Source: an uncultured Prevotellaceae bacterium (lineage in GTDB: Bacteria > Bacteroidota > Bacteroidia > Bacteroidales > Muribaculaceae). Taken from it: a stretch of DNA of 53,326 nucleotides. Below, one piece after another: positions 1 through 53,326 of this stretch. Both the position numbers and the translations under genes were made by a program. The DNA lies in contig ONYP01000012.1 of assembly GCA_900322135.1 (NCBI GenBank), positions 1-53,326 on the forward strand. Reading direction: 5' to 3'. The notes beneath the pieces were generated by a model. It saw only the letters and a program-made list of their open reading frames with translations, was not told the origin of the DNA and did no database searches. Within the stretch, counting starts at the first letter, position 1. Every line of letters begins with the position of its first letter.

Positions 1-99
1 GAGGTAGATGTTCTTGAGGATTTGCTTCTGGTTCTGCTGGATGGTCTTGCTCACGCCCACCATCGAGAAGATGATTTTCTTGTCGTCAACTGTTGCCAT
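1..99 (-). CDS. ettA: EttA-type ABC-F ATPase, N-terminal fragment
   Basis: Only the first 33 codons lie in the window. The protein begins MATVDDKKIIFSMVGVSK and continues through KQILKNIYL, the N-terminal strand found ahead of the first Walker A motif in Bacteroidetes EttA (energy-dependent translational throttle). EttA binds the ribosomal E site and gates the first elongation step according to ATP/ADP. The catalytic motifs are outside the window, so the assignment rests on this N-terminal match recalled from the family. The start is set by a well-formed promoter upstream on the same strand. Confidence 0.8.
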   Translation of the reverse strand, partial: MATVDDKKIIFSMVGVSKTIQQNQKQILKNIYL

Positions 100-127
100 A
101 ATGTTATTGTTGTTGTGTTATTGCTTG

Positions 128-158
128 CAAAGGTAGTGATATCCTACCATTTTTGCAA
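128..158 (-). promoter_or_regulatory. Bacteroidetes-type promoter for ettA
   Basis: Read on the minus strand, TTG at 158-156 is followed after 20 bp by TACCTTTG at 135-128. This matches the sigma-ABfr consensus TTG-N19-21-TAnnTTTG. It lies about 29 bp upstream of the ettA start codon at 99. Confidence 0.75.
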
Positions 159-197
159 TAAAGTGGCGTGAAAATGTGCACAAGGCAGAGCCCTGCA

Positions 198-878
198 TTA
201 CCTTGACCGTCCCGAGCCGGCCTTACGGTCGCGGGACATGTACTCGGTGACAATGTCATCGTTGTAGGGGTCGGTGTGGGTGGTCAGCTGCTGGCCCGTG
301 AAGAGGAAGCGGCCGCTGGCATCAATCTCGAAACGGTTGTCCCACTCGGCGCGCCACTGCTCGGTGAGGGTGTGGTCCTTGAGAAAGAGGCTGGTGAGGG
401 TCATCACGCGGTGCAGGGTAAAGTGGGTAGCGTCGTCGAAGGTGACGGAGGCATCGGTGGTGTGGAAACGGTTGCCGCCAAAGCGCATCGGGCCGTCGTG
501 CTCGCTGGTGTGAAACTCACCCAAGTCAATCCAGTCGATGACATCGCCCTTGCTGGAACAGGTGACGAAGTATACCTTGAATTGCCTGGGGTCTTCGTCA
601 GTGGGTACCTTGTAAGCGTTGAGCGTGATGCCGTTATTGACGGGACGAGCCCCGATGATTTGGGTGCTGTCGGGGACCTCAAGCGACAGTTGCCCGGCAA
701 GACCGGTGCGTTGGTCATGATTGAGGAGCGGATAGGCCGTGGGCTCGATGGTGTCGCGGCTGAGAATGCTCTTGCCCACTTGCAGCGTGTCGGGGAGCAT
801 TCCCACCCCGTTGGGGAGATAGGTGCCGCCGCATGCGGTAATCATGAGGCTGGCGGCAATAGTGATAACCATTTTCAT
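198..878 (-). CDS. secreted lipoprotein, paralog of the upstream gene
   Basis: Unrecognised 226-residue protein with a lipoprotein signal: MKMVITIAASLMITACGG, lipobox cysteine at residue 16, so it should be a lipidated envelope protein. It begins only 3 bp after the stop of the lipoprotein gene at 882-1928. The two are divergent paralogs: both contain a stretch of the form 'Y-C-S/N-KG-I-D-I' followed by a beta-rich segment with F-LHR-M and then EWQ/RAEW-D--F-I---G-F---GQ. The region after that motif is missing here, so this copy is the shorter version. No enzymatic motif is visible and the function is unknown. Confidence 0.75.
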   Translation of the reverse strand: MKMVITIAASLMITACGGTYLPNGVGMLPDTLQVGKSILSRDTIEPTAYPLLNHDQRTGLAGQLSLEVPDSTQIIGARPVNNGITLNAYKVPTDEDPRQFKVYFVTCSSKGDVIDWIDLGEFHTSEHDGPMRFGGNRFHTTDASVTFDDATHFTLHRVMTLTSLFLKDHTLTEQWRAEWDNRFEIDASGRFLFTGQQLTTHTDPYNDDIVTEYMSRDRKAGSGRSR

Positions 879-881
879 TGC

Positions 882-1928
882 TTAGAGGTGTTTGGTGAGC
901 GGTTGGTCGTCCCAAGAGTTGACGAGAGCGGTGAGCCACTGGCGGGCGCTGGCGTCTTCCAACCGTCCGATTTCCTGGAGCAGGGCAGGGCGGTATTCGG
1001 GTGGCAGTTTGAACTGCGGCAGCAGGCGGTTGTCCTGTCCGCGGTGTGCCGCCATCCAGGAGAGGAAGCGCTGCGGGTTCATCTCGTAAAGCCGTGCGAT
1101 ATCCCACGGGAACGGATTGTACTGGTAATCGGGGTCGTAGGTCGAGTTGACGAGTTCGCTGTAGTCATTCCAGGTGTCCATGATCGAGGGGTCGTGTCGT
1201 GAGCAAACGAGCATGTCCCAAGACTTGAAATCGAGGGCTGCATACTGGTCCACATCTCCCTGCTGATTGACGACACGCTGGCCATGCATGACAAAGTGCC
1301 CTTGATTGTTGATGATGTAATCCTGCATCCACTCTTGCTGCCACTCAGGCTTGCCCTTGAGGTCGCCGTTGAAGTCCATGATGCATCGTCCCATCGTGCG
1401 GTGTAGCACCACCCGATTGGGCTTTTCAAATGTGATGAAACCGTCGAGGGTAAAGGAATTGTCGTCGTTGGGGTCGTTGAGGTTGCACCGCCACAACAGG
1501 TGCAGCTCGCGGGCATTGATGGCATCGAGGATTTTGCCCTGCTTGTCATAGGTGATGAGATGCACACAGTAGCCCATGCCGTTGCAGGCATAATAGGCTG
1601 CCAGTGTGTTGCCTGCCCCCGCATCCCTCACGCCCAGCAGCAGCCAGTTGCTCATCTTGTCGGCGACTTCGGGTCCTGCAGGCACAATGAGCGTCACGTA
1701 CTGTCCTGGGTCAAGTTGCCATCCCTTGAGGTCATCGACCGACTGCTGCGGGTCGCCGCAGTACACATCGGGCATGGAGATGGTATCGCCGAGGATGAGG
1801 TCCCTGGTGACGGAGATGCCTGTGTTGTCGAGGAAACTGTACTGGCTATCGGAAATCTTCTCTTGGTTGGAGCATGCTGTCAACAACACCATGCACAATA
1901 CTATGGTCCAGATGTAAGCGGTTTTCAT
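882..1928 (-). CDS. secreted lipoprotein, longer paralog
   Basis: 348-residue lipoprotein starting MKTAYIWTIVLCMVLLTACSNQ, with the lipobox cysteine at residue 19. An in-frame ATG nine codons upstream (1955) falls inside the predicted -7 promoter element, so 1928 is the better start. Roughly residues 120-240 align by eye with the downstream lipoprotein (198-878), and a C-terminal alpha-rich extension follows. The two genes form a two-gene operon with a 3-bp gap. No known domain was recognised. Confidence 0.75.
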   Translation of the reverse strand: MKTAYIWTIVLCMVLLTACSNQEKISDSQYSFLDNTGISVTRDLILGDTISMPDVYCGDPQQSVDDLKGWQLDPGQYVTLIVPAGPEVADKMSNWLLLGVRDAGAGNTLAAYYACNGMGYCVHLITYDKQGKILDAINARELHLLWRCNLNDPNDDNSFTLDGFITFEKPNRVVLHRTMGRCIMDFNGDLKGKPEWQQEWMQDYIINNQGHFVMHGQRVVNQQGDVDQYAALDFKSWDMLVCSRHDPSIMDTWNDYSELVNSTYDPDYQYNPFPWDIARLYEMNPQRFLSWMAAHRGQDNRLLPQFKLPPEYRPALLQEIGRLEDASARQWLTALVNSWDDQPLTKHL

Positions 1929-1952
1929 ATCATCGAGGTCGTTAGTCTGTCG

Positions 1953-1960
1953 CAAAAGTA
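1953..1960 (-). promoter_or_regulatory. -7 element for the lipoprotein pair
   Basis: TACTTTTG on the minus strand matches TAnnTTTG, 25 bp upstream of the ATG at 1928. No clear TTG was seen at the -33 spacing. Confidence 0.5.
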
Positions 1961-2012
1961 GTGAAAAAAAGTGAATTTTGAATGCCGTTGGTCATAATCA
2001 CCGTTTTTTATG

Positions 2013-2020
2013 TAATTTTG
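2013..2020 (+). promoter_or_regulatory. -7 element, near-leaderless promoter of the DUF3822 operon
   Basis: TAATTTTG matches TAnnTTTG and ends only 8 bp before the ATG at 2029. A TTG at 1988-1990 lies 22 bp upstream. Transcription would start within a few bases of the start codon. Confidence 0.55.
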
Positions 2021-2028
2021 TGCATTCA

Positions 2029-2838
2029 ATGGAAGGGAATAAACACATCAATATTGAGCATCCTGAGGCATGGGAACTGCTCGTCTCATTGACTGACAGG
2101 CAGGTGGACTATATGCTGTTTACCCCGTCGGTGGCCGGTTCGTTGACCATCGGGCAAATGGCGTTGACCGATGAGTCCCTGCAATCGCTGGAAGACGCGT
2201 TCTATGACACGCCCCACCTGCTCAACGACTACAAACGGGCTAGGGTGGTGGTGCATTCCCAGCATTTTGTGCTGTTGCCATCGGCTACCAGCGATGAAGA
2301 CTGTGCCCTGCTGGTGCATGCCGCGTTTCCCGACGATGACGGCGATGCCGCGGTGTGTGTGCTGCCGTCCAACGATGTGAAGATTGCCTACCTGATGCCT
2401 CGAGGGCTGCAGGCCTTCCTGGGGCGCACGCTCAACTATCCCGCGGTGTGCCATCACTTGTCGCCGTTGTGTGAGCATTTTAAAGGGTTGGGCCGTAGCC
2501 AGGGCCGTTCGTCCATGTACCTCAACCTGAATGACGGCAGCATGGAACTGGCCGTGTTTCGTGACGGCGGCTTGGTGTGTGCCAATACTTACCCGTTTGC
2601 CGATGTCCATGATGCCGCATACTATGCGTTGAACGCATGGCGGACCCACGGACTGGACCAGTTGACCGATGAACTGCAACTGCTGGGTGATGGCGACCTG
2701 CTCGCCACGATGACCCCCATGTTGCGGGAATGTGTAAAATATGTGATGCCCGCCGTGTATCCAGCCGCAGCTATGCAGTTGGGCCGCAATGCGATGCAGG
2801 CACCACTGGAATTAGTGCTACTTGCCCTATGCGAATAA
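2029..2838 (+). CDS. DUF3822 family protein
   Basis: 269-residue cytoplasmic protein of the DUF3822 family, found almost only in Bacteroidetes and typically encoded directly upstream of rsmD. That arrangement is present here, with a 10-bp overlap into rsmD. The family resembles an actin/hexokinase-like ATPase fold without a proven activity. The glycine/serine turn SMYLNLNDGSMELAVFRDGG at about residues 165-185 is its most recognisable segment. A TTG codon at 1978 extends the frame but precedes the -7 box, so ATG 2029 is used. It is the first gene of a six-gene co-oriented run that reaches mtgA. Confidence 0.8.
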   Translation: MEGNKHINIEHPEAWELLVSLTDRQVDYMLFTPSVAGSLTIGQMALTDESLQSLEDAFYDTPHLLNDYKRARVVVHSQHFVLLPSATSDEDCALLVHAAFPDDDGDAAVCVLPSNDVKIAYLMPRGLQAFLGRTLNYPAVCHHLSPLCEHFKGLGRSQGRSSMYLNLNDGSMELAVFRDGGLVCANTYPFADVHDAAYYALNAWRTHGLDQLTDELQLLGDGDLLATMTPMLRECVKYVMPAVYPAAAMQLGRNAMQAPLELVLLALCE

Positions 2839-3374
2839 TCAGCGGAAAATACGGGCGTCGCCGTTTTGATGTGCCCACCAATATCACTGCGCGTCCCACG
2901 ACCGACATGGCGCGCGAGAACCTGTTCAATGTGTTGGGCAACCTGATCGATTATGAGGGAAAGACCGTCCTTGACCTGTTTGCCGGCACGGGAGCGATGA
3001 GCTTTGAGTTCCTGTCTCGCGGTTGTGCCAGTGTCACCGCCGTCGAGAAAGCGCGCACCCAGGCCGAATTCATCAAGCGGGTGCAGCATCAGTTGGGCGA
3101 CGAGAACCTGACCCTCGTTCGAGGCGATGTGTTCAAGTTTGTCGGCTCGTGCAGCCAGTCGTTTGATATCATTTTTGCCGACCCACCCTACGACCTGCCC
3201 CGATTTGCCGAGATACCGAAGTTGGTATTGGAGTCGTCGCTGGTGCATGCCGGCACACTGTTCATCATGGAGCACCCCCGTGAGCATGACTTCAGCGCTT
3301 TGCCCCACTTCTCGCAGCAGAGGGTCTACGGCAAGGTCAATTTCTCGTTTTTTGACATACAAGATATGAGTTAG
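2829..3374 (+). CDS. rsmD: 16S rRNA (guanine966-N2)-methyltransferase RsmD
   Basis: 181-residue SAM-dependent methyltransferase that modifies G966 of 16S rRNA in the 30S subunit. It opens with the family signature MRIISGKYGRRRF, followed by RPTTDMARENLFNVL, motif I DLFAGTGAMSFE (about residue 47) and the catalytic motif FADPPYD (about residue 115). The start MRIISG overlaps the DUF3822 stop by 10 bp, which implies translational coupling; upstream in-frame codons lie wholly inside DUF3822. The next gene, a susC homolog, starts 5 bp after the stop. Confidence 0.92.
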   Translation: MRIISGKYGRRRFDVPTNITARPTTDMARENLFNVLGNLIDYEGKTVLDLFAGTGAMSFEFLSRGCASVTAVEKARTQAEFIKRVQHQLGDENLTLVRGDVFKFVGSCSQSFDIIFADPPYDLPRFAEIPKLVLESSLVHAGTLFIMEHPREHDFSALPHFSQQRVYGKVNFSFFDIQDMS

Positions 3375-3379
3375 ATGGA

Positions 3380-6085
3380 ATGATGAAACACACATTTCAC
3401 TTAAGATGTGTCGTGCTCATGGCCTTGTTGGCGGTGGGAGTGTCACTTGTGGCTCAAAACACGCAGCGCGCCGACAGTGTGGCCCGCTCGCTGTCTCACG
3501 ATGTGGTCACAGCCGACCAGGTGAGCCAGCAGCAAGTGACCAACCCGTTGGAAGCCATCAACGGCCGCGTTGCCGGTGTGACGATACAGAAGAGCAATAA
3601 CGGTACCGCCGCGATGAACGCCGTGCGAGTGCGCGGAACCACCTCGGTCACCGGTGGCAACGACCCGTTGATTATCATCGACGGCGTGTTTGGCGACTTG
3701 AGCACATTGTCATCAATATATCCGTCGGACATTGAGAGTTTCACAGTACTCAAGGACGCCAGCGAGACGGCACAGTATGGCTCGCGTGGCGCTTCGGGTG
3801 TCATCGAGGTTGTCACCAAGAAAGGTGCTGCCCAGCGCACCACAGTGACTTATAACGGCAGCGTGGGCGTCACCCATGTTGTCAAGAACCTGGACATGCT
3901 CAACGCGGCCGCTTACCGTAGTGCCGTGACCCGCCAGGGCGATATGCTCATCGACCGGGGCCATGACACCGATTGGCAGCGAGCCATCCAGCAGACGGCT
4001 TTCCTGCAGGACCACCACATCGCCTTCATGGGCGGCGGCGAACGGTCGGGCTACCGAGTGTCGTTGGGTTATATGGACCATCAGGGCGTTATCGTGCATG
4101 ACAAGTTGCGCAACCTGACCAGCAACATGAACATGCACCAGCGCATGTTTGGCGACCTGCTCAATATTGAGGTGGGTATGTTCGGCAATGTGCAGAAGGA
4201 CATGACAGCCGTCTATGACATGCAGAAGACATTCTACTCGGCTCAGGCATGGAACCCCACCTTCGGCACCATGCGCAACAGTGGCGGCGGTTGGGACGGT
4301 TACACCCTTTCCAACCAGATTAACCATCCGCTGGCCCTCATGGATAGCCGCACCCAGAACAAGATTACCCACTTGAGCACTCATGCCAAGTTGACCTTTA
4401 ACCTAACCAGCAACTGGACCTTGACCCTGTTTGGTGCCTACAGCCATAACGAGGTGGAAATTGCCCAATTCCTGCCAACGAGCATCTGGAGCGGCGGCAG
4501 GGGCTATCGCAGCAGTGCCAAAACCGAGTCTTGGCTCGGAAACGCCACCATCTCATGGGAGAAGCGGTTGGGCGCGCATCATTTCAATGTGATGGGACTT
4601 GCCGAGGTGGAACGGGACATACACACCGGTTTTTACACCACCACAACTGGTTTCTCGACTAATGCCATCGGTCTCGATGCCATCCAGTCAGGGTCTGTGA
4701 CCTTGTGGGATGGCACCGGCAGTTACCGCAACGCGCCATCGCTGGCATCGTTCATGGGACGCTTCGCCTATGACTACGATAGCCGTTACTGTCTAACGGC
4801 AACGATGCGTGCCGACGGGTCCAGCAAATTCGGCAACGGCAACAAGTGGGGCTTCTTCCCCTCGATATCCGCAACATGGAATATCGGCAAGGAAGCAATC
4901 ATGCGCGAAGTGGACTGGCTCGATGACCTGGAATGGAGCATCGGTTATGGTCTGGCAGGAAATCAGGGCGGAGTGGACAATTACATGACCCAAAACCTGC
5001 TCAGTCCTGCTGGCATCGTTCCTGTAGGACAGCGTCTTGCCGTGACATTTGACGAGTTGCGCAATGCCAACCCCGACCTCAAGTGGGAGGTGAAGCGGAG
5101 TTTCAACACGGGCCTGAGTGCTGCATTCCTGGGTAACCGCATTATTGCGTCGGTTGACTTTTATACGGCCAAGACCTGTGACATGCTGTACTTGTACAAT
5201 GTGGGAGTTCCGCCCTTTAGTTACAACAAGTTACTCGACAACCTGGGCTCGATGCGCAACAGCGGTGTCGAGGTGGCGCTGGGACTGACACCGCTCGCCA
5301 CGCGTGACATGGAACTCAACATCAATGCCAATGTGGCTTATCAATACAACAAACTGCTCTCGTTGAGCGGCTATTATAACGACTACTGGCTTGAGGCTCC
5401 GGGTGAGGTGGACCTGGTGAACCTTAATGGTGCGGGATTCCACGGCGGTAACAACCACATTGTTTATCAGATTGTGGGACAGCCTCTAGGAGTGTTCTAT
5501 CTGCCTCATTGCACGGGCCTGAAGAGCGATGGCTTGGGTGGCTATGTGTATGAAATCGCCGACCTGGACGGCTCGGGCGATGTGGATATCGCTAACGGCA
5601 AGGACCGCCGTGTGTGCGGCCAGGCGATGCCCAAGGTGTTGTTGGGTAGCAATATTAATTTCCGCTACCGGCAATGGGATGTGACAATGCAGATCAATGG
5701 AGCCTTTGGCCACAAGATTTATAACGGCACGGCCCTGACCTATATGAACATGAATAGTCTGCCAGGGTATAATGTCCTGGTCGATGCCCCTGAACGCAAC
5801 ATCCATGACCAGACAGCGACCGACTACTGGCTGGAGCGTGGAGACTATGTCAACATAGATTACTTGACGCTGGGCTGGAATGTGCCGTTGAGCCAGCGGT
5901 TGCAGCGCACGGTGAGCCGCCTGCGCTTGTCCCTGACCGTCGACGACCTGCTGACCGTTACGGGCTACTCGGGCCTCACGCCCATGATCAACAGTTCATC
6001 GGCAGGCGGCACATTGGGTGTCGATGACAAGAATGTCTATCCCGTGACCCGTTCCTATTATCTTGGAGTTACCGTCACATTCTAA
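3380..6085 (+). CDS. short SusC/RagA TonB-dependent outer membrane transporter
   Basis: 901-residue TonB-dependent transporter that, with the adjacent SusD, should import a glycan, peptide or other ligand across the outer membrane. After a signal peptide (to about residue 26) it goes almost directly into the plug domain (EAINGRVAGVTIQK, then DPLIIIDGVFGDLSTL and GSRGASGVIEVVTKKG, about residues 55-150). The usual CarboxypepD_reg N-terminal extension of SusC proteins is absent. A 22-strand-type barrel follows and ends with TRSYYLGVTVTF, so the terminal aromatic needed for barrel insertion is intact. It starts 5 bp after rsmD and is followed 6 bp later by susD. No glycoside hydrolase or peptidase is adjacent, so the substrate is unknown. 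Confidence 0.9.
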   Translation: MMKHTFHLRCVVLMALLAVGVSLVAQNTQRADSVARSLSHDVVTADQVSQQQVTNPLEAINGRVAGVTIQKSNNGTAAMNAVRVRGTTSVTGGNDPLIIIDGVFGDLSTLSSIYPSDIESFTVLKDASETAQYGSRGASGVIEVVTKKGAAQRTTVTYNGSVGVTHVVKNLDMLNAAAYRSAVTRQGDMLIDRGHDTDWQRAIQQTAFLQDHHIAFMGGGERSGYRVSLGYMDHQGVIVHDKLRNLTSNMNMHQRMFGDLLNIEVGMFGNVQKDMTAVYDMQKTFYSAQAWNPTFGTMRNSGGGWDGYTLSNQINHPLALMDSRTQNKITHLSTHAKLTFNLTSNWTLTLFGAYSHNEVEIAQFLPTSIWSGGRGYRSSAKTESWLGNATISWEKRLGAHHFNVMGLAEVERDIHTGFYTTTTGFSTNAIGLDAIQSGSVTLWDGTGSYRNAPSLASFMGRFAYDYDSRYCLTATMRADGSSKFGNGNKWGFFPSISATWNIGKEAIMREVDWLDDLEWSIGYGLAGNQGGVDNYMTQNLLSPAGIVPVGQRLAVTFDELRNANPDLKWEVKRSFNTGLSAAFLGNRIIASVDFYTAKTCDMLYLYNVGVPPFSYNKLLDNLGSMRNSGVEVALGLTPLATRDMELNINANVAYQYNKLLSLSGYYNDYWLEAPGEVDLVNLNGAGFHGGNNHIVYQIVGQPLGVFYLPHCTGLKSDGLGGYVYEIADLDGSGDVDIANGKDRRVCGQAMPKVLLGSNINFRYRQWDVTMQINGAFGHKIYNGTALTYMNMNSLPGYNVLVDAPERNIHDQTATDYWLERGDYVNIDYLTLGWNVPLSQRLQRTVSRLRLSLTVDDLLTVTGYSGLTPMINSSSAGGTLGVDDKNVYPVTRSYYLGVTVTF

Positions 6086-6091
6086 TCCTGA

Positions 6092-7738
6092 ATGACAATG
6101 AAACAGATTGCTACGATATATCACATCCTGTTGCTGGCATCCCTGCTCGCGTTGGGTTCGTGCGACCAATTTCTTGAAGATGAGCCTAACGACCGCATTC
6201 CCTCCGATGAAGCCTATAACACATTGTCGGACCTGCAACTCAATGCGCTCGGACCCATCTATCGCAATATCGGCGGCAGTGGTGATTCACAAGGTTTGCA
6301 AGGCACGGCTCGCGGAGTGTGGGACTTAAACACCTTCAGCACCGATGAAGCCATCATCCCCACGCGCGGCGCCGACTGGTATGACGGCGGCATCTGGCAG
6401 AACCTGTTCCTGCACCGTTTTGGCAATGTGGACTTCACGGGCGACACCTGGAATTACCTGTTCAAGGAGGTTCTGGCCTGCAACCGTGCGCTTGAGCGCA
6501 TCGATGCCTTCTCGTCGAGCCATACCGGCGAGGATGTGCGCCATCTGCGTGCCGAGGCACGCTCGCTGCGTGCGATGTTTTTGTTCTACGCGATGGATCT
6601 CTATGGCCGAGTGCCGTTGTTCACCTCGTCCAGTCCCACCGTGCAGGAGATGAAACTGCAAGACCGTTCGGTGGCTTTCCGCCACATCGTGAGCGAGTTG
6701 CAGGCAGTGGAATACGACCTTCTCAACGAGCGTAGTCCTCGCCATGGTGAGTATTACGGCCGCATGACACGCCCAGTCGTGCAGTTCCTGTTGGCCAAGG
6801 TATTGTTGAATGCCGAGGTGTATGCCGACGATGACTGGACCGATGGTTCCCGTCCCGACGGTTCCACCATGCTGTGGACAGTGGACGGTGAGCAGATGAA
6901 TACCTGGCAGGCAGTCGAGTACTACTGTACCAAGTTGCAGGACCTGGGCTATAGCCTGGCCGAGGAGTTCAGCGACAACTTCAGTATCAACAATGAGGAG
7001 TCGCCCGAGTTGATATTCACCATCCCGATGGATATCTATGACTACGCCAACCGCTTCACCCAGCAGTTCCGCTCGCTGCACTACAATCATGCCGCTGCAT
7101 TGGGCTTGAATGGAGAGAACGGCCCGTGTGCCACTATCGAGGCGATGCAGACATTTGGTTACGGTACCGACGGCAAGGATTACCGTTTGTTCCAGACCTA
7201 TTACACCGACGAGGTCTATCTCGAAAAATCCTTTACTCCAGTAACGCTCGATGACGGTTCGCCGCTGGTTTATTATCCCATGGAAGTTCGTCTGGACTTG
7301 TCCAACAGCCCCTACGAGACCACTGCCGGTGCCCGGATGCACAAGTATGAGATTGACTTGGCCTCAATGAGCGATGGTCAGTTGCGCCGTAACGACATCG
7401 TGCTGTTCCGTTATGCCGATGTGCTGCTGATGCGATGCGAAGCCATGCTGCGTGACGGCAGGGCTGGGGCCGTAGCCGACGGCTTGCTCAACCAGGTGCG
7501 GCATCGTGCCTCGATGGGCGACCGTACTGCGACACTCGAGAGCGTGCTGGATGAGCGTATGCTGGAATTGGCTTGGGAGGGTTGGCGTCGCAACGACCTG
7601 ATCCGTTACGGACGGTTTACTCTTGCATATACCGACCGCCCGCAACTGGATGCCGATGTCAAGGGCTACACTATCGTGTTCCCCATTCCCGGAGAAACGC
7701 TTACAGCCTGTGGGTGTGCCCAAAATCCAGGCTATTGA
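6092..7738 (+). CDS. SusD/RagB-family outer membrane lipoprotein
   Basis: 548-residue surface lipoprotein partner of the preceding SusC, expected to form the lid of the SusCD importer. Lipobox LLALGSCDQFLEDEP places the lipidated cysteine at residue 24 (22 if the second ATG at 6098 is used). Typical SusD features are the opening 'CDQFLEDEPNDRIPSDEAY', the TPR-like segment with WNYLFKEVLACNRALERID, HLRAEARSLRAMFLFYAMDLYGRVPL, and a C-terminal RADVLLM-like helix (RYADVLLMRCEAMLR, then LNQVRHRA, ERMLELAWEGWRRNDLIRYGRF). Length and motif order are complete. The gene ends 34 bp before the fur-family gene. Confidence 0.92.
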   Translation: MTMKQIATIYHILLLASLLALGSCDQFLEDEPNDRIPSDEAYNTLSDLQLNALGPIYRNIGGSGDSQGLQGTARGVWDLNTFSTDEAIIPTRGADWYDGGIWQNLFLHRFGNVDFTGDTWNYLFKEVLACNRALERIDAFSSSHTGEDVRHLRAEARSLRAMFLFYAMDLYGRVPLFTSSSPTVQEMKLQDRSVAFRHIVSELQAVEYDLLNERSPRHGEYYGRMTRPVVQFLLAKVLLNAEVYADDDWTDGSRPDGSTMLWTVDGEQMNTWQAVEYYCTKLQDLGYSLAEEFSDNFSINNEESPELIFTIPMDIYDYANRFTQQFRSLHYNHAAALGLNGENGPCATIEAMQTFGYGTDGKDYRLFQTYYTDEVYLEKSFTPVTLDDGSPLVYYPMEVRLDLSNSPYETTAGARMHKYEIDLASMSDGQLRRNDIVLFRYADVLLMRCEAMLRDGRAGAVADGLLNQVRHRASMGDRTATLESVLDERMLELAWEGWRRNDLIRYGRFTLAYTDRPQLDADVKGYTIVFPIPGETLTACGCAQNPGY

Positions 7739-7772
7739 TGACTGTGAATATTGAATGAGGAGTTTTATCCAA

Positions 7773-8210
7773 ATGACAGACGAAACAAAATATATTGAAC
7801 GGCTCGAGGAGCATGAGGTGAAGCCCACGGCCATCCGCATCCTGCTGCTGCGCACGATGCTTGCCAAGAACGAGGCCTTCTCGCTGCAAAGCCTTGAGGA
7901 TGAACTGGACACGGTGGACAAGTCTACCATCTACCGCACCATCACCCTGTTTCTCACGCATCACCTCATCCATGCCATCGACGACGGCACAGGCATGTTC
8001 AAGTATGCCGTGTGCAGCCCCGACTGCCACTGTGGTGAGGACGATGCCACCATCGACCACATGCACGCCCACTTCAATTGTGAGCGCTGCGGACGCACCT
8101 TCTGCCTGCAGACGACCCATGTTCCGCTGGTTGCCCTGCCGGGCAACTTCCAGGTGCACAGTATCAACTATGTGCTCAAGGGCCTGTGCCCCGACTGTGC
8201 TTCGACTTAG
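7773..8210 (+). CDS. Fur-family metal-responsive transcriptional regulator
   Basis: 145-residue Fur superfamily repressor (Fur/Zur/PerR group). The winged helix covers about residues 1-75 with KSTIYRTITLFLTHHLI as recognition region. The dimerisation domain carries DHMHAHFNCERCGRTFC and a C-terminal CPDC, giving the two CxxC pairs of the structural zinc site, plus a His-rich regulatory metal site. An extra cysteine cluster, VCSPDCHCGEDD, sits before the dimerisation domain. Start chosen at ATG 7773, ten bases after AGGAG; an ATG at 7755 is possible. It follows the SusCD pair and precedes mtgA in the same orientation, so it may control this unit. The metal cannot be told from sequence. Confidence 0.85.
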   Translation: MTDETKYIERLEEHEVKPTAIRILLLRTMLAKNEAFSLQSLEDELDTVDKSTIYRTITLFLTHHLIHAIDDGTGMFKYAVCSPDCHCGEDDATIDHMHAHFNCERCGRTFCLQTTHVPLVALPGNFQVHSINYVLKGLCPDCAST

Positions 8211-8226
8211 ATTTTTTAAAACGATT

Positions 8227-8949
8227 ATGGCAACCAAGAAGCAAAACACAACTGTAATCAACAGAGTGCTGCGGTGGGTGCGCAACCTGCTGATTTTCTT
8301 TTTCACCTCGACGATACTTGCCGTGGTGATATTGAAATATATACCAGTGTATGTCACGCCGCTGATGCTCATCCGGGCCTGTGAACAGGTCGTTGACGGC
8401 AAGTCGCCCACCATCAGGCATGAATGGGTGCCCCTGGAGCAGATCAACCATAACCTGCCCCAGGCGGTGATGGCCAGCGAGGACAACCTGTTCCTCAAGC
8501 ACAGTGGCTTTGACTTGGAGCAGATTCAGAAGGCGCAGATAGAGGCTCAGGAGGGCAAGCGCCAACGCGGCGCGAGCACTATCAGCCAGCAGACGGCGCG
8601 CAATGTGTTCCTGTGGCAGCACCGCTCGTGGTTCCGCAAGGGCCTTGAGGCCTATTTCACTTTTCTGATAGAAATCATCTGGGGCAAGGAGCGCATTATG
8701 GAGGTCTATCTCAACTCCATCGAGATGGGTCCGGGCATCTATGGTGCCCAGGCAGTCGCCGAGGCCAACTTCGGCACCAGCGCCGACAAGCTCACCAAGG
8801 ACCAGAGTGCCTATATCGCCGTGTCGCTGCCCAATCCCCTGAAGCGTGACAGCGGCCATCCCACTGCCAAGATGCGCACGATGCACAATACCGTGCTCAA
8901 GCGCATGAACCAGATTGACCAGTTCCCCAAGGAAGCCTGTGCCCGATAA
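8227..8949 (+). CDS. mtgA: monofunctional peptidoglycan glycosyltransferase MtgA
   Basis: 240-residue GT51 enzyme that polymerises lipid II into glycan strands at the inner membrane. One N-terminal transmembrane helix (about residues 17-40) is followed by the GT51 motifs: VMASEDNLFLKHSGFD with catalytic Glu85, RGASTISQQTARNVFL, and GKERIMEVYLNSIEMGPGIYGAQ. The length suits the monofunctional class with no transpeptidase domain. It starts 16 bp after the fur-family stop. Upstream in-frame codons lie inside the fur-family gene and were discarded. Confidence 0.92.
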   Translation: MATKKQNTTVINRVLRWVRNLLIFFFTSTILAVVILKYIPVYVTPLMLIRACEQVVDGKSPTIRHEWVPLEQINHNLPQAVMASEDNLFLKHSGFDLEQIQKAQIEAQEGKRQRGASTISQQTARNVFLWQHRSWFRKGLEAYFTFLIEIIWGKERIMEVYLNSIEMGPGIYGAQAVAEANFGTSADKLTKDQSAYIAVSLPNPLKRDSGHPTAKMRTMHNTVLKRMNQIDQFPKEACAR

Positions 8950-8984
8950 GGGCTTTACACCGACATATTAATATATTATAGTCA

Positions 8985-10715
8985 ATGAAATCAAGAATGT
9001 TATTGCTGGCTGCGCTGGCCATGATGTGCTGGGAGGTGGCAATCGCCGCTCCCGCTAAACCAGAGCCCTTTACCCACCTGCAGAGCGACGGCTCGACCGT
9101 GACGCTGGTGATGCGTGGCGGGGAATTTGTACACTCGCTGATGACGATGGACGGCTTGACGGTAGCCCGGAACTCGAGGGGCGACTACTGCTACACTGCC
9201 GATGGCGTCTTGAGCGACATGGTTGCGCACGACAAGGGCAGCCGTGGCATCGAGGAGCAGGCCTTCATAGTCGCCTATCGCGACCAGATGACGCTAACCT
9301 CGGGCGTGCGCCGCATGCCGCGCCGTGAGGGTGAAAACGACCAGCCCCAGGTCCCGACGATGGGGTCGCCCCGCATCCCCATCATCCTGGTCAACTACTC
9401 CGATGTGCATTTCATCGACGAGGACCCGGTAGAGACCTTTGAGAACCAGTTCAACGAGAAGCAATACAGCAGCCTGCACTACTTTGAGTCGCAGTCCCGC
9501 GGCCTGTTCTCACCAAGTTTTGAGATATTGGGCCCGGTGGAGTTGCCCCAGGACCGTGCCTTCTACGGTACCAACAAGCGGGTGTATGGTACCGATGTAG
9601 ACAAGCAGTTGGGCACGATGATCTATGATGCCTGCATGGGATTGCCTGATGTGGATTTCTCCAATTATGACAACGACGGCGATGGCTTTGTCGATGTCGT
9701 TGTAGTGCTCTATGCCGGCGTGGGTGAGGCACAGGCCTACAACACCGTTCCCGAGTCGGTGTGGCCCTGCCAGTGGGACATGACCGAGAGTTATGACTGG
9801 GGTTGCAGCACGACGGGTCCGTTTCAACTCAACGGTGTGACCATCGACAAGTATGCCGTGTTCAACGAGTTGGAGGGCCGTTACGACACCGGCACCAATA
9901 TCGATGGCGTGGGCACCTTCTGCCACGAGTTCGGGCACTGTCTGGGTCTCCCGGATTTCTATCCCACCAATGGCGGGTATTATTACGGGATGAGCACTTG
10001 GGACATCATGGACAATGGCTGTTACCTGAATAACGGACACCGCCCTGCGGGGTACACCTCCTATGAGCGGCACTTCATGGGCTGGATGGACCTAACCGAA
10101 GCTGTCGAGGACACCCACTACACGATGGCAGCTCTCAACAGCCTGGAAGGCACGGCCGTCAAGGTCACCAATGATGCTAACCCCAACGAGTACTACCTGC
10201 TGGAGTGCCGCACCAAGACCGATTGGGACGAGTTCCTGCCCGCCGAAGGCATTCTCGTGCTGCATGTGGATTATGACAAGAATGCATGGGACAATAACAC
10301 GCCCAACAACATAGGCACCCATCCCCGCATGACCATCATTCCGGCTGACAATAACCTCTCTTCCAGTACCAATAAGAAAGATACATGGCCTCTTGGGAAA
10401 CTTGATTCGTTGACCAACTATTCGACCCCTGCAGCTACCGTGTATGCGGGCGGCTACATGAACAAGCCCATCACCGCCATGACCTATGACCAGGAGGGCG
10501 GCAGTGCCGGCTTCTGGTTCATGAAGGCTGCTGCATTGCCGGGTGATGTCAACGATGACGGCGAGGTGACCATTGCCGATGTGAATGCCCTCATCGGTAT
10601 GATTCTATCGGGACAACTCTTACCCCAGGGCGATGTGAATGGCGATGGCGAGGTTAACATCGCCGATGTCAACGCCCTTATCGACATCCTGCTGGGAAAA
10701 GTCTCGGCACCATAG
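8985..10715 (+). CDS. secreted M6-family metallopeptidase with C-terminal dockerin repeats
   Basis: 576-residue secreted peptidase of the immune inhibitor A (M6) type. Signal peptide to about residue 21 (AIA|AP). The zinc-binding motif HEFGHCLGLPD places the metal-ligand histidines at residues 314 and 318, catalytic Glu315 and Asp324, and a downstream MSTWDIMDNG turn follows. The last 60 residues hold two dockerin-type F-hand repeats, GDVNDDGEVTIADVNALIG and GDVNGDGEVNIADVNALID, each with a Ca2+-binding Asp/Asn pattern. It starts 35 bp after mtgA but ends in a strong terminator, so it may have its own promoter, though none was obvious. It is the first of three dockerin-bearing peptidases in a row. 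Confidence 0.9.
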   Translation: MKSRMLLLAALAMMCWEVAIAAPAKPEPFTHLQSDGSTVTLVMRGGEFVHSLMTMDGLTVARNSRGDYCYTADGVLSDMVAHDKGSRGIEEQAFIVAYRDQMTLTSGVRRMPRREGENDQPQVPTMGSPRIPIILVNYSDVHFIDEDPVETFENQFNEKQYSSLHYFESQSRGLFSPSFEILGPVELPQDRAFYGTNKRVYGTDVDKQLGTMIYDACMGLPDVDFSNYDNDGDGFVDVVVVLYAGVGEAQAYNTVPESVWPCQWDMTESYDWGCSTTGPFQLNGVTIDKYAVFNELEGRYDTGTNIDGVGTFCHEFGHCLGLPDFYPTNGGYYYGMSTWDIMDNGCYLNNGHRPAGYTSYERHFMGWMDLTEAVEDTHYTMAALNSLEGTAVKVTNDANPNEYYLLECRTKTDWDEFLPAEGILVLHVDYDKNAWDNNTPNNIGTHPRMTIIPADNNLSSSTNKKDTWPLGKLDSLTNYSTPAATVYAGGYMNKPITAMTYDQEGGSAGFWFMKAAALPGDVNDDGEVTIADVNALIGMILSGQLLPQGDVNGDGEVNIADVNALIDILLGKVSAP

Positions 10716-10749
10716 TCGTTTATTGAACCATAACACATCATCCTGCGTC

Positions 10750-10795
10750 CAGCAGCAAGGAGAATCAGTAATCCTTGCTGCTGTGCGTTTTTTTA
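10750..10795 (+). terminator. Rho-independent terminator of the M6 peptidase gene
   Basis: A perfect 12-bp stem CAGCAGCAAGGA / TCCTTGCTGCTG (10750-10761 with 10772-10783) closes a 10-nt loop and is followed by TGCG and a run of seven T. Confidence 0.9.
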
Positions 10796-10858
10796 TGCTT
10801 TATTACAGTCAAAAAATCAAGTAGAATCCAAAAATTCTACATTTTTTCTAAATTTTTC

Positions 10859-10889
10859 TTGTTTTTTATTAAATTATTTGTTAGATTTG
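10859..10889 (+). promoter_or_regulatory. Bacteroidetes-type promoter for the small lipoprotein
   Basis: TTG at 10859-10861, a 20-bp spacer, then TAGATTTG at 10882-10889. Consensus match in a very AT-rich stretch, 60 bp upstream of the ATG at 10949. Confidence 0.75.
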
Positions 10890-10948
10890 CAGCATCCTTT
10901 TGGAAAGGAATACCTGATTATTATTGTACCTGATTATTTAAAATTTGG

Positions 10949-11440
10949 ATGATTATGAGTTACATGAGCTTTATTCCTATGGCTTGCTGTGTCCTGCCGT
11001 TCAGGAACAGAAGGCTGTGCGTGCCCGAGGCGCCGCGTCCAGCGCCGCGCTGGGCAGCCCTGTTGTGTGTTCCGTTGCTGTTTTTGGTATCGTTGCCGCT
11101 TGTCACCTCATGTGACAAGTCGGATGAGCCGGAATTTACTGTCGATTATTTTTTTACTGTGGTATCGGGGCCGCCTGATTATGAGCCGGTGCCCAAGTCA
11201 GATGTGGCCTATACCATTACCAAAAAGATGAAGGAGTCCTTCAGGACGGTATATCCCAAAGCTACCGTCGATGGTAACGACGGGGCGGTGCTGAAGGCTT
11301 GTGACCTGGTGTATCTGAACTTCCTGCAAGAACATCCCGAAGCGGTCCAGTATTTCTATTGCGAAGCGAGGCTCAACCGCGCGCGGATGAGAGGCTCGAT
11401 AGTGGTCAGTTACATCACAATCAAGCGCTATAATTTCTGA
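10949..11440 (+). CDS. small lipoprotein of unknown function
   Basis: 163-residue protein with a hydrophobic segment and lipobox VSLPLVTSCDKSDEPE, cysteine at residue 55. About 33 basic and proline-rich residues precede the hydrophobic core, which is unusually long for a lipoprotein n-region; no later ATG exists before the lipobox, so a GTG or TTG start nearer the core is possible. The mature part contains DVAYTITKKMKESFRTVYPKA and later FLQEHPEAVQYFYCEAR, with no recognised domain. It has its own promoter and sits between two dockerin peptidases. Confidence 0.65.
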   Translation: MIMSYMSFIPMACCVLPFRNRRLCVPEAPRPAPRWAALLCVPLLFLVSLPLVTSCDKSDEPEFTVDYFFTVVSGPPDYEPVPKSDVAYTITKKMKESFRTVYPKATVDGNDGAVLKACDLVYLNFLQEHPEAVQYFYCEARLNRARMRGSIVVSYITIKRYNF

Positions 11441-11457
11441 TGTAAGAAGAAAAACGG

Positions 11458-11465
11458 TATATTTG
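11458..11465 (+). promoter_or_regulatory. -7 element for the first C10 peptidase
   Basis: TATATTTG matches TAnnTTTG, 103 bp upstream of the ATG at 11569. The leader contains a small hairpin (TGCGGC-GAA-GCCGCA, 11487-11501) and degenerate TTTAGGG-type heptads. No clear TTG at -33. Confidence 0.5.
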
Positions 11466-11568
11466 TAGCCCTGAACTACAATGCAATGCGGCGAAGCCGC
11501 AGTTTATAGTTTAGGGTTTAAAGATTAGAGATTTTCACCCACGACTAGAAACCCAAAAAACAGGCAAT

Positions 11569-13725
11569 ATGAGAAGAATAACATTATATATAATAATAGT
11601 GATGATGCTGCCCGCCCTGCCGATGGCTGCGGCGCCTGTTGATGCCCTTGATGCCCGTGAGGCGGCATCACGCCTGGTCGCCGCCCAGGGCTGTGGTGGC
11701 AGCAGCAAGATAAAGGCCGAGAATCCCGCTGCCCTGCGGCTGGCCTACCGCCAACCGTCAACGGCATTGCCCGAAGCAGCCGACTACTATGTGTTTGATA
11801 CCGGTGGCGGATTTGTCATCGTTGCCGGTGATGACCGCGCCCGGGCCGTGCTCGCCTATGGCGACGGCATGCCCGACATGGCCGCCCTGCCGTGCAACCT
11901 GCACTGGATGCTCGACCACTACGCCAAGCAGATGGAATGGCTGCACACCCATCAGGCGGCACGGGTAAAGCCACAGTTCACGGCGACGACCGTCGTTGAG
12001 CCCCTGCTGCCCTGCACTTGGAGCCAAGGCACACCCTACTATGACCAGTGCCCCGTCTACCACGGCGAGCATTGCGCGACGGGCTGCATCGCCACGGCGA
12101 TGGCCCAGGTGATGTACTACTGGAAGTTCCCCGACACACTGCCCGCGTTGCCCGCCTATACCACCATCATCAACAAAATCCATGTGCCTGCTTTGCCAGG
12201 GACGGCATTGGACTGGGACAATATGCTCGACGGCTATGTTTACCAGAACTATACTCCCGCCCAGGGCGAGGCGGTGGCCAGGCTGATGCGCTACTGCGGC
12301 CAGGGCACAACGATGGAATATGGCACCGACGGCAGCGGCAGCGGCGCCTGGAACCAGTTGGTGGCCATGCAGGTGTTCGGCTATAACCTGAGCGCCCAGT
12401 CGCTGTACCGCGACGATTACGGCACCGATGAGTGGAACGCCCTGATGCTTGAAGACCTGACCGAGGGCATCCCCATCCTGTACACGGGTTATGGCGATGA
12501 GGGAGGTCATGCCTATGTGGTCGACGGATTTGACGGCAGCATGTATCACATCAACTGGGGCTGGGAAGGCAGTGGCAACGGTTATTTCGCGCTTGATGCG
12601 TTCACCGTGGGCCATTGGGATTTCTCTTTTGCCCAGCAGATGCAGCATCGCCTGTTCCCTGAGGTTTACTCGGGCTGCAGCGACCTGGAGGTTGACGGCG
12701 TGTTCTACAAGGTCGACGGCCACGAGGCCACAGTGACCTATGGCACCCCCACCTTCCAGTCCTATGAGGGCAGGGTGGACATCCCCGCCCGGGTGAGCGC
12801 CGGCGGCGTGACCTATGATGTCACCGCCATCGGCAACAACGCCTTCCGCAACTGCCGGCAGTTGACCAGCGTCACACTGCCCCCGACCATACAGTGCATC
12901 GGCAAGTACGCCTTCAAGGATTGTGTGGGCCTGTCGAGCGTGAACATTCCGGGCAGTGTTGCCATGATTGACTATGCCGCCTTCCAGGGATGCATCAACT
13001 TGTCGTCACTCACGCTGAACGACGGTCTTGAAGAAATCGGATACTACGCCTTCCAGGACTGCCGGTCGCTCAAGCGGCTGACGATACCCGGCGGCGTGAA
13101 GGCCATTGGCGACGGCGCTTTCATCTCGTGCAGCGGATTGACAGATTTGACCATCAACAATGATCCGGATATCGATATTGATGACTTTGACGGCGAGGGG
13201 TGCGAAATCGGCTATGCCGCCTTTGCCGATTGCCGGGCCCTTACTACAGCGACGCTCGGCGACGGCGTGGTGGGCATCGGTGAGTCGGCGTTCTATCGCT
13301 GCAGCCGTCTGCAACAGGTGACCATGGGGCTGACGATGGACCATATCGCTTCCTTCGCTTTCAACGGCTGCGCTTCGCTGTCCCGCATCATCAGCAAGCC
13401 CGAACTGCCGCCCCTGCTGGCCGGTGCCGACTGCTTTGACGATGCCCACTATGCCCAGGTGACGGTTGCGGTCCCCGCCTTTGCCCGCGAGAACTACATC
13501 TGTGACGAGTTGTGGACCCGTTTCTCGCGAATCGTCAATATCGAGGATATCGTGGTGATACCCGGTGATGTCAACGGCGACAGCGAGGTGAGCATTGCCG
13601 ATGTCAATGCCGTTCTGGCCATGATATTGTCGGGTTCGGTTGAGTCGCCCGGTGATGTCAACGGCGACGGCGAGGTCAATGTCGCCGATGTCAACGCACT
13701 GGTCGACATCATACTAGGGCTATAA
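11569..13725 (+). CDS. secreted C10 cysteine peptidase with BspA leucine-rich repeats and dockerin
   Basis: 718-residue secreted streptopain-like (C10) peptidase. Signal peptide to about residue 21, then an inhibitory Spi-type propeptide with YYVFDTGGGFVIVAGDDRA. Catalytic Cys173 lies in TGCIATAMAQVMYYWKFP and catalytic His314 in GGHAYVVDGFDG; NWGWEGSGNGYF follows. Residues about 415-620 are BspA-type LRR_5 repeats (IGNNAFRNCRQLTSVTLP and five more), a module linked to protein or host-surface binding. Two dockerin F-hands (GDVNGDSEVSIADVNAVLA, GDVNGDGEVNVADVNALVD) end the protein. The order peptidase, LRR, dockerin suggests targeted proteolysis at a surface or in a complex. It belongs with the dockerin peptidases on both sides. 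Confidence 0.9.
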   Translation: MRRITLYIIIVMMLPALPMAAAPVDALDAREAASRLVAAQGCGGSSKIKAENPAALRLAYRQPSTALPEAADYYVFDTGGGFVIVAGDDRARAVLAYGDGMPDMAALPCNLHWMLDHYAKQMEWLHTHQAARVKPQFTATTVVEPLLPCTWSQGTPYYDQCPVYHGEHCATGCIATAMAQVMYYWKFPDTLPALPAYTTIINKIHVPALPGTALDWDNMLDGYVYQNYTPAQGEAVARLMRYCGQGTTMEYGTDGSGSGAWNQLVAMQVFGYNLSAQSLYRDDYGTDEWNALMLEDLTEGIPILYTGYGDEGGHAYVVDGFDGSMYHINWGWEGSGNGYFALDAFTVGHWDFSFAQQMQHRLFPEVYSGCSDLEVDGVFYKVDGHEATVTYGTPTFQSYEGRVDIPARVSAGGVTYDVTAIGNNAFRNCRQLTSVTLPPTIQCIGKYAFKDCVGLSSVNIPGSVAMIDYAAFQGCINLSSLTLNDGLEEIGYYAFQDCRSLKRLTIPGGVKAIGDGAFISCSGLTDLTINNDPDIDIDDFDGEGCEIGYAAFADCRALTTATLGDGVVGIGESAFYRCSRLQQVTMGLTMDHIASFAFNGCASLSRIISKPELPPLLAGADCFDDAHYAQVTVAVPAFARENYICDELWTRFSRIVNIEDIVVIPGDVNGDSEVSIADVNAVLAMILSGSVESPGDVNGDGEVNVADVNALVDIILGL

Positions 13726-13744
13726 GTTTTTCCAGTGTAAATTG

Positions 13745-13775
13745 TTGCCGGGGAACAGATTTTTAAATACTTTTG
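13745..13775 (+). promoter_or_regulatory. Bacteroidetes-type promoter for the large C10 peptidase
   Basis: TTG at 13745-13747, a 20-bp spacer and TACTTTTG at 13768-13775. The ATG is at 13885, leaving a leader of about 100 nt. Confidence 0.75.
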
Positions 13776-13777
13776 TG

Positions 13778-13813
13778 ACGGCTTGTGCTATGATTATCCA
13801 TGGTGCAAGCCGT
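13778..13813 (+). promoter_or_regulatory. inverted repeat at the transcription start, possible operator or leader hairpin
   Basis: Arms ACGGCTTG (13778-13785) and CAAGCCGT (13806-13813) pair perfectly around a 20-nt loop. The repeat begins 2 bp after the -7 element and spans the expected transcription start, so it could be an operator or an mRNA 5' hairpin. Confidence 0.4.
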
Positions 13814-13884
13814 TAAAAACAGCCATTTACTGAAAAAAAACTACCAATCATTTAATATCAACATCTATTCATTTATTTTTCATC

Positions 13885-16800
13885 ATGAAAATCGTGAAAT
13901 CTCTAAGACCATTGACACTCGTCATCCTGCTCCTCACGGTGTTGGGCATGACGGCAGCCAATGTGGACAGCCGTGTCGCACAGGATAAGGCTGTCAGGTT
14001 CTTGAACAGTCAGCCGAACTCGCGTTTCATGGCTTCATCGGCCAATGTGAAACTGACCCACACCGAGGCATCGGCCGTGAGTACCGGCGCTGCCGACTAC
14101 TATGTGTTCAACTACGACGATGGCGGCTATGTCATCGTGTCGGGTGACGACCGTGCCGAGGAAATCCTGGGTTACGGCAGCGGCTATATGGATGTGCAGA
14201 ACCTGCCCTCCAATGTTGCCTGGTGGCTGGGCTCCTACAAGACGCAGATGGAGTTCCTCATCGCCCATCCCGAGTTGAAGGTACAGACCTCTTCACAGGT
14301 GCTGTCAACCATGCTCACGGCAACCAGCGTTCCCATGCTGATGACCAGCACATGGGACCAGGAAGCCCCCTATTACAACCAGTGCCCCAAGTACAACAAC
14401 CAGTATTGCATGACGGGTTGTGTGGCTACGGCGATGGCCCAGGTGATGTACTACTGGAAGTATCCCGCCCAGTTGCCCGCCCTGCCGTCTTATGTTACAG
14501 CCGAAGCACCGCGCTTCACGGTGCCCGCTCTGCCGGGTATCACGCTTGACTGGGCGAATATGCTCGACGACTACAGCAGCGTGAGCTATAACACCACCCA
14601 GGCCAATGCCGTCGCTTGGCTGATGCGCTACTGCGGACAGGCTGTCGAGATGATGTACTCGCCCGACGGCAGCGGTGCTTATACCGAGGACGAGCGCGAT
14701 GCCATGGTCGAGTTTGGCTACAGCGAAGAAGCCACCGTCAAGTATCGCGATGACTACAGCAATGCCAGCCAGTGGCATGCCCTGATGCAGGCCGAGCTCA
14801 CGGCAGGCCGCCCCATCCTCTACGGCGGCAATGACTACTATGCCGGCGGCCATGCCTTTGTCGTTGACGGTTACAACGCCTCGACCAACAAGTACCATGT
14901 GAACTTTGGCTGGAGCGGCTATGATGACAACTACTACGCCCTGGATGCCTTTACCGGATCAGGATACACATTCAGTTATTATCAGGACATGATCATCGGT
15001 GTCTATCCCGCATCCACCATCGAGACCTATGCACCCGTGATGGCCGATGCCAGCAATGTGGGCACCACCTCGTTCAAGGCTACCTGGACCGACCAGACCC
15101 CCAGCGAGAATGTGACCGACTATACCCTGTATGTACAGGCCTATGACCCCAATCACCAGACCTTGCTCACCGAGGCCTTCGGCGGTGTGACGGCTAGCAG
15201 CGACCAGAGTACCAATATCTCCAACTCGCTGGACCAGTACTGTGACAACGCCGGCTGGACCGGCTCCTATGTCTACCAGGCGGGTGGCGGCGGTCTGAAG
15301 TTGGGTAACTCGAGCAATGGCGGCTCGTTGACGACTCCCGCCCTTGACCTGAGTACCAGCAACGGCACCATCACCGTCGCTCTCAATGCCAACCGCTATG
15401 GCAGCGACGCCACCGTGCTGACCATCGCCTGCGGCAATGCCAGCCAGACGGTGACCCTGACAAGCAGCGCAACCGACTACACTGTCACCCTGAGCGGTGT
15501 GACCGCAGCCCAGGGCCAGAAAGTGACCATTTCCAGCACGGGCAGCAAGAAACGCTGGTATATTCACAGCGTTGAAATCGGCACCGGTGGAGCCAGCAAA
15601 CTGACCGCCAGCGAGAGTGGCGATGCCAACAGCCGCGTGATTACGGGTATCACCAGCAAGAACTACACCGTGACTGGCTTGAACCAGGGCGGCAGCTACA
15701 AGTTCTATGTTGAAGCCAACTACACCGACGGCAGCAAGAAGGAGTCGAATGTCAAGACCGTTACCCTCGAGGGAACAGCCGCTCCCACTCCCGAGATTAT
15801 CGTTGACCCCGAGACCTTGACGATGGCCGCTAATGTGGGAGAGACGGTTACAGCCACCTTTGGTGTGCTGGCATCCGACCTGACGGGCAATGTCACGGTG
15901 ACGCTCGATGACGCAAACGGCGTCTACAGCATCAATCCCGCTACCATCAGCAAGGCTGCTGCCGAGGCAGGAGCCACCGTTACCGTTACTTATGCTCCCA
16001 CTGCTACCGGCACCCACCCCGCTACTGTTACCGTGGCCAGCGAAGGCGCCGAGCCGGTGACCGTTACCCTTAACGGCACCGCTGTCATGCAGACCGTCGC
16101 CCCCGTGATGGCTGCAGCAACCAATGTGGGCACTAGCTCGTTTACCGCTACCTGGACCGATGCCACCCCCGCCCAGAATGTGCGTGACTACACCTTGTTT
16201 GTCAACAAGGCCGTTGCCACCGGTGATGTCTTGCTGACCGAGACCTTTGCCGGCGTGAATGTGACCAAGGACGGCACCTACGACCGTGGCTCCTCGATGG
16301 ACGACTACTGCGACAACACCGGCTGGACCGGTTACGCCGCCTATGAAGCCGCCAGTGGCGGTTTCAAGTTGGGCAGTGGTTCCAAGTCGGGTTACATCAC
16401 CACCCCCGCTCTGGCTGCCAACAGCGGAACGCTGACCGTGGCTTTCAATGGCAACTCCTATGGCAACGACGGCAGTTCGGTTATCGTTTCGTGCGGAGAT
16501 GTGAGCGAGACGATAGTCCTCTCGAGCGATGCCGCCGACTATACCGTAACCCTTGCCGGCGTGCCCACCGCTGCGGGCCAGAAGGTGACCCTGTCATGCA
16601 CCGGCACCGGCAAGCGCGTGTATGTTCACAGCGTGACCGTCTATGATGGCAGCGTGAGCAAACTCAATGCTACCGAGACCGGTAACGAGAACACCCGTGT
16701 CATCACCGGCATCACTGCCAAGACCTACACCGTCGAGAACCTGACCCCCGGCGCAACCTACAACTTCTATGTGGTCGCCAATTATGTGGACAACACCACT

Positions 16801-18141
16801 GCAGGCTCCAACACCGAGCAGGTAACCCTCGAGGCAGAGCCCGTGGTTCCCGATCCCGAGGTTATCGTCGACCCCGAAACCCTGACGATGACCGCTGAGG
16901 TGGGTGAGACGGTAACAGCCACCTTTGACCTGCTTGCCGCCAACCTGACGGGTGCCGTGACGCTCACCCTCAACGACGAAAACAATGTTTACAGCATCAA
17001 CCCTGACACCATCAGCATTGCCGATGCCGAGGCGGGCGCCACGGTTACCGTTACTTATGCTCCCACCACTACCGGCACCCACGCTGCTACTGTCACTGTG
17101 TCCAGCGCTGGCGCCGACGATGTGACCGTTACCCTCAACGGCACTGCCACGATGGAGGCTACTGCTCCCGTGATGCTTCCCGCTGCCGCGGAATATGTGA
17201 CCACGAGTTCGTTCCGCGCTGACTGGACCGACGAGACTGCAGCACGCTTTATCAAGGACTACACCTTATATGTAAATATTGAGCAGGTAGACCCTGTTGG
17301 CACCCTGTTGCTGAATGAGACTTTCTACAGCGAGGAAGTACCCTCGGCTGACAGTAACATCGATGAGGGCGCCAACGGTACCCTCGACGACTGCTGCGAC
17401 AACGCCGGCTGGACCGGTTATGGCGTATTCCTTGCCGCTGGCGGTGGCATGAAACTGGGCTCCGGTTCCAAGATCGGTTACCTGACGACTCCCGCTCTTG
17501 ACCTGTCGGGCAGCAATGGCGTCGTGACCGTGAAGTTTAACGCCAGGAGTTATGGCAGCGACGGCAGTTCAATCATCGTCTCGTGCGGTGAGGTGAGCGA
17601 TACCGTGGAACTGACCACCGAGAATGCCGACTACACCGTGGTTCTTAATGGCGTGACCGCCGAGGCGGCTCAGAACATCACCTTGAGCGGCACCGCTGTC
17701 AAGAAGCGCTTCTACCTCAACAGCGTACAGGTTTACAGTGGCGAGGCTACTCAGATGAGGACCGTTGAAGAGAGTGGCGACGAGAACAGCCGCATCATCA
17801 CCGGCATCACCGACAAGTATTATGTAGTCGAGGGCTTGACCGCAGGCGCTACCTACAACTACTATGTCGAGGCCAACTACATCGACGGCAGCAAGGCTGC
17901 CAGCAATGTCGAGACCGTTACCCTGCTTGAGAACCAGGACCATGGTTACCAGAAGGGCGATGTGAACCACGACAAGGCCGTTGACATCAACGATGTGACC
18001 GCGCTGATTTCCTATGTGCTGGGCAACACCACTGGTGATTGTTGTCCCATCTGTGCAAATGTCAATGGCGACAGCCAGATTGACATCAACGATGTGACCG
18101 CACTGATATCTTTCGTGCTGTCAGGCTCATGGGGTGATTGA
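13885..18141 (+). CDS. giant secreted C10 cysteine peptidase with tandem adhesin-like modules and dockerin
   Basis: 1418-residue secreted C10 peptidase. Signal peptide to about residue 25; Spi-type propeptide with YYVFNYDDGGYVIVSGDD; catalytic Cys179 in TGCVATAMAQVMYYWKYP and His323 in GGHAFVVDGYNA. From residue 383 a unit of about 356 residues is repeated: copy 1 at 383-738, copy 2 at 739-1093, and a shorter copy 3 from 1094 to about 1350. Each unit has a fibronectin III-like opening (APVM...SSF-A-WTD), a carbohydrate-binding-like block with YCDNAGWTG and TTPALDL, and in copies 1-2 an Ig-like block beginning VDPETLTM (residues 637 and 992). Two dockerin repeats end the protein (GDVNHDKAVDINDVTALIS, ANVNGDSQIDINDVTALIS). 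It is probably a surface or secreted protease that also binds host glycoprotein or cell wall; the binding part is inference. Confidence 0.88.
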   Translation: MKIVKSLRPLTLVILLLTVLGMTAANVDSRVAQDKAVRFLNSQPNSRFMASSANVKLTHTEASAVSTGAADYYVFNYDDGGYVIVSGDDRAEEILGYGSGYMDVQNLPSNVAWWLGSYKTQMEFLIAHPELKVQTSSQVLSTMLTATSVPMLMTSTWDQEAPYYNQCPKYNNQYCMTGCVATAMAQVMYYWKYPAQLPALPSYVTAEAPRFTVPALPGITLDWANMLDDYSSVSYNTTQANAVAWLMRYCGQAVEMMYSPDGSGAYTEDERDAMVEFGYSEEATVKYRDDYSNASQWHALMQAELTAGRPILYGGNDYYAGGHAFVVDGYNASTNKYHVNFGWSGYDDNYYALDAFTGSGYTFSYYQDMIIGVYPASTIETYAPVMADASNVGTTSFKATWTDQTPSENVTDYTLYVQAYDPNHQTLLTEAFGGVTASSDQSTNISNSLDQYCDNAGWTGSYVYQAGGGGLKLGNSSNGGSLTTPALDLSTSNGTITVALNANRYGSDATVLTIACGNASQTVTLTSSATDYTVTLSGVTAAQGQKVTISSTGSKKRWYIHSVEIGTGGASKLTASESGDANSRVITGITSKNYTVTGLNQGGSYKFYVEANYTDGSKKESNVKTVTLEGTAAPTPEIIVDPETLTMAANVGETVTATFGVLASDLTGNVTVTLDDANGVYSINPATISKAAAEAGATVTVTYAPTATGTHPATVTVASEGAEPVTVTLNGTAVMQTVAPVMAAATNVGTSSFTATWTDATPAQNVRDYTLFVNKAVATGDVLLTETFAGVNVTKDGTYDRGSSMDDYCDNTGWTGYAAYEAASGGFKLGSGSKSGYITTPALAANSGTLTVAFNGNSYGNDGSSVIVSCGDVSETIVLSSDAADYTVTLAGVPTAAGQKVTLSCTGTGKRVYVHSVTVYDGSVSKLNATETGNENTRVITGITAKTYTVENLTPGATYNFYVVANYVDNTTAGSNTEQVTLEAEPVVPDPEVIVDPETLTMTAEVGETVTATFDLLAANLTGAVTLTLNDENNVYSINPDTISIADAEAGATVTVTYAPTTTGTHAATVTVSSAGADDVTVTLNGTATMEATAPVMLPAAAEYVTTSSFRADWTDETAARFIKDYTLYVNIEQVDPVGTLLLNETFYSEEVPSADSNIDEGANGTLDDCCDNAGWTGYGVFLAAGGGMKLGSGSKIGYLTTPALDLSGSNGVVTVKFNARSYGSDGSSIIVSCGEVSDTVELTTENADYTVVLNGVTAEAAQNITLSGTAVKKRFYLNSVQVYSGEATQMRTVEESGDENSRIITGITDKYYVVEGLTAGATYNYYVEANYIDGSKAASNVETVTLLENQDHGYQKGDVNHDKAVDINDVTALISYVLGNTTGDCCPICANVNGDSQIDINDVTALISFVLSGSWGD
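15031..17940 (+). repeat. internal tandem repeat, about 1.07 kb per unit, 2.7 copies
   Basis: Within the large C10 peptidase gene, units begin at 15031, 16099 and 17164, each opening with a codon block for APVM and sharing long near-identical DNA (for example the blocks for DNAGWTG, VTVTYAP and ENSR/NSRVITGIT). The third unit lacks the Ig-like VDPETLTM block. The DNA-level similarity suggests recent amplification. Confidence 0.85.
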
Positions 18142-18164
18142 AACAGTCAACCAGATACCTGAAT

Positions 18165-18202
18165 AAAACGAGGCGGGGACCAATTGGTTCCCGCCTCGTT
18201 TT
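18165..18202. terminator. bidirectional terminator between convergent genes
   Basis: A 17-bp stem (18165-18181 with 18186-18202) with one G-T wobble closes an AATT loop. The flanking A and T runs make it usable from both strands, serving the C10 gene (plus) and the YbjN-like gene (minus). Confidence 0.9.
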
Positions 18203-18222
18203 TATCGGTTGGCGTGATGGGT

Positions 18223-18639
18223 TTACTTGTCGGCGATTTCCTGCAGCTTGGCCAGGAAAGCGACGCGTGCGCCCTGCAGCAGGTTGATGGCTCGCGGCAC
18301 GATATCGCTGAGTTCGGGTGTCGTGTCGGCGAGGATTTCAAATGCTACCCACACGCTAGTCTCGTTCTTGCCTTCCTCGTCCTCGATGTCCATTGTGTAG
18401 AGTTTGACGACCTTGATGTTGCCGTTGACTTCGTTCATCAATTTCATGATGGTGTCCTCATTGTCCTCGGTGACGACAAAGATGGCGGGCATCATCAGTC
18501 GGAAATACTGCTCGTCGTCCTCGTCCTTGAAGTAGAGGAAGTTGAAGCCTTCGTACTTGAACGCGATGCCGAAGGGCGTCTCGTGGGGACGGAAACCCTC
18601 CTCGGCCAGGTAATTGATCATTAATTTGTTGAGATCCAT
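18223..18639 (-). CDS. YbjN-like small acidic protein
   Basis: 138-residue cytoplasmic protein, acidic, with the alternating alpha/beta layout of YbjN or type III secretion chaperone-like folds: GIAFKYEGFNFLYFKDEDDEQYFRLMMPAI, then MKLMNEVNGNIKVVKLYT, then VWVAFEILADTTPEL. Such folds act as protein-binding adaptors. It is the last gene of a four-gene minus-strand operon, 49 bp after the kinase-AAA+ gene, and may be a partner or adaptor for that ATPase. The fold assignment is by eye and the partner role is inference. Confidence 0.65.
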   Translation of the reverse strand: MDLNKLMINYLAEEGFRPHETPFGIAFKYEGFNFLYFKDEDDEQYFRLMMPAIFVVTEDNEDTIMKLMNEVNGNIKVVKLYTMDIEDEEGKNETSVWVAFEILADTTPELSDIVPRAINLLQGARVAFLAKLQEIADK

Positions 18640-18645
18640 ATTCTA

Positions 18646-18680
18646 TTTAGTTTAGAGTTTAGTGTTTAGAGTTTAGAGTT
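18646..18680. repeat. TTTAGAG heptad tandem repeat in an operon spacer
   Basis: Five near-identical seven-base units of the TTTAGAG type fill the 49-bp gap between the kinase-AAA+ gene and the YbjN-like gene. The same heptad family fills other spacers in this window (11501-11530, 20554-20580). Confidence 0.8.
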
Positions 18681-18688
18681 CGGGGTCA

Positions 18689-20548
18689 TTATTTGGAGGT
18701 GTTGAATCCCACGCGGGGCAGGGCGTTGCTGCGAGAGATGCCTTCCATCTGGTCACGCATGGTCTCGTACTCCTTGAGCAGCTCGCTGTTGACCGATGGC
18801 TTGATGCCCTCGAGCGTCTTGAGTAACAGATCCTGGGTGATGGGTTCGTTGTTGAAGGCTGCGATGGTTGCAGCCTCGTTGACGATGTAGGCGATATCGC
18901 TGGCGACATAGCCCTCGGATTTCTTAGAGAGTTCGTCGCTGTCGATGCCCTCACAGGGTCGGTCCTTGAGGTAAAGTTCAAACATGAGTTTGCGTGCCGT
19001 GGGGTCGGGCATGGGAACATAGACCTGCTTGTCGATGCGTCCTGTGCGCAGCACGGCGGGGTCCACCTTGTCGGGCCTGTTGCTGGTGGCGATGACAAAG
19101 ATGCCGCGCTTGGAGCAGTTGTTCAACTGCGAGAGGAACTCGTTGACCTCGCCGGCCTGGTTGCCGCCGGTGTTGTCGGTCGTGCGGTTAGGCACGAAGG
19201 CATCAAACTCGTCGAAGCACAAGACCGTCGGGGCGTTTAACTCGGCTTTCTTGAACAGGTCGGCGATTTTGCTCTGTGAACCGTGCACATAGATGGAACC
19301 CAGGTCGCTTGCCTTGACTAGGATGAAATTGAAGCCGGTCTCCTCGGCAAACTTCTCGGCAAAGAAGCTCTTGCCGCATCCCGGAGGCCCGTAGAGCAGC
19401 ATGCCGTTGGGCGGCGTGAGTTTATACTTCTCGGCAAGTTCCTTGTCCTTGAGGATGAGGATGACGCGTTTGCGCAGCATGTCCTTTAACTCATCCATGC
19501 CGGCGATGTCGGCAAATCCGTTGCCGTTGCCTCGCTTGATTTCGACATCGGCGCTGGTCATGGGGTCGGCAGCCCTTGTGGCACCCGTGTATTGGTCCTG
19601 GTTGCTGCTGTCAGTTTCCCGCTCTTGCTGCTCGCGTACCCTCTGGGCCTGGCGTGATGCGATTTCCTTGCGCAGTTCCTCGGCTTGCTCGCTGTTCTCG
19701 TCGTCGATGAGGAGTTCAATGAGTTGCTCGACGGTGTCCAGACGGTCGTTATAGGCCAGTGCCATGCCCGCCTGTACGATGGTCTTGAGTTTCTCGTCCT
19801 CGATGTCGCTGACATCGATGTCGCCTTTCTCACCTCGTGTTTTCTGTACAAGTTTGATTTTCTCTTTGCGCGTCATCTGTGGCGGGAACTCGATGTCCCA
19901 AGGTGTCCTGCCGGTGAGCATCGTATAGAATACCGCCGTAGCGGCAAAGATGTCGTTGAGTTCGTCATACTTGCCGAGGAACGACTGGCCGCTGGCATAG
20001 CGGGGGTCGAGGTCGGCCGTGTCGAACGGGGCGTTACCCATGAAGCAGGGCGAGATGTGTCCCAGGTCGATGAGTTCGGCCACGCCACCGGTCTTGCTGC
20101 TGAGCATGACATTGGTGGGGTTGATGTCGTTGTGCAGCAATATGCCCGGTTGCTCGTGCAGGTACTGCAGTCCCTCGAGCATCTCGAGGAAGATTTTTAC
20201 AGCGGTGTCGCGGTCGAGTTTTCCCTCGCGCTGCAGCATCTCGCTGAGCAGTTCGCCGCTGAAGTAGGTTGCGACGAGGTATCGGCATTCGCCGGCATCA
20301 TCGGAGTACTTGCCGTCGTTGATGTAACTGACGATGTTCTTGTGGCTCAGCTTGCGGCTGATGGCAATTTCGGCCACATCCCCGTTGACGATGAGTTTCT
20401 CGGGGGTACTCTTGAGGCGGTAAATCTTCATGAAGTAGGGGTTGCCGCTCTCGTCCTCGACGCGGTAGCTCTCGACATAGGGGTTTTCCTTGATGAGGTA
20501 AACCACATGCCATTTATTGTCGATGATTTGTCCTTGCTTGAGTATCAT
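18689..20548 (-). CDS. Ser/Thr protein kinase-AAA+ ATPase fusion protein
   Basis: 619 residues joining two domains. N-terminal eukaryotic-like kinase (about 1-275): ATP-anchoring Lys41 in FMKIYR, catalytic loop HNDINPTN with Asp141 and Asn146, and DLG (161-163) in place of DFG. The glycine-rich loop is not recognisable, and the usual catalytic-loop Lys is Asn143. A charged linker (about 276-340) leads to a classical AAA+ module of the FtsH/Cdc48/spastin type: Walker A GPPGCGKS at 387-394, Walker B VLCFDEFDA with Asp446 and Glu447, sensor-1 IATSN, and arginine-finger region RTGRID at 501-506. No protease or membrane segment is present, so remodelling of a client controlled by phosphorylation is a reasonable inference. 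It is co-transcribed with a DoxX-like membrane gene upstream and a YbjN-like gene downstream. Confidence 0.88.
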   Translation of the reverse strand: MILKQGQIIDNKWHVVYLIKENPYVESYRVEDESGNPYFMKIYRLKSTPEKLIVNGDVAEIAISRKLSHKNIVSYINDGKYSDDAGECRYLVATYFSGELLSEMLQREGKLDRDTAVKIFLEMLEGLQYLHEQPGILLHNDINPTNVMLSSKTGGVAELIDLGHISPCFMGNAPFDTADLDPRYASGQSFLGKYDELNDIFAATAVFYTMLTGRTPWDIEFPPQMTRKEKIKLVQKTRGEKGDIDVSDIEDEKLKTIVQAGMALAYNDRLDTVEQLIELLIDDENSEQAEELRKEIASRQAQRVREQQERETDSSNQDQYTGATRAADPMTSADVEIKRGNGNGFADIAGMDELKDMLRKRVILILKDKELAEKYKLTPPNGMLLYGPPGCGKSFFAEKFAEETGFNFILVKASDLGSIYVHGSQSKIADLFKKAELNAPTVLCFDEFDAFVPNRTTDNTGGNQAGEVNEFLSQLNNCSKRGIFVIATSNRPDKVDPAVLRTGRIDKQVYVPMPDPTARKLMFELYLKDRPCEGIDSDELSKKSEGYVASDIAYIVNEAATIAAFNNEPITQDLLLKTLEGIKPSVNSELLKEYETMRDQMEGISRSNALPRVGFNTSK

Positions 20549-20553
20549 ATAAA

Positions 20554-20580
20554 GTTTAGGGTTTAGAGTTTAGAGATTAG
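20554..20580. repeat. GTTTAGG/GTTTAGA heptads in an operon spacer
   Basis: Four imperfect seven-base units fill the 34-bp gap between the kinase-AAA+ gene and the DoxX-like gene. Same family as 18646-18680. Confidence 0.7.
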
Positions 20581-20582
20581 TG

Positions 20583-21908
20583 TTATTCAGCCTCTTGTGG
20601 GCCGGGTTGTGTCGTTTTTTTCTTGAAGAAGAGTTTGCGGATGAGCACATGGGTGCGGTTGAGCACCAGCAGGGCAAGCATTGCAACCATCAGGGCGAGC
20701 ATGAGGTTGGTCAAGATGCCGTCGGCATCATAGTCCTCGGCCAGGGCGGGCAGATTGATGGGCTGCTCGATGCCGTCCAGGGATGTGAGTGCCCGTTTCC
20801 AAGTGATGACGCCGTCTTGCAGGAATACCACGGCAGGGTTGCCTCGTGCCACCATCTTGAGCTCGCTGTCGTCCATGTTATAGATAGGGTAGGAGGCCAT
20901 CGAGATGTCTTTCCACTGCTCTATCTCGTCTGCCGAAGCCGGCGTGAGTCCGATGACTTGGATGTCGGCAGCAAAAGCGGCGTCGTTGAGTTCGTTGATA
21001 GCAAAGGAATTGACTACGCCAACCTGGGGCAGGTCGGGGAACAGCAGCAGCAAGGTGTTGCCGCTAGCCGTGAGCACATCGCTGGTGATGTTCTCGCCGT
21101 CCTCGTCAAGGATGGCGATGCCGTCACTCGGTGCGCCGTTGAGTTCAATGACCTTGCCCTGGGGTCGGTGGGCATGGTAGCGGGTGACATATTCCCATCC
21201 CTCGTCCTCGTCGGGGAGGCTGTCGATGGTGAATTCCTGCTGCTTGCCGTCACGGCTGTAGATGAAGATGAAGTCGTCGTCGCCCTCGTCGTTATCCACG
21301 ACGGCTGTAGCAAGACGCGTGCCGACGGGGTAAGGACGGTAGTCGATGAGCGGCTGGTGGAAGTAGCCGAAATAGGCCACTGCCATCACAAAGGCGAAAG
21401 CCAGGGTCATCACCACCCATTGCACCGCGGGCCCGTAGATGCCCTTGACCGTCTTGTTGAACACCAGCAGGTAGATGATGCCGAGGAGCAACAGGACATT
21501 CTTGGCGAAGGTGGCCCAGTTGCTCAGGTGCCAGGCGTCGCCGAAACAGCCGCAGTCGGGGACGGCCCCGGTGACTGCAAGCCACAAGGTGAGCGGCGTC
21601 ATGACCAGCATCAGCAACAGCGCCAGCACGGGGGCACTGCGGCGGTAACTGCCCAGGACGATGGCAAATCCCAGCATGAATTCCAGTGCAGCAAGGCTGA
21701 CGGCGATGAACAGTGCGGTTCCTGCCCACTGGCCGAGTCCCATGGCGTTGAGGTAGTCGGTAATCTTGTAGGTCGTTCCCCAAGGATCTATCGACTTGGT
21801 AAATCCAGAGAAGACGAAGACGGCTCCCACAACGAGCCTCATGAGCACCGTGAGCACACGGCACCATTTCTCATACTTTACTGCGTTGATACAAGCCTTG
21901 ATGGTCAT
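20583..21908 (-). CDS. DoxX/MauE-like membrane protein with periplasmic domain (BT_3928 family)
   Basis: 441-residue inner-membrane protein. The N-terminal half has four helices of the DoxX/MauE type, with VGAVFVFSGFTKSIDPWG and the cysteine pair PDCGCFGDAWHLS (about residues 115-128), typical of quinone- or thiol-linked oxidoreductase partners. A large extra-membrane domain with thioredoxin-like traits follows (NTLLLLFPDLPQVG, then YPIYNMDDSELKMVARGNPAVVFLQDG). One more helix and a basic tail come near the C-terminus. This matches the Bacteroidetes BT_3928 family, which from memory sits beside DUF1599 and tpiA; DUF1599 is upstream here, but tpiA is replaced by the kinase-AAA+ gene. A role in envelope thiol redox is inference. 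Confidence 0.8.
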   Translation of the reverse strand: MTIKACINAVKYEKWCRVLTVLMRLVVGAVFVFSGFTKSIDPWGTTYKITDYLNAMGLGQWAGTALFIAVSLAALEFMLGFAIVLGSYRRSAPVLALLLMLVMTPLTLWLAVTGAVPDCGCFGDAWHLSNWATFAKNVLLLLGIIYLLVFNKTVKGIYGPAVQWVVMTLAFAFVMAVAYFGYFHQPLIDYRPYPVGTRLATAVVDNDEGDDDFIFIYSRDGKQQEFTIDSLPDEDEGWEYVTRYHAHRPQGKVIELNGAPSDGIAILDEDGENITSDVLTASGNTLLLLFPDLPQVGVVNSFAINELNDAAFAADIQVIGLTPASADEIEQWKDISMASYPIYNMDDSELKMVARGNPAVVFLQDGVITWKRALTSLDGIEQPINLPALAEDYDADGILTNLMLALMVAMLALLVLNRTHVLIRKLFFKKKTTQPGPQEAE

Positions 21909-21988
21909 GAGTCGTCAGTTTTTTTGTTTTCAGTATCCGGTAGAGAGCCGAAGCCGCTGGCAACAGCAGGCTGGCCGCTGTAAAACAA

Positions 21989-22549
21989 TTATTGTGAATT
22001 GCCGGTTGCAAGTTGCTCGTTGTGCTTAATCAGGGCAAAAACGCTGTAGTTGATCATGTCCTGATAGTTGGCGTCGATGCCCTCGCTGACGAGCGTTGCG
22101 CCGTTGTGGTTCTCGATTTCCTTGGTGCGCTGAATCTTGGTGAGAATCAGGTCGGTGTAACTCGAGATGCGCATGTCGCGCCAAGCCTCGCCATAGTCGG
22201 TGTTCTTGGCAATCATCAGCGCCTTGGTCGCATCGATGAACTCATCATATAGGCTCAAAGCCTGTTGGCTTGTAATGTCCACGACATCGCTATAGCCGAG
22301 TTTGAGCTGTATCAGGCCGATGACGCCATAGTTGATGATGCCGATGAATTCGGGCCAGATGCCTTCGCCCACCTTGGTCTCGCCATTGAGTTCAAGGGTG
22401 CGTATTCGCTTGGCCTTGATGAAAATCTGGTCGGTGACCGACCTTGCCCTGAGGATGCGCCACGAGGGCCCGTAGTCCTTCATCTTGTTGATGAACAGTT
22501 CACGGCACTGGGCGATAACCTCGTCATATTGCTTGCTTGTATTGTGCAT
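21989..22549 (-). CDS. DUF1599 domain protein
   Basis: 186-residue cytoplasmic protein made of two tandem copies of one helical unit: CRELFINKMKDYGPSWRILR--S-TDQIFIKAKRIRTLE and TKALMIAKNTDYGEAWRDMRISSYTDLILTKIQRTKEIE, each followed by a GI---NYGVI/YSVFALI segment. This is the DUF1599 pattern (also catalogued as a nucleotide-modification-associated domain). The biochemical role is unproven. It is the first gene of a four-gene minus-strand operon and has a consensus promoter. Confidence 0.85.
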   Translation of the reverse strand: MHNTSKQYDEVIAQCRELFINKMKDYGPSWRILRARSVTDQIFIKAKRIRTLELNGETKVGEGIWPEFIGIINYGVIGLIQLKLGYSDVVDITSQQALSLYDEFIDATKALMIAKNTDYGEAWRDMRISSYTDLILTKIQRTKEIENHNGATLVSEGIDANYQDMINYSVFALIKHNEQLATGNSQ

Positions 22550-22586
22550 AGGCTGTCAAAAAAGTATTTTTTTGATATTAAACGGA

Positions 22587-22617
22587 CAAAGATAGTGCAA
22601 GCCGAGCGGAGTGGCAA
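22587..22617 (-). promoter_or_regulatory. Bacteroidetes-type promoter for the DUF1599-kinase operon
   Basis: Minus strand: TTG at 22617-22615, 20-bp spacer, TATCTTTG at 22594-22587. About 38 bp upstream of the start codon at 22549. Confidence 0.78.
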
Positions 22618-22712
22618 GCAAAAAAGTAATTTTTTTGCTTTGGCACACCCGAGGCGCCGCCTATCTTGGGCGCGAGTCCATCCCGTTTGCATCGTTGCAG
22701 ACAAGCGCGGGT

Positions 22713-22743
22713 TTGCCTGCATGGAGAAAATACACTAATTTTG
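22713..22743 (+). promoter_or_regulatory. Bacteroidetes-type promoter for the acyltransferase gene
   Basis: TTG at 22713-22715, 20-bp spacer, TAATTTTG at 22736-22743, 50 bp before ATG 22794. Confidence 0.78.
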
Positions 22744-22793
22744 CTCCCTCAATAGTTGTGTGCCCAGTCTGTTGAATTAATGGAGATAGAATT

Positions 22794-23840
22794 ATGCTGT
22801 TAATTATAGTGTTGCTGCTTTTTGCCCTGTGTCTCTATCGTATGGAAGTTAACTTTAGAGGCTTTCATGGTGATTACCTTTCAAAGGCGAAGACCGATGC
22901 CGTGAAGGGCATTTTCATCATGCTAGTGGTGCTAACACATGCAATGGGCTATTTTAATGATTTGGGCTATGAGTTTGAACGCTGGGGCGACAACTGGTAT
23001 GCCGTCTTGTGTGACATTATGGGTCAGCTGGTTGTAGTGATGTTCCTGTTCTATTCGGGCTATGGCGTGGGCGAGTCCTACAGGGCGAAAGGTGAGTCTT
23101 ACCTGAAGACCTATCCCCGGCGGCGTATCCTGACGACGCTGCTTAACTTTGATGTGGCAGTGATTGCATATGTTATCCTGGCTTTGGTGTTAGGGAAGGA
23201 AGTGACCGTATCGCAGTCGTTGCTCTCGTTAACCGGTTGGGAGAGCATGGGCAACAGTAACTGGTATATATTTGTGATCCTGTGTTGCTATGCGTTGGCG
23301 TGGGTAGTGCTGCGGTCCAGGCTGCCGAGCCGCGTTTATCGGGTCGTTTTGTTGTTCGCGCTGTGTGTGGCGCTGTTGGCCGTTTTGTCCAGATTCAAGG
23401 ACTCCTACTGGTATGACACGGTTTTGTCGTTCCCGTTGGGTTTCATGTTCTCGGCCTATAAAGTTGAGTTGGAGCGGCAGCTGAAGCGTTGGTACTGGGT
23501 GGTGCTGGTCTTGCTGGTGCTGTTGCTGCTGGTTCAGTTATATGGTTATTTCATCGGGTGGTATACCGACAGGCTGTGCCTGACCTATAATGCCTTGAGC
23601 ATCACATTTGCCTTGTTGATTGTCGTGCTGACGATGAAGGTGGGTGTGGGCAACAAGCCGCTGGAGTGGTTGGGGCGGAATCTGTTCCCCATCTATATCT
23701 ACATGAGGCTCCCGATGATTGTGATGGTGGATAGACATCCTGATTTTGTCATGGCACAACCATGGGCGTTTATTGTCATCAGCCTTGCTGTGACGCTGCT
23801 GATAGCGTGGCTGTACCGCTACTGGCGTATCAAGCTTTAG
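22794..23840 (+). CDS. acyltransferase 3 family membrane protein
   Basis: 348-residue integral membrane protein with about ten helices. The acyltransferase-3 signature is KGIFIMLVVLTHAMGYF (about residues 38-54), where the histidine is the conserved catalytic candidate, followed by VVVMFLFYSGYGVGESY. Members of this family O-acylate cell-surface glycans, LPS or peptidoglycan from the cytoplasmic side. The C-terminal part contains LEWLGRNLFPIYIYMRLPMI, which is also typical. It stands alone with its own promoter, so the acceptor cannot be named. Confidence 0.8.
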   Translation: MLLIIVLLLFALCLYRMEVNFRGFHGDYLSKAKTDAVKGIFIMLVVLTHAMGYFNDLGYEFERWGDNWYAVLCDIMGQLVVVMFLFYSGYGVGESYRAKGESYLKTYPRRRILTTLLNFDVAVIAYVILALVLGKEVTVSQSLLSLTGWESMGNSNWYIFVILCCYALAWVVLRSRLPSRVYRVVLLFALCVALLAVLSRFKDSYWYDTVLSFPLGFMFSAYKVELERQLKRWYWVVLVLLVLLLLVQLYGYFIGWYTDRLCLTYNALSITFALLIVVLTMKVGVGNKPLEWLGRNLFPIYIYMRLPMIVMVDRHPDFVMAQPWAFIVISLAVTLLIAWLYRYWRIKL

Positions 23841-23970
23841 GAGTCGTCGGCGCCCCCGCCGAATATTTAACAAATTGTAAAAAAACACAGTTTTTGGGTG
23901 TCTTGCACACGATTGGCATTGTTATTGTCGTTATGAAGACAGGCTGCGCTTCGGAAAAATTCAAATAAAT

Positions 23971-24001
23971 TTGTTTTTTCACTCGACTTGCACTATCTTT
24001 G
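23971..24001 (+). promoter_or_regulatory. Bacteroidetes-type promoter for the GT2 gene
   Basis: TTG at 23971-23973, 20-bp spacer, TATCTTTG at 23994-24001, 47 bp before ATG 24049. Confidence 0.78.
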
Positions 24002-24048
24002 TCAGTTTAAAACCGTGAGGTGACAACAATCAAACAATATCAAGCACT

Positions 24049-24837
24049 ATGAAGTCAGACAGTATAGTGATTATTCCTACTTATAACGAGAAGGAAAACA
24101 TCAGGGCCATCATCGCTGCCGTGCTCGCCCAGAGTGAGCACCAGTTTGATGTGTTGATCGTCGATGACAATTCCCCTGATGGCACCGGTGCCATCGTGGA
24201 GTCGATTATCGCCGAGCAGCCTGAACGCGTCCATATCCTGAAGCGTGCTGGTAAGCAGGGCTTGGGAACCGCCTATATTGCTGGCTTTAAGTGGGCGCTG
24301 GAACGCGATTATGAGTACATCATCGAGATGGATGCCGATTTCTCGCATCCTGTTGATAAATTGCCCGAGTTGCAGCGCACCTGTGCCGACGGCAATGCCG
24401 ATGTGGCTGTTGGCTCACGCTATATCTCAGGGGTAAATGTCGTGAACTGGCCGATGGGCAGAATGCTGATGAGTTATTATGCGTCGGCCTATGTCAGGTT
24501 GATTACAGGCATGAAGGTGAAAGATGCCACTGCCGGCTATGTGTGCTACCGCCGCGAGGTGTTGCAGTCCATCGACCTGGATGCCATCGAGTTCAAGGGC
24601 TATGCATTCCAGATTGAGATGAAGTTCACAGCCCATCGCATGGGCTTCACCATCAAGGAGGTACCCATTGTGTTCGTTAACCGTGTTCTGGGCACGAGCA
24701 AGATGAACAGCAGCATCTTCTTTGAGGCGCTGTGGGGCGTGATCAAGTTGCGCTGGGACTCGATTTTCAACAAGAAACGCTTCCAGCGTCGCATCCCGAG
24801 CGGCCAACCGGCGGGTGCCGCTGGTCAAGCGACCTGA
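24049..24837 (+). CDS. polyprenol-phosphate mannosyltransferase-type GT2
   Basis: 262-residue GT2 enzyme of the dolichol/polyprenol-phosphate mannose synthase class: VIIPTYNEKENI at the N-terminus, VLIVDDNSPDGTG with the nucleotide-binding aspartates (about residues 36-48), IEMDADFSHP as the DxD metal site (about 92-101), VGSRYISGVNV-NWPMGR, and KDATAGYVCYRREV. No C-terminal membrane helices follow, so it is the soluble, membrane-associated type. It would load mannose (or a related sugar) from GDP-mannose onto undecaprenyl/polyprenyl phosphate at the inner face for periplasmic glycosylation. It has its own promoter. Confidence 0.85.
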   Translation: MKSDSIVIIPTYNEKENIRAIIAAVLAQSEHQFDVLIVDDNSPDGTGAIVESIIAEQPERVHILKRAGKQGLGTAYIAGFKWALERDYEYIIEMDADFSHPVDKLPELQRTCADGNADVAVGSRYISGVNVVNWPMGRMLMSYYASAYVRLITGMKVKDATAGYVCYRREVLQSIDLDAIEFKGYAFQIEMKFTAHRMGFTIKEVPIVFVNRVLGTSKMNSSIFFEALWGVIKLRWDSIFNKKRFQRRIPSGQPAGAAGQAT

Positions 24838-24961
24838 ACGATGATAAGCAACTGGATGCGGCATAGCATTTGGTTGCTTAATTGTTGATGGCCCAGACAT
24901 TGGCACGGATTTTGCACCTTGTTGGTGTGTTCTATCTTGAAATTAAGAGACAAACTACCTA

Positions 24962-27649
24962 ATGGCTAAAAAGATACATGATAAAGGGTTGACTGCCGAG
25001 CAAGTGCTTGAGAGCCGGCAGCAACATGGACCTAATATTATCACGCCTCCCGCTCATGAGCCGCTGTGGCGTCAATTCCTGAAGAAATTTGATGATCCGC
25101 TCATCAAAATCCTGCTGGTGGCATTATTGCTGTCGGTGGGTTTGTCGGTATATGAATACTTTGGCCTGGGCTCGGGTCCCGCTGTCTTTTTTGAGCCGCT
25201 AGGCATCTTCCTTGCTGTCGTGCTGGCCACGCTGGTGGGTTTCCTGGTCGAGGTCAACGCCAACAAGAAATTCCGCCTCCTCAACCAGACTGATGACGGC
25301 GTCAAGGTCAAGGTGCTGCGCGCCGGTCACATCACCCAAGTGGCCCGCCGCGATATTGTGGTGGGCGACATCGTGATTCTGGAAACGGGCGAGAAAGTGC
25401 CGGCCGACGGCATTGTCCTTGAGAGCTTTACATTGACCGTCGATGAGAGTTCGTTTACTGGGGAGCCCTCGTCATGGAAAACCCATGAGACCGGCATTTC
25501 CAGCCAGGAGGCTACCTATCCCGTCAACCAGCTGTTGCGTGGCAGCACCGTGCTGGAAGGCAATGCGGTGATGCGCGTGGAGCGCGTGGGCGACCAGACC
25601 GAGTACGGCAAAATCTATCGGGATGCGCAGATTGACAACAACATCAAGACCCCGTTGACGCGCCAGCTGGACCGCCTGGGCCGCACGATATCCTATGGCA
25701 GCTATGTCATGGCCGGCCTGCTGGTGCTGGGTCGTATCATCGAGTTTATAATATCTCCCAGTGAAAGTGCTGTTGACACTGCACAATATTTCATCGAGAC
25801 CGTGATGCTTGCCGTCACGCTCATCGTGGTGTCGGTGCCCGAGGGCCTGCCCATGAGCGTCACCTTGTCGTTGGCATTGAGCATGCGCAAAATGCTGAAG
25901 CACAACAACCTGGTGCGCCGCATGCATGCCTGTGAGACGATGGGTGCCGCCACCGTCATCTGTACCGACAAGACCGGCACGCTGACGCAGAACAAGATGC
26001 AGGTGTATCAAGCTCATTTCTATGGTTTGCCCGATGGCGGACACCTCACCGATGACGAGTCGGGCACGATCGTGTGCGAGAGCATTGCCTGCAACAGCAC
26101 CGCCTATCTGGACGATAGCGACCCCGCCAATGTCGTGGCACTGGGTAACCCCACCGAGGGCGCCCTGCTGCTGTGGCTGCGTGACGCCGGTGTGGACTAC
26201 ATGTCGCTGCGCGAAGGCAGTGAGCCGCTGGCTCAGATGCCATTCTCGACCATGACCAAGTACATGGCCACCGTTATCGACAGCGCCACAGGGCAGCGCC
26301 TGCTGCTGGTGAAGGGCGCTCCCGAGATTATCATGAGACAATGCCAGGGTGCGCTGGGCGGGGTCTCCTCGGACGAGGTGGCCAGTGAACTCGCATCCTA
26401 TCAGGCTAAGGCGATGCGCACGCTGGCGTTTGCCTACTGCGTATTGCCCGCCGATGCCAATCCCCTCGAGATCGTGGCCCGCATGAAGGCTGCTGATGTC
26501 CCCGCGTTGACCTTTGTGGGCATCGTCGCCATCAGTGACCCCGTGCGGCCTGATGTGCCCGCTGCCATCACCGACTGCCGTCAAGCCGGTGTGAAGGTGA
26601 AAATCGTGACGGGAGACACCGGCCCCACAGCCCGTGAAATCGGGCGACAGGTGGGTCTGTGGACCGATGCCGACGGTGACGAAGCCATCATCAATGGCCC
26701 CGACTTTGCCGCCTTGAGCGACGACGAGGCCGCTCAACGAGTATCATCGATCAAGATTATGGCGCGTGCCCGGCCTGATGACAAGGCTCGCCTCGTGCGC
26801 CTGTTGCAACAGCAGGGCGAGGTCGTTGCCGTCACAGGCGACGGCACCAACGATGCTCCCGCGCTCAATGCCGCCCAAGTGGGAATGTCGATGGGCGACG
26901 GCACCGCTGTCGCCAAGGAGGCCAGCGATATCACCATCCTGGACAATTCCTTTGCCAGCATCAACAAGGCCGTGCTGTGGGGTCGCTCGCTCTACAGCAA
27001 TATCCAGCGTTTTATCCTCTTCCAGCTGGCCGTCAATGTGTGTGCCTGCCTGGTGGTGGCTATCTGTTCATTCTTCAGCAAGCAGCCCGCCCTGACAGTG
27101 ACGCAGATGCTGTGGGTGAACTTGATTATGGACACCTTTGCCGCCCTTGCGCTAGCGTCGTTGCCGCCCAACAGTGTGCTCATGCGCCGCAAGCCGCGCG
27201 ATTCCCGCGCAAGTATCATCACGCGGTTGATGATGCGCTTCATCATGGTGTCGGGCGTGGTGTTCGCCGTGTTGATGATCGGGTTGTACTATTACTTCGT
27301 GCGTGAGGCCAACGGCGGTCCCGTGTTCATGCGCGGCATCAATCCCAATATCAACCCCGAGGAGATGGGCATCTTCTTCAGCGTGTTTGTCTTCTTGCAG
27401 TTCTGGAACATGTTGAATGCGAGGTCGTTTGAGACCGGCAAATGGGCCTTTAACAACATGGAGGGCAGTAAGATGTTCTGGGGCGTTGCCACAGTCATCT
27501 TTATCGGCCAGATTGTACTGGTCCAGTTCTTCTCCCCATTGTTCAACTGTGCGCCTCTTGACCTGAAAACATGGCTGCTCATCATCTTCGGCACCTCGCC
27601 CGTGTTCCTGATAGGGCAGTGTGTGGCATTGGTTAGAAATAAGGATTAA
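24962..27649 (+). CDS. calcium-translocating P-type ATPase (PMCA-like)
   Basis: 895-residue type II P-type ATPase that exports Ca2+ across the inner membrane. Domains in order: cation ATPase N-terminus (GLTAEQVLESRQQHGPN), actuator with VDESSFTGEPSS, M4 with VSVPEGLPMSVTLSLALSM, phosphorylation site CTDKTGTLTQNKM with Asp336, nucleotide-binding MKGAPE-like VKGAPEII, hinge VTGDGTNDAPALNAAQVGMSMG, and six C-terminal helices with NLIMDTFAALALAS. No C-terminal calmodulin-type extension. It stands alone; a hairpin-like CACC-TTGTT-GGTG lies in the leader but no consensus -7 box was found. Confidence 0.9.
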   Translation: MAKKIHDKGLTAEQVLESRQQHGPNIITPPAHEPLWRQFLKKFDDPLIKILLVALLLSVGLSVYEYFGLGSGPAVFFEPLGIFLAVVLATLVGFLVEVNANKKFRLLNQTDDGVKVKVLRAGHITQVARRDIVVGDIVILETGEKVPADGIVLESFTLTVDESSFTGEPSSWKTHETGISSQEATYPVNQLLRGSTVLEGNAVMRVERVGDQTEYGKIYRDAQIDNNIKTPLTRQLDRLGRTISYGSYVMAGLLVLGRIIEFIISPSESAVDTAQYFIETVMLAVTLIVVSVPEGLPMSVTLSLALSMRKMLKHNNLVRRMHACETMGAATVICTDKTGTLTQNKMQVYQAHFYGLPDGGHLTDDESGTIVCESIACNSTAYLDDSDPANVVALGNPTEGALLLWLRDAGVDYMSLREGSEPLAQMPFSTMTKYMATVIDSATGQRLLLVKGAPEIIMRQCQGALGGVSSDEVASELASYQAKAMRTLAFAYCVLPADANPLEIVARMKAADVPALTFVGIVAISDPVRPDVPAAITDCRQAGVKVKIVTGDTGPTAREIGRQVGLWTDADGDEAIINGPDFAALSDDEAAQRVSSIKIMARARPDDKARLVRLLQQQGEVVAVTGDGTNDAPALNAAQVGMSMGDGTAVAKEASDITILDNSFASINKAVLWGRSLYSNIQRFILFQLAVNVCACLVVAICSFFSKQPALTVTQMLWVNLIMDTFAALALASLPPNSVLMRRKPRDSRASIITRLMMRFIMVSGVVFAVLMIGLYYYFVREANGGPVFMRGINPNINPEEMGIFFSVFVFLQFWNMLNARSFETGKWAFNNMEGSKMFWGVATVIFIGQIVLVQFFSPLFNCAPLDLKTWLLIIFGTSPVFLIGQCVALVRNKD

Positions 27650-27694
27650 AACAGGTTAAAAAAACTGCAGACTGAAAATATTTGCCTAAAAAAT

Positions 27695-27725
27695 TTGTGA
27701 ATTATGCCGAAAGGATATAATTTTG
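27695..27725 (+). promoter_or_regulatory. Bacteroidetes-type promoter for the secreted 401-residue protein
   Basis: TTG at 27695-27697, 20-bp spacer, TAATTTTG at 27718-27725, 57 bp before ATG 27783. Confidence 0.78.
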
Positions 27726-27782
27726 CAACATCTATAGCTATATGCGAACTGAATTAACAATTTATATACAAAATTAAGCACT

Positions 27783-28988
27783 ATGAAGAAATCTTTACTT
27801 TCACTGTTTGCTATGTGTCTTGCCGGCTTTGGCGTTGCTAATGCCGGTATCGAGGTCACTGCAACCAATGTTGAGCAGCCTGCCAATGACACGCTGTTGT
27901 TTGCTCTGCCGGTGGATGTGAATCTGTATCAGGACATCCAGAACTATCCTGAAGATGACCCCGACACCCGATTCATGAAATTCCAGCCTGAGTATCTGGT
28001 AACTGCCCTCGATTTCACTAAGGGTGATATCAACAAGGGTACAGCAACCTTGCCCGCTAACGCCAAGGTTATCGGTTTGGGTCTTGACGGTTATGACAAT
28101 GGTAGCGACATGACTAACCATGGCGTATTCCTTGAGGTGACCGCATGGTGCCGCAACATCCCCCTCGATAAGGTTGAGTTGGATTACCTCGACTTGTTTG
28201 ACGGTTATAGGTTCCACAAGCCCCAGGGCGACCTGTTCACCGACACTGTGACCTATAAAGCCTATCAGGGTTGGCCCGGTTTCCCCGGCTACATCTGCAC
28301 CTTTGATCCCGCTGCTACCGCCGAGAATCCCGCCACGATTGTTGAGGTTCCCTTCGGCAATCCCGATGATCCCCACATGCCTTTCTGGTATCAGGGAGAG
28401 AACATCTACCTGACCTTGTGGATGATCAACGACTATGATGTGCACATGAAGTATCGCTATATGGCCTATGATGACGCCGAGGCCGAGTATGCCAGCCTCA
28501 TGCGTTCGGGTAACTATTGCTTCAGCCCCGAGTCGCAGGCCGACATCCTTGACTTCTTTGGTGTGCCTCTGATGTATGAGTTGCCCGAGCATCGTCTGCC
28601 CGCCTTCCGCACTCCTTATTTCACCAACGATGTCCGCGTTGCCATTGAAGGTTACGATACCGAGTTCGTGTTGAAGGATAACGACGGTAACGAGATTACT
28701 CCTGCCGAGGACGGTAACTTCTACAGCCTGGACCACACCAAGACTTACTCGGTAGTGGTTATGGGCACCGAGGTTGGCAGCTTCACCTTCGACGACATCT
28801 ATAAGGATGTCAACCTTGTTATCCAGAACCCGACCGCTGTGGAAGAGGTGAATGGCAGCAAGACCGTCAGCAGCGTTGTTTACTACAACCTGGCTGGTCA
28901 GCAGAGCGCTCAGCCCACCGATGGTGTGAATATCGTCGTTACCACCTACAGCGACGGCACCCGCACCACCGCCAAGGTCATCAAGTGA
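27783..28988 (+). CDS. secreted protein with sorting-like C-terminal domain
   Basis: 401-residue exported protein: signal peptide MKKSLLSLFAMCLAGFGVANA, then an unrecognised beta-rich body. The last 40 residues, with SVVYYNLAGQQSAQPTDGVN and a basic TTAKVIK end, have the layout of type IX secretion/C-terminal sorting domains common in Bacteroidales (YYNL-G, P-G, final K-rich strand). It could be a T9SS substrate, and porQ is present at 40617-41648. Own promoter and terminator; no binding or catalytic motif seen. Confidence 0.7.
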   Translation: MKKSLLSLFAMCLAGFGVANAGIEVTATNVEQPANDTLLFALPVDVNLYQDIQNYPEDDPDTRFMKFQPEYLVTALDFTKGDINKGTATLPANAKVIGLGLDGYDNGSDMTNHGVFLEVTAWCRNIPLDKVELDYLDLFDGYRFHKPQGDLFTDTVTYKAYQGWPGFPGYICTFDPAATAENPATIVEVPFGNPDDPHMPFWYQGENIYLTLWMINDYDVHMKYRYMAYDDAEAEYASLMRSGNYCFSPESQADILDFFGVPLMYELPEHRLPAFRTPYFTNDVRVAIEGYDTEFVLKDNDGNEITPAEDGNFYSLDHTKTYSVVVMGTEVGSFTFDDIYKDVNLVIQNPTAVEEVNGSKTVSSVVYYNLAGQQSAQPTDGVNIVVTTYSDGTRTTAKVIK

Positions 28989-29045
28989 AAAACTACTGAT
29001 GCGCCCTCTCATCGGGCTCCGCAGCGTTTAAAAGATCTTTAAGAC

Positions 29046-29084
29046 CAAGTCGTCGTCCTCGCAGCAGAGGGCGGCGACTTTTTT
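29046..29084 (+). terminator. Rho-independent terminator
   Basis: Stem AAGTCGTCGTCCTC / GAGGGCGGCGACTT (two G-U wobbles) with a GCAGCA loop, followed by T6. Ends the 401-residue protein gene. Confidence 0.85.
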
Positions 29085-29186
29085 AGGTCGCCGTCATGAG
29101 TCGTGAGAAAAGATGCTGATTGCTTGGAAGTGTGGATATTATTGCGTTACTTTGCGCAAACATTAAAATTTAAACACTCAACGGCT

Positions 29187-30056
29187 ATGGCAAGGATATT
29201 TCACAATTGGACCTTATTGCTGGCGTTGCTCATGGCTGCGGTAGCCCTTCCTGTCGTTGCCCAGACCGCCGAGCCTCAGCCAGTGACGGGCGTGGTCATT
29301 TGTGCTCCCGACTGGGAACCTGTTATAGGCGCTTCGGTAATGTTAAAGGGTACGCGCATTGGTGCAGCCACCGATTATGATGGCCGCTTCAGCCTCAAGG
29401 CTCCATTGGGAAGCACGCTGGAAATAAACTTCGTCGGGATGGAAACGACCGAGGTCGTGGTTGACGGCCAACCCCTCTACATCCTTATGATGCCGCGCAA
29501 GTTTTGGAACGGTTGGGTTTGTTTTGGTGGGGTTCCTGAAGGCTTGTTCGGTCGTGTGTTTGATCGTTTTGGCCGGTATTTATCTGGGGCAACAGTCCAG
29601 GTGTTGCCTTCTGGTAGGAGCACAACGACCAACGACAAAGGCGATTTTAACCTTATGCCTGCTGACGTTGACACCATCTTGCGCGTTGAGCATCCTGATT
29701 ATGAACCCCGCCAAGGCCAAATTGACGGCAATTGTTTTGACATCAGTTTAGACCCGTTGCTGGTCAGGGGGCAGGTCGTTGACGAGAATGGCGAGCCGAT
29801 AATTGGTGCCAAAGTTAAGGTTAAGAATGGTGATGGAATCGTGATTCATACTGATCTGGACGGTTGTTTCAGTTACTGGATAGGCCTCGGCCGAACCATT
29901 AATGTGTCCTATCCTGGCTACACGTCCCGCGAGGTCGAGGCCGATTGCGGTACCCTAATGACGATCGCCCTTAAAATCGATGACAATGCTTCTCCTCTCC
30001 CAGAATTCATATCCTGCCCCCAACCGACCCACAAACCATTGACCAGTAAACAATAA
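29187..30056 (+). CDS. secreted protein of three CarboxypepD_reg-like domains
   Basis: 289-residue exported protein. The start is taken at MARIFHNW because upstream in-frame codons lack a signal peptide. After a signal peptide (to about residue 25) come three copies of the small beta-sandwich usually found once at the N-terminus of SusC proteins: VTGVVI...PVIGASVMLKGT..ATDYDGRFSL (about 33-103), LFGRVFD...GATVQVLPSGRSTTTNDKGDFNL (about 115-185), and VRGQVVDENGEPIIGAKVKVKNG..TDLDGCFSY (about 195-265). There is no plug or barrel. It lies just upstream of a SusC whose single copy is very similar to the third. The short proline-rich tail has no recognised motif. Function unknown; a soluble partner of the SusC extension is inference. 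Confidence 0.75.
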   Translation: MARIFHNWTLLLALLMAAVALPVVAQTAEPQPVTGVVICAPDWEPVIGASVMLKGTRIGAATDYDGRFSLKAPLGSTLEINFVGMETTEVVVDGQPLYILMMPRKFWNGWVCFGGVPEGLFGRVFDRFGRYLSGATVQVLPSGRSTTTNDKGDFNLMPADVDTILRVEHPDYEPRQGQIDGNCFDISLDPLLVRGQVVDENGEPIIGAKVKVKNGDGIVIHTDLDGCFSYWIGLGRTINVSYPGYTSREVEADCGTLMTIALKIDDNASPLPEFISCPQPTHKPLTSKQ

Positions 30057-30060
30057 TAAG

Positions 30061-30168
30061 GGGAACGATATAGCAGTTGGCCCTGCGATAATACGTCTCT
30101 ACATGAAACCGTGCATAGCACGGGAAATAAAAGAAAATTAGTTTTAAAAATTATAATTTTATTGCCTT
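30061..30168 (+). repeat. dispersed about 100-bp intergenic element, copy 1
   Basis: Begins GGAACGATATAGCAGTTGGC and holds the hairpin CCGTGC-ATA-GCACGG, then GAAATAAAA and an AT-rich tract. A second copy at 41738-41832 has the same order. See the finding on this element. Confidence 0.5.
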
Positions 30169-30177
30169 TGTTTATAG

Positions 30178-30200
30178 GAGATAATTCTCAGAATTATCTC
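30178..30200 (+). promoter_or_regulatory. perfect 23-bp inverted repeat, candidate operator of the N-glycan PUL
   Basis: Arms GAGATAATTC (30178-30187) and GAATTATCTC (30191-30200) around TCA. It lies 18 bp upstream of the -7 element, in the -33 region, where an activator or repressor dimer would bind. It has no following T run, so a terminator is less likely. Confidence 0.6.
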
Positions 30201-30218
30201 TGATTCACAAGTTTTTAT

Positions 30219-30226
30219 TACATTTG
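30219..30226 (+). promoter_or_regulatory. -7 element for the PUL susC
   Basis: TACATTTG matches TAnnTTTG, 30 bp before ATG 30257. There is no TTG at -33, as expected for an activator-dependent promoter. A second match, TATTTTTG at 30241-30248, is too close to the ATG to be preferred. Confidence 0.55.
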
Positions 30227-30256
30227 TGAAATCAACTAAATATTTTTGGGAAAATT

Positions 30257-33200
30257 ATGATGAAAAAACTTGGAATTAAGTCCCATCACATGGTCAGGTT
30301 GCTGGCAGTGGTTGCGCTCGCTATGGGCGGTGGCGCGGTGCTGGCAGCGCCCTCGCCGCAGGTGCAAGGAGGCACGGTGCAGACCTCGACAGTGACGGGA
30401 CAGGTGCTTGATGAGAACGGTGAACCCATGATTGGGGCGACCGTCAGCGTCAAGGGCACGAATGCAGGCACTGCCACCGATTTTGACGGGCGGTTCAGCA
30501 TCAGCGTGCCCCAGGGTGCTACCCTGACCGTGAGTTATGTGGGCTACGGCTCGCGCGATGTTCGGGTGGACGGTTCAAACCTTACCATTACGATGGAACC
30601 GTCATCCGCTACCGACCTCGCCGAGGTCGTGGTGACGGCCCTCGGCATCAAGAAGGAGGCCAAATCGCTGTCCTACAATGTGCAGCAGGTGGCTGGCGAT
30701 GCCTTGATGCGTGTGCAGGATGCCAACTTCGTCAACTCGCTCTCGGGCAAGGTGGCCGGCGTGACCATCAACGCCAGTGCAACGGGTGCAGGCGGCGGCA
30801 GCCGCGTGGTGATGCGCGGAGCCAAGAGCATCAACGGCAACAACAATGTGCTGTATATCGTGGACGGCATCCCCATGCAGAACCTCGCCAGCGAGCAGCC
30901 CGAGGGCATCTTTGCCGGAGCGGGCCAGACGGGTGACGCCACCAGCAACATCAACCCCGACGACATCGAGAGCATCAGCGCGTTGACGGGTCCCACGGCG
31001 GCAGCCCTCTATGGTGCCAATGCCGCTAACGGTGTCATCCTCATCACCACCAAGCGCGGCCGCTCGGGTAGGGTGGATGTGACCTACAACGGCAGTTTCC
31101 AGTTTTCTAAGCCCTTTGTGCTGCCGCGTTTCCAGAACCAGTACGGTCCCAGCGAGACGGGCAGTTACTTCAGTTGGGGTGAGAAACTGGCAACACCCAG
31201 CAGTTACCGTCCTGCCGACTTCTTCCAGACGGGCACCAACATCGCCAACTCGGTGAGCCTGAGTGCCGGCTCTGACAAGAATCAGACCTACTTGTCACTC
31301 GGTGCCACCAATGCCCAGGGCATCATCCACAGCAACAATTACGACCGCTATAACCTGAGTGTGCGCAATACCACCAACTTCCTTAACGACCGCATGACGC
31401 TCGACCTGGGCTATATGCTCAGCGCCGTCAAGGAGCAGAACATGATCAGTCAGGGTCAGTACCACAATCCGCTGGTGCCTGTCTATCTGTTCCCCGCGGG
31501 CGACGACTTCTCCAAGTTGGGCTACTACGAGCGCTATGACACGGGCCGCAATTTCCCCGTGCAGTACTGGCCCTACAACTACGACATCTCGATGGAGAAC
31601 CCCTACTGGGAGACCGAGCGTGAGCGTTTCATCAACCACAAGGAACGCCATCAGGCAACCGTTTCGCTGAACTGGCGCATCACCCCGTGGTTGGATATCA
31701 CGGGCCGCGTGAAGTATGACAAGAGCAGCGACAAGTATGAGGAGAAATTCTTCGCCTCGACCAACACGCTCTACGCCTCGCAATACGGCCACTACGGCCT
31801 GCGCAATGTGAGCAACCGCCAACTCTATGCCGAGGCCTTCGCCAAGTTCGACAAATACTTTTACATGGCTGATAGCCACTTGAGTTTGAGCGGTGTGCTG
31901 GGCACGAGTTTTGACCAGCGCGACAACAGCATCGAGGGCTTCAGTGGCCACCTGAAAGGTACCGCCAACAAGTTCACCCTAGCCAATGTAGAAACCACCA
32001 ACTCGACTTTCAAGCCTGTGCAGAGCGGCTACCGCACCCAGTTGCAGAGCGTGTATGCCACCGCCCAAGTGGGTGGTGCCGATATGGTCTATATTGATCT
32101 TACTGCCCGCAATGACTGGTCGAGCAAACTCGAAAAGAGTTACTTCTACTGGTCGGCTGGTCTTTCTTGTATATGGACCGAAGCGCTGCGTCAGATTGGT
32201 GTAAATCTTGATTGGCTCAATTTCTTCAAGACCCGCATAGGCTACTCCCAGGTGGGTAACGAGCCCAATGAGCCGTTCCTCACGCACGAGACCTATGCCA
32301 TCAACCCCTCAACCGGTCTTGCCGAGACCTCAACACGGATGCTTACCGACCTCAAGCCCGAGCGCACCCACTCATGGGAGGCCGGTATCGACCTGTATAT
32401 GTTCCGCAGCCGTCTGAAAGTGAATATGACTCTATATAAATCCGTCACGCGCAACCAGTTCTTCTATCCCACGCTGCCCGCTTCGTCGGGTTACACCAGT
32501 GCTGTGGTCAATGGTGGACGAGTAGATAACGAGGGCGTTGAACTCACTGCGCGTTATACCCAGCCCCTGGGCCCGGTGACTTGGGAAACTTATTTGACCT
32601 GGACACTTAATCAAAACAAGGTCAAGGAACTGCTCAAGGAATGGCGCAACCCCATCGACGGCGAGATTTACAACCTGGATGAACTCTACATGGGCGGTAC
32701 CTCGGGTTATCAGATCCGCCTGACCGAGGGCGGCACCCTGAGCGATGTGTATGTATCGACGCTCAAGACCGACGAACACGGAGCCATCTATGTCAACCCC
32801 GAGCGCCAGACCGTCGAGGCCAATCCCAATAACGACGCCTATTACATCTATGCCGGGCAGGCCGCACCCAAGTACAACCTGTCGTGGGGCAACTCGCTGT
32901 CGTTCAAGGGTATCACCCTGTCGGCCCTGCTGGCCTACCGCAACGGCGGAATCGTCGTGAGCGAGACCCAGGCTATCCTGGACTACTATGGAGCCTCGCA
33001 GGCCTCGCAGGACGCCCGCAACGATGGCGGCGTGGTCATCAACGGCAAAAAGATCAACGCTCAGGGCTACTATCAGACCGTGGGCAACCCCAACGGAACG
33101 GTCGACTCCCGCTATGTCTACAGCGCGACCAACCTAAGGCTCGCCGAGTTGAGCATTGGCTATGATGTGCCGGTCAACCGCTGGGTCAAGTGGGTCAAGG

Positions 33201-33544
33201 GCCTGAATGTGTCGTTTGTCGCCCACAACCTGTGCATGCTCTATAACAAGGCACCCTATGACCCCGAGGCGACCTCCAACACGGGCACCTACTACCAGGG
33301 CATCGACTACTTCATGCAGCCCAGCCTGCGTTCGATGGGATTTAATGTGAAATGCTGCTGGCGGCGTGCACCAAGTCGTTTGACGACATCAACACCAACC
33401 AGCACGAACTCACCGACGAGGAACTTGCCAACGACTACCAGAATGTGGGCGCCTTCTTCTCGCAGATGGTGTCAAGGGTCGTGCTGTTTGACGACGGTTC
33501 GGGCAACTGCCTGTCGTCGGACTATCAGGTTGCCCAGGGCCTGA
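30257..33544 (+). CDS. SusC/RagA TonB-dependent transporter, C-terminus disrupted
   Basis: Reads as 1095 residues; the genuine SusC homology ends at residue 1032 (GFNVK, 33350-33352). Signal peptide to about 30; CarboxypepD_reg domain with VTGQVLDENGEPMIGATVSVKG; TonB-box-like region TDLAEVVVTALGIKKE; plug with SLSGKVAGVTIN, NNNVLYIVDGIPM and AALYGANAANGVILITTKRG; then the barrel. SusC proteins end in a short strand with a terminal aromatic (such as GFNVKLTF). Here the frame runs straight into the following susD in the wrong frame for 63 more residues of Arg/Ser/Thr-rich sequence. This looks like a deletion that removed the SusC stop and the SusD signal peptide. As drawn, the barrel lacks its BAM-recognised terminus. 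It heads a PUL with SusD, GH18 and LamG proteins. Confidence 0.85.
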   Translation: MMKKLGIKSHHMVRLLAVVALAMGGGAVLAAPSPQVQGGTVQTSTVTGQVLDENGEPMIGATVSVKGTNAGTATDFDGRFSISVPQGATLTVSYVGYGSRDVRVDGSNLTITMEPSSATDLAEVVVTALGIKKEAKSLSYNVQQVAGDALMRVQDANFVNSLSGKVAGVTINASATGAGGGSRVVMRGAKSINGNNNVLYIVDGIPMQNLASEQPEGIFAGAGQTGDATSNINPDDIESISALTGPTAAALYGANAANGVILITTKRGRSGRVDVTYNGSFQFSKPFVLPRFQNQYGPSETGSYFSWGEKLATPSSYRPADFFQTGTNIANSVSLSAGSDKNQTYLSLGATNAQGIIHSNNYDRYNLSVRNTTNFLNDRMTLDLGYMLSAVKEQNMISQGQYHNPLVPVYLFPAGDDFSKLGYYERYDTGRNFPVQYWPYNYDISMENPYWETERERFINHKERHQATVSLNWRITPWLDITGRVKYDKSSDKYEEKFFASTNTLYASQYGHYGLRNVSNRQLYAEAFAKFDKYFYMADSHLSLSGVLGTSFDQRDNSIEGFSGHLKGTANKFTLANVETTNSTFKPVQSGYRTQLQSVYATAQVGGADMVYIDLTARNDWSSKLEKSYFYWSAGLSCIWTEALRQIGVNLDWLNFFKTRIGYSQVGNEPNEPFLTHETYAINPSTGLAETSTRMLTDLKPERTHSWEAGIDLYMFRSRLKVNMTLYKSVTRNQFFYPTLPASSGYTSAVVNGGRVDNEGVELTARYTQPLGPVTWETYLTWTLNQNKVKELLKEWRNPIDGEIYNLDELYMGGTSGYQIRLTEGGTLSDVYVSTLKTDEHGAIYVNPERQTVEANPNNDAYYIYAGQAAPKYNLSWGNSLSFKGITLSALLAYRNGGIVVSETQAILDYYGASQASQDARNDGGVVINGKKINAQGYYQTVGNPNGTVDSRYVYSATNLRLAELSIGYDVPVNRWVKWVKGLNVSFVAHNLCMLYNKAPYDPEATSNTGTYYQGIDYFMQPSLRSMGFNVKCCWRRAPSRLTTSTPTSTNSPTRNLPTTTRMWAPSSRRWCQGSCCLTTVRATACRRTIRLPRA

Positions 33545-34929
33545 GTGCCGATGCCTTCTCGGGCTATCTTGCCCCGACGGGTACTTGGCGCAACGGTGTG
33601 CATAACGGTTCCTACAGTTTTGTGAGCGGATGGTATGACCAGATGTTCACGCGCGCCTTCAGCGAGGTGATGCCCGCCTGGCAGCGTGTCACCCGCGTTG
33701 CCGATGAGATGGGCCAGCCCGCAGTGGCCGCCCTCGCCACCATCGTCAAGGTCGAGGCGCTGCACCGTGTGACCGACATGTACGGCCCGATTCCCTACCT
33801 CCACTACGGCAGCGGAACGCTGGGCACGACATATGACCGCCAACAGGAGGTGTACACCCGCTTCTTTGCCGAGCTGGACAGCGCCATCGAGGTGCTCACG
33901 CCGCTGGCCGAGTCGGGAGGCACGCTCTTGCCCGACTATGATAATGTGTATGAGGGCAATGTCGCCCGTTGGGTGAAGTTTGCCAATACCCTGCGCCTGC
34001 GTCTGGCCCTGCGTGTGGTCTATGCCGACCCTGCCCTGGCACAACGCGAGGCCGAGAAATCGGCAGCCTGTCCCCTGGGCTTCATCGAGACCGCTGCCGA
34101 GCGCGCCCAGTTGCTGCACGGCCGTCTGACCTACTTCCACCCTAACTACGACATCGCCTACAATTTCAATGCCGGCGAGGTGCGAATGGGTGCGACAATG
34201 GATTGCTACATGAACGGTTACAGCGACCCGCGTCTGGCGGCTTACTTCGTTCCCGCCAGCAGCGACAACAAGTATCATGGCGTGCGCTTGGGCGTGCACA
34301 ACATGAACGCCACGCGCTATGCCGGCGTGTATGTCTCCAACCTGAACATCGACCGCTCCACCACGCCCATCGTGTGGATGACGGCCGCCGAGGGCTTCTT
34401 CCTGCGTGCCGAGGCCGCATTGCGCGGCTGGAACATGGGCGGCACGGCGCGGGCTTTCTATGAAGCGGGTATCCGTGCTTCGTTCAGCGAGAACAGCGTG
34501 AGCGGCGAGGATGCCTACATCGTCAACTCAACGCTGAAGCCCACACGCTATGTGGACCGCACCGGTGGCGGCAATGGCGCTACCGCACCGAGCGACATCA
34601 CCATTGCCTGGAGCGACGAGGCCGACTTTGAGACCAACCTGGAGCGCATCATCACCCAGAAGTGGATTGCCATGTACCCCGACGGCTGCGAGGGCTGGGC
34701 GGAGTTCCGCCGCACGGGCTATCCGCGCCTGTTGCCCGTCGTGAACAACGACAGCCAGGGGCTCATCGACACCGAGGTCCAGGTGCGCCGCTGCCCCTTC
34801 CCGGTACAGGAGTATAACACCAACGAGGCTGCTGTGCAGGCCGCTGTCCAGTTGCTGGGCAGTGAAGCCGTGGGCGGCGGCCAGGACAATGGCGGCACCC
34901 GCCTGTGGTGGGACCGAAGGGAGTTATGA
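33352..34929 (+). CDS. SusD-like lipoprotein of the PUL, N-terminus truncated
   Basis: 525 residues of SusD/RagB-family nutrient-binding lipoprotein of the SusD-like_2 type (FNAGEVRMGATMDCYMNGYSDPRLAAYFVPAS, then AEGFFLRAEAALRGW, LERIITQKWIAMYPDGCEGWAEFRRTGYP). The first possible start gives MLLAACTKSFDDINTN: the lipobox cysteine is at residue 6, with no basic n-region or hydrophobic core. The signal peptide is therefore mostly missing, which mirrors the missing end of the upstream SusC. The protein would not be exported as drawn. Otherwise full length; the end is followed by GTTAGGA heptads and the GH18 gene. Confidence 0.85.
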   Translation: MLLAACTKSFDDINTNQHELTDEELANDYQNVGAFFSQMVSRVVLFDDGSGNCLSSDYQVAQGLSADAFSGYLAPTGTWRNGVHNGSYSFVSGWYDQMFTRAFSEVMPAWQRVTRVADEMGQPAVAALATIVKVEALHRVTDMYGPIPYLHYGSGTLGTTYDRQQEVYTRFFAELDSAIEVLTPLAESGGTLLPDYDNVYEGNVARWVKFANTLRLRLALRVVYADPALAQREAEKSAACPLGFIETAAERAQLLHGRLTYFHPNYDIAYNFNAGEVRMGATMDCYMNGYSDPRLAAYFVPASSDNKYHGVRLGVHNMNATRYAGVYVSNLNIDRSTTPIVWMTAAEGFFLRAEAALRGWNMGGTARAFYEAGIRASFSENSVSGEDAYIVNSTLKPTRYVDRTGGGNGATAPSDITIAWSDEADFETNLERIITQKWIAMYPDGCEGWAEFRRTGYPRLLPVVNNDSQGLIDTEVQVRRCPFPVQEYNTNEAAVQAAVQLLGSEAVGGGQDNGGTRLWWDRREL

Positions 34930-34930
34930 A

Positions 34931-34973
34931 GTTAGGAGTTAGGAGTTAGGAGTTAGGAATTAGGAGTTATGGA
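34931..34973 (+). repeat. GTTAGGA heptad tandem repeat
   Basis: Four perfect GTTAGGA units, one ATTAGGA and a degenerate GTTATGG fill the gap between susD and the GH18 gene. The same array occurs at 39372-39404. Confidence 0.9.
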
Positions 34974-34983
34974 GTTTACAGTT

Positions 34984-35931
34984 ATGAAATGGACTAAAAA
35001 TATCACTATCATAGCATTGCTTGCAGTTCTGGTGACCGCCTGTGACACCGAACCCGAGGCGCTCGACCTGCAGCCGCTCAAGGAGTATAGCGAGGACTAT
35101 TATCAGGCCCTGCGCGAGTATAAGGCGAGCAACCACGAGATATGCTATGTCTACTATGCCGACTGGGCTCCCATCGAGGGTGCCAGCGGCTACAAGGACC
35201 CCGCCTCGTGGGGCGAGCGCATCATCGGCCTGCCCGACAGCATCGACATCGTGAACCTGTGGATGGGCATTCCGACGCCCGCGACGCACCCCGTCGCCTA
35301 TCAGGACATGATTGAGACGCGTGAGAAGAAGGGTACCCGCTTTGTCTTCCATGCCGACGCGTCGAACTACAACCACCGCTTCACCATCGACGGCCGCACC
35401 TACGACCTTTCCAACGACCGCGGCGAGGAGGCTATCCGCGCCTATGCCCGCTGGGTGTGTGATACCGTCATCGAAACGGGCCTCGACGGCGCCGACTTTG
35501 ACTACGAGGGCTGGAACGGCCAGCACTTGACCTGGGCCATCGAGGAGTGCGACAAGATTTTCGGCACTAATGGCACCCATCCCGACAAACTGGTCATTGT
35601 GGATTACTTCTCGGTATCGCCGCCTGTAGCCTGTGACCCCTATGTAGACTACTATGTCAAGCAGGCCTATAGTCAGCAGGGCGCCGGTGTTGGCGCGATG
35701 GGACATCCTGACGAGAAGACCGTCTATTGCGAGTCCTTCGGCCAGAAACCCACGGGCGGCGAAATCCTCAACTATGCCGCTTGGGAGCCCGAAACGGGTC
35801 ACAAGGGCGGTTGCGGCGCCTACTATGTGGAGCGCAATTACTACAACACGAGCGACGGCGTGCCCTATGGCGCCATCCGCCGTGCCATCCAGATCATGAA
35901 CCCGGCATCGCCTGCCCGTCCCTCACGCTAA
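34984..35931 (+). CDS. GH18 endoglycosidase-like lipoprotein
   Basis: 315-residue surface lipoprotein, lipobox LAVLVTACDT with cysteine at residue 20. The GH18 catalytic motif DGxDxDxE is present as DGADFDYE, with catalytic Glu175 in a substrate-assisted mechanism. Later strands carry VIVDYFSVSPP, YYVKQAYSQQGAGVGAMG and a C-terminal Tyr-rich segment. In Bacteroides PULs such GH18 lipoproteins cut between the two core GlcNAc residues of N-glycans at the cell surface (BT1044-type), and the neighbouring DUF1735/LamG-like gene fits that picture. Start at 34984; an ATG at 34969 lies in the heptad array. The substrate is inferred from family and context. Confidence 0.85.
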   Translation: MKWTKNITIIALLAVLVTACDTEPEALDLQPLKEYSEDYYQALREYKASNHEICYVYYADWAPIEGASGYKDPASWGERIIGLPDSIDIVNLWMGIPTPATHPVAYQDMIETREKKGTRFVFHADASNYNHRFTIDGRTYDLSNDRGEEAIRAYARWVCDTVIETGLDGADFDYEGWNGQHLTWAIEECDKIFGTNGTHPDKLVIVDYFSVSPPVACDPYVDYYVKQAYSQQGAGVGAMGHPDEKTVYCESFGQKPTGGEILNYAAWEPETGHKGGCGAYYVERNYYNTSDGVPYGAIRRAIQIMNPASPARPSR

Positions 35932-35990
35932 GCCGCTAAGACACTAAGTTTATCATGGCATCTGTCACTAACTATATACTGAAGATTATA

Positions 35991-37214
35991 ATGAAAAGAA
36001 CAATTATCAATATGATGCTACTGCTGTTGGCTGCCGGCTGGCTGCTGGCTGGCTGTGACAGCGAGGGCGACAAGTTTGACTACCAGAAGGTGGGACTGCT
36101 CATCTCGGGTACCGAGCAGGTGCCGGTGCAGCGGTTCACCGTCGACGAATTGCCAGCGGCCTATGCCGTGACTGTCAAGGCCACGCGCCGCTGCGCGCAT
36201 CCTGTAACGGTGCGCCTTGCCATCGACACGGCACTGGTGCGTGAGTACAACAAGGAGCACGGCACCGCCTATTATGCCGTGCCCGCCTCGGCTGTCACGC
36301 TCGAGCACAGCGAGGTGACCATCAAGCAGGGCGAGGCACTGTCGGATGCTGCCCAGGTGAGAGTCGTGAGCACCGACGGCTTTATCGAGGGCGCTACCTA
36401 TGTCATCCCCGTGACCATCCAGCAGGTCGATGGCGAGGGTGGGGAAGTCATCGAGAGCAGCCGCACATTGTTGCTGCAGATTTCCCGCATCATCTCGTTC
36501 TACTCGCTCGATAACAGTTACCAGGCCTCGTCGAACTACATTTTCCCCGACGAGAAGATGGTGAACCTGACCAACTACACCATTGAGTTTAAGGTCTATT
36601 CCTACAGGTTCGGCAATGTGGGCAACATCAAGCGCGTGCTCGCCATCGAGGGCAAGAACGAGGAAGAGGCCAACATGTTCCGCTTCGGCGAGAACGGCTC
36701 GGCTGGTGGCGACATCCTGCAGTGGGTGCTGCCCGGCGGCAGGTGTTTCTCCTCGACCCACTTCAAGACCAACCGCTGGTACTTGGTTTCCTGCACCTAT
36801 GACGGCTCGACCTTCAAGATGTATGTCGACGGTGTGGAGGATGCCCAGGCGAGCGGCTCGGGCAAGGCTACGCCGTTCCAACGCTTCGAGTTGGGCATGT
36901 CGTGGGGCGGTTACCGCAGCAGCCAGTTCTTCTCGGGGCGCCTGTGTGAGGTGCGCGTGTGGAACCGAGCCCTCACTGCCAGCGAGATTGCCACGGGCTT
37001 TGCCGGCGTGAATGCCCACAGCGACGGCCTGGTGGCCTACTGGAAGATGAACGAGGGCGAGGGCCACATCTTCCACGACGCCACGGGCCACGGCTATGAC
37101 ATGGACTGGACCGACACCTGGCGTGACGACAGCGAGAACGGTGTCCTCGTCCACCACGACTACAGCCAATACATCCAGTGGGTGAAAGACGACAACAACA
37201 AGGTCGCCCAGTAA
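35991..37214 (+). CDS. DUF1735 plus LamG-like lipoprotein
   Basis: 407-residue lipoprotein, lipobox GWLLAGCDSE with cysteine at residue 22. Residues about 30-165 form a DUF1735-type beta domain (VQRFTVDELPAAYAVTVKATRR, LAIDTALVREYNKEHGT, GEVIESSRTLLLQISR). From about residue 175 a LamG/concanavalin-like domain follows: NYTIEFKVYSYRFG, NRWYLVSCTYDGSTFKMYVDG, GRLCEVRVWNRALTASEI, LVAYWKMNEGEGHIFHDATGHG. These surface glycan-binding lipoproteins accompany GH18 enzymes in N-glycan PULs and probably hold the glycoprotein near the SusCD importer. Start at the MKRT codon with a proper signal; an ATG at 35955 lacks one. Confidence 0.85.
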   Translation: MKRTIINMMLLLLAAGWLLAGCDSEGDKFDYQKVGLLISGTEQVPVQRFTVDELPAAYAVTVKATRRCAHPVTVRLAIDTALVREYNKEHGTAYYAVPASAVTLEHSEVTIKQGEALSDAAQVRVVSTDGFIEGATYVIPVTIQQVDGEGGEVIESSRTLLLQISRIISFYSLDNSYQASSNYIFPDEKMVNLTNYTIEFKVYSYRFGNVGNIKRVLAIEGKNEEEANMFRFGENGSAGGDILQWVLPGGRCFSSTHFKTNRWYLVSCTYDGSTFKMYVDGVEDAQASGSGKATPFQRFELGMSWGGYRSSQFFSGRLCEVRVWNRALTASEIATGFAGVNAHSDGLVAYWKMNEGEGHIFHDATGHGYDMDWTDTWRDDSENGVLVHHDYSQYIQWVKDDNNKVAQ

Positions 37215-37283
37215 AGAGCGGAGCAGGGTAAGGAATTCAACATCTTGAGTCGCCATCCTGTTCGTTGTTTGCTAAAAAACCAC

Positions 37284-37291
37284 TATCTTTG
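37284..37291 (+). promoter_or_regulatory. -7 element for manA
   Basis: TATCTTTG matches TAnnTTTG, 20 bp before ATG 37312. It argues against the upstream ATG at 37297, which would be at or next to the transcription start. Confidence 0.6.
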
Positions 37292-37311
37292 CCCAATTGA
37301 ATGTGAAGATT

Positions 37312-38289
37312 ATGCAGATTTATAAGTTCAACAGCATATTGAAGCCCATCCTGTGGGGCGGTGACAGACTGGTGACATTCAAGGGATTGCCACCCCGTGA
37401 CGAGGCCATCGGCGAGAGTTGGGAACTGTCGGCGATGCCTGGCCGTGAGTCGGTTGTGACCGTTGGCGATGACAAGGGAATGACGCTTAGCCAACTGGTA
37501 CACCGTTATGGCGCCGACCTTGTGGGTGAGAATGTCAGCCGCCGTTATGGTGATCAGTTCCCGCTGCTCATCAAGTTGATTGACGCCCGCCGCGACCTGT
37601 CGGTGCAGGTACATCCCGACGAGGCGATGGCGCACCGCCTGCATGGCTGTTCCGGCAAAACCGAGATGTGGTATATCCTTGAGGCTGATGAGGGGGCCGT
37701 GATCCGTACCGGTTTCAGCCGCTCGATTACCGCCGAGGAGTTTGACCGCAGACTGGCCGAGGGCACTATCCTGGACATTATCAATGAGACCCCTTCAAAG
37801 CCCGGTGACACCTTCTACATCCCCGCAGGGCAGATTCACACAATCGGGGCCGGCAACCTGCTGCTTGAAATCCAGCAATCGAGTGACATCACTTATCGCG
37901 TGTGGGACTTCAACCGCCGTGATGCCGCCGGCAACCTGCGTGAACTCCACATCAACGAGGCGCGCGAGGCGTTGGATTTCAATGCCCATGACGGCTATGT
38001 GGATTATATGGCGGCTCCCGGCAACGGCATCACCCCGTTGGTGAAGTGCAGGGAGTTTGAGGTCAGCCGATTGAGCTTTGATGATGGCTACTCGCTTGCC
38101 ATGCCGAGGCCTCACTCGTTTGTGGTGCTGATGTGTGTCGAGGGAATGTTGTCGCTGCATGTCGATGGCATGCCTGACACCACCTTGAGCAGGGGCGAGA
38201 CCGCCCTGGTACCTGCCGTGGCCGAGGGCATCGAGATGACGGGCCATGCCCAAGTACTCCTCGCCACGGTCCCGACGATAGACAACTAA
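37312..38289 (+). CDS. manA: mannose-6-phosphate isomerase, class I
   Basis: 325-residue cupin enzyme interconverting mannose-6-phosphate and fructose-6-phosphate. Zinc ligands are visible in VQVHPDEAMA (Gln and His), KTEMWYIL (Glu) and PAGQIHTIGAG (His); the N-terminus FNSILKPILWGGDRL and SSDITYRVWDFNR are typical of the short Bacteroidetes form. Own promoter, but it lies directly after a PUL that should release mannose-containing N-glycans, so the enzyme could feed that mannose to glycolysis or supply GDP-mannose for the GT2 at 24049. Confidence 0.92.
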   Translation: MQIYKFNSILKPILWGGDRLVTFKGLPPRDEAIGESWELSAMPGRESVVTVGDDKGMTLSQLVHRYGADLVGENVSRRYGDQFPLLIKLIDARRDLSVQVHPDEAMAHRLHGCSGKTEMWYILEADEGAVIRTGFSRSITAEEFDRRLAEGTILDIINETPSKPGDTFYIPAGQIHTIGAGNLLLEIQQSSDITYRVWDFNRRDAAGNLRELHINEAREALDFNAHDGYVDYMAAPGNGITPLVKCREFEVSRLSFDDGYSLAMPRPHSFVVLMCVEGMLSLHVDGMPDTTLSRGETALVPAVAEGIEMTGHAQVLLATVPTIDN

Positions 38290-38295
38290 AAGCAT

Positions 38296-38317
38296 GAGGC
38301 GCAGGGTTTTGCGCCTC
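38296..38317. repeat. GAGGCGCA hairpin after manA
   Basis: Arms GAGGCGCA and TGCGCCTC (perfect) around GGGTTT, followed by TACAAT rather than a T run. This resembles the short 'GCGCCTCTACA' intergenic hairpins scattered in Bacteroidales genomes; it may also act as a weak terminator. Confidence 0.55.
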
Positions 38318-38354
38318 TACAATAGATAAAGACTACTAAATAATAACTGGTTAG

Positions 38355-39371
38355 ATGAAAAAGAAGAAAATACGGATTATCGGCGCTATCATCGCCATTT
38401 TATTTTTTGCTGGAATATGTATTGCTGCGCCTTACACCTTCACGGGGGCTTCGGCCGAGGGTCTTATCAAGATGCGCAAGGGCAGCACGATTGAGTCGAT
38501 TGCCGACAGCATCAAGGTACATGTCGACGAGGGGTATGCCAATAAGGTGAAGACCTTGTTGTCGATGATGGGAGCCGAAGTGGGTGAGCACGAGGGTGCT
38601 TTCCGCATTACCCAGGGCATGTCGCCGTTCAACGCCGCCCGTTACATCAAGAATGGCGCGCAGAGCGGAATTCGTTTCACCTTCAACAATGTGCGCACTC
38701 TGGATGAGTGGACCCAGCGTTGGGGGGAGACCTTCCTGGCTGGGCCTGACGAGATGCGCAAGGTATTGAATGACAGTGTGATGTGCGCCAAGTATGGCAA
38801 GACGCCGCAGACCATTGCCTGCCTGCTGATGCCGGACACCTATGAGTTCTACTGGAACATCACGCCCGAGAAGATGCTCGACCGCATGAACGACTACTAT
38901 AACGAGTTCTGGACCAGTGAGCGCAAGGCCAAAGCCGAGAAACTGGGACTCACCCCCGACGAGGTGGCCACCATCGCCTCGATTGTCGAGGAGGAGACCG
39001 TCAAGGCCGACGAGCGCGGCAAGGTGGCACGCCTCTACTTGAACCGCTACCAGCAGGGCATGCGCCTGCAGGCCGACCCGACGGTGAAATTCGCCTTGGG
39101 TGATTTCTCCATCAAGCGCATCACCGTGCCGATGACCCAGGTCAGTTCGCCCTATAACACCTATCGCGTGAACGGTCTGCCTCCCGGCCCGATTCGCCTG
39201 CCCGAGAAATCGACCATCGACGCTGTGCTCGATGCACCGCAGCACGACTTCATCTACATGTGCGCGCGTCCCGACTTCAGCGGGTATCACGACTTCACGC
39301 GCGACTATGCCGCCCACCTCGACAACGCCCATCGTTACCAGGCTGCTCTCAACGCCCGAGGGGTGAAGTGA
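38355..39371 (+). CDS. mltG: endolytic peptidoglycan transglycosylase MltG
   Basis: 338-residue YceG-like lytic transglycosylase that cleaves nascent glycan strands at the inner membrane and so sets strand length. N-terminal transmembrane helix (about residues 6-24), then a LysM-like segment (GLIKMRKGSTIESIADSI). The catalytic domain has LMPDTYEFYWN, ASIVEEETVKADERGKVARLYLNR with the catalytic Glu, QADPTVKFALGD, and SPYNTYRVNGLPPGPI. It functionally pairs with MtgA at 8227-8949, though unlinked here. The end is followed by a GTTAGGA heptad array. Confidence 0.92.
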   Translation: MKKKKIRIIGAIIAILFFAGICIAAPYTFTGASAEGLIKMRKGSTIESIADSIKVHVDEGYANKVKTLLSMMGAEVGEHEGAFRITQGMSPFNAARYIKNGAQSGIRFTFNNVRTLDEWTQRWGETFLAGPDEMRKVLNDSVMCAKYGKTPQTIACLLMPDTYEFYWNITPEKMLDRMNDYYNEFWTSERKAKAEKLGLTPDEVATIASIVEEETVKADERGKVARLYLNRYQQGMRLQADPTVKFALGDFSIKRITVPMTQVSSPYNTYRVNGLPPGPIRLPEKSTIDAVLDAPQHDFIYMCARPDFSGYHDFTRDYAAHLDNAHRYQAALNARGVK

Positions 39372-39404
39372 GTTAGGAGTTAGGAGTTAGGAGTGAGGAG
39401 TTGG
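39372..39404 (+). repeat. GTTAGGA heptad tandem repeat
   Basis: Three perfect GTTAGGA units, one GTGAGGA and a partial unit, beginning at the base right after the mltG stop codon. Same array type as 34931-34973. Confidence 0.9.
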
Positions 39405-39456
39405 TTTTGCATTCCTAAAAATAGATAGAGAGTTATAGTTTAAAACCTATAGAATC

Positions 39457-39873
39457 ATGGATAATTATAAAGAGAAACTGGTCGTGTTTGACAAATATGA
39501 GAACGCTGTTGACGCCAATATCATCAAGGGTGCCCTCGAGTCGAGCGGAATCGTTGCCGGTGTAATCGGCGACAGCACTGCCAATGCAGTGTGGATGGCT
39601 CCGATAATGGTCGTTGTGTTCCGCCGCGACTTGGAACAGGCGATTGCCGCGGTCTATGACGGAGAGATGAACTATGAGGATTATAAGGACGATATGTCAC
39701 AAGAGCAGTTTGAAAACCTGCAGGCATGCAGTAAGACCTTCGGTGCCATCGCTCTCAAGTGTCATCCTGAACTTGCCGGAAAGCAATACCGTCATCTGTT
39801 TGAAGATGCCAAGGATGCGTTGGCAGCCAACCGGCTGGATGTGTTGAAGGCCATCTTGGCCCAATTGCCCTGA
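39457..39873 (+). CDS. DUF2007-like small protein
   Basis: 138-residue cytoplasmic protein. The first 65 residues match the DUF2007 (putative signal-transducing) pattern: KLVVFDKYENAVDANIIKGALESSGIVAGVIG, then VVVFRRDLEQAIAAV. The C-terminal half is helical and uncharacterised (FGAIALKCHPELAGKQYRHLFEDAKDALAANR). It precedes the DUF2569-like gene by 22 bp, so the two are probably co-transcribed. Confidence 0.75.
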   Translation: MDNYKEKLVVFDKYENAVDANIIKGALESSGIVAGVIGDSTANAVWMAPIMVVVFRRDLEQAIAAVYDGEMNYEDYKDDMSQEQFENLQACSKTFGAIALKCHPELAGKQYRHLFEDAKDALAANRLDVLKAILAQLP

Positions 39874-39895
39874 TATTGATAAAGACTGAATCGGT

Positions 39896-40543
39896 ATGAC
39901 TGAACAAGAGCATTCTGTCGAGCCGACCAATGCAGAACGAACTGCCGGCATCGGTGGCTGGTTGCTGATCTATCTGGTGCTCGCTGTCCTGGTTGATGTG
40001 GCGGCGGTGGTACTCATGTCGTGTGGCAAACTGTCCTCAATCCTGCTGCCGACCACACAGAAGAGTGAGCTGGGTTTGTTCGGCTTTTTGATACTGGTGG
40101 CCTGTGTAATGACGGTTTGGGTCGTTCTCGCCTTCATGAAGCGCAAGCCCGATGCCGCCTTCCTGGGCAAGCACCATGTGATCATCAATGCGCTGCCGGT
40201 TGTTTGTGTCCTGGACTGGCTGCTGCTGCACACCGATCGTGATGTTTTCTTCATCTTGGCCTCCGTGCTGTTTCTGGTCGGCTTGTTTGCATGGCGCGTT
40301 TTCTTCAACATGTCGTCTCGTGTGAAGGCCCTGATACCCCCAGCGACCCGCAAGGTCAGCGGCAGGGAGAAGTACCTCGTGACCTTCTTGTACTTGGCCA
40401 TTGGCGTCTTGTACTGCCTTCACACCGGGTTTGACAGGTGGTGGGTGACCATTTGTGCCTTCATTGGCATATTGAGCTTCTCTCCGATGTGGGATGAGTT
40501 TGGCAACACTGGTGCCGACGGGAAAGACGAGCAGGACAAGTGA
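39896..40543 (+). CDS. DUF2569-like membrane protein
   Basis: 215-residue inner-membrane protein with about six helices. ERTAGIGGWLLIYLVLAVLV near the N-terminus is the recognisable DUF2569-type opening, followed by a paired-helix layout. The tail is short and charged. No catalytic residue visible; function unknown. Confidence 0.65.
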   Translation: MTEQEHSVEPTNAERTAGIGGWLLIYLVLAVLVDVAAVVLMSCGKLSSILLPTTQKSELGLFGFLILVACVMTVWVVLAFMKRKPDAAFLGKHHVIINALPVVCVLDWLLLHTDRDVFFILASVLFLVGLFAWRVFFNMSSRVKALIPPATRKVSGREKYLVTFLYLAIGVLYCLHTGFDRWWVTICAFIGILSFSPMWDEFGNTGADGKDEQDK

Positions 40544-40583
40544 TTGGAGACCTTGTATAATAAAAAGCCCTGTCATTTCGTTA

Positions 40584-40591
40584 TATCTTTG
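40584..40591 (+). promoter_or_regulatory. -7 element for porQ
   Basis: TATCTTTG matches TAnnTTTG, 25 bp before ATG 40617. No TTG at the -33 distance. Confidence 0.5.
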
Positions 40592-40616
40592 ATTGAAATA
40601 CATTAATAACGCCAAT

Positions 40617-41648
40617 ATGACAACTTATCTGCGTCACAAGATATTGCTGGCCATGTGTGCCGTGGCATTGATTGCCATGGCCGATGATGGTCCCAAAACC
40701 ACGGCCTATAATTTCCTGAATGTGCCCTCGTCGAGCCATGTCTATGGCTTGGGCGGCCACAACCTCACTATCATTGACGATGACATCAACCTAGTGGAGC
40801 AAAACCCCGCCCTGCTGGGTCCCGAGTATGACCATCAGGTAGGCATCAACTACATGCGCTACATCGGTGAGACCAACTTCGCGGGCCTGCGCTACGGCCA
40901 GGGCGTGAGCGAGCACGGTGCGGTGGCTGTGGGCATCCAGTACTTCGGTTACGGCAACCTGCAAGGCGCCGACATCGACGGCACCAAGACGGGCACCTTC
41001 AGCGCCAGCGATATCGCATTTAATGTGACCTATAGCCACGACATCAGCGACCGTTTTCGCGGCGGTATCACGCTGAAATATCTCTATTCCAAATATGAGG
41101 ACTACACCGCCGGCGCCGTGGCTGCCGACCTGGGTGTGAACTACTATGACCCCGACCATGAGTTCTCGGCATCGTTGGTGGCCAAGAACCTGGGAGGTCA
41201 GGTCAAGAAATTCAACGAGTACAAGGATAACCTGCCCTGGGACATCCAGGTGGGTATGAGCAAGATGCTGGGACATGCCCCCGTCAGGCTGCATCTCACA
41301 GCTTATGAACTCACCCGCTGGAAATCGCCCTATTACAAAATCGAGGATGTCAACAACCCCAACAGCGGTCTGATCAAGAAAGAGTCCTTCGGCAGCAATC
41401 TGCTGCGCCACCTTGTGTTCGGTGTCGATGTCCTGCCGACCGAAAACCTCTACCTGGGCATCGGCTACAACTACCGCACCCGCACCGACATGGCGACTTA
41501 CAAGCGCGACTTCATGTCGGGTCTCTCGGTGGGCGGCGGCTTGAAGGTGCGAGCCTTCGCCATCGGGGCGGCCTTCGCTCGTCCCCACAATGGTGCCACC
41601 ACCTTCATGTTCAACTTCAACACCAGCATCGGCGAACTCCTCAAGTAA
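40617..41648 (+). CDS. porQ: type IX secretion-associated outer membrane protein PorQ
   Basis: 343-residue outer-membrane beta-barrel of the PorQ family. Signal peptide (to about residue 21), then AYNFLNVPSSSHVYGLGGHNLTIIDDDINLVEQNPALLG, the family's N-terminal signature, followed by amphipathic strands and a terminal TFMFNFNTSIGELLK. PorQ acts with PorU/V/Z in the attachment complex of the type IX system. The start at MTTYLRHK follows the -7 box; a TTG at 40593 is less likely. It supports a working T9SS for substrates such as the protein at 27783. Confidence 0.88.
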   Translation: MTTYLRHKILLAMCAVALIAMADDGPKTTAYNFLNVPSSSHVYGLGGHNLTIIDDDINLVEQNPALLGPEYDHQVGINYMRYIGETNFAGLRYGQGVSEHGAVAVGIQYFGYGNLQGADIDGTKTGTFSASDIAFNVTYSHDISDRFRGGITLKYLYSKYEDYTAGAVAADLGVNYYDPDHEFSASLVAKNLGGQVKKFNEYKDNLPWDIQVGMSKMLGHAPVRLHLTAYELTRWKSPYYKIEDVNNPNSGLIKKESFGSNLLRHLVFGVDVLPTENLYLGIGYNYRTRTDMATYKRDFMSGLSVGGGLKVRAFAIGAAFARPHNGATTFMFNFNTSIGELLK

Positions 41649-41737
41649 GCCCCTCCGTCATCATTTCCTACCCACACACGCGTCGCGCCCCCAAAGGCGT
41701 GATGCGATGATTTGTGCCTGGCATATCATCGGATAAT

Positions 41738-41832
41738 GGAACGATATGGCCGTTGACCCATCGAAAGTCTTAACCGCCCTGCGGGCTGGAAATTAAACAA
41801 ATTCTTAATTAAAATTTAGTTTTACCCGTTGG
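41738..41832 (+). repeat. dispersed intergenic element, copy 2
   Basis: GGAACGATATGGCCGTTGACCC, a GCCC-TGC-GGGC hairpin, GGAAATTAAA and an AT-rich tract ending TTTAGTTTTA follow in the same order as copy 1 at 30061-30168. Confidence 0.5.
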
Positions 41833-41898
41833 CGGAATTAAAGAATCAAATTTTTTGCCAGACAAATGACACCCGTAGGGTGACCTATTAACCGTGCC

Positions 41899-41960
41899 CC
41901 GTCGCTGAAGGCGCCCCCTTCATCCTGGACCAGCACAAATGAGGTCGCTTCCAGCGACGG
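41899..41960. repeat. inverted repeat CCGTCGCTG
   Basis: CCGTCGCTG (41899-41907) pairs with CAGCGACGG (41952-41960), and the flanking GAAGGC/GCTTC bases extend the stem with a bulge. Neighbouring CACCC-GTA-GGGTG (41870-41882) is a separate small hairpin. Confidence 0.7.
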
Positions 41961-41976
41961 AGATTGTTTTGCCCAT

Positions 41977-42030
41977 CCGTGGGTGATGCAATCCACTTCG
42001 CTGCCGCTCAGCGGATTGCATTACCCACGG
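41977..42030. repeat. 18-bp-arm inverted repeat (REP-like)
   Basis: CCGTGGGTGATGCAATCC (41977-41994) pairs with GGATTGCATTACCCACGG (42013-42030); 17 of 18 positions match and the other is a G-T wobble. The loop is 18 nt and GC-rich. A CGCCC-TTC-GGGCG hairpin follows at 42044-42056. Confidence 0.85.
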
Positions 42031-42253
42031 TTATTCAGATGACCGCCCTTCGGGCGTTTGCTTCAGCAACTTGCCGGCATTGAATGTTTACTCAGATTCT
42101 ATACTTGTTCAAGAAATTCCGCCAATGGGATATAGTAAATATACATGCATTGATGATGAATGATCCCAGGTCGGTGGACGATGAATTCTTCATGAAAAAT
42201 GGTCTTGAGGGGTGATGAATTGGCGGTTTTTTCGCATTTTTTTTCGTTGATTA

Positions 42254-42285
42254 TTGTTGGAAATGGAAAATAGTTTCTATATTTG
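42254..42285 (+). promoter_or_regulatory. Bacteroidetes-type promoter for the SH3-domain operon
   Basis: TTG at 42254-42256, 21-bp spacer, TATATTTG at 42278-42285, 29 bp before ATG 42315. Confidence 0.72.
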
Positions 42286-42314
42286 TGGATGAAATAACAT
42301 TTTAAAACTATGAT

Positions 42315-42827
42315 ATGATGAAAAAGATTCTATTTTTTACCCTGTTGTTTGTCACGGCGTTGGCTGTCGGTGCCCAAAACACAGTTACCGCTTTTATCTG
42401 GGATAACGATCTCACGACCAATATCCGGAACAGTCCCAAGGGCAAGGTGGTCATGTCAGTGTCGGCGGATGAACCCTATGTTTTTGAACTTTCCACACCG
42501 CGCAATGGCTGGTGGAAAATCGAAACATTCTTTAATGCCGCGAACTATGACGAGGACACCTCGCTTGAAGGCTCCAGCACTGGTGAATATTGGATTCACT
42601 CTTCTGTCGTTGCGGTGAGTTCAAGGAATTATGGCGGCGAGGATATCTATTTGCTCGACGCACCCGATGAAGATGCCAACATCGTTGCCGTCTTTAACGA
42701 AGAGGTGATTTTCAAGCCATTGGATGTAGTGGGAGACTGGGTGAAGGTCAAATTGGACAACACCGAAATCGTCGGTTGGATTGAGAAGGAGTGGCTATGT
42801 GACAACCCCTTAACCAACTGCAGTTGA
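42315..42827 (+). CDS. secreted protein with bacterial SH3-like domains
   Basis: 170-residue exported protein, signal peptide to about residue 20 (AVGAQ). The body reads as two SH3b-like segments: TTNIRNSPKGKVVMSVSADEPYVFEL...NGWWKIE (about 33-70) and IYLLDAPDEDANIVAVFNEEVIFKPLDVVGDWVKVKLDNTEIVGWIEKEWLC (about 108-160). SH3b domains commonly bind peptidoglycan or protein ligands. First of four co-oriented genes for secreted proteins; the ligand is unknown. Confidence 0.75.
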   Translation: MMKKILFFTLLFVTALAVGAQNTVTAFIWDNDLTTNIRNSPKGKVVMSVSADEPYVFELSTPRNGWWKIETFFNAANYDEDTSLEGSSTGEYWIHSSVVAVSSRNYGGEDIYLLDAPDEDANIVAVFNEEVIFKPLDVVGDWVKVKLDNTEIVGWIEKEWLCDNPLTNCS

Positions 42828-42920
42828 CCGCAGCCCCCTATGTGACAGAGAAAAAGGACCGTCGGCCTCCGCTGTCCTGTTATATCGATGGTAAGAGTTA
42901 AATGATTATTTATTAAAACT

Positions 42921-43481
42921 ATGATGAAATTCTTTCGGATATTGTTGCTTATGGGTTGCGCAATTGTGGCATTTGCCGCTGTAGCGCAAGAGTACGACCC
43001 TGTCATCGCATCGATTGATGAGGCCCGCCAGCAGGCTAAGGAGTCCATCAAGAAGAACAAGAGTATGGGCAACGAGATGGTGACCACGGTCAACTACACC
43101 GTGCGCGGCCAGGGCAAGACCACCAAGACGGTTCGCTTCTACTTCAACACCGCCCAGGGAACCTACTTCATGCCCGATGATTCCGACCCTCACTTCTTTT
43201 ATCACCCGCTGTACTATGTGACCAGCAGTTACAATATCGGTAAAAAGAAGTACAACGAGGAGTACCTTTTTGACTCCTATTCCCAACGGCTGATGTATTT
43301 GATGACACAGGACTATGATGCGAACGGCAAATTCATTGAGCGTAAAATCTATTTCCACGAGGGGAGCGTCTACTTCGTCCAGGGCCCGCCGATTGACGAC
43401 TTCATGGAGGCTGTTTACCTCATGCAGGCCAATGAACTGAAGATCGCGTTTGACAATATTATCGGAAACCCTAAAGAATGA
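42921..43481 (+). CDS. secreted protein of unknown function
   Basis: 186-residue exported protein with signal peptide MMKFFRILLLMGCAIVAFAAVAQ. A helical segment (ASIDEARQQAKESIKKNKSMG) is followed by a beta-rich body, with KTTKTVRFYFNTAQGTYFMPDD and FIERKIYFHEG. No known domain recognised. It lies 11 bp before the next gene and belongs to the same small unit. Confidence 0.7.
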   Translation: MMKFFRILLLMGCAIVAFAAVAQEYDPVIASIDEARQQAKESIKKNKSMGNEMVTTVNYTVRGQGKTTKTVRFYFNTAQGTYFMPDDSDPHFFYHPLYYVTSSYNIGKKKYNEEYLFDSYSQRLMYLMTQDYDANGKFIERKIYFHEGSVYFVQGPPIDDFMEAVYLMQANELKIAFDNIIGNPKE

Positions 43482-43492
43482 CAGTACTGATT

Positions 43493-44761
43493 ATGAAGAA
43501 GACATTTATCATGATTGCTATAGCGGCATTGCAGTTGATCGCGATGCCGGCAGTAGCCAGTGCCCAACAAGCGGGATTGCCGAACTATGTGAAAGTCTTA
43601 GGTCTAAAAGATGGCATCAAGTACACGATTGGCGCGTATACCGACGATTACAATATCTCATACAATTATTGTACCTACGAGTTGGACCTCGCGGGGCATC
43701 TCGTCTCTTACAGCGAGGCCGAAACGGTTGAGAGCGCATATACCTGGACCGCATCCTTCGACTCCGAAGGTTTGCCCACCCATGTGGAAACCGTGTTTGT
43801 TGACTATTGGAGTGATCCTGATGCAAACGGCAATCCGCCGGTCACGACCACTCAATATGTCGTCAAAAGGGAGAAGAACGGGTCGAAGTTGAAAATCGTC
43901 ATCGAAGAATTCAATGAAGGCGTGCAAGCGATTATCACTCGCGATGACAAGGGCCGCATTATCGAAGTTGAAAATCTCACGAAGGGCGAGGTGTGTCGTT
44001 ATCGTTATCCTGATGGCGGCAATGTGCCCTATGACCTCAATGGCAAGTTGGCATTCCCCCAGGTCGATATGTTTGCCGGGGATCATGTGGATTTCCCGAC
44101 TGCAATCAGTATTTCGGATAATTCCACCACTTTTACCCATGGTTCATGGCAGTTTGAAGTGTTCTTCAAAATAGGGGAGAACATGTTAAAGCCGAGCGCA
44201 GTGAGGGAGGGCTGGAAGCAGCGCACCATCACCGTGCCGGGCCAGAATAGTGACATCGTTGCCTTGTTTGAAGCGTTTCACAATGCATGGCCCACCCATG
44301 AAGGCAGCCGCATCATGCATCAGGCCAATCCTGAACAGTATATTGAAGATGAATTCTATGAGGACGGCTCCGTCATCGACCGCAAGAATGGCTATGTGGA
44401 GTCGGCATGGTATGAGAACGAGGATGGTGGCGAAGACAACGAGGACGAGGAGATTGGCATGGTTTCGGCCTGCGTGTGGAAACGCAACAACGGTCACAAA
44501 CTCTTTGCGGTGACTTTTGATTGTTTAAAGAAGAACTTCATTTGCTTCTATGATTTCGACCCCGCCAAGCGCACGCTGACCCCAGAAGATAGCCCCATCA
44601 AAAAAGAGCATCTGAGCAACCCTGGCCAGGATCCCGACTGGTACACGCTTCCCCATGAAGGGAAAACGCTGCAAGTGGTCGAAAGCACATCTGACGATGG
44701 AGTAGCAACAATCTACTATGACTTCGATGGACAAAACCTGAAATTTTCACGACGCGAGTAA
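43493..44761 (+). CDS. secreted protein whose C-terminal half is duplicated in the next gene
   Basis: 422-residue exported protein, signal peptide MKKTFIMIAIAALQLIAMPAVASAQ; the start is at the MKKTF codon, as the upstream ATG at 43478 has no signal. The N-terminal half (about 30-235) has repeated strand motifs of the RHS/YD-like sort (GHLVSYSEAETVESAYTWTASFDSEGLPTHVETV). The C-terminal half from about residue 238 (EGWKQRTITV onwards) is about 70 percent identical by eye to the next protein, including SDIVALFEAFHNAWPT and DRKNGYVESAW. It carries an extra acidic insertion, ENEDGGEDNEDEE. Function unknown. Confidence 0.75.
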   Translation: MKKTFIMIAIAALQLIAMPAVASAQQAGLPNYVKVLGLKDGIKYTIGAYTDDYNISYNYCTYELDLAGHLVSYSEAETVESAYTWTASFDSEGLPTHVETVFVDYWSDPDANGNPPVTTTQYVVKREKNGSKLKIVIEEFNEGVQAIITRDDKGRIIEVENLTKGEVCRYRYPDGGNVPYDLNGKLAFPQVDMFAGDHVDFPTAISISDNSTTFTHGSWQFEVFFKIGENMLKPSAVREGWKQRTITVPGQNSDIVALFEAFHNAWPTHEGSRIMHQANPEQYIEDEFYEDGSVIDRKNGYVESAWYENEDGGEDNEDEEIGMVSACVWKRNNGHKLFAVTFDCLKKNFICFYDFDPAKRTLTPEDSPIKKEHLSNPGQDPDWYTLPHEGKTLQVVESTSDDGVATIYYDFDGQNLKFSRRE

Positions 44762-44844
44762 TGACAAACCAAGGGTGCTTGCGCCCCTGCAGAAGGATAT
44801 TTGCTAATTGACAGAGTATTAACCAATTCAAAAAATATTGAATT

Positions 44845-45594
44845 ATGAAAAAGACGATCAGTTATTCTATTGTATTGCTTCTTTTCGTTTGGGCCCTCGG
44901 CAGTTGTGGCAACGGTAAGGATGCCAACGAGGGCGCTGATAAGAAGGACAAGGCAACGACCGAGAAAGTTGAAGCGTCAGACTCTGATACTGAAGAAACT
45001 CCGGAGGAAGCCTCGGAAGAGAAGGTAGAGAGCCATAAAGGCATGTATGAGCCGAGCGAATTGGCCAAAGGCTGGAAACAGCGCACCATCACCGTGAAGG
45101 GTAAGAATAGTGACATCGTTGCTCTGTTTGAGGCGTTTCACAATGCATGGCCCACCGATGCAGGCAGCCGCATCATGCATGAGGCCAGTCCCAAACAGTA
45201 TCCTGCAGGTGAATTGTATGAGGAAGGCTCCATCATCGACCGCAAGAATGGCTATGTGGAGTCGGCATGGCTCGAAGGAGAGGATTTGGGCGCGATTTCG
45301 GCCTGCGTGTGGAACCGCAAAAACGGTCACAAACTCTTTGCGGTGACTTTCGATAATACAGGTGATAACTTCATTTGCTTCTATGATTTCGACCCCGCTA
45401 AGGGCACGCTGACACCAGAAAAGAGCCCCATCAAAAAAGAGCATCTGAACTACCCTGACCGGAATCCCGCTTGGTACACGCTTCCCCGGGTAGGAAAAAG
45501 GCTGGAAGTGGTCGAAGATACTCCTGAAGGTGGAGTGGCTGTGGTCCATTACGATTTCGATGGACAAAACCTGAAGTTTACAGAACGCGAGTAA
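44845..45594 (+). CDS. lipoprotein paralog of the preceding protein's C-terminal half
   Basis: 249-residue lipoprotein, lipobox FVWALGSCGN with cysteine at residue 21. A charged Lys/Glu-rich linker (about 22-68) leads into a 180-residue domain, KGWKQRTITVKGKNSDIVALFEAFHNAWPT ... FICFYDFDPAKGTLTPEKSPIKKEHL ... YDFDGQNLKFTERE, which duplicates the C-terminal half of the preceding gene. Even the intergenic sequence after each stop is similar (AGGGTGCTT then CCTG), so the DNA was duplicated past the stop codon. Function unknown. Confidence 0.78.
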   Translation: MKKTISYSIVLLLFVWALGSCGNGKDANEGADKKDKATTEKVEASDSDTEETPEEASEEKVESHKGMYEPSELAKGWKQRTITVKGKNSDIVALFEAFHNAWPTDAGSRIMHEASPKQYPAGELYEEGSIIDRKNGYVESAWLEGEDLGAISACVWNRKNGHKLFAVTFDNTGDNFICFYDFDPAKGTLTPEKSPIKKEHLNYPDRNPAWYTLPRVGKRLEVVEDTPEGGVAVVHYDFDGQNLKFTERE

Positions 45595-45664
45595 TGGCAA
45601 CCGGAGGGTGCTTTCCGTTCCTGTAGACCAGATGGATTAATGTTGGCGTTATTTCAAAACATGC

Positions 45665-45697
45665 GCGGTTGATTTACCACAAAGGTGAATCAACCGC
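45665..45697. terminator. hairpin between convergent genes
   Basis: GCGGTTGATTTACC pairs with GGTGAATCAACCGC (one wobble) around ACAAA: a 14-bp stem between a plus and a minus gene. T runs are weak, so it may terminate poorly or be a REP-like repeat. Confidence 0.55.
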
Positions 45698-45740
45698 TTA
45701 GACCTTGAAAAGACATACCGATAAATTGGAATTCATACAA

Positions 45741-46472
45741 TTATCTCATCCATCCCTCAACCCTGTATATCTTTTCGCATAGTTTTCTTTCCTTCTTTGA
45801 TGTAGCATCTCTAAACCAGACCTCTATTCTAGCAGCATAGTAATCTTCCCAATCACCCTCATAAATGGTAAACTCATACTGATTAACCAATTTAGAAAAT
45901 GAATTTGTGGAGTCCACATGTACCGAGCTTCGACGCCCCAATCTGTCTTCCGATAAAGGGATGTTTTCAGTAACCTCATAGCATCGCAAGAATATTTCAC
46001 CTGCTGGTAAGGAAGGATAGTAAAAATCATATGTATAGATACCGCCTTGGTATCCTTGCCAAACTTGTAGGTATGTCTCTGCATCAAGGCTATCAATAAG
46101 TACATTTTCGTCTGAAGATGACTGAAGTGGCAAATGATACTCCAAACCATCTGGAATTTTATGCTTGCTGCCAAAATCATCTGGTTCAGACTCAAACAAT
46201 GCTGCCATTACTAAAGGCATCCAAAACAAAATCACTATTATGACAGAGAGTATGACGGAGAGCAAAAATGATAAGAGGCATTGCCACCATTTTTTATTGA
46301 TGATCAACACAATCCAAGAAACTGGAAGTAGAATGACAACAAATAAGAGCAAAACACCGACAATGCTTTCGAAAATTATAGTTGTTGAGGAAAATAAGAA
46401 CGTCAAGCCTAGTAAGCAACAACATAGCAATAGTGGCAATACCCACCAGTATTTTAGAACTATTTTTTTCAT
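45741..46472 (-). CDS. membrane protein of unknown function, AT-rich
   Basis: 243-residue protein with three N-terminal transmembrane segments (about residues 8-30, 35-58, 66-92) and a periplasmic beta-rich C-terminal domain (YHLPLQSSSDENVLIDSLDAETYLQVWQGYQGGIYTYDFYYPSLP). Base composition is clearly more AT-rich than the rest of the window, suggesting acquisition from elsewhere. It shares an upstream module with the methyltransferase gene. No function assigned. Confidence 0.7.
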   Translation of the reverse strand: MKKIVLKYWWVLPLLLCCCLLGLTFLFSSTTIIFESIVGVLLLFVVILLPVSWIVLIINKKWWQCLLSFLLSVILSVIIVILFWMPLVMAALFESEPDDFGSKHKIPDGLEYHLPLQSSSDENVLIDSLDAETYLQVWQGYQGGIYTYDFYYPSLPAGEIFLRCYEVTENIPLSEDRLGRRSSVHVDSTNSFSKLVNQYEFTIYEGDWEDYYAARIEVWFRDATSKKERKLCEKIYRVEGWMR

Positions 46473-46514
46473 GCCCGAGTGATTAAAATCCGATTAATCT
46501 TTGTATCATTACGG

Positions 46515-46544
46515 CAAATGCAACGATTTATTTCGCTAAACACT
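46515..46544 (-). promoter_or_regulatory. duplicated promoter module, copy near the membrane protein gene
   Basis: Positions 46522-46544 repeat 47455-47476 with one inserted base. Here the following -7-like octamer, TGCATTTG (46522-46515, minus), deviates by one base from TAnnTTTG. Confidence 0.6.
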
Positions 46545-46672
46545 CATTTTCTTTTATTTTTCGGTGATTTATTATTCATGAGGCGCTGGTACTCGTCCAG
46601 ACTTTTATAATTTTGGAAAAGTTGCTCAACCGCTTGTGATTTGAGAAGACGAGCCTTACACTTTTCTTGCAA
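46544..46672 (-). CDS. possible 42-codon ORF overlapping the methyltransferase end
   Basis: From a TTG at 46672 the frame gives a basic, helical peptide containing KSQAVEQLFQNYKSLDEYQR and ending NKRK. It overlaps the last codons of the methyltransferase gene in another frame. The amino-acid composition looks protein-like and could be a remnant of a larger gene, but there is no good start codon or known family. Confidence 0.22.
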   Translation of the reverse strand: MQEKCKARLLKSQAVEQLFQNYKSLDEYQRLMNNKSPKNKRK

Positions 46673-47414
46673 CGACGATGGGCTGGTAAAAGCCTGAATC
46701 TGCAGGCTGAATCCAAGTGACCTTGCTGCAACCGTTGGCGAGTAACAAGTGCGTGAGTTCTTCTTGACGGGTGGCTCTGTAATCACATTCAAACTTCTTT
46801 ATCTGAAGCGATTCCTCATCATCAATGATGTATTGAATGAGGTGATACCTGTCATCATCCCAGACCCAGGTCTGAAAAGATACCCGTTGGCCTTTGTCCG
46901 TCTTGTGGATATAAGGCGTGGAGTGTGACGGCTTTTTCTCCAGGAGGCTGTCATAGTCACGGATGCTGGCAACGAAGATACCGCCACCCTTGGTCTGCCC
47001 CAGAATACTCTTGACTGCAGATTCCAGGTCGGTTCTTGTAAGCATGTGCGGCAAAGCATTGTCCATGGCAATGACAATGTCGAACTGTTCAGGGAACACC
47101 TCCGACATGTTGCGGAAATCGGCGTGCTTAAAGGTAATCCGGACACCGTTATTGTTCGCTCGGGTTGTTGCTTCGGCAAGTTCGCCGTCGCTGATGTCTG
47201 ATGCCGAGACTTGATAGCCGAGGGCTGCCAGCCCGATGGATTGCGTCCCAATTCCGCAGGCACAGTCAAGAACATGGGCGTTAGCGTCGAAGCCGTTATC
47301 CTTAAAAATCCTGTCCAGTATTACCGCCTGCTCACGGGTCGTTGATTGCCAATCAAGAAACAGTTTTTCATATTGAGTGGCCATCTCATCATAGAAAGAT
47401 TGCGTGATATCCAT
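46656..47414 (-). CDS. class I SAM-dependent methyltransferase
   Basis: 252-residue Rossmann-fold methyltransferase. SAM motif I is HVLDCACGIGTQSIGLAALG (about residues 46-65), then SASDISDGELAEA (motif II), FKHADFRNM, and the post-motif FDIVIAMDNALPHML. Beyond the core it carries DYDSLLEKKPSHSTPYI and SFQTWVWDDDRYHLIQYII, typical of small-molecule methyltransferases rather than DNA or rRNA enzymes. The start at 47414 follows the -7 element; an ATG at 47450 would lie inside it. The substrate is unknown. The gene sits between two copies of a 22-23 bp repeat. Confidence 0.85.
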   Translation of the reverse strand: MDITQSFYDEMATQYEKLFLDWQSTTREQAVILDRIFKDNGFDANAHVLDCACGIGTQSIGLAALGYQVSASDISDGELAEATTRANNNGVRITFKHADFRNMSEVFPEQFDIVIAMDNALPHMLTRTDLESAVKSILGQTKGGGIFVASIRDYDSLLEKKPSHSTPYIHKTDKGQRVSFQTWVWDDDRYHLIQYIIDDEESLQIKKFECDYRATRQEELTHLLLANGCSKVTWIQPADSGFYQPIVVARKV

Positions 47415-47447
47415 ATGCCTGCTCTCCTTTAAATAACTACTCACGGA

Positions 47448-47476
47448 CAAAGGTAACGATTATTTCGCTAAACACT
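47448..47476 (-). promoter_or_regulatory. promoter module of the methyltransferase gene
   Basis: TACCTTTG (47455-47448, minus) matches TAnnTTTG, 33 bp before the start codon. Immediately upstream, 47455-47476 is repeated at 46522-46544. Confidence 0.6.
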
Positions 47477-47485
47477 GCATTTAAA

Positions 47486-47515
47486 TTACGCGAGTTTGCG
47501 TTACGCAGGTTTGCG
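47486..47515 (+). repeat. tandem 15-bp repeat TTACGCGAGTTTGCG
   Basis: TTACGCGAGTTTGCG (47486-47500) is followed directly by TTACGCAGGTTTGCG (47501-47515), 13 of 15 identical. Confidence 0.85.
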
Positions 47516-47715
47516 TAGTTTTGTGGAATTTGTGTGATTGTTCGGTCCATACAGTTTATTTGTAACCAGGAAATCTGCCATTAAGTGGGCTTGCATGTTC
47601 TTGAGGAGTGCGTGAGATGCTGGAGTGGGGATTAGCAAGGTAGGAAGCGAGAAGCGTGGGCGACAAGATTCACTCGCGTTCGCTGGTGCATCTTGTGCGC
47701 TCCCGCGGGGGCGCT

Positions 47716-47840
47716 GCCTTTGAACAACCGATTGCTGCGCAATCATTTGGTTATTTTGTTATAGGGGTGCGCTCGAGTAAACTCGGCGTCACCCCTATAA
47801 CAAAACAACCAACCGCTTAGGCGGTCGGTTGTTCAAAGGC
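47716..47840. repeat. 125-bp cloverleaf-like imperfect palindrome
   Basis: Outer 16-bp perfect stem GCCTTTGAACAACCGA (47716-47731) with 47825-47840. Inside are hairpin GATTGC-TGC-GCAATC (47730-47744), a 21-bp stem (47749-47769 with 47790-47810, one mismatch) topped by CGAGT-AA-ACTCG, and hairpin ACCGC-TTAG-GCGGT (47812-47825). GACAAGATTC flanks it at 47662-47671 and 47847-47856. Confidence 0.85.
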
Positions 47841-48005
47841 GGAGAGGACAAGATTCTCCGACAGGATTTTGTAGTTTGACAAAGTTTGATTATCAGCGTG
47901 TTACGAATTGAGATAGCGATGAAAAACCTTGTTTTTAATTTGTAGTGTCCCTATACTGTCCCTGAAAAATAGCTTTTAAGCGACTTATAGACAGTTAATT
48001 AATCT

Positions 48006-48398
48006 TTATTTCGCGTTCGATTTTTGTGCGCGATAAACCTCCAGGAGTTCTTCCAACAACTTGATGCGCTCGTCCTTCTCGCGCAACATGTCGTCCTTGA
48101 ACTTGATCACATCGTCACGGTGTTTCACCTCCTGCTGCAAGACGTAGGCACTGGCGCTCTTCAGGCCGTTCTTGCTGTCGGTGGACGACAATTCGATGCC
48201 ACCTTCCCTTATAAAAAAGGTGTCAATCGTCACATTGAAGAAATCTGCAATTTGTTCCAACCGCTTTGCCGTGGGATTTCCCGTGATGAGACTCTGGATT
48301 GAATTCTGCTTTGGATTCAACCCGAGTGCCGTTAACAGTGCTTGATTCTGCAATCCTCGCTTCTCAAGCAACTCTTTGATTGCTTTGCCGTTATACAT
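48006..48398 (-). CDS. XRE-family transcriptional regulator with coiled-coil tail
   Basis: 130-residue repressor-like protein. The N-terminal helix-turn-helix (about residues 5-62) shows the Cro/CI pattern: AIKELLEKRGLQNQALLTALGLNPKQNSIQSLITGNPTAKRLEQIADFFNVTIDTFF. A long charged coiled coil follows (EVKHRDDVIKFKDDMLREKDERIKLLEELLEV). It is transcribed away from the two small genes and the primase, the usual layout of a regulatory switch in phages and conjugative elements. It probably binds the inverted repeat in the divergent gap. Confidence 0.85.
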   Translation of the reverse strand: MYNGKAIKELLEKRGLQNQALLTALGLNPKQNSIQSLITGNPTAKRLEQIADFFNVTIDTFFIREGGIELSSTDSKNGLKSASAYVLQQEVKHRDDVIKFKDDMLREKDERIKLLEELLEVYRAQKSNAK

Positions 48399-48435
48399 GT
48401 CCTCTGAATTATAGCATTGAATTTATTTCAAAATA

Positions 48436-48455
48436 ATATGGTTTTTGTGCCATAT
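48436..48455. promoter_or_regulatory. candidate operator of the XRE regulator
   Basis: Inverted repeat ATATGG (48436-48441) and CCATAT (48450-48455) with an 8-bp spacer, between the XRE gene and the plus-strand -7 element. Confidence 0.45.
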
Positions 48456-48472
48456 ATTTTGAAAATGTTTAT

Positions 48473-48480
48473 TAACTTTG
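48473..48480 (+). promoter_or_regulatory. -7 element for the primase operon
   Basis: TAACTTTG matches TAnnTTTG, 52 bp before the small gene at 48533. No TTG at the standard -33 spacing, consistent with a regulated promoter. Confidence 0.55.
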
Positions 48481-48532
48481 CACAAAATTACAACTAAATT
48501 TTGAACTAACAAAATTTTTCAAGCATAAAATC

Positions 48533-48709
48533 ATGAGCATTTCTAATTTCTACAACGAGTTACCGAGGCGCAAGAAATCCCGTTTCAGGGAGCGAGTCAA
48601 CAAGGTGTGCGGTTGGTCATACGGCACATTTTATTATAAGCTCACCCATAACAACCTCACCAGGCTGGAGAGGAAAGCGGTTGGGGATATTATGAAGTCT
48701 TACCAATAA
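48533..48709 (+). CDS. small basic 58-residue protein
   Basis: 58-residue basic protein: MSISNFYNELPRRKKSRFRE, then VCGWSYGTFYYKLTHNNLTRLERKAV, ending DIMKSYQ. The middle reads like a compact helix-turn-helix (R/KVCGWSYGTFYYKL resembles a recognition helix region), so a small DNA-binding regulator is plausible. It is the first gene after the divergent promoter, 12 bp before the next gene. It is too short to assign a family with confidence. Confidence 0.7.
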   Translation: MSISNFYNELPRRKKSRFRERVNKVCGWSYGTFYYKLTHNNLTRLERKAVGDIMKSYQ

Positions 48710-48721
48710 AGGATAAAAGTC

Positions 48722-48973
48722 ATGAGCGGATTGTTCAAGGATCACCACCGCGTCTGCGAGTGGGAAGCTGCGGTTGAGCGCGACGGGCGCTGTGAGCTTT
48801 ATGCTGTGTACTATGTGCCCGGCAAGAATGTGCTTGATCATGCTTCGGGCACAGTGAGAATAGGTATGAAAGGCGACATGCCGATTAACCGCTATGTCAC
48901 CTGGCACCATGACGGTGCCTGCTACAGCGGCAAGCAGCGACTGCCCCAGTACGACCTCTACTTCGATGATTGA
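48722..48973 (+). CDS. small protein preceding the primase
   Basis: 83-residue protein, beta-rich, with CEWEAAVERDGRCELYAVYYVPGK and a C-terminal QYDLYFDD. No recognised domain. Its stop overlaps the primase start by 8 bp, so the two are translationally coupled; a primase accessory role is inference. Confidence 0.7.
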   Translation: MSGLFKDHHRVCEWEAAVERDGRCELYAVYYVPGKNVLDHASGTVRIGMKGDMPINRYVTWHHDGACYSGKQRLPQYDLYFDD

Positions 48974-51900
48974 CGAGCGGAGCATAGAGGCTCTTTTGAA
49001 CCGCGTTGACATCGTTGACGTGGTGAGCCGTCACGTTGAACTCAAGCGTAAGGGATCAATCTGGCAGGCCTGTTGTCCGTTCCACAACGAGCGGACACCA
49101 TCGTTCATCGTCAATCCGACAAGGAACACCTGGCATTGTTTCGGGGCCTGCAGTGAAGGCGGCAATGCCATTTCATTCCTGATGAAGATGTGCAACATGT
49201 CATTCCCCGAGGCTGTCAGGGAACTGGGGAAGATGTACAACGTCACCATCGAAGAAACGAACAGCAAGGAGCAGACAGCGGAACAGTCAGCCAACGCATT
49301 GAAACGCGAGGCTATGTTCATGGCCTATCAGGCAGTGCAGCCCTTCTTCACGGCGCAACTTCATGGCGCCAACGAAGAGAATACCGAGGCTTTCCGGTAT
49401 GCCAAGCAGCGCTGGAGCCAGGAATTCATTGATGAATACGGCATCGGATACGCTCCCCGCAACGGGGAACTGCTGCTCAAGTTCATCCAGGTGAACTGCA
49501 TCCCTGAGCAGGTGCTGCTTGATATGGGAATGCTCCGCAGGTCTGAACGCAACGGCCACCTTTACCCGTTCTTCCGAGAGCGTATAATGATACCCATCCG
49601 TGACAGGATGGGCCGCATTATCGCATATACGGCAAGGACGACGTCAGAGAACAGCGATATACCGAAATATATCAACTCGACTACATCATTAATATATAGT
49701 AAGGAGAATTCCATATTCGGCATCGACACTGCTGTTAGGCCAGCCGTCAGGGACAGGAAGTTCTATCTTGTCGAAGGTGCACCTGACGTGCTGAGGATGC
49801 ACATCATTGGGGCCAACAACACGATCGCCTCTCTCGGTTCGGCGTGGACAGCGAAGCAACTCCAGCAGATTAAGCGTTTTACCCAGAACCTGTGTTTTCT
49901 CCCCGATGCCGATCCGCCAAAGAACGGCGAACCATATGGCACAGGCATCAAGTCGGTCATCAATAATGCGCTGCTCGCTTTCTCTGAAGGATTCAGCGTA
50001 TCGGTCAAAGAGATTCCTCTTGCCCCAGGGGGCAAGAAAAACGACCCAGACACGTACTGCGCCAGCCGTAAGGTTCTCGACGGCATCATGGAGCAGGACT
50101 TCATCAGTTGGTATGCCAGGAAACTGTTGCCGGAAAAATCCACACAGGAGGACAAGAAGAATGCAGTTTCAACGCTGTCCGACCTTATCGCTAAGGTGGA
50201 CGATGATGTACAGGAATCGATGCACCTTGACCAGCTGGTGAAACTGATTCCCGGCAGGGTCATGTGGAAGAACGCCGTCAAGGCTGCCCGCAAACGTCTG
50301 GCAGAAGCCAAGCTCAAGGAAAAGGAGAATGATGATGAGGAACTTGGCGCGAGGTATGGTTTCCACATCCGCCACAACTGCTATTACTCCGTTGGAGAGG
50401 ACGGCAAGTGGCAGCAGTGGTCCAATTTCACTATGACGCCGCTTTACCACATCAAGGATCAAGTGGCCGCCGTTAGATTGTTCCGCCTCACCAACGAGGA
50501 CGGCATAAAAGAAGAGATAGAAATGAAACAAGAAGAACTGGTATCAATCACAAAATTCAGACAAAGGGTCGAAAGTGTCGGAAACTTTATCTGGAATGCC
50601 GCTGATAAGCAGCTTCAGCGGCTCAAACAGTACCTCTACTCGTTTACCGACACGGCGGTAGAGATCAAACAATTGGGATGGCAGCGTCAAGGTTTTTTCG
50701 CCTTCGGCAACGGCATCTTTACAACGGAGTGGCACGAGGTGGATGACCTGGGCATCGTCCGTCTGGGTGACGAACTCGGGAACTTCTATCTTCCCGCATT
50801 CTCGTCGATCTATAAGGACGACACTCAGTTTTTCCAGTTTGAGCGGCAGTTCATCCACTTGCCGACCAACAGCATTCCGCTGTATGACTACGCCAAGAAG
50901 CTTGTAAGCGTGTTCGGCGACAACGCCAAGGTGGGCTTATGCTTCCTGCTGGCCACGTTGTATCGTGACATTGTCGTGTCCTACACCAGGAGTTTTCCAA
51001 TCCTCAACCTGTTCGGTCCAAAGGGATCAGGCAAGTCTGAACTGGGCCACTCCCTGATGGCTTTCTTCATCAGAGACAATGTGCCGCCCAACATCAGCAA
51101 TTCCACGCTTCCTGCACTCGCCGATGCCGTTGCTCAATGCTCCAACGCGCTCGTCCATTTGGACGAGTTTCGCAACAACCTGGACGAGCAGAAGCGCGAG
51201 TTCCTCAAAGGCTTGTGGGACGGCACTGGGCGTAACCGCATGAATATGGACCGTGACAAGAAGCGTGAGGTGACCAAGGTCAGCTGCGGTGTCATAGTCA
51301 GTGGCCAGGAGATGGCTACTGCCGACATCGCCCTGTTCTCACGCTTCATCTTCCTTTCGTACTCCAAGAGCCAGTTCTCGCAGGAGGCGAAACGCCGCTT
51401 TGCAGACCTCACGGAGTGCCGCAAGCTTGGATGCTCTCATCTAGTACTGGAACTGCTCCGGCATAGGGCATTATTTGAAGCGGACTTCCGCACTTGTTAT
51501 GACGAGTGTTTCAGGCAACTAGTCGATGCCCTGGAAAACTCTAATGTGGAAGACCGCATCATCAGAAACTGGGTTATCCCCCTAGCTGCCTTCAACACCC
51601 TCAAGGACGTGGTAAAACTGCCCTTCACTTATAATGAGATGCTCGAGATCTCGGTACAGGGCGCACTCAGGCAGAATAGCGAGAACGCATTGAACAATGA
51701 GGTGTCCAATTTTTGGAATATCGTCTCTTTCCTCAAGCAGGACGGAAGAATATGGCTTGGCTGTGACTATAGGATAGAGAACGAGGTCAAGCTGCAGTGC
51801 AGAGGCCAGAAGTATGCAACGGAATTCCCGAGTCCGAAACGGATTCTCTATCTGCGTCACAACAGGATCTTCCAGCTGTACAAGATGCATGGCAGACAAG

Positions 51901-52145
51901 TGAACGAGACTTTGATTTCGCCCAACTCGCTGCTCTACTACCTCGAGAATAGTGAGGCTTATCTGGGCCGCAAGCAATCCGTCCGCTTCAAGAACATCAT
52001 CAACGGTGTCGAGCAGATGAGGGAGACAGAGCTGCCTAATGGCCAGAAGGTGTACAAGAAGGTCTCAGTTGTCGACCAGGCACTCGTCTTTGACTATGAC
52101 ATGCTCACCGAGACATTCGATTTGAGCATAGATGAATTAGAATAA
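48966..52145 (+). CDS. CHC2/TOPRIM DNA primase fused to a P-loop ATPase (helicase-like)
   Basis: 1059 residues. N-terminal CHC2 zinc finger CCPFHNERTPSF with ligands Cys37, His40, Cys58 and Cys62; the second pair is spaced C-FGA-C, one residue longer than the usual CFGC. Primase core with TOPRIM: YLVEGAPDVLRM (Glu270) and LPDADPP. A central linker leads to a C-terminal P-loop ATPase of DUF927/superfamily 3-like type: Walker A GPKGSGKS at 684-691 and Walker B LVHLDEF with Asp733 and Glu734. Primase-helicase fusions drive replication of phages, satellites and conjugative elements. Start at MIDERSIEALL; the longer frame upstream is only overlap with the previous gene. Confidence 0.88.
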   Translation: MIDERSIEALLNRVDIVDVVSRHVELKRKGSIWQACCPFHNERTPSFIVNPTRNTWHCFGACSEGGNAISFLMKMCNMSFPEAVRELGKMYNVTIEETNSKEQTAEQSANALKREAMFMAYQAVQPFFTAQLHGANEENTEAFRYAKQRWSQEFIDEYGIGYAPRNGELLLKFIQVNCIPEQVLLDMGMLRRSERNGHLYPFFRERIMIPIRDRMGRIIAYTARTTSENSDIPKYINSTTSLIYSKENSIFGIDTAVRPAVRDRKFYLVEGAPDVLRMHIIGANNTIASLGSAWTAKQLQQIKRFTQNLCFLPDADPPKNGEPYGTGIKSVINNALLAFSEGFSVSVKEIPLAPGGKKNDPDTYCASRKVLDGIMEQDFISWYARKLLPEKSTQEDKKNAVSTLSDLIAKVDDDVQESMHLDQLVKLIPGRVMWKNAVKAARKRLAEAKLKEKENDDEELGARYGFHIRHNCYYSVGEDGKWQQWSNFTMTPLYHIKDQVAAVRLFRLTNEDGIKEEIEMKQEELVSITKFRQRVESVGNFIWNAADKQLQRLKQYLYSFTDTAVEIKQLGWQRQGFFAFGNGIFTTEWHEVDDLGIVRLGDELGNFYLPAFSSIYKDDTQFFQFERQFIHLPTNSIPLYDYAKKLVSVFGDNAKVGLCFLLATLYRDIVVSYTRSFPILNLFGPKGSGKSELGHSLMAFFIRDNVPPNISNSTLPALADAVAQCSNALVHLDEFRNNLDEQKREFLKGLWDGTGRNRMNMDRDKKREVTKVSCGVIVSGQEMATADIALFSRFIFLSYSKSQFSQEAKRRFADLTECRKLGCSHLVLELLRHRALFEADFRTCYDECFRQLVDALENSNVEDRIIRNWVIPLAAFNTLKDVVKLPFTYNEMLEISVQGALRQNSENALNNEVSNFWNIVSFLKQDGRIWLGCDYRIENEVKLQCRGQKYATEFPSPKRILYLRHNRIFQLYKMHGRQVNETLISPNSLLYYLENSEAYLGRKQSVRFKNIINGVEQMRETELPNGQKVYKKVSVVDQALVFDYDMLTETFDLSIDELE

Positions 52146-52190
52146 GGATATCCCGTGTTTTCAGAGTCCCTAACTCTGAATTATAGCTTG

Positions 52191-52224
52191 GAGCCGACGG
52201 CTTGGGAAAGTAGTCGGCTCTTTT
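52191..52224 (+). terminator. Rho-independent terminator of the primase operon
   Basis: Perfect 8-bp stem GAGCCGAC / GTCGGCTC followed by TTTT. A second perfect hairpin (52160-52180) lies just upstream. Confidence 0.75.
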
Positions 52225-52277
52225 GGACCCCGATGGGATGGAGAATAAAATTCTGGTTGATGAAGCACTATAAATAC

Positions 52278-52506
52278 TTCTACATCTTCTACAAGTTCTA
52301 TATTGTTGATAATAAACAAATTAAATCATAATTATTTGTAGATAAACTCTTACATTTTTCTACACGAAAAATGATGCTTCTGACCTCAAAAGGGGGCAAA
52401 AAGCCGTCATTTTCTACAGCTGTAGTCGTTTTCTACAAAAATACATAAAATAAGTTTTTCGCAAACCGCAGAAAACCAGTGTGTTATTGTTTTGTAGATG
52501 TTGTAG
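52278..52506. repeat. iteron-like TTCTACA cluster, candidate origin
   Basis: TTCTACA on the plus strand at 52278, 52287, 52358, 52412 and 52431 (plus TTCTATA at 52296); the inverse core TGTAG at 52337, 52421, 52493 and 52502. The left group repeats every 9 bp and so does the right pair, in the opposite orientation. At 52414-52425 two copies form the palindrome CTACAGCTGTAG. The DNA between is AT-rich. Confidence 0.75.
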
Positions 52507-52695
52507 TGGCAGTTTTCGGGTTTTAATGTGTCCGAAATTCAAAAACTCATTTTTCTTTGAATCGAGCATATTGAAATGCCAGGAAGAAAATTTTTCTTCA
52601 GCTCTTGTCCCTGGAGCGGTCTTGGGCGCAACCGCTTGCAGGAGAAATAGCCTGTTGTCCGTAAAAATCACCAAGACATCCATGACTTGTTCATC

Positions 52696-52868
52696 CTCGC
52701 TTTCGTTGCCTTTACCCTGCAAAGGTATTGCGGCTTTCCCACACGCAAGGCCAAGACGAGTTGCCTTCGGAAATTCTCCAGCCCTTCGGGTAGTAATTCC
52801 CGGGCAAGCCTTGCTTTCAGTGTGTCACAGCCGCACTTTGCAGGCAGTGTAAAGGCGATCGAAGCGAG
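52696..52868. repeat. 170-nt multi-stem structured element upstream of ardA
   Basis: Successive nested helices: CTCGCTTTCG with CGAAGCGAG (one bulge), GCCTTTAC with GTAAAGGC, CTGCAAAG with CTTTGCAG, TGCGGCT with AGCCGCA, ACACGCAAGGC with GCCTTGC...GTGT, TTGCC with GGCAA, GGAAATT with AATTCC, and an apical CCC-TTC-GGG hairpin. Symmetric bulges separate the helices. Confidence 0.8.
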
Positions 52869-52909
52869 AACAAGATCAATGAATGTTTAACTTTTTATTT
52901 TTTACTGTT

Positions 52910-53326
52910 ATGGACAACAATTCAATTTCTTTCAATCCTGCAAGCGGTGCTGACAGCACCAGTCTTCAAGAGCAAATCGTAAAAGGCTCTCTCAGCTCCT
53001 CCAATCTCAATGAATGCGAAGAGCTTGAGGAGGTCGATTTGGATTTCCACAAGTACGATTACCGCAGCGGCCATCCTGCCGTGTTCTGCTGCACCTATCA
53101 CAAGTATAATGAAGGGAGGCCGCTGGCTGGCATGTGGCTTGACCTGTACACCTTCAGCTGCTACGAGGATTTTGTGGCCGCCTGCCGATGGCTGCACCGT
53201 GATGAGGAGGATCCCGAGTTTGCCTATCTCGATTATGAGAATTACCCCGATGAGTGGTACAGTGAGAGCGGCCTCGATGAGGACACATTCGAGCGCATTC
53301 TCGAGTACGCTGACCTCGATGATGAC
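52910..53326 (+). CDS. ardA: antirestriction protein ArdA, truncated by the window end
   Basis: The first 139 codons are present; the frame is still open at the window end. ArdA proteins are acidic DNA mimics that block type I restriction-modification enzymes when a mobile element enters a new host. Recognisable parts are VFCCTYHKYNEGRPLAGMWLDLYTFSCYEDFVAACRWLHRDEEDPEFAYLDYENYPDEWYSESGLDEDTFERILEYA; the net charge is strongly negative. The start ATG at 52910 lies 41 bp after the structured element. It supports a conjugative or phage-like element extending to the right. Confidence 0.9.
   Translation, partial: MDNNSISFNPASGADSTSLQEQIVKGSLSSSNLNECEELEEVDLDFHKYDYRSGHPAVFCCTYHKYNEGRPLAGMWLDLYTFSCYEDFVAACRWLHRDEEDPEFAYLDYENYPDEWYSESGLDEDTFERILEYADLDDD

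What the first reader, a model, noticed from the sequence alone, without database searches (positions are those of the whole stretch)
52278..52506. TTCTACA iterons downstream of a primase: candidate replication origin
Five exact TTCTACA copies, a near copy and four inverted TGTAG cores lie within about 230 bp of AT-rich DNA. They have 9-bp spacing at both ends and opposite orientations left and right. Exact 7-mers are expected about once per 8 kb per strand by chance. The cluster sits between a primase-P-loop gene and ardA, as iteron arrays do beside replication genes.
Basis: partly seen in the sequence, partly recalled or inferred. Interest (0 to 1): 0.78.

Follow-up and report, generated by a model that had tools for sequence, protein, structure and literature searches.

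The report
Phage replication origin with matched initiator
A cluster of short repeats beside a virus gene in a gut bacterium is very probably the place where the virus starts copying its DNA, and the repeats seem to change in step with the part of the neighbouring protein that would read them.

Summary
Window 52278-52508 holds TTCTACA, TTCTACA, TTCTATA at 9-bp spacing, an AT-rich stretch (35 of 40), middle copies, and an inverted pair at 9-bp spacing; the window has no other such structure. It starts 132 bp after a 1,059-aa DnaG-type primase/AAA+ helicase of a Bacteroidales prophage, cut by the contig end. The same architecture occurs in 91 of 106 homologous loci (89 of 106 distinct) against 1 of 106 shuffled, while the 7-mer differs between lineages (TTCTACA, TTCCACA, TTCAACA, TGTTACA, TGCTACA, TATTACA and others). 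In some phages it lies 0.7-12.4 kb downstream instead. Motif type goes with the primase's C-terminal winged-helix wing: 9 of 9 TTCCACA users carry W-R-Y, 34 of 36 TTCTACA users V-R-F. The helicase half resembles SaPI Rep and SCCmec Cch. Best reading: a replication origin whose iterons are bound by the neighbouring primase-helicase, a PICI/P4-like pri-rep-ori module in whole temperate phages of Bacteroidota. Four P. gingivalis phages examined have a diverged version. Binding and replication are inferred, not shown. New variant of a known kind.

The parts
48966..52145 (+). Primase-helicase-initiator, 1,059 aa from the likely ATG at 48966 (CHC2 zinc ribbon, DnaG core with TOPRIM, linker, AAA+ P-loop helicase, C-terminal winged helix)
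   Evidence: Pfam CHC2, DNAG_N, Toprim_2; TIGR01391 dnaG on the first 426 aa; AF2 mean pLDDT 83; Foldseek: DnaG cores, SCCmec Cch 5dgk, SaPIBov1 Rep 8tch. Start chosen because many homologues begin near residue 25 of the longest ORF
51015..51038 (+). Walker A motif GPKGSGKS of the helicase domain
   Evidence: sequence; mostly invariant or nearly invariant columns in A1
51675..52145 (+). C-terminal domain predicted to bind the iterons (winged helix)
   Evidence: AF2 of the domain, mean pLDDT 90, helices and long beta wing; association with motif type. Foldseek of the isolated domain found no significant PDB match
51960..51992 (+). Wing strand YLGRKQSVRFK (residues 1023-1033 of the longest ORF); V1030 and F1032 are W and Y in TTCCACA users
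   Evidence: strand at model residues 999-1009
52278..52302 (+). Left iteron block: TTCTACA, TTCTACA, TTCTATA at 9-bp spacing
52309..52348 (.). AT-rich stretch (35 of 40), candidate unwinding element
   Evidence: AT is also raised across arrays of relatives
52337..52343 (-). Middle iteron, inverted (TGTAGAT)
52358..52364 (+). Middle iteron TTCTACA
52412..52418 (+). Middle iteron TTCTACA
52420..52424 (-). Inverted core TGTAG between two forward copies
52431..52437 (+). Middle iteron TTCTACA
52493..52508 (-). Right iteron block, inverted: TGTAGAT, TGTAGTG at 9-bp spacing
48006..48398 (-). XRE-type repressor of the prophage (family U0)
   Evidence: U0 in 36 of 58 loci; weak RstR-family match below its cut-off
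48533..48709 (+).
   Evidence: reading frame; U1 in at least 32 of 58 loci (the overlap filter there lost the window's own copy)
52910..53326 (+). ardA-like anti-restriction gene, cut by the contig end (ORF from 52883, likely ATG 52910)
   Evidence: Pfam ArdA, phrog_2059

Best explanation
The array is the replication origin of a temperate phage of Bacteroidales. The neighbouring gene makes one polypeptide that is primase, AAA+ helicase and initiator. Its C-terminal winged-helix domain binds the 7-bp iterons. Molecules (probably two hexamers) assemble on the left direct block and the right inverted block, with an outer span of about 218 bp, melt AT-rich DNA between them, load themselves as helicase and prime synthesis. 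Shown here by computation: the array, its conserved architecture, its persistence with the primase, its lineage-specific motif, and the association of motif type with the winged-helix region. Inferred: binding, melting, loading, priming, and use as origin after prophage induction or infection.
For: Architecture: signature in 91 of 106 loci against 1 of 106 shuffled; spacings of 7, 8, 10, 11, 12 bp give 0, 1, 4, 0, 4. 44 distinct arrays of the TTC(T/C/A)ACA classes have outer span 218 (sd 11) bp; forward copies left and middle, most inverted copies right; successive same-strand copies most often 9, then 10 or 11 bp apart; AT 0.64-0.76 inside against 0.44-0.58 in most flanking bins. Persistence: displaced arrays stay in the element. 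Loci without an array in the sequence first held were followed up: inverted-pair arrays lie on the same contig about 9.7-12.4 kb after the primase in L054, L055, L064, L080 and 6.3 and 8.2 kb after it in L017 and L019. Concerted motif change. Association: 8 of 347 columns conserved in 35 TTCTACA users switch in 9 TTCCACA users; 4 of the 8 are in residues 933-1083, which hold 46 of the 347 (Fisher p 0.013). Partial Mantel for residues 985-1040 is 0.243, reached by 0 of 500 permutations. At helicase identity 0.70-0.78 the winged helix is 0.61 identical in same-motif pairs and 0.49 in different-motif pairs (+0.12); other segments +0.04 to +0.07. P. gingivalis phages: the TCCAACA/TCCTACA difference goes with the least conserved primase window, the wing. 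Fold: Cch 5dgk E 8e-13, SaPIBov1 Rep 8tch E 7e-11. Precedent: SaPI Rep recognises an origin directly downstream with its C-terminal domain (PMC7581432, passages); PICI origins have two iteron sets flanking an AT-rich region, and a cloned rep-ori segment replicates (PMC6092414, passages).
Against: No binding or replication experiment. The T-to-C motif switch with W-R-Y is one clade, so probably one evolutionary event; Mantel-type tests on related sequences are inflated. Other parts of the protein also correlate: residues 25-400 partial 0.158 (8 of 500), 670-899 0.118 (30 of 500), windows 875-924 up to 0.36. In the 0.58-0.64 identity bin the winged-helix excess is +0.01. V-R-F is shared by users of ATCTACA, TTCAACA, GTCTACA and GCTACA-type words, so those residues alone do not set the word, and a V-R-F wing did not predict TCTACA in L017 and L019. 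The isolated C-terminal domain has no significant PDB match (best 2ipq, E 0.04); the Foldseek table gives no aligned range, so C-terminal overlap with SaPI Rep is not shown. In L074, L076, L078 and L115 the array lies among head genes 4.8-5.0 kb from the primase. L095 (13.6-kb fragment, 7.9 kb after the gene) and L022 (CTACA-type words only tried in its genome) show no array. Two faecal-virome records with 41% identical primase show none but hold under 0.2 kb after the gene. Single direct pairs alone are no signal: TTCYACANNTTCYACA hits 45 of 150 genomes, the reversed control about as many (46 by my count of the table). GC skew of BK068107 was uninformative.
Confidence: 0.83

Rival explanations
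1. The array is a replication origin, but it is bound by another phage protein (the Cro-like 58-residue protein, the XRE repressor or the LuxR-type regulator), which recruits the primase-helicase.
For: Many phages use a separate initiator (recalled).
Against: None was found in all loci: U0 36, U1 32, U2 29 of 58 with upstream sequence; these are lower bounds, since links were made at E 1e-4 and the overlap filter lost the window's own U1 gene. Motif change coincides with change in the primase wing. These proteins were not tested for co-variation.
Confidence: 0.08
2. The array is a control site of the late genes: an operator or enhancer where a phage activator binds in front of the first late gene.
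For: It lies directly before the late gene family F2 in many loci, also when displaced from the primase (L052, L057, L061, L068, L085, L097, L102, L108, L116).
Against: In L074, L076, L078 and L115 it lies between head genes; in L035, L039 and relatives an ardA-type gene (family F9) lies between array and F2; the symmetric blocks about 200 bp apart are unusual for an operator (inference).
Confidence: 0.04
3. The array is a packaging (pac) site bound by the small terminase.
For: Intergenic repeats next to head genes.
Against: In the annotated relative BK068107 the large terminase starts at 17.9 kb and the array is at 9.7-10.0 kb; motif type goes with the primase winged helix, though virion genes were not tested in the same way.
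Confidence: 0.03
4. Chance or low-complexity clustering in AT-rich DNA.
For: 7-mers recur in AT-rich DNA.
Against: Counts and signature far exceed shuffles here and in relatives.
Confidence: 0.005

Closest known systems
SaPI/PICI pri-rep-ori replication module (SaPIBov1 Rep, EcCICFT073 Pri-Rep)
   Same: AAA+ helicase half similar in fold to SaPIBov1 Rep 8tch and SCCmec Cch 5dgk; origin-like array downstream of the gene; two iteron sets flanking AT-rich DNA
   Different: Relatives have their own virion genes, so not a satellite; DnaG-type primase fused in the same chain; Bacteroidota host; different iterons; the array can lie up to about 12 kb from the gene
Phage P4 alpha protein and its origin
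   Same: One polypeptide with TOPRIM primase, helicase and winged-helix repeat-binding domain (PMC4234260, passages)
   Different: P4 is a satellite; its iteron sequence and crr arrangement differ (recalled, not compared here)
SCCmec Cch2 and its putative origin
   Same: The C-terminal domain binds direct repeats downstream of its gene (PMC7581432, passages)
   Different: Three 5-nt iterons, separate polymerase-type primase, D5-family helicase
Porphyromonas gingivalis phages (BK068107, BK068101, BK068105, BK068097)
   Same: Primase of 28-29% identity; array between it and the prohead protease: left direct block, AT-rich stretch, inverted right block
   Different: Mainly 8-bp spacing, TCCAACA or TCCTACA words; in BK068107 small hypothetical ORFs are annotated over it
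Streptococcus thermophilus phage Sfi21 origin downstream of a primase gene
   Same: Repeat-rich noncoding origin after a primase gene in a temperate phage (recalled only; the listing did not confirm it)
   Different: Not compared here

Membership tests
PICI/SaPI-type pri-rep-ori module | Rep helicase of the SaPIBov1 Rep/Cch type | tested here: met
   Foldseek of the full model: 5dgk E 8e-13, 8tch E 7e-11; by sequence only DnaG chains matched
PICI/SaPI-type pri-rep-ori module | Origin immediately 3' of the initiator gene | tested here: met
   Window array begins 132 bp after the stop codon; true of most loci, about 20 of 106 have it more than 0.6 kb away
[quoted passage not shown]
PICI/SaPI-type pri-rep-ori module | C-terminal domain of the initiator binds the iterons | tested here: inconclusive
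   Winged-helix model and association with motif type, no binding assay; isolated domain without significant PDB match
PICI (the element as a whole) | Satellite without its own virion genes, packaged by a helper | tested here: not met
   Relatives carry a head maturation protease next to the module; BK068107 has capsid, terminase, portal, tape measure. The window itself ends before the late genes
PICI/SaPI-type pri-rep-ori module | Drives autonomous replication | not testable with these tools
   needs an experiment
P4 alpha family | TOPRIM primase + helicase + winged helix in one chain | tested here: met
P4 alpha family | P4-type iterons and crr | not tested

The most novel reading that the evidence does not exclude
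A large, undescribed group of Bacteroidales temperate phages replicates from self-encoded primase-helicase-iteron origins. Their architecture (2-4 direct, AT-rich, middle sites, 2-3 inverted, mostly at 9 bp) is kept while the 7-bp word and the winged helix of the initiator change together, giving a series of origin-specificity groups and a natural series for reading a protein-DNA recognition code. [quoted passage not shown]
Probability: 0.6. Interest if true: 0.72.

Novelty: new variant of a known kind. Interest (0 to 1): 0.62.

Why it matters
The listings of three searches showed no paper on an iteron origin in Bacteroides or Bacteroidales phages; the library lacks most subscription journals. 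If right, origins can be annotated in many gut prophages from sequence alone, grouped by specificity, and used to test how a self-loading helicase assembles at an origin and how its recognition changes in evolution. It also weakens the statement that this origin organisation is shared by no known replicon other than PICIs (PMC6092414, passages). The fragments could serve as small replicons for Bacteroides genetics.

Tried and rejected
Chance or low complexity: rejected. Plasmid setting: no plasmid record covers 80% of the primase (0 of 264 with a match), and late genes of relatives are phage head genes. att arm sites were considered and dropped because the array lies between genes inside the element in the loci listed. 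An apparent array without primase in G001 is at a contig end with the prophage's ardA and head genes on the other side, so the primase would lie beyond the contig end. A triple TGTAGAA in G150 near 79.67 kb has no inverted block and seems to be coding (my reading). TTCYACANNTTCYACA in 150 relatives: 45 genomes match, about the same as the reversed control; inverted-pair arrays show only in G001, G034, G041, G049, G073, G080 and G087, of which all but G001 have the long primase. GC skew of BK068107 was uninformative. Rfam: one match at 52100-52960, far below its cut-off. PDB search by sequence gave only DnaG; the isolated C-terminal domain gave nothing significant. The 'viral' fold library was not searched.

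Rows and limits: the 106 loci are those with at least 350 bp held after the primase stop; 89 are distinct by 650 bp around the stop. In the 7-mer scan 80 of the 106 reach 6 or more copies downstream and 7 reach 5. The 15 of 106 without the signature: L036 and L118 (7 copies) and L113 (9 copies, 10-bp type); L054, L055, L064, L080 (same contig) and L017, L019 (same contig) farther downstream; L058 and L073 only on another contig of their genome, so not tied to that phage; L018 (contig ends 1.7 kb after the gene), L022, L065 (0.9 kb held) and L095 not found. One search gave matches in 10 of 13 records, inverted pairs in 5 (G150, G151, G152, G156, G157); its reversed control hit 8 of 13. One search keeps 44 distinct arrays of three motif classes. 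In one search, 70 proteins were used, words of 16 loci set by hand; (three with an ambiguous first base dropped). Of 18 Porphyromonas records with a match I looked at 4.

Full report
What is there. The window is one whole contig (C78) of a 3.09-Mb metagenome-assembled genome. The closest loci are titled Prevotellaceae, Prevotella or Bacteroidales. From about 48 kb the contig holds the left part of a prophage: an XRE-type repressor (48006-48398, minus), a divergent 58-aa Cro-like protein (48533-48709), an 83-aa ORF, a primase of 1,059 aa (48966-52145), the array (52278-52508) and an ardA gene cut by the contig end. Related loci continue with phage late genes: a ClpP-type head maturation protease (PHROG match; NCBIfam match below its cut-off) and, in the annotated P. 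gingivalis phage BK068107, prohead protease, major capsid, terminase, portal, tape measure, endolysin and integrase in this order.

The array. Exact TTCTACA copies lie at 52278, 52287, 52358, 52412 and 52431, one-mismatch copies at 52296, 52337 (inverted) and 52493 (inverted), and further TGTAG cores at 52420 and 52502. So the left block is three direct copies at 9 bp and the right block two inverted copies at 9 bp, with the AT-richest 40 bp (35 of 40) soon after the left block. The density is 8 sites in about 230 bp against 0.59 expected. The inverted-pair structure occurs nowhere else in the window, and the direct pair occurs once in the genome.

Conservation of the architecture. Searches gave 118 loci, 117 with the primase. 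In a whole-locus scan for the commonest 7-mer within 350 bp, shuffled loci never exceeded 4 copies (15 of 117 reached 4), while 80 of 106 loci with at least 350 bp after the primase reach 6 or more copies downstream of it and 7 reach 5. A test that ignores the word finds the direct-pair/inverted-pair structure in 91 of these 106 against 1 of 106 shuffled; spacings of 7, 8, 10, 11 and 12 bp give 0, 1, 4, 0 and 4. 89 of the 106 are distinct by the 650 bp around the stop. Among 44 distinct arrays of three motif classes the outer span is 218 bp (sd 11), forward copies fill the left and middle, most inverted copies the right end, and AT content is 0.64-0.76 inside, staying high for about 100 bp beyond, against 0.44-0.58 in most flanking bins.

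The word changes, the architecture stays. Lineages use TTCTACA, TTCCACA, TTCAACA, TGTTACA, TGCTACA, ATCTACA, AACTACA, TACTACA, TATTACA (read from the left block as TTGTAATA), TAAAGTA-type and AAGGTAG-type words. P. gingivalis phages use TCCAACA (BK068107, BK068101, BK068105; word-blind signature at 8-bp spacing) or TCCTACA (BK068097; by eye, no strict signature) with the same layout between primase and prohead protease. I looked at 4 of the 18 Porphyromonas records with a match.

Persistence when displaced. In about 20 of the 106 loci the array starts more than 0.6 kb after the primase. Where one search lists the next gene it is the late gene family F2 (L052, L057, L061, L068, L085, L097, L102, L108, L116); in L074, L076, L078 and L115 the array lies between head genes, 4.8-5.0 kb from the primase. 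Loci with no array in the sequence first held were followed up. Because the wing of L054, L055, L064, L073, L080, L058, L095 and others reads V-R-F as in TTCTACA users, I searched 13 of their genomes or records for TCTACANNNTCTACA. Inverted-pair arrays were on the same contig about 9.7-12.4 kb downstream for L054, L064, L055 and L080 (contig lengths agree), and on another contig for L073 and L058. That word failed for L017, L018, L019 and L095. A looser word, CTACANNNNCTACA, then showed inverted-pair arrays on the primase contigs of L017 and L019, 6.3 and 8.2 kb downstream. Distances are my arithmetic from the listed coordinates. Not found: L018 (contig ends 1.7 kb after the gene), L065 (0.9 kb held), L022 and L095. 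Only L095 and L022 keep the primase with ample sequence and no array seen; for L022 only CTACA-type words and its 1.4-kb flank were searched.

Background control. TTCYACANNTTCYACA hits 45 of 150 relatives, about as many as the reversed control (46 by my count), so a lone direct pair means nothing. Inverted-pair arrays show in seven genomes; six of these have the long primase and the seventh, G001, has the array at a contig end beside the phage's ardA and head genes.

Which protein reads it. The primase-helicase is common to the set by construction of the search. AlphaFold gives mean pLDDT 83 for the whole protein and 90 for the C-terminal domain: helices followed by a long beta wing, a winged-helix layout by my reading of the secondary structure. 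Foldseek of the whole model finds DnaG cores, SCCmec Cch (5dgk, E 8e-13) and SaPIBov1 Rep (8tch, E 7e-11). The isolated domain has no significant match. Motif type and C-terminal sequence go together. All 9 TTCCACA users have W1030-R-Y1032; 34 of 36 TTCTACA users have V-R-F. Of 347 columns conserved in 35 TTCTACA users, 8 switch strictly in the 9 TTCCACA users, 4 of them in the last 151 residues, which hold 46 of the 347 (Fisher p 0.013). In a partial Mantel test, residues 985-1040 score 0.243 (0 of 500 permutations as high), 933-1083 0.173 (7 of 500), 25-400 0.158 (8), 670-899 0.118 (30), 450-669 0.092 (62); 30-residue windows peak at 1005-1064 and 875-924. For pairs matched on helicase identity 0.70-0.78 the winged helix is 0.61 identical with the same word and 0.49 with a different word; other segments differ by 0.04-0.07. 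In the 0.64-0.70 bin the excess is 0.09, in the 0.58-0.64 bin 0.01. Between P. gingivalis phages with TCCTACA and TCCAACA the least conserved 50-residue window of the primase is the wing (0.46, while two TCCAACA users share 0.94 there). Limits: the T/C switch is one clade, such tests are inflated by relatedness, and V-R-F is also found with ATCTACA, TTCAACA and GCTACA-type words, so other residues must matter. The small regulators were not tested in this way; their counts (U0 36, U1 32, U2 29 of 58 loci) are lower bounds, as the overlap filter lost the window's own 58-aa gene.

Mechanism. [quoted passage not shown] None of these steps is shown here.

Relation to what is known. PICI replication modules are pri and rep, sometimes fused, followed by ori; in the E. 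[quoted passage not shown] The present elements meet the layout but their relatives carry virion genes, so they are not PICIs. The listings of searches for an iteron origin in Bacteroides or Bacteroidales phages and passages of the P. gingivalis phage paper (PMC10367356: no occurrence of 'iteron' or 'primase' in the main text) gave no earlier description; the library lacks most subscription journals. A phage origin after a primase gene in S. thermophilus Sfi21 is recalled only (the listing did not confirm it). I file the finding as a new variant of a known kind.

Verdict.

Noticed in passing
52593-52912: The noncoding leader of ardA is 96-98% identical over about 320 bp to the leaders in L009/L045, L043/L008 and L037, although their primases are only 61-70% identical to the window's: the ardA cassette seems to be exchanged with its leader. 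The leader has a predicted common fold in 11 sequences (51 pairs, 9 with changes on both sides kept, but covariation term only -0.17) and no Rfam match above cut-off: a possible structured leader RNA.
   Followed up: partly
own genome G000:C69:26827-26975 (L002): A second copy of 150 bp of this leader, 78% identical, elsewhere in the genome: possibly another ardA-like cassette.
   Followed up: no
L067:3767-4348: LuxR/sigma-region-4-like regulator (family U2, phrog_10300) of the early region in 29 of 58 loci; possible early or late activator.
   Followed up: no
L154:9481-10060 (BK068107): Three small minus-strand 'hypothetical proteins' are annotated over the iteron array of a P. gingivalis phage and are probably not genes.
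   Followed up: partly
primase residues 875-924 (51516-51665): A second stretch, helices between the AAA+ core and the winged helix, also follows motif type; it might set the spacing or the oligomer on DNA.
   Followed up: no
L057: A phage of this Bacteroidales group sits in a 2.6-Mb record titled Staphylococcus sp.; the genome is probably misnamed.
   Followed up: no
18689-20548: Host gene for a protein kinase domain fused to an AAA ATPase, outside the prophage.
   Followed up: no
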